Of a DNA stretch of 25,901 nt, positions 1 to 25,901 are shown in pieces. The notes under the pieces are model-generated. The model was not told the DNA's origin and made no database searches. It saw nothing but the letters and a program-made list of their open reading frames with translations. The stretch lies in IMG/VR virus record IMGVR_UViG_3300044225_000129, positions 1 to 25,901 of that record; one strand, given 5' to 3'. The position numbers were made by a program, and so were the translations under genes. Numbering within the stretch: position 1 is the stretch's first letter; each line of letters opens with the position of its first letter. This DNA is from a virus.

Positions 1-2093
1 GAACTATAAAGGACGCTAGAGATATTGGAAAGGTGTTTACGGAGTTTACTCAAGAGTTTAAAGTTCCTGCGTCTAAAAACAATAACAAGCTGTTTTCTCA
101 CTACTATAACTGGGATATATCAGTAGGTGGATTTGACGCTAGAATAAAAGTACCTGCACTGATAAAAATAAACGGTGTTGATTACAAAAAGGGTCGTTTA
201 ACATTAAAGGGGTCAGCTCTTAACAAGAACAGAGCTAAGAACTATAGTGTTATATTCTACGGAGAAACAGTGAGTCTTAAGTCTTTGATTTCTGATGACA
301 AGCTAAAAGATTTAAGTGCTACTTACTTGAATCAGTTTGAACTTGAGTACAATAGTTTAAATGTCAGAAATGCATTTATAAATGGATATAATTTAAGCGG
401 TGGGTCTTTAGTGTCGAATACTGGAACTGACGCTGGAGACTTGTGTGCTCCATTTATAAGTGCGCAAAACTATTACTTTTACGACAGCACAAATGGTGGA
501 TTAAATCCAATAGAAGGTGCTAGCGAATCTAGGAATATATCCCCCACCGCATCAACGACCCCAAGAGGGGTCACGTATTCAGACTTAAAGTTTGGAATAA
601 GGGTATATCATATAATAAAAGCAATAGAAGAAACTTATGGAATTACATTCAGCACAGACTTCTTCTCTACAACAAATTTAGATTTCTATGATTTATATTT
701 ATTTTTAAGCAAAGAAAAAGGCGGATATGCTGAAGAGGGTGGTACTTTAGTAACAGATATTGACGATTTTCAGCTAGATAGCGGTAATGACGCTAGACCT
801 ATGCGTATTTATTACTCATTTCAATACCCTAGTTATAGCATTCAATTTTATGATATAACATACACCGTAACAACTCCATTTCCTAGCGCAAATTATACTG
901 TTAAAGTTATAGATACAACAAACAATGTCGAGTATTTCAACTCAACTGGAGGTGGAACTAGCACTACTTTTGATTTTAGAGTTCAAGCAAATTTTAATAC
1001 TAATACCCTAATAAATTTGGAGTTTGTTATTCAGGGAGAGAATGTTGGCAGTTTCGGTCAAGACCTAGTAATAAAGAAGACTACGGTGCTTACTGGGGTT
1101 TCTAGTACAGAAGAGACATCCGAATATTCTCTTGCGTCTCTAGGCTCAAACAACTTTAACGTAGTTGGCAACATGCCAGACATAAAAGTGATAGACTTTC
1201 TTACATCACTGTTTAAGACCTTTAATCTAGTGGCATATTATGATAATGAAAAGATAAACGTAAAGACTCTTGTTGATTATTACGACAACGGACAATCAAT
1301 AGACTTGACAGACTATGTAGATAATAATGTTGCAAACCTGAACAGAACAAACTTATATTCTACTATAAACTTTGAGTTTGAGAAGCCAAGCACATTTGCT
1401 GTGCTTAACTCTAATGAAATAACATCTGACGAGTTTGGCAATGAGAGAATGAATAATTTAAGTCAAAACCCAGAGATATTTAGCACACTGGCATTTGACG
1501 GAGGAACTTACAATGTCAAGAATAAGTTTGAGAAGATAATGTACGAGAGGATGACAAATCAAACAGGGGGCGCAAATACCAATGTTGGCTGGGGTTGGCT
1601 TGTGAATAAGGACCAAGAATCTGTTTTAACTAAGCCTATACTTTTTTACGGCATAAAACAGCAATTAAGTTCAGCTCCATCAGGAAACACTCCTCCTTCA
1701 CAAATATCATTTGACAACTCAAATGGAACACACAGCTCATTTCAACAATACATAAGAGCATCTAATACGAGGTCTTATTACAGTGGCTTGAGCTTTGTAG
1801 AAGCTCAGTCAATAAACTTCGGAAGTGAGTTTGATGAGTTCCATCAAGTAGAAAACACAACTAGCCTATTTAAAACATACTATGAGGAGTATGTTGAAGA
1901 TATATACAACAGAAGGTCAAGAATACTAAAGGTAAAAGCATTTCTACCAGTAAGTGTGGTGCTCAGAATGACTTTAGATGATGAGGTTACTATAGGCAAC
2001 AGGCTGTACGGAATAAACAAGATGAAGCTAAACTTAAACACAGGTAAGGCTGATTTAGAGCTAATGACAAGAACCGAAAGTAAACTAACATGA
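1..2093 (+). CDS. Tail-tip/baseplate-like structural protein (5' truncated)
   Basis: The frame is open from base 3 with no stop, and the residues before the GTG at 33 read TIKDARDIGKVF, so the gene enters from the left edge and the GTG at 33 is probably not its start. About 697 residues are visible. The Asp/Asn-rich, beta-rich composition and the C-terminal stretch with DEVTIGNRLYGINKMKLN followed by LNTGKADLELM resemble the large tail proteins that Bacteroidota phages carry next to the tape measure; that family assignment is from memory. A role at the tail tip or baseplate (distal-tail or hub-like) is inferred from size and position. The stop overlaps the start of the 46-aa ORF (ATGA), so translation is probably coupled. 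It could instead be a receptor-binding protein. Confidence 0.6.
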   Translation, partial: TIKDARDIGKVFTEFTQEFKVPASKNNNKLFSHYYNWDISVGGFDARIKVPALIKINGVDYKKGRLTLKGSALNKNRAKNYSVIFYGETVSLKSLISDDKLKDLSATYLNQFELEYNSLNVRNAFINGYNLSGGSLVSNTGTDAGDLCAPFISAQNYYFYDSTNGGLNPIEGASESRNISPTASTTPRGVTYSDLKFGIRVYHIIKAIEETYGITFSTDFFSTTNLDFYDLYLFLSKEKGGYAEEGGTLVTDIDDFQLDSGNDARPMRIYYSFQYPSYSIQFYDITYTVTTPFPSANYTVKVIDTTNNVEYFNSTGGGTSTTFDFRVQANFNTNTLINLEFVIQGENVGSFGQDLVIKKTTVLTGVSSTEETSEYSLASLGSNNFNVVGNMPDIKVIDFLTSLFKTFNLVAYYDNEKINVKTLVDYYDNGQSIDLTDYVDNNVANLNRTNLYSTINFEFEKPSTFAVLNSNEITSDEFGNERMNNLSQNPEIFSTLAFDGGTYNVKNKFEKIMYERMTNQTGGANTNVGWGWLVNKDQESVLTKPILFYGIKQQLSSAPSGNTPPSQISFDNSNGTHSSFQQYIRASNTRSYYSGLSFVEAQSINFGSEFDEFHQVENTTSLFKTYYEEYVEDIYNRRSRILKVKAFLPVSVVLRMTLDDEVTIGNRLYGINKMKLNLNTGKADLELMTRTESKLT

Positions 2094-2230
2094 GCGTACT
2101 AAGAAACATAATAGAAATACTCGCATCAAGTGATTTGTATGTTGATGATGAGGATATAAAAATAGCAAAAGGAAAATATCAATCTCCAACAAACTGGAGT
2201 GAATTTAAAAACGTGATAAAACGAAGATAA
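2090..2230 (+). CDS. Small hypothetical protein between tail protein and tape measure
   Basis: A 46-codon ORF begins with ATG overlapping the stop of the upstream tail gene (ATGA at 2090) and ends with a TAA that overlaps the ATG of the tape measure gene (TAATG at 2230). Filling the gap exactly, with overlaps at both ends, is the main evidence that it is real. The product begins MSVLRNIIEILASSDLYVDD and is mixed-charge with a basic C-terminus (KNVIKRR). I do not recognise a family. Its place suggests a tail-assembly accessory protein, but that is inference from context only. Confidence 0.6.
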   Translation: MSVLRNIIEILASSDLYVDDEDIKIAKGKYQSPTNWSEFKNVIKRR

Positions 2231-4188
2231 TGGCAGATATAAACAAGAAGATAACTTGGAAGCTAATACTAACTGACGAAGGCGTTAAGGCTAAACTAGA
2301 CGCAACAACTGGTGCTTTAAGAAACGCTAACGGTCAATTTGCAAAGACTACAATAAATGTCAAAGACCTAAACAAAGCAAACAAAGAGCTTTTAGGCTCT
2401 TTGTCTATGACAGAAAACGAGATAAACGCTCAAGCACAATCGCTTAGAAATCTTCAGAAAAACGCACAAATTGGAAGCCAAGAGTACGCTGATTTAGGTC
2501 AGGGTGTTGCTGACTTGGGGCAAGCTATGGGTGGGGCATCTATGGCGACTGGAGGAATGACATCTTCTGCACTTGAACTGGGAAGGGTTATTTCTGATGC
2601 TCCTTATGGAATTCGAGGTATGGCTAACAACTTGTCTCAGTTGGGTTCAAACTTGTTTTTCGCTGCAAAGCAAGCAGGCGGAATGAAAAACGCAATAACA
2701 GGTCTTCTTGGGGCTTTAAGAGGCCCACTTGGTATTCTTGTTGCTTTTCAAGCTGTTATTGCCGCTATAGACTATTTTTCTTCATCAAGTAAAGAGGCTG
2801 AAGATTCTACTAAAAGTTTTACTGAAGAATTACAGGAACAGGTAGATACGCTAAAAATTTATGATTCTATATTAAAAGAGTCAAATCTATCTATAGAACA
2901 AAGAAATGGTGCTTTAAAAGCAGCAGCAGAGAGCGACAAAGAGCTGTCTAAAATATTGATGGAAAATATAGGTAATACCGAAAAGCAAACAGAGGCTTTA
3001 TCTGAATTTATATCAATGAAGGAGGACGAGATTAAATTAAAGTTAAAAATAAATGAGGTAGAAGAAATAGCTTCACAGCTAAAAGATGCCGAGATAACAT
3101 CATTAGACGACATAACAAATAAAAGAAAGGTCGTTAATGATTTAATGAAATTTGCGTTGAAAGCGGGCCAAAGTGACGCAACAATATTGGGTTACTTAAA
3201 GCAGCTTTCAGCCTTAAATGACCTTGAAGACGCATTTCACAGACAAAGAGATTTGCTTGGGGAGATAAATGGATTACTGAGTCCAGATAGAGATGGGGAA
3301 GGCCCATCCTTGTTAAGGGGTACTATTGCTTGGTATAATGCACAGATAAAAGGATTAAAGAAGATACAAGAAGAGTCTGTTTTAACTAACCAAGCTTACC
3401 AGCCTTTGCAGGAGCAGATAGAAAAGTATTTAGAGAAAATAAACGAGATAAGATTTCCTAAAAAAGAGGCGCAAGAAGGCTTGTCAGACCTAACCCCATC
3501 TGGAATTACAAGCGTTGGAGAGTCTCCAGAGGTTATGTTTGAAATGGCTAAAAATGAAACTTTAGTAAATCTTAGAAAGGGTCTTGCGCTAGAAATGCAA
3601 AAGATTAGAACCTCAGAAGAGCTTGCTGAATTTTACACAGAACATTACAAGCAAAAGGTTGCAGAAGCAACGCTAAAACACGCTCAGGGTATTTTTAGAA
3701 ATCTACAAGGATTGGCTGGGAAAAACAAGAAACTAAGAGCCGCCTTTATAATTGCTGAGAAAGCAGCCTCTATAGCTCAAATGTTTCAAAGCTACAATAC
3801 GGCAACATTAGCAAATACCGCTCACGCAGCAACATTAGGGCCTGTTGCTGGCCCTGCTTATTTGACTGGAGCAAATACATTAGCAAAAGTAAATTTGGTT
3901 GGTGGAATAGCAAGCACTGTTGCTCAAACAGCAAAGGCCCTTAGTGCTTTAAATGCTAGTGGAGGCGGTCGTGGTGCATCTGCACCTTCATCCGCAGGAG
4001 GCGGAGGCGGAAGAACCTTTGACTTTAATCTTGTTGGCTCTACAGGACAAGACCAATTAGCACAGGCTGTTGGAGGTCAACTTAATCAAGGGCCTATTCA
4101 ATCTTATGTTGTGAGCTCACAAATAACATCACAACAACAGTTAGATAACATAATAGAGTCTGACGCTACATTTGGTGGAGACAATTAG
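2230..4188 (+). CDS. Tape measure protein
   Basis: This 652-aa protein would line the tail tube, set its length and take part in DNA passage through the envelope. The N-terminal third is rich in Ala, Gln and Asn with helical, coiled-coil character. Residues about 154-184 form a hydrophobic segment (GPLGILVAFQAVIAAIDYF). A Lys/Glu-rich helical middle follows, then an Ala/Gly-rich hydrophobic region around 500-575, a Gly/Ser linker, and a tail containing SYVVSSQITSQQQLDNIIES. That closing pattern is common in Bacteroidota phage tape measures (recalled). At roughly 0.15 nm per residue the length would give a tail near 100 nm, suggesting a siphovirus. Unusually, the tail-tip-like gene lies upstream and the head protease downstream. 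Confidence 0.85.
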   Translation: MADINKKITWKLILTDEGVKAKLDATTGALRNANGQFAKTTINVKDLNKANKELLGSLSMTENEINAQAQSLRNLQKNAQIGSQEYADLGQGVADLGQAMGGASMATGGMTSSALELGRVISDAPYGIRGMANNLSQLGSNLFFAAKQAGGMKNAITGLLGALRGPLGILVAFQAVIAAIDYFSSSSKEAEDSTKSFTEELQEQVDTLKIYDSILKESNLSIEQRNGALKAAAESDKELSKILMENIGNTEKQTEALSEFISMKEDEIKLKLKINEVEEIASQLKDAEITSLDDITNKRKVVNDLMKFALKAGQSDATILGYLKQLSALNDLEDAFHRQRDLLGEINGLLSPDRDGEGPSLLRGTIAWYNAQIKGLKKIQEESVLTNQAYQPLQEQIEKYLEKINEIRFPKKEAQEGLSDLTPSGITSVGESPEVMFEMAKNETLVNLRKGLALEMQKIRTSEELAEFYTEHYKQKVAEATLKHAQGIFRNLQGLAGKNKKLRAAFIIAEKAASIAQMFQSYNTATLANTAHAATLGPVAGPAYLTGANTLAKVNLVGGIASTVAQTAKALSALNASGGGRGASAPSSAGGGGGRTFDFNLVGSTGQDQLAQAVGGQLNQGPIQSYVVSSQITSQQQLDNIIESDATFGGDN

Positions 4189-4206
4189 AAATAAAAACAA
4201 AATTAA

Positions 4207-4216
4207 TTGTTATAAT
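4207..4216 (+). promoter_or_regulatory. Putative late promoter, TTGTTATAAT
   Basis: TTGTTATAAT is an exact extended -10 (TGnTATAAT), here four bases before the ATG at 4220. The same ten bases precede the genes at 8631 and 24724, and the TTGTTATA core also precedes the genes at 6476 and 9012. No TTGACA-like -35 was seen. The spacing would put a normal transcription start at or just past the ATG, so its exact function is uncertain. Confidence 0.45.
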
Positions 4217-4219
4217 ATT

Positions 4220-5797
4220 ATGGAAAACTTAGATATATTTGAATTATTCATAGACGAGGAAAACGAATGGGGTGGCATAGAAGCTATCTCTATCGTTGAG
4301 AATCCAGCTATTGAAGAAGACTTTATTGCTCTTAAATCACAAGAGATAAAGCTTGCAGAGGTAGACAAGGAGAAGAGAATCCTAATGGGTGCTGCTCTTA
4401 TACCAAACAAGCAGATATACAGAAAGAGTGGAGACAAAGAATACAAGATATACTTCTCAGAAGACACAGTAAGAAAAGCATCACAGCTTTTTCTATCAAG
4501 GGGTAAACAAAATAACTCAACCTTAGAACACGAAGTTGAGCTTGGTGGTTTATCTGTTGTAGAGTCTTGGATAATTGAAGACGAAGTACAAGACAAGTCT
4601 CGCAAGTACAACCTAAATATGCCTGTTGGAACTTGGATGGTTTCTGTAAAGGTAAACAACGATGAAATATGGGAAGAGTTTGTTAAGACTGAAAAAGTAA
4701 AAGGCTTTAGCATTGAGGGGTTCTTTAGTGATAAAAACCAGAACGGCCCTAAAGAAAGTGTTGAAGAAGATTTGTCAGCAGAAGACTTAGCCAAGATATA
4801 CGAGATACAAGAGATTTTAAGTGCAGCTAATAACGTAGAGTTAAAAACCTATGGAGACTATCCACAGGCTGCTAGAAATAACGCTAAGAGAGCTATAGCT
4901 TGGAAAGAGAAGAATGGTAGTTCTTGTGGCACAAGTGTAGGCTGGACGAGAGCCGCACAGCTCGCTAGAGGTGCTAATCTCAGCCGCTCAACGATTGCAA
5001 GAATGGCTAGCTTCAAAAGACATCAACAACATAAAGACGTACCTTATTCTGAGGGATGCGGTGGTCTTATGTGGGATGCTTGGGGTGGCTCTGCTGGAGT
5101 TAACTGGGCTATCGGAAAACTAAAGAAGATAGACTCTGAAAAACTACAGAAAGAACCTATTATGGTCGGAGAAGACTACATAATAGTCGATGACAGATTA
5201 GCCTACAAAACCAAAGAGCAGGCTGAAAAGATATCTAAGGACATAGGGTGTGGTGGATATCACATACACGAAGTTGACGGTCAAGAGTGGTATATGCCAT
5301 GTGAGCGACACAGTGTAGATATGTACGACAAATGCCCTAAAGGTTACAAAAAGAAAGGTGGCAAGTGTACAAAAATGGCAGAGGTAGGCCCCAGAGGAGA
5401 CATTAAAAAGAGCCCTAAAGCACCTAAGTCAGACACACCTAACCCAAGTCCAAAGGGCAAGGGAACGGCTAAGGGAGACGCTTCTGGTAAGACTGGAGCT
5501 AAGGTGTCTCAAAGGGACAGAAAAGCCCTACAAAAGAAAGCTGATGAGTTTAATGAGAAGTACAAAGAAAAGCTAGGATATGGCGTAACAGTCGGTATGC
5601 TGGCATCTGTATTTCAGAGAGGTCTAGGGGCGTTTAACACTAGCCACTCTCCTAACGTAAAATCAGCAAGTCAGTGGGCACACGCAAGAGTCAACGCTTT
5701 TATGTATCTAGTAAAGAATGGTAGACCACAAAACGCTAAGTACACTACTGACTACGATTTGTTACCAGCTAAACATCCTAAATCAAGCAAGAAATGA
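4220..5797 (+). CDS. XkdF-type prohead protease fused to two C-terminal domains
   Basis: Starting at ATG 4220 the product has 525 residues. Residues about 1-180 resemble the XkdF family of phage serine proteases, with GAALIPNKQIYR, an LEHE motif, ESWIIED, MPVGTWMVSVKV and VKGFSIEGFF. A second domain (about 215-310) carries TYGDYPQAARNNAKRAIAWK, GWTRAAQLARGANLSRSTIA and the Cys/Gly/Trp-rich GCGGLMWDAWGG. A Cys-containing and Lys/Pro-rich linker follows, then a domain of about 85 residues with GYGVTVGMLASVFQRGLGAF, SASQWAHARVNAFMYLV and DYDLLPAKHP, which I recall as DUF5824-like. The likely role is capsid maturation. I chose 4220 over the in-frame ATG at 4172, which overlaps the tape measure gene and the promoter-like motif. 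Gene order (protease after the tape measure) is unusual. Confidence 0.75.
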   Translation: MENLDIFELFIDEENEWGGIEAISIVENPAIEEDFIALKSQEIKLAEVDKEKRILMGAALIPNKQIYRKSGDKEYKIYFSEDTVRKASQLFLSRGKQNNSTLEHEVELGGLSVVESWIIEDEVQDKSRKYNLNMPVGTWMVSVKVNNDEIWEEFVKTEKVKGFSIEGFFSDKNQNGPKESVEEDLSAEDLAKIYEIQEILSAANNVELKTYGDYPQAARNNAKRAIAWKEKNGSSCGTSVGWTRAAQLARGANLSRSTIARMASFKRHQQHKDVPYSEGCGGLMWDAWGGSAGVNWAIGKLKKIDSEKLQKEPIMVGEDYIIVDDRLAYKTKEQAEKISKDIGCGGYHIHEVDGQEWYMPCERHSVDMYDKCPKGYKKKGGKCTKMAEVGPRGDIKKSPKAPKSDTPNPSPKGKGTAKGDASGKTGAKVSQRDRKALQKKADEFNEKYKEKLGYGVTVGMLASVFQRGLGAFNTSHSPNVKSASQWAHARVNAFMYLVKNGRPQNAKYTTDYDLLPAKHPKSSKK

Positions 5798-5973
5798 GGG
5801 CGACCTATTGCAAGTGTAAGAACACATATACAATAAACAACTGTAAGGACTGTAATGCTCCTGACTACTGGAAGCAAGGTATAGGAGTGATTACTGGGGT
5901 GCTAGAGTATTATTTACTTCAGGAAAACGGCTTTGAGCTACGACAAGAAACTAACAATAAAATTGAATTATAA
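5794..5973 (+). CDS. Small Cys-rich protein, possibly zinc-binding
   Basis: A 59-aa ORF overlaps the protease stop (ATGA at 5794) and its own TAA overlaps the next ATG (TAATG at 5973), a perfect fit in the operon. The N-terminus MRATYCKCKNTYTINNCKDC has a C-x-C and a C-x-x-C pair, consistent with a small zinc ribbon. The second half, with GVITGVLEYYLLQENG, looks helical. No family recognised. It lies among head genes, so it may be a small virion or assembly protein, but it could also be a regulator expressed late. Confidence 0.6.
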   Translation: MRATYCKCKNTYTINNCKDCNAPDYWKQGIGVITGVLEYYLLQENGFELRQETNNKIEL

Positions 5974-6413
5974 TGTCTAATAAAAAAATATCACAATTAA
6001 TAGCAACTACTGATTTAGTAAATGCTGATGAATTTGTAGTTGTTGACGGAGGTACTACTAAGAAGATAACATTCCAAAACCTACAGAAACAAGTCTTAGG
6101 TTACACCTCTTACGCAGCCAGACTAAGTGCAACTGGAACTAACAATCCTACAGTAGTAGTAATATCAAACAATACTGGCTCAACTATATCTTGGTCTCAT
6201 TCAAGTACAGGAAGTTATGAGGCAACAATTTCAGGCTTGGAACTAGAAGAAGACAAGGCGTGGTTCACAGCATCAGGTGGTGGGGAAGATACTGTTCAAA
6301 ACATTTCTTGGGGTTCTGAAAACTCATTGACCTTAGATAACTATGACATAAGAAATGACCAAAAAAATAACGGACTAAACGAAGTTTACGTTGAAATAAG
6401 AAATTACAACTAA
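5973..6413 (+). CDS. Fibre- or decoration-like structural protein
   Basis: The 146-aa product starts MSNKKISQLIATTDLVNADE followed by FVVVDGGTTKKITFQNL. This opening (K-I-S-x-L, then D-E-F-x-V-V-D-G-G-x-T-x-K-I) is common at the N-terminus of phage fibre and head-fibre proteins, where it attaches to the virion. The rest is Ser/Thr/Asn/Gly-rich beta structure ending in YVEIRNYN. It lies between the protease and the scaffold/capsid pair, so a capsid decoration or head fibre is plausible. It is co-translated with the upstream Cys-rich ORF and followed by a weak hairpin. The exact role is inferred. Confidence 0.5.
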   Translation: MSNKKISQLIATTDLVNADEFVVVDGGTTKKITFQNLQKQVLGYTSYAARLSATGTNNPTVVVISNNTGSTISWSHSSTGSYEATISGLELEEDKAWFTASGGGEDTVQNISWGSENSLTLDNYDIRNDQKNNGLNEVYVEIRNYN

Positions 6414-6418
6414 AACCG

Positions 6419-6446
6419 ATAAAAATGAAACAATGTTCATTTTTAT
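6419..6446 (+). terminator. AT-rich hairpin, possible weak terminator
   Basis: An 11-bp perfect inverted repeat, ATAAAAATGAA / TTCATTTTTAT, with a 6-base loop lies directly after the fibre-like gene. The descending arm itself supplies the U-rich run. The stem is AT-only apart from one G-C pair, so termination would be weak. It abuts the TTGTTATACT motif. Confidence 0.4.
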
Positions 6447-6455
6447 TGTTATACT
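6446..6455 (+). promoter_or_regulatory. Putative late promoter, TTGTTATACT
   Basis: TTGTTATACT matches the motif before 4220, 8631 and 24724 at nine of ten bases, and lies 20 bases ahead of the ATG at 6476. Here the spacing allows a normal transcription start upstream of the gene. It would drive the scaffold and capsid genes. Confidence 0.45.
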
Positions 6456-6475
6456 AATATAAAAACCTTTAATTT

Positions 6476-6970
6476 ATGAAAGCTACAGAAATTTTAGAGA
6501 AACTACAGAATGTTTTTCTATCTGCTGAAGCAGAAGTATCTGAGGCTCCTGTAGAGGAAGTCAAAGAGGAGTTATCTTCTGAAGAAGTAGTAGAGAACGT
6601 TGAGTTAGAAGCTCAAGAAGAAGTTAGCGAAGAAGTAGTAGAAGAAACTACTGAGCTAGCTGAAGAAGAAGAAGAGGTTGTAGAAGAAGAAGTGGTAGAA
6701 GAAGAAGCTGCTGCTCCTGAATACGCAACTAAGCAAGACTTATCTGACATGAAAAAAGAGTTCATGGAAGTAATTGAAAGTCTTATGAAAAAAGAAGAAG
6801 AGTATAAAAAAGAAGTACCAGCAGAATTAAGTTCTGATTTATCAGAAGATGCTGAGGAAATTTCTCACTCTCCTGAGTCTGGCGTTGAAAGCAAAGCTAG
6901 ATTTGTTATTGGTGGAAACAGACCAATGACTACTAAAGACAGAGTGTTTAATAAAATGTTTAATAATTAA
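6476..6970 (+). CDS. Acidic capsid scaffold-like protein
   Basis: This 164-aa protein sits directly before the major capsid gene, the usual place for a scaffold. Residues about 20-85 are an extremely Glu/Val-rich low-complexity stretch encoded by repeated GAA and GTA codons. A Lys/Glu helical segment follows (about 85-120), and the end is basic, with RFVIGGNRPMTTKDRVFNKM. A charged helical body with a basic C-terminus is typical of scaffold proteins that bind the capsid shell, and I recall similar acidic proteins before the capsid gene in Bacteroidota phages. No enzymatic motif. The gap to the capsid gene is 15 bases, implying co-transcription. Function rests on position and composition. Confidence 0.55.
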   Translation: MKATEILEKLQNVFLSAEAEVSEAPVEEVKEELSSEEVVENVELEAQEEVSEEVVEETTELAEEEEEVVEEEVVEEEAAAPEYATKQDLSDMKKEFMEVIESLMKKEEEYKKEVPAELSSDLSEDAEEISHSPESGVESKARFVIGGNRPMTTKDRVFNKMFNN

Positions 6971-6985
6971 TTATTCTAAATAAAA

Positions 6986-7915
6986 ATGGCAACAACAACA
7001 TCTATTACTACAACTTATGCTGGTGAGAAATTGCAAGGCTTTATCTCTGCTGCATTATTATCTGCTAACACTATTGAAAATGGTGGTGTTACAGTAAAAC
7101 CAAACGTCAAGTTTAAAGCCGTAATCAAGTCTCTTGCAACAGGAACTTTGATTGCTGATGACACTTGCGACTTTACTGACAGTTCTTCTGTAACTCTCGC
7201 TGAGAGAATCTTACAGCCAGAGACTTTTCAGGTTAACTTGCAACTATGTAAGGACGATTTTCGTTCTGACTGGGATGCTATCTCTATGGGCTATTCTGCA
7301 TTTGACAGCTTGCCTCCATCTTTCGCTGATTACTTAGTAGGCCACGTTGCTGCTAAAGTAGCTGAAGAAATGGAAACTACTATCTGGAGTGGAGTTAACG
7401 CCAACGCTGGAGAGTTTGACGGATTTACTACTTTATTTGCTGCTGACGGAGACGTTATTGACGTAACTGGAACTACAGTTGATTCTTCTAACGTAATTGC
7501 TGAAATGGGCAAAGTAATTGACGCTATCCCTTCTGCTATCTACGGAAAAGAAGACCTTAAATTATACGTTTCTAAAAACGTAATGAAAGCTTACGTTCGT
7601 GCATTAGGCGGATTTGGAGCTCAAGGTTTAGGTGCTGCTGGTTCTGACAACAAAGGAACTCAATGGTATGACAACGGAGCTTTATCTTTTGACGGAGTAT
7701 CTGTATTTTTGGCTAACGGTCTTGCAGATAACAAAATGGTAGCTGCTCAATCTTCTAACTTATACTTCGGTACAGGCGTATTGTCTGACTTAAACCAAGT
7801 AAAAGTTTTAGACATGGCTGACCTAGACGGTTCACAGAATGTTCGTGTAATTGCACGTTTCACTGGAGGAATCCAGTATGGTTTTGGAGCTGAGATTGTT
7901 TATTACACAGCTTAA
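6986..7915 (+). CDS. Major capsid protein (HK97-fold-like)
   Basis: The 309-aa product is of the size expected for an HK97-type capsid subunit. It has an N-arm region, a central ETFQVNLQLCKDDFRSDWDA segment, and a helix followed by LVGHVAAKVAEEMETTIWSG, the long spine-helix pattern of Bacteroidota phage capsid proteins. The P-domain/A-domain half contains LKLYVSKNVMKAYVRALGG and ends with GIQYGFGAEIVYYTA. Codon use is biased to GCT, TCT, GAC, AAC and GTA compared with neighbours, as expected of a very highly expressed gene. A strong terminator follows 22 bases after the stop. Assignment is by pattern recall plus position after a scaffold-like gene. Confidence 0.85.
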   Translation: MATTTSITTTYAGEKLQGFISAALLSANTIENGGVTVKPNVKFKAVIKSLATGTLIADDTCDFTDSSSVTLAERILQPETFQVNLQLCKDDFRSDWDAISMGYSAFDSLPPSFADYLVGHVAAKVAEEMETTIWSGVNANAGEFDGFTTLFAADGDVIDVTGTTVDSSNVIAEMGKVIDAIPSAIYGKEDLKLYVSKNVMKAYVRALGGFGAQGLGAAGSDNKGTQWYDNGALSFDGVSVFLANGLADNKMVAAQSSNLYFGTGVLSDLNQVKVLDMADLDGSQNVRVIARFTGGIQYGFGAEIVYYTA

Positions 7916-7937
7916 TAACCTGTTCATTTAATATAAG

Positions 7938-7968
7938 GGGGATGGGACTCTATCCCATCCCCTTTTTT
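7938..7968 (+). terminator. Strong intrinsic terminator after the capsid gene
   Basis: A perfect 10-bp stem GGGGATGGGA / TCCCATCCCC with a CTCTA loop is followed by six T. It should end or strongly reduce transcripts leaving the capsid gene. Confidence 0.92.
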
Positions 7969-7992
7969 GTTTAACTATAAAAATATAAAATT

Positions 7993-8535
7993 ATGTCATG
8001 TGATTTCACAGGAGGCAGGCTAGAAGCTTGCAAGGAGGCAGTCGGTGGATTAAGAAACTTATATATTGCTAATTTTAACAGCGGTATGTTTGACGGATTG
8101 AACCTTGATGATGATGAGCAGATTACTGGATTAGCGGCTGAGGTTGTGGTGTATAAATTTGAGCTAAGAGGAGAAAACAACACTTTTGAGGAAACTAACG
8201 AGAACTCAAGAGACAATGGAACTTCTTTCTGGACTCAAACAGGAAATATTGTACTAAAGGTTCAAGACCTTAAAACACAAGCTCAATTAAAGCTTATGTC
8301 TTACGGTAGACCTCATATAATTATAGAGGACTATAACGGAAAATTTCGTTTAGCTGGAGCTCAAAACGGAGTTGAAGTTTCAGTAAATACATCTACTGGC
8401 GGTGCTATGGGAGACCTTAATGGTTACAACATCTCATTCGAAGGTAAGGAGCTTGGGCCTGCATTATTTGTAGATTCAACACTTATGGGTGCTACAGGTG
8501 GATTTGATATTAATACTGCCGTTATGAACGCATAA
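7993..8535 (+). CDS. Putative major tail tube protein
   Basis: A 180-aa protein starting MSCDFTGGRLEACKEAVGGL, with YKFELRGENNTFEET, SRDNGTSFWTQTGNIVLKV, MSYGRPHIIIEDYNGKFRLA and GAMGDLNGYNISFEGKELGP. The pattern (an N-terminal Cys-containing motif, an alternating beta-rich body, and a GxxxGDLxGYxxxxxxxE segment) matches tail-tube-like structural proteins of Bacteroidota phages from memory. It is encoded between two strong terminators as an apparently single-gene unit, consistent with very high, separately tuned expression. A TATAAA at 7976-7981 is the only promoter-like sequence in the 24-base gap. It could alternatively be a head-associated protein, because it lies next to the capsid gene. 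Confidence 0.6.
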   Translation: MSCDFTGGRLEACKEAVGGLRNLYIANFNSGMFDGLNLDDDEQITGLAAEVVVYKFELRGENNTFEETNENSRDNGTSFWTQTGNIVLKVQDLKTQAQLKLMSYGRPHIIIEDYNGKFRLAGAQNGVEVSVNTSTGGAMGDLNGYNISFEGKELGPALFVDSTLMGATGGFDINTAVMNA

Positions 8536-8558
8536 TAACTAATCATCTTTAATATTAG

Positions 8559-8590
8559 GGGGCTCTTGTTTAACATTAGCCCCTTTTTTT
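8559..8590 (+). terminator. Intrinsic terminator after the tail-tube-like gene
   Basis: GGGGCT / AGCCCC stem around a 13-base loop is followed by seven T. The loop contains TGTTTAACA, itself able to fold as TGT/ACA. The same loop sequence and the TTTAATATT leader recur in the terminator at 15094. Confidence 0.88.
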
Positions 8591-8617
8591 ATTAAATAAA
8601 ACAAAAACACCTGTTTG

Positions 8618-8627
8618 TTGTTATAAT
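8618..8627 (+). promoter_or_regulatory. Putative late promoter, TTGTTATAAT
   Basis: Second exact copy of TTGTTATAAT, located after the terminator at 8559-8590 and three bases before the ATG at 8631. Its position after a terminator supports a transcription role. Confidence 0.5.
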
Positions 8628-8630
8628 ACT

Positions 8631-8975
8631 ATGACAATAGCAGACGTAAATAACTTGCCAACAATTACACTTAATGTAACTGGCAGAGAAGGAACAGGGA
8701 GTTCTGTAAAGGTAATAAACCAAGAGTCCAAAGAGATTATAGAGGAGTCTACGTTTACATACACTCAAGGAAGCACTTTGACATTTGATATAACAGACTC
8801 TGACTTTCTTTCTTCTATTGACAGCGACACAACCTTATCAGTTATACTGATTGAATCTGGTGTTCCTTTGTATAGGGATATTGTTAGGTTTAGTGGAGAG
8901 ATGAATACTGCTGCTGATTACACGCAGTACAACAACAATGATGATTATTTCATATACGACTCTGACGCTACCTAG
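8631..8975 (+). CDS. Hypothetical structural protein
   Basis: A 114-aa acidic protein with beta-strand character: TITLNVTGREGTGSSVKVIN, a middle FTYTQGSTLTFDITDSD, and PLYRDIVRFSG. It ends in an Asp/Asn/Tyr-rich tail (YTQYNNNDDYFIYDSD). I recall proteins with a similar YRD...YTxY...DYxIYD ending near capsid and tail genes of Bacteroidota phages but know no function. It lies between the tail-tube-like gene and the portal with its own promoter-like motif, so a head-tail or tail component is possible. Confidence 0.55.
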   Translation: MTIADVNNLPTITLNVTGREGTGSSVKVINQESKEIIEESTFTYTQGSTLTFDITDSDFLSSIDSDTTLSVILIESGVPLYRDIVRFSGEMNTAADYTQYNNNDDYFIYDSDAT

Positions 8976-8994
8976 AAAGTGTCCTGAATTAAAA

Positions 8995-9004
8995 TTGTTA
9001 TATA
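8995..9004 (+). promoter_or_regulatory. Putative late promoter, TTGTTATATA
   Basis: TTGTTATATA shares the TTGTTATA core with the four other sites and lies seven bases before the portal ATG at 9012. Confidence 0.38.
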
Positions 9005-9011
9005 TTTAAAA

Positions 9012-10232
9012 ATGGAAAGTAAAAACATTAGAATAATAGAGTTATCTGGCTACCAAACCCCCTTAGTTGAGGAACAATACAACAAGGATTGGGTTAAGTA
9101 TGGAGAAGATAACAACTACTTCAAGACTCTTATAGACAACTACATGGGTTCTCCAACGAACTCTCGTTGTATCAATGGTATTGTTGATATGATTGCTGGT
9201 AGAGGCTTAGAGGCTACAAACAGAGAAGATAAGCCAGAGCAGTATATTGAGATGAAGAACCTTCTCAAGAAGAGAACTGTAAAGAGAATAGCTCACGACT
9301 ACAAGATGTTAGGGCAGGCTGCCATACAGGTAACATACAACAAGAGAAAGACCAGAATACTTAAGGTATCTCACTTCCCTATGGAAACGCTGAGAGCTGA
9401 AAAGTGTGACGCTAACGGAGTTATAAAGGCTTACTACTACCACCCAAACTGGGCTGAGTATAAGACTACTGATAAGCCTAAGAGAATACCTACATTTGGT
9501 AACGGAGGCAAGAAGCAACAAAACGAGCTATACATCGTAAAACCTTACAGAAGCGGCTTTTATTATTATGCCCCTGTAGATTATAACGGATGCTTACAAT
9601 ACTGCAACTTAGAGCAGGAGGTATCTAATTATCACATAAACAACATCAAGAATGGTCTGCAACCAAGTTTATTGATTAACTTCAATAACGGCACACCACC
9701 TGAAGAAACTCAAGCGGCATTAGAACGCAAAATCTACGAGAAGTTCTCAGGTTCTAGCAACGCAGGTAAATTTATAATTGCATTTAACGAGTCACAAGAC
9801 ACTAAGGCAGACATAGAGCCTATACACTTGCCTGACGCTCATGCACAGTATCAATTTATGTCTGATGAAGCTAGAGAAAAGATTATGTTAGGTCATGGCA
9901 TTGTTTCTCCGATACTTTTAGGTATCAAGGATAACACTGGCTTCGGAAATAACGCAGAGGAGCTTAGAACGGCTGCTGTGCTTATGGATAACGTAATTAT
10001 AAGACCATTACAGGACGGAATTATTGAAGCCTTAGAGGAGATATTAAAGTTTAACAATATTGACTTAGACTTGTACTTTATAACCTTACAGCCTATTGAA
10101 TTTACAGAGTTAGACAACATATCTACTAAGGTAAAAAGAGAGGAAGAGACTGGAGAGAAACTAAGCTCACAGGTTGAGGTTGAACAGGAGATAAACGAGA
10201 TAGAAGTAGAATTAAAAGACGAAGAGGAATAA
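9012..10232 (+). CDS. Portal protein
   Basis: The 406-aa product would form the dodecameric ring at the capsid vertex through which DNA is packaged. Recognisable features are the N-terminal block with DWVKYGEDNNYFKTLIDNY and GSPTNSRCINGIVDMIAGRG, the core block with EVSNYHINNIKNGLQPSLLI, and the C-terminal helix region with GFGNNAEELRTAAVLMDNVI followed by a Glu/Lys-rich tail. These match the portal family of Bacteroidota phages from memory. The length is typical of compact HK97-type portals. Its TAA overlaps the ATG of the next gene (TAATG), indicating co-translation with the connector-like protein. Its position well after the capsid gene is not the usual order. Confidence 0.85.
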   Translation: MESKNIRIIELSGYQTPLVEEQYNKDWVKYGEDNNYFKTLIDNYMGSPTNSRCINGIVDMIAGRGLEATNREDKPEQYIEMKNLLKKRTVKRIAHDYKMLGQAAIQVTYNKRKTRILKVSHFPMETLRAEKCDANGVIKAYYYHPNWAEYKTTDKPKRIPTFGNGGKKQQNELYIVKPYRSGFYYYAPVDYNGCLQYCNLEQEVSNYHINNIKNGLQPSLLINFNNGTPPEETQAALERKIYEKFSGSSNAGKFIIAFNESQDTKADIEPIHLPDAHAQYQFMSDEAREKIMLGHGIVSPILLGIKDNTGFGNNAEELRTAAVLMDNVIIRPLQDGIIEALEEILKFNNIDLDLYFITLQPIEFTELDNISTKVKREEETGEKLSSQVEVEQEINEIEVELKDEEE

Positions 10233-10750
10233 TGTCAACAAAAGCACTATTTATAAGCGTAGCCGACCTTAAGAAAAGGTCTATTATTGACGGTAATGTT
10301 GACAGCAGCAAAATCGTTCAGTATATTGAGGTTGCTCAGGACTTACACATACAAAACTACTTAGGTGGTAAGCTATACAAAAAGATACAGCAACTTGTTG
10401 TTTCTGGAGAAATATCTCAAGCTGCTAATTCTAATTATAAGACCCTCTTAGACGACTATATCAAGCCTATGCTGATATGGTACACGCAGTCAACGATACT
10501 GCCTTATATGATGTTCTCTATCACTAATGGAGGCGTTGGAAAGCACATCTCAGAAAGCTCTGAAACAGCTACACATGAGGATATGACTTACTTGGCTCAA
10601 AGAATGAATGATACTGCTGAGTTTTATACTAAGCGGTTCTTAGATTACATTTGTAATTATTCTAATTTATTTCCAGAGTACACAAGCAGTGCCAATGAGG
10701 AGATGAATCCAGACAGAGATGTTAACTATACAGGTGGCTGGTACATATAA
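10232..10750 (+). CDS. Head-tail connector-like protein
   Basis: A 172-aa mostly helical protein with IVQYIEVAQDLHIQNYLGGK, a KTLLDDYIKPMLIWYTQS helix, and ITNGGVGKHISESSETAT; it ends TGGWYI. The pattern resembles the DUF6712-type proteins that follow portals in Bacteroidota phages and probably act like gp6/adaptor connectors under the portal ring. Both family and role are inference from recall and position. It overlaps the portal stop by one base and is itself overlapped by the 39-aa ORF (TAATG at 10750). Confidence 0.6.
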   Translation: MSTKALFISVADLKKRSIIDGNVDSSKIVQYIEVAQDLHIQNYLGGKLYKKIQQLVVSGEISQAANSNYKTLLDDYIKPMLIWYTQSTILPYMMFSITNGGVGKHISESSETATHEDMTYLAQRMNDTAEFYTKRFLDYICNYSNLFPEYTSSANEEMNPDRDVNYTGGWYI

Positions 10751-10869
10751 TGAAAGAGAAAAAGATAAACATATACAAGCCTAAAAAGGTCAATGTTGTT
10801 AAGCTAAAGAAATACCTTAGCAAGATACAATTAGAAGATAGTATATTAGGACAAATAAATAAAAAATGA
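10750..10869 (+). CDS. Small basic hypothetical protein
   Basis: A 39-codon ORF uses an ATG overlapping the preceding TAA and ends in TGA overlapping the next ATG (ATGA at 10866). The product begins MKEKKINIYKPKKVNVVKLK and is Lys-rich, with an amphipathic helix-like second half (KYLSKIQLEDSILGQ). Overlaps on both sides support it as a real gene. A DNA- or capsid-binding peptide is possible; no family recognised. Confidence 0.55.
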   Translation: MKEKKINIYKPKKVNVVKLKKYLSKIQLEDSILGQINKK

Positions 10870-11774
10870 GTAACCCAAAGTTAGCATTAATACCAAGCGG
10901 ATATAACACTGGAACGGTGTATTCTATATTGCCTAATGATGGTAGTGGGGATTTCACTTTTGATAGAGATACCACAGCCACACGAGTACGCAAGGATGGA
11001 CTTATTGAAGAGGTTGCAGCAGACGTACCAAGACTTGATTGGTTAAACTCTAACTGTCCTAATTTATTGATAGAAGAAGATAGTACAAACTTAGTACCTT
11101 ATAGCCAAGATTTTAGTCAATGGACTGTATCTTCAACAACTGTATCTGCTTCAACAATACCAGCACCAACAGGAAAACCAACTGCTTATAAGTTACTGGC
11201 TGCTAATGCAGATGCAAACCACCAACTGAATAGCGACACTTTTTCTATTGTAAGCGGTGCTATAACTGGTTCTTTGTTTGTAAAAAAAGGCAACTTAAAT
11301 TTTATTAGACTTCGCTTTAATGGTTCTACAAGTACGGTTAGAGCTTGGTTTGATATACAAAATGGCGTGGTAGGCACTGTGGATGCTGGTGGGCAGTCAA
11401 GCATAGAAAATTATGGCAATGGCTGGTACAGATGTACAATTACCGAAACAGGTAACACAGCCGCAACAAGTTCAGCGAGTTTACAAATATTTTTAAATGA
11501 AAGTGATGCACAAACTACTTGGGCTGCTGATGGAGATGAGTACGCTTATATTTTTGGCGCACAAATTGAGCAAAAATCTGCTTCTACATCTTACATACCA
11601 AACTTATCTACTGGTTCTACTACAAGAAACGCAGATGTGTGTACTACTACAACACCAAGTGGAGTTACATCAATTACAGAAACATTTGCAAACGATACAA
11701 CAAACGTAATAACAAGCATACCAGCAACTTATAGAATAAGTAACGGTAAAATTAAAAAAGTAATAATGATATGA
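10866..11774 (+). CDS. Fibre / carbohydrate-binding-like protein 1
   Basis: A 302-aa protein with the phage fibre signature DFTFDRDTTATRVRKDGLIE, then PRLDWL, CPNLLIEEDSTNLVPYSQDF, a jelly-roll-like middle, IENYGNGWYRCTITETG, YIFGAQIEQKSASTSYIP and a closing segment with NGKIKKVIMI. Such proteins are recurrent in marine phages and probably decorate tail or head and bind surface glycans; that role is inferred. It is clearly paralogous to the gene at 11965. It overlaps both neighbours (ATGA at 10866; stop overlapping the ATG at 11771). Confidence 0.65.
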   Translation: MSNPKLALIPSGYNTGTVYSILPNDGSGDFTFDRDTTATRVRKDGLIEEVAADVPRLDWLNSNCPNLLIEEDSTNLVPYSQDFSQWTVSSTTVSASTIPAPTGKPTAYKLLAANADANHQLNSDTFSIVSGAITGSLFVKKGNLNFIRLRFNGSTSTVRAWFDIQNGVVGTVDAGGQSSIENYGNGWYRCTITETGNTAATSSASLQIFLNESDAQTTWAADGDEYAYIFGAQIEQKSASTSYIPNLSTGSTTRNADVCTTTTPSGVTSITETFANDTTNVITSIPATYRISNGKIKKVIMI

Positions 11775-11965
11775 GTTACGGAAAGATTTACGAAACAACT
11801 TGGTGGGGAAACCCTGTTGAAAATGGTTGGGGTGATATCTATTATGACCTTTCGGTTACAAGCGAGATACCAGCTTTACTTTCAGCCTTACAATCCAGAG
11901 CAACGTATTACGAAAATGCTACTGGCACAACTACAATATTAACCGCTTTTGAAAATATAGAATAA
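11771..11965 (+). CDS. Small fibre-cassette protein
   Basis: A 64-aa protein beginning MSYGKIYETTWWGNPVENGW followed by GDIYYDLS. It has a Trp/Tyr/Gly-rich N-terminus and an acidic helical end with ATYYENATGTTTILTAFENI. I recall short proteins with the xYGxxYxxTWWGNP opening beside fibre genes of Bacteroidota phages, but no assigned function. It overlaps both fibre genes by a few bases (ATGA and TAATG), so it is translated together with them. It may be a fibre chaperone or a small virion protein. Confidence 0.6.
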   Translation: MSYGKIYETTWWGNPVENGWGDIYYDLSVTSEIPALLSALQSRATYYENATGTTTILTAFENIE

Positions 11966-13617
11966 TGAGTAATTTATTACAAAAAGCAAGTATAATTTTG
12001 ACGCCTACCGCTTATTCAGACGGTACGTTGCATAGTGTAAAACCGCTTCAAACTTTTGGTAGTGAGTTAGTAACAAATGGCGATTTTGCAACCGATAGTA
12101 ATTGGATTAAGGGCTCAGGTTGGACAATTATCGGTGGTACTGCGAATCAAGATGGTGGCAATGGCATATTAAGGCAAAATAACCTTATCCCTACAAACAC
12201 AAGAGTTAAAGCTACTTTTGATTTGACTAATTATGGAGGAAGCGGTGCTTTAACACTTAAATTTGCACCCAACACCTACCCAATAACACTAAATGGGAAC
12301 GGAACTTACACCGTTTTTACAGACGGAACAAACAGCCTCAACAGAGATTTGCAAATAATCGCAAGTGGTGGTTTTGTTGGTTCAATAGACAATGTATCAG
12401 TCAAAGAAGTAATAGACGCAGACTTTGACTTCACAAGACCTACAACGGCAACCGAAACTGGTATTGGTTCAAGAGAAAATTCAAGTGGTAATATTGAAAG
12501 CGTTGCAGCTAACTTACCACGTATTGATTATTTAGGTGGGACTGCGCATATTTTATTAGAACCACAATCAACCAACACCGCTACATATTCAAACGATTTT
12601 ACGCAAGGAAGTATATTTGATTCAAGTAATGCCCCGTCAGTAAATGCGGTTTTAACTTCACAACAAGCAACATCACCTGACGGCACAAATAATGCGTGGC
12701 TTTTAAAAGACAACAATTCGGGGGGTACTGGTGTAGTGGCTTTAAGATATTTTGATACAAATGTTACATCAAACGATTTTAACACAATTTCAATATTTGT
12801 AAAAAAAGCACTTGCAAATGATTTTATTTTGCTTAAAAGTGGCGGTTTTGATACTAACGGCAATGGTTCTACTTGGTTTAATATTAATGATGGTACTTTG
12901 GGAAATGTAAGTGGTTCACATACTGCTAAAATTGAAGATTATGGAAGTGGTTTTTACAGATGTTCTATAACTTTTAAAAGCATTACAGATGTTGCTGGTT
13001 CAATACAATTACAACTTGCATCAACCAACGGAAGCGACCAAGTAACAAAAGACGGAACAAACGGAGTTTATATTTTTGGAATACAATGTGAAGCAGATAC
13101 ATCACAAGATTTTGCAACTTCATACATACCAACAAGCGGAACAACCGTAACACGAAGCGCAGACGAAGCCAATAATTCAGGTTCAAGTGATTTAATAAGT
13201 TCAACAGAGGGGGTTTTATATATTGAAGCCAAAACAGACAATAGTAGTGTGGGTTCAATTTCTATAAATGACGGAACTTTATCTACAAGAATAACCGCAA
13301 GATTTAGAACAGATACAAGTAAAATACAAATGACAACTTCAGGCTCAACTAATGATTTTAATTTTAATAGTGCAACTATAACGTTAAGCCAATATAATAA
13401 AATTGCTATTGTTTACAATAGTAGTGGGCAATATTATTTTTTTATAAATGGGGTCAAAAGCGCAGTGCAAAGCAAAGGAACGTTTGGCAGTAATTCCTTT
13501 ACACAATTAGATTTTAATAGAGGCGGTGGGGGAGAAGTATTTCAAGGCAAAGTCAAATGTGTTGCAGTATTTAAAGAAGCATTAACAGACGCACAACTAA
13601 CATCTTTAACAACATAA
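11965..13617 (+). CDS. Fibre / lectin-like protein 2 (three-part)
   Basis: A 550-aa protein. Residues about 30-150 look like a carbohydrate-binding jelly roll (SELVTNGDFATDSNWIKGSG and GSIDNVSVKEV, the CBM_4_9-like pattern). Residues about 150-400 repeat the domain seen in the gene at 10866: DFDFTRPTTATETG, AANLPRIDYL, LLEPQSTNTATYSNDF, IEDYGSGFYRCSITFKS, YIFGIQCEAD and TSYIPTSG. Residues about 400-550 look like a LamG/concanavalin-type fold ending FKEALTDAQLTSLTT. The likely role is glycan binding on the host. Codon use includes more ACC, CCG and ACG than the flanking genes, hinting at a separate history. No enzymatic motif seen. Confidence 0.65.
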   Translation: MSNLLQKASIILTPTAYSDGTLHSVKPLQTFGSELVTNGDFATDSNWIKGSGWTIIGGTANQDGGNGILRQNNLIPTNTRVKATFDLTNYGGSGALTLKFAPNTYPITLNGNGTYTVFTDGTNSLNRDLQIIASGGFVGSIDNVSVKEVIDADFDFTRPTTATETGIGSRENSSGNIESVAANLPRIDYLGGTAHILLEPQSTNTATYSNDFTQGSIFDSSNAPSVNAVLTSQQATSPDGTNNAWLLKDNNSGGTGVVALRYFDTNVTSNDFNTISIFVKKALANDFILLKSGGFDTNGNGSTWFNINDGTLGNVSGSHTAKIEDYGSGFYRCSITFKSITDVAGSIQLQLASTNGSDQVTKDGTNGVYIFGIQCEADTSQDFATSYIPTSGTTVTRSADEANNSGSSDLISSTEGVLYIEAKTDNSSVGSISINDGTLSTRITARFRTDTSKIQMTTSGSTNDFNFNSATITLSQYNKIAIVYNSSGQYYFFINGVKSAVQSKGTFGSNSFTQLDFNRGGGGEVFQGKVKCVAVFKEALTDAQLTSLTT

Positions 13618-13619
13618 TT

Positions 13620-13985
13620 ATGAAAATAGGAAAATACGAATTTAAAGACCAAGCAACTGCTGAGGCTAAAATAAAAGCCTTAGGAGTAGATACAGACGAA
13701 GATGGCAACGAGTACCCAACACACAGACACGCTATTGTTAAGTTAGGACATATTGTTTTAGAGCAAGGCGAATACGACGAAGAGGGAGAGGTAATTAAAG
13801 CACCTGTACTAAGCGACAAGTATCACTTAGACGTTATGTGGACTTTTAGCGACACAGAAGATGAAGAGGGCAATGTTATTAAAGCAGACCATCCCTATGG
13901 TTGGAAGTCTGCTGCTGTTGGTAATATAAATGATAACGGAGTACACAGCTTTTATGGTGTGGACTATCAAGAAAATAAAATGTAA
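13620..13985 (+). CDS. Hypothetical fibre-cassette protein
   Basis: A 121-aa acidic protein: MKIGKYEFKDQATAEAKIKA, a DEDGNEYPTHRHAIVKLGHI segment, then HLDVMWTFSDTEDEEGNV and HPYGWKSAAVGNINDNGVHS. It is compact with beta character and several His/Trp residues. It begins two bases after the fibre stop and its TAA overlaps the next ATG (TAATG at 13985). Similar proteins are, to my recollection, common after fibre genes in Bacteroidota phages, with no known function. A virion or fibre-assembly role is contextual inference. Confidence 0.55.
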   Translation: MKIGKYEFKDQATAEAKIKALGVDTDEDGNEYPTHRHAIVKLGHIVLEQGEYDEEGEVIKAPVLSDKYHLDVMWTFSDTEDEEGNVIKADHPYGWKSAAVGNINDNGVHSFYGVDYQENKM

Positions 13986-14083
13986 TGGTAAAAGCACTTA
14001 GGTACTTAGCAAACAAAATAGAATACTTGCAGTTCTATGCTATTGCTAAGTGGAACGCTTTTTTAAAAGGTTTAATGCTATGA
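13985..14083 (+). CDS. Very small ORF before the lysis genes
   Basis: A 32-codon ORF: its ATG overlaps the upstream TAA and its TGA overlaps the ATG at 14080 (ATGA). The peptide MVKALRYLANKIEYLQFYAI then AKWNAFLKGLML is amphipathic with aromatic residues and a basic face. The exact overlaps at both ends are the only support. If expressed it may associate with the membrane, as befits a neighbour of lysis genes. Confidence 0.4.
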   Translation: MVKALRYLANKIEYLQFYAIAKWNAFLKGLML

Positions 14084-14253
14084 GTTTAGATGATTTGAGA
14101 TTGTACACATTTAACATAATTACTTTAGGAGTTAGTTTTACTGCTGTTGAGGATAGTCTAAAGATTGTACTTCTTTTGGCTACTATTGTTTATACGTTTC
14201 AGAAGATATACGCAACCTACAAGAAAAAGAATGAAACTGACAAAGAACTTTAA
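14080..14253 (+). CDS. Small two-TM membrane protein, holin/antiholin candidate
   Basis: A 57-aa protein starting MSLDDLRLYTFNIITLGVSF. Two hydrophobic segments are visible (about 8-25 and 28-46, the second being LKIVLLLATIVYTFQKIY), followed by a charged tail KKKNETDKEL. This is the layout of a small class II-like holin or of a partner modulating the larger holin downstream. I chose ATG 14080 over the in-frame ATG at 14050 because it forms an ATGA overlap with the preceding small ORF. Its 3' end overlaps the endolysin start by 23 bases. Confidence 0.55.
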   Translation: MSLDDLRLYTFNIITLGVSFTAVEDSLKIVLLLATIVYTFQKIYATYKKKNETDKEL

Positions 14254-14608
14254 GCTAAAAGAGTTTGAGTGCAAAGGTGGTGGAAAGATGCCCTTAGAGG
14301 CTTACGAGAACATCATTAAACTTGCAGGACAACTACAATTCCTAAGAGACTATACAGGAAGAGCTATAAGGGTCAATAGTGGCTTCAGGTCAGAAGCTCA
14401 TAATCAAGACATAGGCGGAGTACCAAACTCACGCCACCTGCTAGGCCAAGCAGCAGACATCACAATAGACGGCCTTAATCCAGCACAGGTATTTGCACTT
14501 ATAGAAGACTTAATTGATATGGGTCTCATGCTTCAAGGAGGTTTAGGCAACTACAAGAATTTTACACACTACGATATTAGAAAAACTAAAGCACGTTGGA
14601 ATGGGTGA
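14231..14608 (+). CDS. Endolysin, peptidase M15 family
   Basis: Starting at ATG 14231 the protein has 125 residues and opens with NFKLKEFECKGGGKMP, the usual start of phage M15A zinc peptidases. The zinc site is intact: SRHLLGQAAD (His69, Asp76 in the S-x-H-x-x-G-x-A-x-D motif) and THYD (His113). VNSGFRSEAHNQDIGG is the conserved substrate-side loop. It should cleave peptide stems of peptidoglycan (D-Ala-D-Ala carboxypeptidase or L-Ala-D-Glu endopeptidase type) to release progeny. No signal peptide, so it needs a holin. The in-frame ATG at 14165 would add a hydrophobic stretch read from the upstream gene and is unlikely. The 3' end overlaps the holin ATG at 14601. Confidence 0.88.
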   Translation: MKLTKNFKLKEFECKGGGKMPLEAYENIIKLAGQLQFLRDYTGRAIRVNSGFRSEAHNQDIGGVPNSRHLLGQAADITIDGLNPAQVFALIEDLIDMGLMLQGGLGNYKNFTHYDIRKTKARWNG

Positions 14609-15077
14609 TTATAAGAAAAAGAACGGAACTACAAGAGTCGGAGACGCTTTACGTTGGCTAGTAAAACAAGGCAAGGAAGTAGCACCAGACCTATTATCAA
14701 TAGCTGGTGGTATAACTGGAATAGACCAGCTAAAAGAACTTGCAAATAAGATTGACACAAATAAACAACTCAGCGAAGCTGATAAGGAGTTGCTATTAGA
14801 GGAATTAAGATATGATATGATTGAAATGCAGGAGTCAACTAAGCGTTGGGTTGCTGACATGAACTCTGATAGTTGGTTAAGCAAGAATATAAGGCCTCTA
14901 AGCCTTGCATTTTTGACTTTGAACCTATTTGTGTACATAATACTAGATAGTTCATTAGAAGGCTTTAAAATAGCCTCTAATTGGATTGATTTACTATCTT
15001 CACTACTGCTTCTTGTTTATGGAGGTTATTTTGGGGCAAGAAGTGCCGAGAAAATAACTAAGAACTGGAAGAAGTAA
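14601..15077 (+). CDS. Holin, 3-TM family-like
   Basis: A 158-aa protein with a charged N-terminal half, a helix LLLEELRYDMIEMQESTKRW, then DMNSDSWLSKNIRPLSLAFL leading into a membrane span (about 98-117) and a second span with LLSSLLLLVYGGYFGARSAE (about 130-150). The DSWLSKNIRP junction before the membrane spans is characteristic of the Holin_3TMs family (recalled). It would form the membrane lesion that lets the M15 endolysin reach the cell wall. The order endolysin then holin is reversed relative to many phages. A terminator follows 16 bases after the stop, ending the late operon. Confidence 0.8.
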   Translation: MGDYKKKNGTTRVGDALRWLVKQGKEVAPDLLSIAGGITGIDQLKELANKIDTNKQLSEADKELLLEELRYDMIEMQESTKRWVADMNSDSWLSKNIRPLSLAFLTLNLFVYIILDSSLEGFKIASNWIDLLSSLLLLVYGGYFGARSAEKITKNWKK

Positions 15078-15093
15078 TTTGTTTAATATTCTG

Positions 15094-15122
15094 GGGGCTG
15101 TTTAACATAATGCCCCTTTTTT
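15094..15122 (+). terminator. Intrinsic terminator closing the late region
   Basis: GGGGC / GCCCC stem around a 13-base loop containing TGTTTAACA is followed by six T. It shares loop and leader (TTTAATATT) with the terminator at 8559. Confidence 0.85.
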
Positions 15123-15178
15123 GGCTATAAAACATAGCTATCCTGTATAGTTTACTTTGCAGAGAGTAGAAATCGTAT

Positions 15179-15209
15179 TTTGAATAAAAATACTTGATTT
15201 ATACGTTTG
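15179..15209 (+). promoter_or_regulatory. Bacteroidota-type promoter (TTTG-N19-TACGTTTG)
   Basis: The -33 element TTTG (15179-15182), a 19-base spacer and the -7 element TACGTTTG (15202-15209) match TTTG-N19/21-TAnnTTTG exactly. The expected start is near 15215, directly in front of the bipartite hairpin. Confidence 0.7.
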
Positions 15210-15217
15210 ACAATTTC

Positions 15218-15253
15218 GCCACTTCGGCTTTTGTGAGCCTTGTGGCTGTTTTT
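15218..15253 (+). terminator. Bipartite hairpin with T-run (attenuator or short RNA)
   Basis: GCCAC (15218-15222) pairs with GTGGC (15242-15246) and, inside it, GGCT (15226-15229) pairs with AGCC (15236-15239). Five T follow at 15249-15253. It would be formed at the extreme 5' end of a transcript from the promoter at 15179. Confidence 0.5.
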
Positions 15254-15300
15254 ACAAAGTTTAAGCAAAGGTAGCGTTTTTTCCGCAGAAAGTCAAGTTA

Positions 15301-15323
15301 AGTTACTAACAATGTTAATAACT
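15301..15323 (+). promoter_or_regulatory. 23-bp dyad, possible operator
   Basis: AGTTA-c-TAAC-aat-GTTA-a-TAACT is symmetrical apart from one base pair. It lies about 30 bases upstream of the -7 element at 15352, where a regulator could control the leftmost early gene. No cognate regulator can be named. Confidence 0.4.
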
Positions 15324-15351
15324 ATCCCTTTTTTATATACCTATTATTTAT

Positions 15352-15359
15352 TATATTTG
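15352..15359 (+). promoter_or_regulatory. -7 element TATATTTG before the first early gene
   Basis: TATATTTG matches TAnnTTTG exactly and ends seven bases before the ATG at 15367. No TTTG is found 19-21 bases upstream, only a T-run. A start from here would make a leaderless or nearly leaderless mRNA. Confidence 0.5.
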
Positions 15360-15366
15360 TATTGTT

Positions 15367-15792
15367 ATGTCATTATTACATCGCCCACAATATGAAATAG
15401 GTTACAGTGAAGAGGATGATAAAGAGGGATTAAGGAAGCTACTTTGGTCTCAGTTTATGTGTAAGTGTGGGCGTTGTAGTATTAAGACAGGAAAGAACTT
15501 TATGGAAAGGTTGCCTGTTTTTATATTAGATGAGATAGCACAGGAGGAGAGAATGAGATTTGATATTAGATTAGCATACACTTGCAAGCATCACTCTGAC
15601 AAAATAGCACTGACAAGTAAGAATCCACATAGAGTTGGATTGGCAGTAAAGATTAGAATAATTAATAATATGAAAAGATTAAAGTTAGTTCGAGGCTTAA
15701 TAATGCGAGGAGTCACTAGGATTACATTATGTGACGAGTTCGTTTACTTTGATACTGACGACCTCAAACCAATGTCATTGCATATCAAGTAA
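15367..15792 (+). CDS. Early M15-peptidase-like protein with degenerate zinc site
   Basis: The 141-aa protein aligns by eye with the M15 endolysin at 14231. FMCKCGRCSIK (30-40) corresponds to the SEFxCKCG opening. FDIRLAYTCKHHS (65-77) corresponds to the SGFRSEAHN loop. NPHRVGLAVKIRI (86-98) corresponds to NSRHLLGQAADITI, and FVYFDTDD (125-132) to the terminal HxD. His88 and Gly91 remain, but the zinc-binding Asp is Lys95 and the final His is Tyr127, so catalysis is unlikely. It is the first gene after the early control region and ends before its own terminator, so it is expressed apart from lysis genes. No signal peptide. A non-catalytic role (regulator, inhibitor or binder) is inference; a distant lookalike fold is the alternative. 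Confidence 0.6.
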   Translation: MSLLHRPQYEIGYSEEDDKEGLRKLLWSQFMCKCGRCSIKTGKNFMERLPVFILDEIAQEERMRFDIRLAYTCKHHSDKIALTSKNPHRVGLAVKIRIINNMKRLKLVRGLIMRGVTRITLCDEFVYFDTDDLKPMSLHIK

Positions 15793-15794
15793 TG

Positions 15795-15824
15795 TTTTGT
15801 TTTATTTTGTTTTATTTTGTTTTA
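15795..15824 (+). repeat. Three tandem copies of TTTTGTTTTA
   Basis: Three perfect 10-bp units directly follow the stop of the early M15-like gene and precede the terminator at 15831. Each carries TTTG, the -33 element of Bacteroidota promoters. Confidence 0.85.
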
Positions 15825-15830
15825 AGAAGG

Positions 15831-15858
15831 GAGCTGCAGAAATGTGGCTCTTTTTTTT
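15831..15858 (+). terminator. Intrinsic terminator after the first early gene
   Basis: GAGCTGCA / TGTGGCTC (two G-U pairs) closed by a GAAA tetraloop and followed by eight T. Confidence 0.85.
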
Positions 15859-15865
15859 ATTTTTA

Positions 15866-15897
15866 TTTGCATAATTGAAAAATGTTTTTTATGTTTG
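15866..15897 (+). promoter_or_regulatory. Bacteroidota-type promoter (TTTG-N20-TATGTTTG)
   Basis: TTTG at 15866-15869, 20-base spacer, TATGTTTG at 15890-15897; transcription would start near 15903. It overlaps the in-frame ATG at 15882, which therefore cannot be the start of the next gene. Confidence 0.75.
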
Positions 15898-15920
15898 TAC
15901 CAACATTAATAATTAACACA

Positions 15921-16076
15921 ATGAAAAAACAAAAAGAAAAGCCATTTTGGGAAACAAACACAAATCCAATCACAGGTTGGAAAGTGTTTGCTAAAGATGA
16001 ACTTATAAATTCATCTAAATTACAAGCAGAAAGAAGAATACTTAAATCATTAAAAAGCTATGGTAACAATGGATAG
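15921..16076 (+). CDS. Small early hypothetical protein
   Basis: A 51-aa basic protein starting MKKQKEKPFWETNTNPITGW followed by KVFAKDELINSSKLQAERRI. I chose ATG 15921 because the longer in-frame start at 15882 lies inside the promoter at 15866-15897. The leader would be about 18 bases and A-rich (aattaacaca), as is usual in Bacteroidota. There is one predicted helix and no known motif. First in a run of short early genes overlapping one another. Function unknown; host-takeover peptides are typical of this position. Confidence 0.6.
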   Translation: MKKQKEKPFWETNTNPITGWKVFAKDELINSSKLQAERRILKSLKSYGNNG

Positions 16077-16290
16077 ACATGAATTAGAATTAGACGGAGT
16101 ATTATTAGCAGCTTATGGAAGCTACTATGAAGGAATGAGTGGAGATTATTTCAACCCACCAGAACCAGAAGAGTTCTCTTTAGACAGTGTACATATTGAA
16201 GAAGGAGATGTAGAGATAGATGTAACAGACCTTTTATACAATAGGTTGGAAGAGATTGAAGAGATTATAATGAACGAAAACTATAGATAA
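16060..16290 (+). CDS. Small acidic early protein
   Basis: A 76-aa strongly acidic protein containing DRHELELDGVLLAAYGSYYE, PPEPEEFSLDSVHIEEGDVE and DVTDLLYNRLEEIEEIIMNE. It overlaps the preceding gene by 17 bases if the ATG at 16060 is used, or 8 bases if the ATG at 16069 is used. The charge and small size resemble phage early effectors or DNA mimics, but no such family is recognised and that is only a possibility. Its TAA overlaps the next ATG (TAATG at 16290). Confidence 0.6.
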   Translation: MVTMDRHELELDGVLLAAYGSYYEGMSGDYFNPPEPEEFSLDSVHIEEGDVEIDVTDLLYNRLEEIEEIIMNENYR

Positions 16291-16529
16291 TGGAATTGAT
16301 AGAACATCAGACGTATAACGCTTGGTATAAGGCTTTAGGCAATAAGCTACTTGACTGGCACGAAGCCAAGCCAGACAATAAGGACTTGATTAATTTAGTC
16401 AAGGCCGTTGATATTATTGGGCTGCATAACGCAAAGATAGTTAAAGAGAATAGACAACTTGAGTTTGAGCTGCAGAGCCTAAGAGAAAAGCTAAAAGAAA
16501 CAGTAGAAGATTTAAACAGTATATTATGA
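16290..16529 (+). CDS. Small coiled-coil early protein
   Basis: A 79-aa protein beginning MELIEHQTYNAWYKALGNKL, with a C-terminal heptad-like helix ENRQLEFELQSLREKLKETV (about 53-72). It probably dimerises. Its TGA overlaps the next ATG (ATGA at 16526), and the next product also has a coiled-coil start, so the two might interact. No function can be named. Confidence 0.6.
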   Translation: MELIEHQTYNAWYKALGNKLLDWHEAKPDNKDLINLVKAVDIIGLHNAKIVKENRQLEFELQSLREKLKETVEDLNSIL

Positions 16530-16705
16530 ATGATTTACACGACTTTAAAAATATGCAGATAAAAGCACTGCATGACGAACTTAGTGAACTAAGAGAGTAC
16601 GTCACTAAACTGGAGACTTTTATATTTGAATTGACAGACGAAAGTTATCCAGAAGACTATAAAAATATAGTTAGGAAAGAGCTATTTTCAGGAAAAGATG
16701 AATAA
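16526..16705 (+). CDS. Small coiled-coil hypothetical protein
   Basis: A 59-codon ORF whose ATG overlaps the upstream TGA (ATGA). The product begins MNDLHDFKNMQIKALHDELS with a leucine-spaced helix to about residue 40, then YPEDYKNIVRKELFSGKDE. It is acidic and looks soluble. The overlap and continued codon pattern support it as a gene. It ends the short early cluster; a promoter candidate for the recombination genes begins just after it. Confidence 0.6.
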   Translation: MNDLHDFKNMQIKALHDELSELREYVTKLETFIFELTDESYPEDYKNIVRKELFSGKDE

Positions 16706-16708
16706 TAA

Positions 16709-16740
16709 TTTGGATATAAGCTATTTATTTACTATATTAG
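16709..16740 (+). promoter_or_regulatory. Bacteroidota-type promoter (TTTG-N20-TATATTAG)
   Basis: TTTG at 16709-16712, 20-base spacer, then TATATTAG at 16733-16740, one mismatch from TAnnTTTG. The expected start is near 16746, about 23 bases before the ERF gene ATG at 16769. It would drive the recombination/replication block. Confidence 0.6.
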
Positions 16741-16768
16741 CAGAATATTAATTAAAACAACTAACATT

Positions 16769-17296
16769 ATGAACTTTCATGACAAGGTACTAAAAGTACA
16801 ATCGGAGCTAAAAGCTCCTAAGAACCAAAGAAACAATTTCGGTAAATACAATTACCGTTCTTGTGAGGATATATTAGAGGCTGTAAAGCCACTATTAACT
16901 GCAAATGGACTAACCCTTATGATTACTGACGAGATTAAGGAAGTAGCTGGATTAGTCTATGTAGAAGCAAGAGCAGTATTATTTGATACTGAGGGCAGGA
17001 TTGAGGCCACAGCACAGGCTGGTATTGACCCTAACCGAAAAGGTATGGATATAGCACAGTCTTTTGGCAGTAGCTCTTCATACGCTCGTAAATACGCTCT
17101 AAACGGCTTATTCCTTATTGATGACACTAAGGACGCAGATGCAACGAACGACCATAAGGACGCTCGTAAATGGCTAAATAAGAACACCCCTGAGTTTAAG
17201 AAAGCACAGGAGTTTATGGCATCAGGTGGAACTTTATCCACTATTGAACAGAAGTATAAATTATCAACAGAAGTTAAACAACTATTAAATAAGTAA
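16769..17296 (+). CDS. ERF-family single-strand annealing protein
   Basis: A 175-aa protein with the ERF pattern: NFGKYNYRSCEDILEAVKPL (24-43), GLTLMITDEI, and the hallmark GSSSSYARKYALNGLFLIDD (100-119). ERF proteins anneal complementary single strands in phage recombination and genome circularisation, working with an exonuclease. Here the partners may be the SSB-like protein just downstream and the 5'-exonuclease at 21805. The N-terminal core is complete; the C-terminal tail (about 125-175) is short and charged. It begins the replication block under its own promoter candidate, and the next gene starts four bases after its stop. Confidence 0.85.
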   Translation: MNFHDKVLKVQSELKAPKNQRNNFGKYNYRSCEDILEAVKPLLTANGLTLMITDEIKEVAGLVYVEARAVLFDTEGRIEATAQAGIDPNRKGMDIAQSFGSSSSYARKYALNGLFLIDDTKDADATNDHKDARKWLNKNTPEFKKAQEFMASGGTLSTIEQKYKLSTEVKQLLNK

Positions 17297-17300
17297 TATT

Positions 17301-17582
17301 ATGGAAAACACAAAAGTATTCGCAGACGGATTTATTTTTAAGCGAAATGAAAATGCACCTGAATTTGTTATAGGTAAAATTAGCATCAAGGTCGAAGAGG
17401 CGCAGAAGTTCCTCTCCGCTAACCAGAAAAATGGCTGGGTAAACCTAGATGTTAAGCAGAGTAAAAGCGGCAAGTACTACATGGAGTTAAATACCTTCAC
17501 TCCAAAGTCAAGCAACAGTGGGACACCAGTGCCTAAAAGAGACAACTTCAAAGTTGCTACTGGGGCTGACTTGCCGTTCTAA
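17301..17582 (+). CDS. Small SSB-like protein with acidic-hydrophobic tip
   Basis: A 93-aa protein. Residues 1-70 form a beta-rich block with MENTKVFADGFIFKRNENAP, KNGWVNLDVKQSKSGKYYME and LNTFTP, compatible with a small OB-like fold. Residues 70-88 are a disordered Ser/Pro/Lys linker, and the protein ends in DLPF, very like the DDIPF tip by which bacterial SSBs recruit partner proteins. It lies four bases after the ERF gene, where a single-strand-binding protein is expected. The match to canonical SSB is not strong and the protein is short, so the call rests on the tip and context. A terminator follows 11 bases after the stop. Confidence 0.5.
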   Translation: MENTKVFADGFIFKRNENAPEFVIGKISIKVEEAQKFLSANQKNGWVNLDVKQSKSGKYYMELNTFTPKSSNSGTPVPKRDNFKVATGADLPF

Positions 17583-17593
17583 CCAATCAAACA

Positions 17594-17618
17594 GGGGTGG
17601 GGAAACCTGCCCCTTTTT
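17594..17618 (+). terminator. Intrinsic terminator after the SSB-like gene
   Basis: GGGGTGGG / CCTGCCCC (two G-U pairs) closed by a GAAA tetraloop and followed by five T. Its architecture is like that of the terminator at 15831. Confidence 0.82.
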
Positions 17619-17651
17619 ATTAAAACAAAATAACAAAACAAACATAAAAAT

Positions 17652-18557
17652 ATGAATACAGACGACAAAGAAATACAAAGGATGCACATGGAGAAAATAG
17701 ATAACGATTGTTATGTCGATATCTCTGAGTCCATAAAGCACCCTCCTGTTGCGTTGTCATTTGGCAGATACTCTATAAACACGCCAAGTGGCATAAAGAG
17801 ATACCCCATACCTATTGGCACTTATGGTAACTTTAGTTTCGTAAGCGGCCCACCCAAAACCAAGAAAACCTTTTTTGTCTCACTACTAACTTCAGTCTAC
17901 TTATCATCATCTGGTAAAAACCCCTATGGCGGCAAAATGAGAGCCGACAGAAAGGACAAGTGTGTTATACACTTTGATACAGAGCAGGGCAAGTTCCACG
18001 CACAGAGAGTGTTTAGGAGAGTTGTCGAAATGAACAATGGAGAGAACGTAGGTTGCTACCATACCTACGGACTCCGTTCAATAGGTTACAAGACAAGGAT
18101 TGACTTTATAGAATACAAGCTAAAAACAGTTTCTCAGGATAATGAGGTGGGCTTAGTTGTTATTGACGGTATTGCTGACTTAGTTAGCGATGTTAACGAC
18201 ATACAGGAGTCTAATGAGTGTATTCAAAGGCTGATGACTTGGAGTGAAAGATACAACTGCCATATTGTGCTTTGTATTCACACCAACAATGGCTCAGAAA
18301 AGCCTACAGGCCACTTAGGTAGCTTTGCTCAGAAGAAATGTGAGACAGGCATAGTGTTAGAGAAAAATGAAACCGAAGAGGAGTTTATAACCGTAAGATG
18401 TAAGCAAAGTAGGGGGTTCTCTTTTGAGCCTTTTAGCTTTAAGGTTACGGAGTTTGGTTATCCAATGATTGTAACCAGTCTGGATGATGATATAGCTGCT
18501 ATTCAACCCCAGAAGAAAGAACCTAGTAAATGTCAACAAAAAATGAATATCGCATAG
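17652..18557 (+). CDS. RecA-like P-loop ATPase (RepA/DnaB-type)
   Basis: A 301-aa ATPase. The Walker A is degenerate but recognisable, GPPKTKKT (66-73), followed by strand and helix. DTEQG (109-113) is the acidic post-Walker-A element of RecA/DnaB-like proteins; LVVIDGIADL (168-177) is Walker B; and CIHTNNGSEKPTGHLGSFAQ (208-227) is the sensor region. This is the AAA_25/RepA-type pattern seen in plasmid and phage replication proteins, acting as a hexameric helicase or helicase loader. No primase domain is fused. It overlaps the RusA-like gene by 28 bases. It is preceded by an A-rich leader without a clear promoter, so expression may rely on read-through of the terminator at 17594. Confidence 0.75.
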   Translation: MNTDDKEIQRMHMEKIDNDCYVDISESIKHPPVALSFGRYSINTPSGIKRYPIPIGTYGNFSFVSGPPKTKKTFFVSLLTSVYLSSSGKNPYGGKMRADRKDKCVIHFDTEQGKFHAQRVFRRVVEMNNGENVGCYHTYGLRSIGYKTRIDFIEYKLKTVSQDNEVGLVVIDGIADLVSDVNDIQESNECIQRLMTWSERYNCHIVLCIHTNNGSEKPTGHLGSFAQKKCETGIVLEKNETEEEFITVRCKQSRGFSFEPFSFKVTEFGYPMIVTSLDDDIAAIQPQKKEPSKCQQKMNIA

Positions 18558-18943
18558 TTACGCCTATGTACATTGATTTAGAGAGAAAAACTAAAAAGGA
18601 CAGAAGAGTTTATGTGAACATGAACTCTTATGGAAATGTGAATCACTTTATAAACAACCAAGTGAAGAAGAAGTTTAAGGACATAGTATCAAGACAGTTA
18701 GTCGGAGTTAAGATACCGACACCTGTAGATATATTCTATCAGGTATTCAAGCCGAGCAAAAGGAGGCTTGACAAGATGAATGTAATAGCTGTAACGTCTA
18801 AGTATTTGCTTGACGCAATAACAGAGACAGGCTGTTGGGAAGATGACAATGATGATTATGTAAAGACAGAAACAATACTGCCTACAGTTTATGATAAAGG
18901 TAATGGCAGAGTTGAGATTTTAATTAGAACTATAGATGGTTAA
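18530..18943 (+). CDS. rusA: RusA-like Holliday junction resolvase
   Basis: A 137-aa protein with the RusA pattern: PVDIFYQVFKPSKRRLDKMN (65-84, with the Asp and Asn that follow the basic RR), KYLLDAITETGCWEDDNDDY (91-110, with the acidic metal-binding cluster) and a final strand VEILIRTID. RusA-type nucleases cut Holliday junctions and branched DNA, consistent with the neighbouring annealing and nuclease genes. The N-terminal 60 residues, with VNMNSYGNVNHFINNQVKKK, are typical of phage RusA relatives. It overlaps its upstream neighbour by 28 bases and its downstream neighbour by 8. Confidence 0.75.
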   Translation: MSTKNEYRIVTPMYIDLERKTKKDRRVYVNMNSYGNVNHFINNQVKKKFKDIVSRQLVGVKIPTPVDIFYQVFKPSKRRLDKMNVIAVTSKYLLDAITETGCWEDDNDDYVKTETILPTVYDKGNGRVEILIRTIDG

Positions 18944-19502
18944 TAGGCAATTAGAGAAACTCGCATCTAAGCACAAGACTTGGGTTGGGTTGGTTAAGAG
19001 TATGGGTTGCAACCCCTCTTATGTAGAAGATGTTGTTCAGGACGCTTATATCAGGGTTTATGAATACCTAAACAAAGGAGTTGATATATCTTACGGAGAT
19101 GATGATGTAAATGATTTTTATATGTACATGACCTTAAGAAGCATATATCTTAACAAGGCAAAGAAAAAAAGCATAGCCAATGAGACTGTTGATATGCAAC
19201 AAGAGGCTCTGGAGTTTACGCTAAACAACCTAAGAGAAGAGTTTGCAGATGTTGAAGAGGAGCAGGGTTTCAAAAAATTAATGAATAAGATATTCACAGA
19301 AGTAAATAGCTGGGATTTCTATTCTAAAAACATATTCATAGCTTACTTCACTACAGGACTGTCTCTGGATAAGCTATCCAATGAGACAGGCATAGGAAGA
19401 AGCAGTCTTTATAACTCAATAAGGAGATATAGAGAAGTGATAAGAGAAAGTTTCTCAGAGGATGCTGAGGACTATTATAACGGAGATTACGATAAAATTT
19501 AA
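18936..19502 (+). CDS. Sigma-70-like (ECF-type) transcription factor
   Basis: A 188-aa protein with the two-part layout of small sigma factors. CNPSYVEDVVQDAYIRVYEY (25-44) and the aromatic stretch DFYMYMTLRSIYLNKAKKKS (60-79) resemble sigma region 2. After an acidic helical linker (about 85-110), GLSLDKLSNETGIGRSSLYN and SIRRYREVI (141-169) form a region-4-like helix-turn-helix. It could redirect host RNA polymerase to phage promoters or act only as a DNA-binding protein. It overlaps the RusA-like gene by 8 bases and is followed 2 bases later by the Cys-rich gene. The low similarity typical of phage sigma-like proteins makes the functional claim tentative. Confidence 0.6.
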   Translation: MVNRQLEKLASKHKTWVGLVKSMGCNPSYVEDVVQDAYIRVYEYLNKGVDISYGDDDVNDFYMYMTLRSIYLNKAKKKSIANETVDMQQEALEFTLNNLREEFADVEEEQGFKKLMNKIFTEVNSWDFYSKNIFIAYFTTGLSLDKLSNETGIGRSSLYNSIRRYREVIRESFSEDAEDYYNGDYDKI

Positions 19503-19504
19503 TT

Positions 19505-19927
19505 ATGGAAGAATTTAAAGGAGACAAAAGAACAAAGGCTTACAGAGAATGGAAAGCTAGGTTCGAGAAAGAACAAGAGAGCAAGTCAAAAGGACTTGGA
19601 GATACTGTTGAGAAGATTACTGAAGCAACAGGTGTTAAAAAAGCTGTTAAGGCTCTTTTCGGAGAGGATTGCGGTTGTGATGAGCGTAAGGCTAAGTTGA
19701 ACAAACTTATGAGCTACAACGTCACTAATTGCCTTGAGGAGAAAGAGTACAACTACCTTAGCGATTTTCTGTCTAAGAATAAGCAGAACGTAACTATGGT
19801 TGAGCAGAGAGCTTTGTTGGATATATTCAATAGAGTGTTTAATCAGAGAAAGCAGATGAGCAGTTGCCCTAGTTGTATTAGAGGTATGATTGCTGACCTT
19901 AGAAAATTGATGAATAATTATGAATAA
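19505..19927 (+). CDS. Conserved-looking Cys-motif protein
   Basis: A 140-aa protein. The N-terminus is charged and helical (MEEFKGDKRTKAYREWKARF), then LGDTVEKITEATGVKKAVKA, FGEDCGCDERKAKLNKLM (a C-x-C motif, about 53-70), CLEEKEYNYLSDFLSK, and near the end SSCPSCIRGMIADLRKLM (a C-x-x-C motif). Four Cys in two pairs suggest zinc binding. I recall the DCGCDERK segment from other Bacteroidota phage proteins of unknown function. It sits between the sigma-like protein and a lipoprotein, with an 8-base overlap downstream. Regulatory or assembly roles are equally possible. Confidence 0.6.
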   Translation: MEEFKGDKRTKAYREWKARFEKEQESKSKGLGDTVEKITEATGVKKAVKALFGEDCGCDERKAKLNKLMSYNVTNCLEEKEYNYLSDFLSKNKQNVTMVEQRALLDIFNRVFNQRKQMSSCPSCIRGMIADLRKLMNNYE

Positions 19928-20060
19928 GATAAAAGGTTTTGTTATGGGCTTGGCTCTGCTCGGATGCGAGCCAGCCCCCTGTTATGAGTGCTACGATGTT
20001 TTCTACAGCGATGGCACTAGCGACTGGATTTGTGTTCAATATAATTGCGATAGATTATGA
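19920..20060 (+). CDS. Small Cys-rich lipoprotein
   Basis: A 46-codon ORF overlaps the previous gene by 8 bases and the next by an ATGA at 20057. The product begins MNKIKGFVMGLALLGCEPAP: positive N-terminus, hydrophobic core and a lipobox LLGC with the lipidated Cys at 16. The mature part, about 31 residues, has four more Cys (CYEC, then two near the end) plus Trp and Tyr residues, suggesting a compact disulphide-bonded surface peptide. Several phages make small lipoproteins that block their own receptor (T5 Llp is the classic case), so superinfection exclusion is a reasonable guess; nothing in the sequence proves it. Confidence 0.6.
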   Translation: MNKIKGFVMGLALLGCEPAPCYECYDVFYSDGTSDWICVQYNCDRL

Positions 20061-20770
20061 GAGATTTTAGACCAAGATTAAGTGGAAATAAGCTAAAGGC
20101 TTTTAGGAATATAACTAAGGACGAGAGCAGGGTTCTGGTTATTGGAGACCTGCACGAGCCATTTTGCTTGGACTCGTACCTTAAGCACTGTAAAAATGTT
20201 TATGCTAAATATAACTGTAATAGAGTTGTGTTTATTGGAGATGTAATAGACAACCATTACTCAAGCTACCACGAGACAAATGCTGACGGCATGGGTGGTG
20301 GAGATGAGCTAGACCTAGCCATAGACAGAATAGCAAGGTGGTACAGAGCCTTCCCAAAGGCGGATGTAACCATTGGCAACCACGACAGGATAATAGCAAG
20401 GAAAGCCCAGACTTCATCTATACCTAAGAGGTGGGTGAGAGATTACTCAGAAGTCCTAAATACACCTAACTGGAACTTTACAGAGAGAGTTGTTATTGAT
20501 GATGTTCAGTATATTCATGGAGAAGGCGGTACTGCCAGAACTAAGTCTAAGGCAGATATGATGAGTACGGTTCAAGGACACTTGCATACTCAGTGTTATA
20601 CAGAGTGGTCTGTGGGTGCTAAGTTCAAAGTATTCGGAACTCAGGTAGGCTGTGGGATAGACCACGAGAAGTATGCTTTTGCATACGCTAAGGCAGGCAA
20701 GAAGCCAGCCATAGGATGTGCTGTTGTTATTGGCGGTCATACTGTAATTAACGCACTTATGAATCTGTAA
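20057..20770 (+). CDS. Calcineurin-like metallophosphoesterase
   Basis: A 237-aa enzyme with the complete dinuclear metal motif set: GDLHEP (30-35), GDVIDNH (61-67), GNHD (107-110), IHGEGG (153-158) and GHLH (174-177). Such proteins hydrolyse phosphomono- or diesters, including nucleic acid ends and cyclic nucleotides; the substrate cannot be told from sequence. Homologues are frequent in phage replication blocks, next to nucleases as here. It overlaps the lipoprotein gene by an ATGA and its TAA overlaps the next ATG at 20770. A role in DNA end processing, or degradation of a nucleotide signal of host immunity, are both possible. Confidence 0.82.
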   Translation: MRDFRPRLSGNKLKAFRNITKDESRVLVIGDLHEPFCLDSYLKHCKNVYAKYNCNRVVFIGDVIDNHYSSYHETNADGMGGGDELDLAIDRIARWYRAFPKADVTIGNHDRIIARKAQTSSIPKRWVRDYSEVLNTPNWNFTERVVIDDVQYIHGEGGTARTKSKADMMSTVQGHLHTQCYTEWSVGAKFKVFGTQVGCGIDHEKYAFAYAKAGKKPAIGCAVVIGGHTVINALMNL

Positions 20771-21114
20771 TGAACTACAACAACGACTTTAAATACGACC
20801 TGAAAGTTGGGCAAGTAAAAGAACGAGAGCTTGCCAACATATTCTCAAGTAAGACTATTGAGGTTAAGTACGACCTTAGAGCAGATGAGACAGGTAATGT
20901 ATTTATTGAGTATGAGAGCAGAGGCAAAGCCAGTGGGATAAGCACAAGCGAGTCTGACTACTATTGCTTTTGCGTCAACAATACATTTCACTTGATACCC
21001 TCTGAGTTGCTTAAGCAGAAGTGTAGAAAGTATGTTGGAACAAAAAGAGACAAACTAGGTGGCGACAGCAATACCTCCAAAGGCATTCTGTTGCCTATAA
21101 ATGAATTATTTTAA
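20770..21114 (+). CDS. PD-(D/E)XK-type nuclease-like protein
   Basis: A 114-aa protein with FKYDLKVGQVKERELANIFS (7-26), TIEVKYD (29-35, supplying the E-x-K part of the motif), then GNVFIEYESRGKASGISTSE (42-61) and DYYCFCV. This spacing (helix with acidic residue, E-V-K, GN-x-x-IE, then SG-x-x-x-S-x-x-DYY) is the pattern of small phage restriction-like endonucleases and resolvases. It probably cleaves or processes branched DNA, possibly in place of or beside the RusA-like resolvase. Its ATG overlaps the stop of the phosphoesterase gene, and the next gene begins two bases after its stop. Confidence 0.65.
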   Translation: MNYNNDFKYDLKVGQVKERELANIFSSKTIEVKYDLRADETGNVFIEYESRGKASGISTSESDYYCFCVNNTFHLIPSELLKQKCRKYVGTKRDKLGGDSNTSKGILLPINELF

Positions 21115-21116
21115 AT

Positions 21117-21482
21117 ATGTGGACTATGACTATAACACACGATATAATAAGCGGAACTGAATCTGCTTATGTAGTAGAGAAGAGAAAGAATATGCCTGTA
21201 TTTAGTGGCGTATTAAAATACTTCCCAGACGCAATTAGAGAGGTCTCTAAAACGTCTTGGGCAGGTAATGAGCAGCATCATCCAGACAAGCCTCTTCATT
21301 GGGATAGAAGCAAGTCTGGAGACGAGTTAGACGCTTTGTCAAGGCACTTGATAGAAGCTGGAACTGTAGACACAGATGGCATAAGACACTCGGCAAAGGT
21401 GGCTTGGAGAGCCTTAGCGAATCTACAGAAAGAACTGGAGGCTTCTGGAGAAGCACCCCTAAGTGAGTATAACAATAAATAA
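21117..21482 (+). CDS. dATP/dGTP diphosphohydrolase-like (MazZ / DUF5664-like)
   Basis: A 121-aa helical protein with the conserved blocks LKYFPDAIREVSKTSWAGNE (33-52), HHPDKPLHWDRSKSGDELDA (54-73), LSRHL, and HSAKVAWRALANLQKELE (91-108). This is the DUF5664 pattern, relatives of which (MazZ) remove phosphates from dATP or dGTP, notably in phages that replace adenine with 2-aminoadenine. The partner enzymes PurZ and DpoZ are not in this window. A general nucleotide-pool role is the conservative reading. An alternative start at ATG 21126 would drop three residues. It lies two bases after the nuclease gene. Confidence 0.7.
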   Translation: MWTMTITHDIISGTESAYVVEKRKNMPVFSGVLKYFPDAIREVSKTSWAGNEQHHPDKPLHWDRSKSGDELDALSRHLIEAGTVDTDGIRHSAKVAWRALANLQKELEASGEAPLSEYNNK

Positions 21483-21490
21483 ATATCAAG

Positions 21491-21619
21491 GTGGCAAGAG
21501 CGCAGATAACAACAAGGATAGAGAAGCCCAGAAAAAGAAGAAGAGGTATTCACTCTAAGAACGCAAGTAAAGGCCAGACAGGGTACAAGAAACCCTACAG
21601 GGGTCAAGGAAAGAAATAA
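21491..21619 (+). CDS. Small highly basic protein (GTG start)
   Basis: A 42-codon ORF starting at GTG 21491, eight bases after the previous stop, with an in-frame stop at 21476 preventing any longer version. The product includes RAQITTRIEKPRKRRRG, IHSKNASKGQ and TGYKKPYRGQGKK, very rich in Lys and Arg. I recall short basic proteins with the same KPRKxRxGxHxK...YKKxYRGQG architecture in Flavobacteriia phages, which supports a real gene. A nucleic-acid-binding role is likely from charge; exact function unknown. Confidence 0.6.
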   Translation: MARAQITTRIEKPRKRRRGIHSKNASKGQTGYKKPYRGQGKK

Positions 21620-21634
21620 ATAAATAATAATATT

Positions 21635-21757
21635 ATGGTAATACACAATTATATTTTCGACTCATACAGAATGGAACAAGAAGAGATACAAAAGGCTATA
21701 CAGCTACTAAAAGAGAACGGATATACCGTTTACAAAAAAGAAGTTGTAAAAGATTAG
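21635..21757 (+). CDS. Small hypothetical protein
   Basis: A 40-codon ORF with the favoured start context AATATTATG. Product MVIHNYIFDSYRMEQEEIQK then AIQLLKENGYTVYKKEVVKD: one helix followed by a Tyr/Lys-rich strand, a pattern (helix, x-x-L-L-K-E-N-G-Y-x-V) common in tiny phage proteins that resemble half of a winged-helix. No function known. It is separated from the next gene by 47 bases holding a possible -7 element. Confidence 0.5.
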   Translation: MVIHNYIFDSYRMEQEEIQKAIQLLKENGYTVYKKEVVKD

Positions 21758-21777
21758 GTATTTTGAGTTATTTTGTT

Positions 21778-21785
21778 TATATTTG
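21778..21785 (+). promoter_or_regulatory. -7 element TATATTTG before the exonuclease
   Basis: An exact TAnnTTTG element lies 19 bases before the ATG at 21805. No TTTG occurs at the preferred 19-21 base spacing, though TTTG appears closer at 21762-21765, so promoter strength is doubtful. Confidence 0.4.
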
Positions 21786-21804
21786 TTAAATAAATAGGTA
21801 TATT

Positions 21805-22488
21805 ATGGATATTAAGGCTATTTTAGACGCAGACAGCATGGTTTATGCTTCCGCAGTAAATTCAGAGGACTTAGAAGAGGCTAAAGTAAAGCTAGACGCT
21901 AAAATAAACAATTCTTTGAACAATTTGCAGGACTTAGGCTACGATATTGTAAGTTTAATCGTTTGCAACGGCTCAAAAGGCAACTTTAGGCACTTTATTG
22001 CCGATAATTACAAGGAAAACCGTAAAAACACCGAAAGACCGCCCTTTTTAGAGCAGTTACACGACTATTGTAAGCAGGATTGGCACTCTATGTCTGGTTG
22101 TGGCTATGAAACCGATGATTTGGTTGCTAAGTTATGGCTACAGAGCCAAGAAGCAGGAGAAAACCCTGTTATTGTCTCTATAGACAAGGATTACTTGCAG
22201 TTTCCAGCTAAAATATACAATTATAACACCAATGAGTTAGTTGAGCTGTCAGAATTAGACGCTCTAAGGAACTTTTATACTCAAATGATAGTTGGAGACA
22301 CTGCAGACAACATAAAGGTCTGTAGTGGCAAGGGAAAGGCCTATGCAGGCAAGTTACTTGGCCCACTAACCACAAAATATCAAATGGTAAAGGCTGTTTA
22401 CAATGTTTATAAGGAACATTACAAGTCTAAGGCAAGAGAGAAGTATATCCAGTCTTATAACCTACTTAAATTAAGGACAAATGTATAA
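21805..22488 (+). CDS. 5'-3' exonuclease, T7-gp6/FEN-like
   Basis: A 227-aa nuclease with the flap-endonuclease metal-binding pattern: ILDADSMVY (6-14, Asp8 and Asp10), NYKENRK (68-74, the basic segment), GYETDDLVAKL (100-110), SIDKDYLQFP (125-134) and MIVGDTADNIKVCSGKGKAY (161-180, the acidic Asp pair followed by the helix-hairpin-helix-like G-x-G-K loop). It should degrade 5' ends or remove primers and generate 3' single strands for the ERF annealing protein. Length is typical of compact phage members. It begins a new unit after a possible promoter and overlaps the next ATG by 8 bases. Confidence 0.85.
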   Translation: MDIKAILDADSMVYASAVNSEDLEEAKVKLDAKINNSLNNLQDLGYDIVSLIVCNGSKGNFRHFIADNYKENRKNTERPPFLEQLHDYCKQDWHSMSGCGYETDDLVAKLWLQSQEAGENPVIVSIDKDYLQFPAKIYNYNTNELVELSELDALRNFYTQMIVGDTADNIKVCSGKGKAYAGKLLGPLTTKYQMVKAVYNVYKEHYKSKAREKYIQSYNLLKLRTNV

Positions 22489-22705
22489 TGACTCACAACA
22501 AGACATAGTTTACTCGTATTACTTGTTAACTTTGTATAGTATATCTCAAGGGGAGACTATCGAGGAACTTGAGGAGGTTGTTCTGGGATTTGAACAGGAT
22601 GATTTATACGAACAGTGTGATGGCATGAGGCAAGCCATAGAATTTGCCAAGAAAAACACAATTCAGGCAGTCCTATCTGAATTAAATAAAGGAATAGAAA
22701 CATAA
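22481..22705 (+). CDS. Small acidic hypothetical protein
   Basis: A 74-aa acidic, helical protein: MYNDSQQDIVYSYYLLTLYS then GETIEELEEVVLGFEQDDLY and ECDG-like turn, ending in ELNKGIET. Its ATG overlaps the exonuclease stop by 8 bases. No motif beyond helices and no recognised family. It may modulate the exonuclease with which it is co-translated, but that is only suggested by position. Confidence 0.55.
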   Translation: MYNDSQQDIVYSYYLLTLYSISQGETIEELEEVVLGFEQDDLYEQCDGMRQAIEFAKKNTIQAVLSELNKGIET

Positions 22706-22715
22706 AAACAAAACA

Positions 22716-23249
22716 ATGAAACTACAAGATTTAACAGACAGGCTGAACGAATACTATAAGTTTGACATCAAAGAACGAATAAGACAAAGAGAATATGTTT
22801 ATGCGAGAAAGGTTTATTCTACATTGGCAAGAGAAATGGGATATACTTTTGAGCAGATAGGAGCCCACATAGGGGTAGGGCACGCTTCTGTCTTGTATCA
22901 CTGCAGGACTATTTATTCTGTAAACACAAAGGACAAGGTTATATTCAACAGGGTTATTAAGGATTTTTCTCTTCCTATAAAAGAGATTGATTTAGACACG
23001 AAAAAAGCTATAATGCAGGCTGAAGCAGAGTCAAGGGCTATAGACAACGTAAGCTATATTAGTCAAAAATTGATAGATAGTATTACAGGCATTGTTAAGG
23101 AGTGGGATATTGAGTCAATAAATGATTTTATAAATACAAGACTTGAGCCTTATGATAAGATGATGAAAGCTAAAACACTAAGAACTGCCCCAGTAAAGGT
23201 AGAGCCTGCCGTAATGAGAAGAGCAGTATCTAATCCTTTTTTAAAATAG
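22716..23249 (+). CDS. DnaA domain-IV-like DNA-binding protein
   Basis: A 177-aa protein. Residues about 20-70 match the DNA-binding domain IV of DnaA: RIRQREYVYARKVYSTLARE (21-40), MGYTFEQIGAHIGVGHASVL (41-60) and YHCRTIYSV (61-69), equivalent to the DnaA signature G-x-x-x-x-x-D-H-S-T-V-L-x-A-x-R with HAS replacing DHS. No AAA+ ATPase domain is present; the remaining residues are helical (about 90-150) with a basic tail ending SNPFLK. It may bind DnaA-box-like sites in the phage origin or in host DNA, to recruit or block the host initiator. It follows 10 bases after the preceding gene. Confidence 0.65.
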   Translation: MKLQDLTDRLNEYYKFDIKERIRQREYVYARKVYSTLAREMGYTFEQIGAHIGVGHASVLYHCRTIYSVNTKDKVIFNRVIKDFSLPIKEIDLDTKKAIMQAEAESRAIDNVSYISQKLIDSITGIVKEWDIESINDFINTRLEPYDKMMKAKTLRTAPVKVEPAVMRRAVSNPFLK

Positions 23250-23255
23250 ACTATT

Positions 23256-23510
23256 ATGATTAAAGTAAATAAAAAGATGCTTAAGGCACTACAGTACACC
23301 AATAAGCTAACTTCATACCAGAAGTTTGCATCAAGGGTGGGTTACATGGGTAGCGGCTTTTTAATAGCCGCACAGTGGACTATAAAGCCAGAACTATACA
23401 TAATGGGCTTTACGCTTGTGATGATACAGACCGCATCCAGAAAACAGTGGAACTTGGTGGCATTAAATATAAATGGGCTTATAGCTTGGATAACACACTT
23501 AATATTATGA
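23256..23510 (+). CDS. Small membrane protein
   Basis: An 84-aa protein with a basic N-terminus (MIKVNKKMLKALQYTNKLTS) and two or three hydrophobic spans: VGYMGSGFLIAAQWTI (about 28-43), YIMGFTLVMIQTA (about 48-60) and LNINGLIAWITHLIL (about 70-84). It ends in TGA overlapping the ATG at 23507 (ATGA). No family recognised. Membrane proteins in early regions often act on the host envelope or superinfection; there is no direct evidence here. Confidence 0.6.
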   Translation: MIKVNKKMLKALQYTNKLTSYQKFASRVGYMGSGFLIAAQWTIKPELYIMGFTLVMIQTASRKQWNLVALNINGLIAWITHLIL

Positions 23511-23653
23511 GACTTAAAAAACTAACACAACAACAGAGAATAGGTAGATTAGAGAAAGTTGTTTCTCAGCTATTCATACTTACTAAGAAGATTGAAGGAG
23601 AGATTAAAGTAATACAAGATAAAACTGGTTATAATAAAGACGAGGAAGAATGA
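23507..23653 (+). CDS. Small coiled-coil protein
   Basis: A 48-aa protein from ATG 23507: MRLKKLTQQQRIGRLEKVVS, QLFILTKKIEGEIKVIQDKT and a very acidic tail ending DEEE. The heptad-like Leu/Ile/Val spacing indicates a coiled coil. I chose 23507 over the in-frame ATG at 23375 because it sits in an ATGA overlap with the membrane protein and has the AATATTATG context. Its TGA overlaps the start of the PP-loop enzyme at 23650. It might pair with the membrane protein upstream. Confidence 0.6.
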   Translation: MRLKKLTQQQRIGRLEKVVSQLFILTKKIEGEIKVIQDKTGYNKDEEE

Positions 23654-24495
23654 AAACAGTAAACAGTTTAAGCGGTGGTAAGACCTCAAGTTACATAGCT
23701 GCTAATTACCCAGCAGACTATGATGTTTTTTCTTTAGTTAGAACAAGCGATAAGAATTGTTTGTACCCAGATAAAAAACTTAGGCAAGTTGTTTCTGATA
23801 AAATAGGAACAGAGTTTATAGGTACTTTAGAAGATGACGTTATAATACACACAATGTTAGACCTTGAACAATTTATAGGCAGAGAAATAACTTGGGTTAC
23901 TGGTAAGACCTTTGATGATGTTTTAAAAACTGCTGGTACACTTCCAGACCCACTAAGAAGATATTGTACAACACAAATGAAAATGCAACCTATGTTTGAC
24001 TGGTGGAGAAAGGAGATAAATAACCCCTGTGAGTTTAGGCTTGGTTTTAGAGCAAACGAAACAAGTCGTGCTAAACGTACAACAAGCAAGGTTAATGAAA
24101 ATGGTTTTTTAGAAATGAAAGCAATAGTAGGAAAACGAAAAACACAAAACAAATGGGCTATGATTGAATGGCAAAAACCAGTGTACCCATTAATCAAAGA
24201 CAATATTTATAAAGACCAAATAGAAATATTTTGGAAAGACAAGTCTGTTAGATTTGCTTGGATGAATAATTGTGTGGGATGCTTTCATAAAAACCCACTA
24301 CTTATAAGAAAAATGTGGAATAAACACCCAAACAAAATACAATGGTTCGCAGAACAAGAAAGAATAAAACATAAAAAAGATGTTTGGTACAAGGATAAAA
24401 ACTTGTCTTTTAACGAAATAAAAAACTGGAATACACAAACAGAATTATTTGATGATGACTTTAACGAATGTGATAGCGGATATTGTGGGTTATAA
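23650..24495 (+). CDS. PP-loop / PAPS-reductase-like enzyme
   Basis: A 281-aa enzyme of the adenine-nucleotide alpha-hydrolase type. The PP-loop is SGGKTSSY (8-15); DPLRRYCTTQMKMQPMFDWW (100-119) and LGFRANETSRAKR (131-143) match the phage PAPS-reductase-like family. Five late Cys (106, 208 and 211 in NNCVGCFHK, 274 and 279 near the end) could hold an iron-sulphur cluster. Such proteins activate a substrate by adenylation or use PAPS; phage and island relatives take part in sulphur insertion into nucleic acids (DndC-like) or sulphate assimilation, and I cannot tell which here. Base use is more A-rich, with AAAC and AAAA runs, than adjacent replication genes, suggesting a later acquisition. 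ATGA overlap with the previous gene. Confidence 0.7.
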   Translation: MKTVNSLSGGKTSSYIAANYPADYDVFSLVRTSDKNCLYPDKKLRQVVSDKIGTEFIGTLEDDVIIHTMLDLEQFIGREITWVTGKTFDDVLKTAGTLPDPLRRYCTTQMKMQPMFDWWRKEINNPCEFRLGFRANETSRAKRTTSKVNENGFLEMKAIVGKRKTQNKWAMIEWQKPVYPLIKDNIYKDQIEIFWKDKSVRFAWMNNCVGCFHKNPLLIRKMWNKHPNKIQWFAEQERIKHKKDVWYKDKNLSFNEIKNWNTQTELFDDDFNECDSGYCGL

Positions 24496-24709
24496 AGAAA
24501 AAAACAGTTTATCTCAAGAAATAATAAAATGGTGTTTTAAAGAGGGTTATAAGATATACCCTGTTACAAAAGATAATCAGACTTATCAGGTCGAAGTCAG
24601 CAAGGCTCATCAAAGTGCCTTGCTTGACGAGACTCACACCAAAAGAACTATTCATCAGGCCGTTAGAGATGTTTACATCAAACTATACAATAAACAAAAC
24701 AATAAGTAA
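24449..24709 (+). CDS. Small hypothetical protein
   Basis: Up to 86 aa, overlapping the PP-loop gene by 47 bases if the first ATG (24449) is used. ATG codons at 24452 and 24455 or GTG 24485 are alternative starts, and the last would shorten the overlap to 11 bases. The product contains SLSQEIIKWCFKEGYKIYPV, NQTYQVEVSKAHQS and a helical end with AVRDVYIKLYNKQNNK. The layout (helix, then short strands, then helix) resembles small phage proteins of unknown function. The terminase promoter-like motif begins directly after its stop. Confidence 0.5.
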   Translation: MMMTLTNVIADIVGYKEKNSLSQEIIKWCFKEGYKIYPVTKDNQTYQVEVSKAHQSALLDETHTKRTIHQAVRDVYIKLYNKQNNK

Positions 24710-24710
24710 A

Positions 24711-24720
24711 TTGTTATAAT
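24711..24720 (+). promoter_or_regulatory. Putative late promoter, TTGTTATAAT
   Basis: Third exact copy of TTGTTATAAT, four bases before the small terminase ATG at 24724; the sixteen bases TTGTTATAATATTATG are identical to those at 4207-4222. Confidence 0.5.
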
Positions 24721-24723
24721 ATT

Positions 24724-25116
24724 ATGAGTAGACATAAGAAATCAGAGGAGACCTCTAAGAACGATGGTAGGAAGTATAATAAGAGGTTAGCACCAAAGCC
24801 TATATCTACAAAGGACAAGATGATTAAGCCTGCTAGAACTACAAAGGCTAAGAAAGACAGGATAGCTTCCTATGCCGTTTCAGCTATGAAAGAAGTATTC
24901 GGCAGTGAGAAAGATGCTTTTATACACATGGCAGAACTAGCCAAGAAGAACTTTAACCAGATGAAGTTGCTTATGGAGTATGCTTATGGTAAGCCATCAG
25001 ACAGCATAAACTCAGACAGCAAGAAGAAAGCCAAGTCTGCACCTACAATTAACTTTGTTATGAATAATCAACAGCCTCAGATTGATAATACTATTGACAT
25101 AGACACAGAGGAATGA
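24724..25116 (+). CDS. terS: Small terminase subunit (putative)
   Basis: A 130-aa basic protein directly before the large terminase, with an ATGA overlap at 25113. The Lys/Arg-rich N-terminus (about 1-50) would bind DNA; DRIASYAVSAMKEVFGSEKD (45-64) and HMAELAKKNFNQMKLLMEYA, then YGKPSDS (68-94), form a helical oligomerisation core with the YGKP motif common in Bacteroidota phage small terminases. The tail is acidic and Asn/Gln-rich. It would recognise the packaging site and regulate TerL. Identification relies mainly on position and the YGKP segment. Confidence 0.75.
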   Translation: MSRHKKSEETSKNDGRKYNKRLAPKPISTKDKMIKPARTTKAKKDRIASYAVSAMKEVFGSEKDAFIHMAELAKKNFNQMKLLMEYAYGKPSDSINSDSKKKAKSAPTINFVMNNQQPQIDNTIDIDTEE

Positions 25117-25901
25117 AAAACTCAATACAATTAAATGACAAGTATGTACCTCTTTTTACTGACAAATCGAGGTATTTTGTTGTTACAGGGGGTCGTGGTT
25201 CTGGTAAGTCTTTTGGCGTAAATGTATTCTTACTTAATCTAACATACGAGGCAGGACACAAAGTTTTGTTTACTCGTTTTACATTAACCTCTGCTGCTGC
25301 ATCTATTATACCAGAGTTCATTGAGAAGATTGAACTCATGGGAGTTGAGTCAGACTTTAGGATAACAAAGGATGAGATTATAAATCTAACCACAGGGAGC
25401 TCTATTATCTTTAAAGGTATAAGGACATCATCTGGTAATCAAACAGCCGCCCTGAAGTCTCTTAGTGGCGTTACGACCTTTGTTCTGGACGAGGCAGAAG
25501 AGCTGGTGGACGAGGACACCTTTAGTAAGATTGACTTCTCCATACGTTCTAACACTAAGTCCAACAGGGTTATATTGATACTTAATCCGACAACTAAAGA
25601 GCATTGGATATATCAGAGGTTCTTTATGTACCCTAACGTAAAGGCTGGTACAAACGCCTCTAAAGGCGATGTAACGTACATACACACGACTTTTGAAGAT
25701 AATAAGGATAATCTATCAAAAAGTTATTTAGAGCAGTTATACGACCTTAAAAGGCGTGATATAGTTAAGTTCGAGCATCAGATACTTGGTGGCTGGCTAA
25801 ACAAGGCAGAGGGAACTATAATAACCAACTGGAAAGTAGGACACTTCGTACAGACAGAACTTATGTGTTACGGACAGGATTTTGGATTCTCTACAGACAC
25901 T
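25113..25901 (+). CDS. terL: Large terminase subunit (3' truncated)
   Basis: The frame is open from ATG 25113 to the window end, giving 263 residues without a stop. ATPase motifs are clear: Walker A GGRGSGKS (26-33), an adenine-side TRFTLTSAAASIIPEF segment, Walker B TFVLDEAEEL (121-130) with the catalytic Glu, and the coupling motif ILILNPTTKEHWIYQRFF (153-170). The linker FEHQILGGWLNKAEGTI leads to YGQDFGFS (254-261), the first acidic motif of the RNase-H-like nuclease domain, where the window ends. It translocates genome DNA into proheads through the portal and cuts concatemers. The ATG overlaps the small subunit stop (ATGA). Confidence 0.92.
   Translation, partial: MKNSIQLNDKYVPLFTDKSRYFVVTGGRGSGKSFGVNVFLLNLTYEAGHKVLFTRFTLTSAAASIIPEFIEKIELMGVESDFRITKDEIINLTTGSSIIFKGIRTSSGNQTAALKSLSGVTTFVLDEAEELVDEDTFSKIDFSIRSNTKSNRVILILNPTTKEHWIYQRFFMYPNVKAGTNASKGDVTYIHTTFEDNKDNLSKSYLEQLYDLKRRDIVKFEHQILGGWLNKAEGTIITNWKVGHFVQTELMCYGQDFGFSTDT

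Follow-up and report, generated by a model that had tools for sequence, protein, structure and literature searches.

The window, the complete stretch of 25,901 nucleotides of viral DNA analyzed here, contains a small gene, termed pseudo-M15 in the following, in a slot flanked by the lysis cassette on one side and recombination genes on the other. Endolysin and holin genes are located directly upstream (Table 1). Downstream, genes for Erf, an SSB-like protein, an AAA-type ATPase, RusA, and a sigma-70-like protein were found. The latter (positions 18936-19502; phrog_1740, E-value of 6.5e-10) could direct late transcription.

Table 1. Genes and transcription signals around pseudo-M15 in the window.
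Feature	Position	Strand	Characteristics	Basis
Intact M15_3 endolysin of the phage	14231..14608	+	M15 branch different from pseudo-M15; H-D-H present	PF08291 E 1.2e-18; phrog_894 1.1e-33; tree
Holin	14601..15077	+		phrog_3427 E 7.6e-25
Probable terminator after holin	15094..15122	+	GGGGC / 13-nt loop / GCCCC / T6	Read from sequence; aligned in relatives
TATATTTG, flavobacterial sigma-A -7 box (TAnnTTTG)	15352..15359	+	7 nt before ATG	Sequence; consensus and position from PMC9723704
Pseudo-M15 protein	15367..15792	+	141 aa; M15 fold; H88 kept; D->K95, H->Y127, S->L69, R->T72	
Intrinsic terminator closing the pseudo-M15 unit	15824..15857	+		Terminator scan
TATGTTTG, promoter-like box of the next, early operon	15890..15897	+		Sequence
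Erf-like ssDNA annealing protein	16769..17296	+	Head of downstream recombination module	PF04404 E 7.1e-38

Scanning viral contigs for pseudo-M15 yielded 15, then 56, and then 79 loci in overlapping sets, which were combined to build an alignment of 62 non-redundant sequences. The family thus comprises about 60 non-redundant relatives, encoded by uncultivated marine phages that probably infect flavobacteria. Annotated M15 peptidases from phage genomes matched the window protein collinearly over residues 29-131 (tblastn, 32% identity, E-value of 6e-10). Comparing the family profile with a profile of 16 M15 lysins, hhalign gave a probability of 98.9 and an E-value of 2.8e-17 over 115 columns. An AlphaFold2 model calculated from a 34-sequence alignment reached a pLDDT of 93.9 and a pTM of 0.87. 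The top PDB match of this model (VIA) was 1lbu, an M15A Zn DD-peptidase (Z of 11.7, rmsd of 2.7, 115 residues, 10% identity), followed by M15 endolysins and Hedgehog domains, and the named top matches in the viral structure library BFVD were M15 peptidases. As the Foldseek E-values against the PDB were weak (best 7e-3), the fold assignment rests on sequence profile and structure jointly; a PDB sequence search with the family profile found no significant match. From profile and model together, we confidently predict an M15 (D-Ala-D-Ala peptidase/Hedgehog) fold for the gene product and its homology to phage M15 endolysins; by both fold and detectable sequence homology it belongs to the Peptidase M15 superfamily. 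A preliminary description of the DNA had taken the gene for a catalytically dead M15 peptidase. Superposition on 1lbu and the profile comparison both agree with the M15 part of this view, and no different fold was predicted.

The second half of that claim was addressed with the family alignment. In all 16 active M15 lysins aligned, S50, R53, H69, D76, H113, and D115 (lysin numbering) were invariant. In pseudo-M15, the first zinc His was found as H88 in 62 of 62 non-redundant relatives. The zinc-Asp position 95 was occupied by Arg in 36, by Lys in 18, and by Gln in 8 of the 62 sequences, never by Asp, and the position of the second zinc His, 127, by Tyr in 60 of 62 (Thr in L083; one sequence truncated). 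The substrate-side Ser was exchanged for Leu (Arg in 4) and the substrate-side Arg for Thr or Val (rarely Leu or Cys), and D129, two residues past the lost second His, was kept in 61 of 62. Since Ser, Arg, Asp, and the second His are invariant in the 16 lysins, the family has lost these residues and has kept H88 and D129. Neither the His-Asp-His zinc ligands nor the S..R substrate motif is present in the 62 sequences, and on sequence grounds this loss of catalytic and substrate residues excludes the zinc peptidase mechanism. The residues named at the outset, Lys95 in place of the zinc Asp, Tyr127 in place of the final His, and His88 as the only one left of three ligands, were thereby confirmed. 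The same degenerate residues recur in the related phages, nearly always in the same slot, and a homologue with an intact H-D-H zinc site in the pseudo-M15 slot was looked for and found at none of 56, later 79, loci. Of the positions that hardly vary or do not vary at all in lysins, eight are altered in pseudo-M15 (R58, P64, S69, R72, N77, S86, D95, and H127). Others became newly fixed or nearly so, namely W27 and R89 (62 of 62 each), R97, K103, and F128 (61 each), and Y127. The median pI of the family is 9.2, with a median net charge of +4 versus +1.5 and +2 in lysins. The N-terminus is a hydrophilic stretch in which sequence inspection found nothing signal-peptide-like, as stated previously.

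A maximum-likelihood tree placed 25 pseudo-M15 representatives in one clade (support 100/100) with a long stem of 1.49 changes per column; the family has a single origin. The clade was nested beside the FDSPD-type M15 lysins (92/82); the Barba and P5 lysins branched outside this grouping, and the CKCG-type endolysin of the window was on a separate branch. The clade hence derives from FDSPD-type M15 endolysins and not from the endolysin of the window phage. As the deep backbone of the tree is weak (72/85), its exact sister group is known with less certainty than its monophyly. FDSPD/Barba-type endolysins (PF08291; phrog_894) share with pseudo-M15 the fold, the overall length, the H..G.A motif, and the final strand with FxD, and their F-D-S-P-D..G-S-G opening is found in most family members as well. 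Unlike these endolysins, pseudo-M15 has lost the active-site Ser, Arg, Asp, and second His, escapes PF08291, and has another position and its own transcription unit. The preliminary description had the protein follow the phage's own endolysin motif by motif. Every motif quoted is indeed present, but BLASTP of window endolysin versus window pseudo-M15 gave no alignment even at E<=100 and the tree groups pseudo-M15 with other M15 lysins, so that this kinship was not upheld; a duplicate of the window's own endolysin was rejected on the same evidence. Pairwise dN/dS values, as simple NG86 estimates with some dS values saturated, fell mostly within 0.04-0.15 for clade A and within 0.11-0.27 for clade B, those of clade A being below the values of neighbouring endolysins (0.13-0.35). 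By these estimates, selection on pseudo-M15 is strongly purifying.

No Pfam match was obtained for the window protein, and the gathering cut-off of PF08291 (Peptidase_M15_3) was reached by no member of an alignment of the family nor by four further relatives tested; PF08291 searches of the contigs matched separate lysins only. Using PHROGs, the window protein matched the endolysin family phrog_894 at an E-value of 0.0054, and 9 of 34 family members showed a weak endolysin-family match (best 0.0016). NCBIfam yielded no credible match, the weak scattered ones being read as chance. Annotation pipelines would consequently miss pseudo-M15 or label it endolysin. Bacterial or prophage homologues were not found in genome contigs at the sensitivity of a pattern scan, and two query sequences detected no isolate phage carrying the gene among phage genomes. 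The nearest isolate by capsid protein is Nonlabens phage P12024S (32.6% identity), in which endolysin, holin, and Erf genes are arranged alike but pseudo-M15 is absent. The promoter type, this capsid relative, and Erf relatives in Riemerella phages indicate that the host is probably flavobacterial. As no integrase was detected in 25 long contigs with pseudo-M15, which may be incomplete, there is no sign of a prophage role, and a temperate moron is disfavoured.

Flavobacterial sigma-A promoters carry TAnnTTTG at -12 to -5 relative to the start site (PMC9723704). Applying this rule to the box in front of the window gene, a leader of about 3 nt is predicted, i.e., a nearly leaderless mRNA; in F. 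psychrophilum only 5.5% of the mRNAs are leaderless (PMC9723704). The strict box was found within <=60 nt upstream of pseudo-M15 in 35 of 68 non-redundant units versus 6% in shuffled sequences. A relaxed box was present in 44 of the 68 units, mostly 3-7 nt from the ATG; the shuffle control covered the strict box only. A terminator 3' of the gene was found in 62 of 67 relatives and 0 times in shuffled sequence. Toward the lysis cassette, the unit is separated by the probable terminator behind the holin gene, a hairpin with a loop exceeding the limit of the terminator scanner. A promoter-like box and a terminator of its own, as had been ascribed to the gene, are hence in place. Host-type promoters so near the pseudo-M15 start suggest early expression, as judged only from promoter type and gene order. 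Between stop codon and terminator (positions 15795-15825), the window contains short near-tandem TTTTGTTTTA-like repeats, and T/G-rich runs are found there in relatives, too.

In nearly all loci, the gene order was endolysin, holin, (small gene), pseudo-M15, short ORFs, and Erf. A separate intact endolysin gene was found upstream where the contig covers that region; pseudo-M15 is not the endolysin of the lysis cassette. The endolysin beside it varies among M15 types, which are the CKCG-type (group of the window), the FDSPD-type (L045 and others), and a 156-residue M15_3 type (L028 and others). In L054 the likely endolysin is an Amidase_2 protein (E-value of 3.4e-18), and in L062/L063, where a PF08291 search of the contigs found no match, a Phage_lysozyme protein (E-value of 2.1e-40). 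Pseudo-M15 is therefore not tied to a particular endolysin type. One exception to the gene order was L064, in which pseudo-M15 is located on the opposite strand, has MCP- and portal-side genes as its neighbours, and is not near any lysis cassette. The gene had also been described as far from a lysis role. By position this is not the case, with endolysin and holin genes adjoining it, but its independence from lysis is supported, since it persists with unrelated endolysins.

A gene for a 75-90-residue helical protein, c13 (example L045:1459-1689), was found just upstream of pseudo-M15 in 26 of 70 non-redundant units, often overlapping its start codon. It is absent from the window phage and its closest relatives. 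The protein has no Pfam match and weak PHROG matches; its structure was modeled confidently as four-helix, with no Foldseek match in the PDB at E <= 0.001. Among 80 loci with c13 homologues examined, NinG was directly next in 40 and pseudo-M15 in 24. In L013/L014, a 98-aa protein (c60) overlaps the pseudo-M15 start where other phages have c13.

Pseudo-M15 very probably serves a new function within the infected cell. Our best explanation, to which we assign a probability just short of even, is a one-time loss of catalysis by an M15 endolysin domain in an ancestor of these phages, after which the domain persisted as a dedicated cytosolic binding pseudoenzyme with a cleft-mediated, host-directed role. 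A promoter of the host sigma type would drive its early synthesis via an mRNA almost without a leader, and the protein would remain in the cytoplasm. The former active-site cleft with the conserved basic residues R89, K/R/Q95, R97, K102, and K103 plus Y127, H88, and D129 would form the putative binding site; we infer the clustering of the basic residues in the old cleft from their alignment with the zinc ligands known in M15 enzymes. The partner bound there might be anionic or acidic, for instance a nucleotide, a nucleic acid, or an acidic protein of the host, and pseudo-M15 would sequester or block it as a host-takeover or counter-defence factor instead of cutting cell wall. This reading is favoured by fold and homology, the altered and newly fixed positions, basic pI and charge, monophyly, low dN/dS, slot, own terminator, promoter box, endolysin exchange, and the hydrophilic N-terminus. 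Counting against it are the strict promoter box in only about half of the loci and the adjoining lysis cassette, which leaves room for a role in lysis timing. We consider it unlikely, yet worth naming, that the protein is more precisely an early cytosolic factor whose basic former active site captures a host molecule such as a nucleotide immune signal or a part of the transcription machinery, making it a counter-defence or takeover protein.

The main rival, possible but on the unlikely side, is an accessory function in the recombination/replication module, in which the basic former cleft binds DNA or RNA and aids functions of the Erf/RusA type. It draws its main support from the translational coupling of pseudo-M15 to c13 in many relatives, as c13 homologues elsewhere precede NinG, and the downstream Erf, SSB-like, ATPase, and RusA genes as well as the basic pI are in line with it. 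However, the pseudo-M15 unit is closed by its own terminator ahead of the Erf operon, the window phage and its closest relatives do without c13, and the protein has no nucleic-acid-binding fold. Degenerate LytM (M23) domains are known to regulate bacterial cell-wall hydrolases (DipM, PMC10336132), and pseudo-M15 lies directly 3' of endolysin and holin genes in most relatives. The dead M15 domain could accordingly bind peptidoglycan precursors, holin, or endolysin and delay lysis. We regard such a timing factor as rather improbable, as the gene stays when the endolysin becomes another M15 type, an amidase, or a lysozyme, is found away from any lysis cassette in L064, is divided from the lysis genes by terminator and own promoter, and encodes no visible export signal. 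An anti-endolysin or endolysin-specific partner role is likewise disfavoured by the endolysin exchange between loci.

Invariant or nearly invariant residues at several former active-site positions might also reflect a new enzymatic activity of the old cleft via H88/Y127/K-R95/D129. This is quite doubtful, as position 95 varies between K, R, and Q, Y127 is T in L083, and the residue combination has no known precedent. M15 domains occur in virions of some phages. A structural or virion-associated pseudo-M15 is nevertheless very unlikely for a small, single-domain protein encoded in its own unit outside the structural gene block, the exception L064 having it on the opposite strand. The lost catalytic residues alone would fit a functionless, decaying duplicate of the phage's own endolysin. 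We rejected this as hardly credible at all because of the low dN/dS and the tree position away from that endolysin; the family-wide conservation of the replaced residues and the conserved transcription signals speak against it as well.

No description of the pseudo-M15 family was found in searches of the open literature. The reuse of an inactive hydrolase fold for binding is known in kind; the family and its setting appear new. In idea, the recruitment is comparable to Hedgehog, EnvC/DipM, and T7 lysozyme. The best solved structural match, the Streptomyces albus G Zn DD-peptidase (1lbu, M15A), is an active zinc enzyme. The Hedgehog N-terminal signalling domain (Hh/DD-peptidase fold; PMC6027127) uses an M15-type fold for binding and matched the pseudo-M15 model with a Z of 6-7. 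Unlike pseudo-M15, it has kept its zinc ligands and is secreted, and it sets a precedent for a non-peptidase function of such a fold but is no sequence relative here. The degenerate LytM/M23 regulators EnvC and DipM (PMC10336132) may be seen as analogues, in which a dead peptidoglycan-peptidase fold was kept as a binding regulator, but they belong to another peptidase family, are located in the envelope, and act on cell-wall hydrolases. T7 lysozyme, which inhibits T7 RNA polymerase by binding to it (PMC5445346), resembles the proposed role as a phage lytic-enzyme fold acting inside the cell on another target; it differs in being a still active amidase with both functions and an unrelated fold. 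Pseudo-M15 is a well-supported single-origin family of dead endolysin domains persisting while the surrounding phages exchange their real endolysins, which makes the family a clear example of how the fold of a lytic enzyme was taken over for a different task. As the protein is small, single-domain, and apparently expressed alone, its partner should be findable by a simple pull-down.

Further observations concern the surrounding genes. Upstream in L028-L066, lysis modules are swapped among otherwise syntenic phages, with three M15 types, Amidase_2 (L054), and Phage_lysozyme plus a lipoprotein-like neighbour (L062/L063). The window endolysin and its near-identical relatives in L001/L002 have lost three of four Cys (ECKGGG...GFRSEAHN) compared to related endolysins (CKCGC...YRC); pseudo-M15 of clade B is also without the corresponding Cys set, which suggests that a structural Cys/zinc cluster was lost as a unit. 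Finally, a ParB-like protein (phrog_12305, E-value of 1.6e-17; L047:5566-6285 and homologues) is encoded directly downstream of pseudo-M15 in some relatives.
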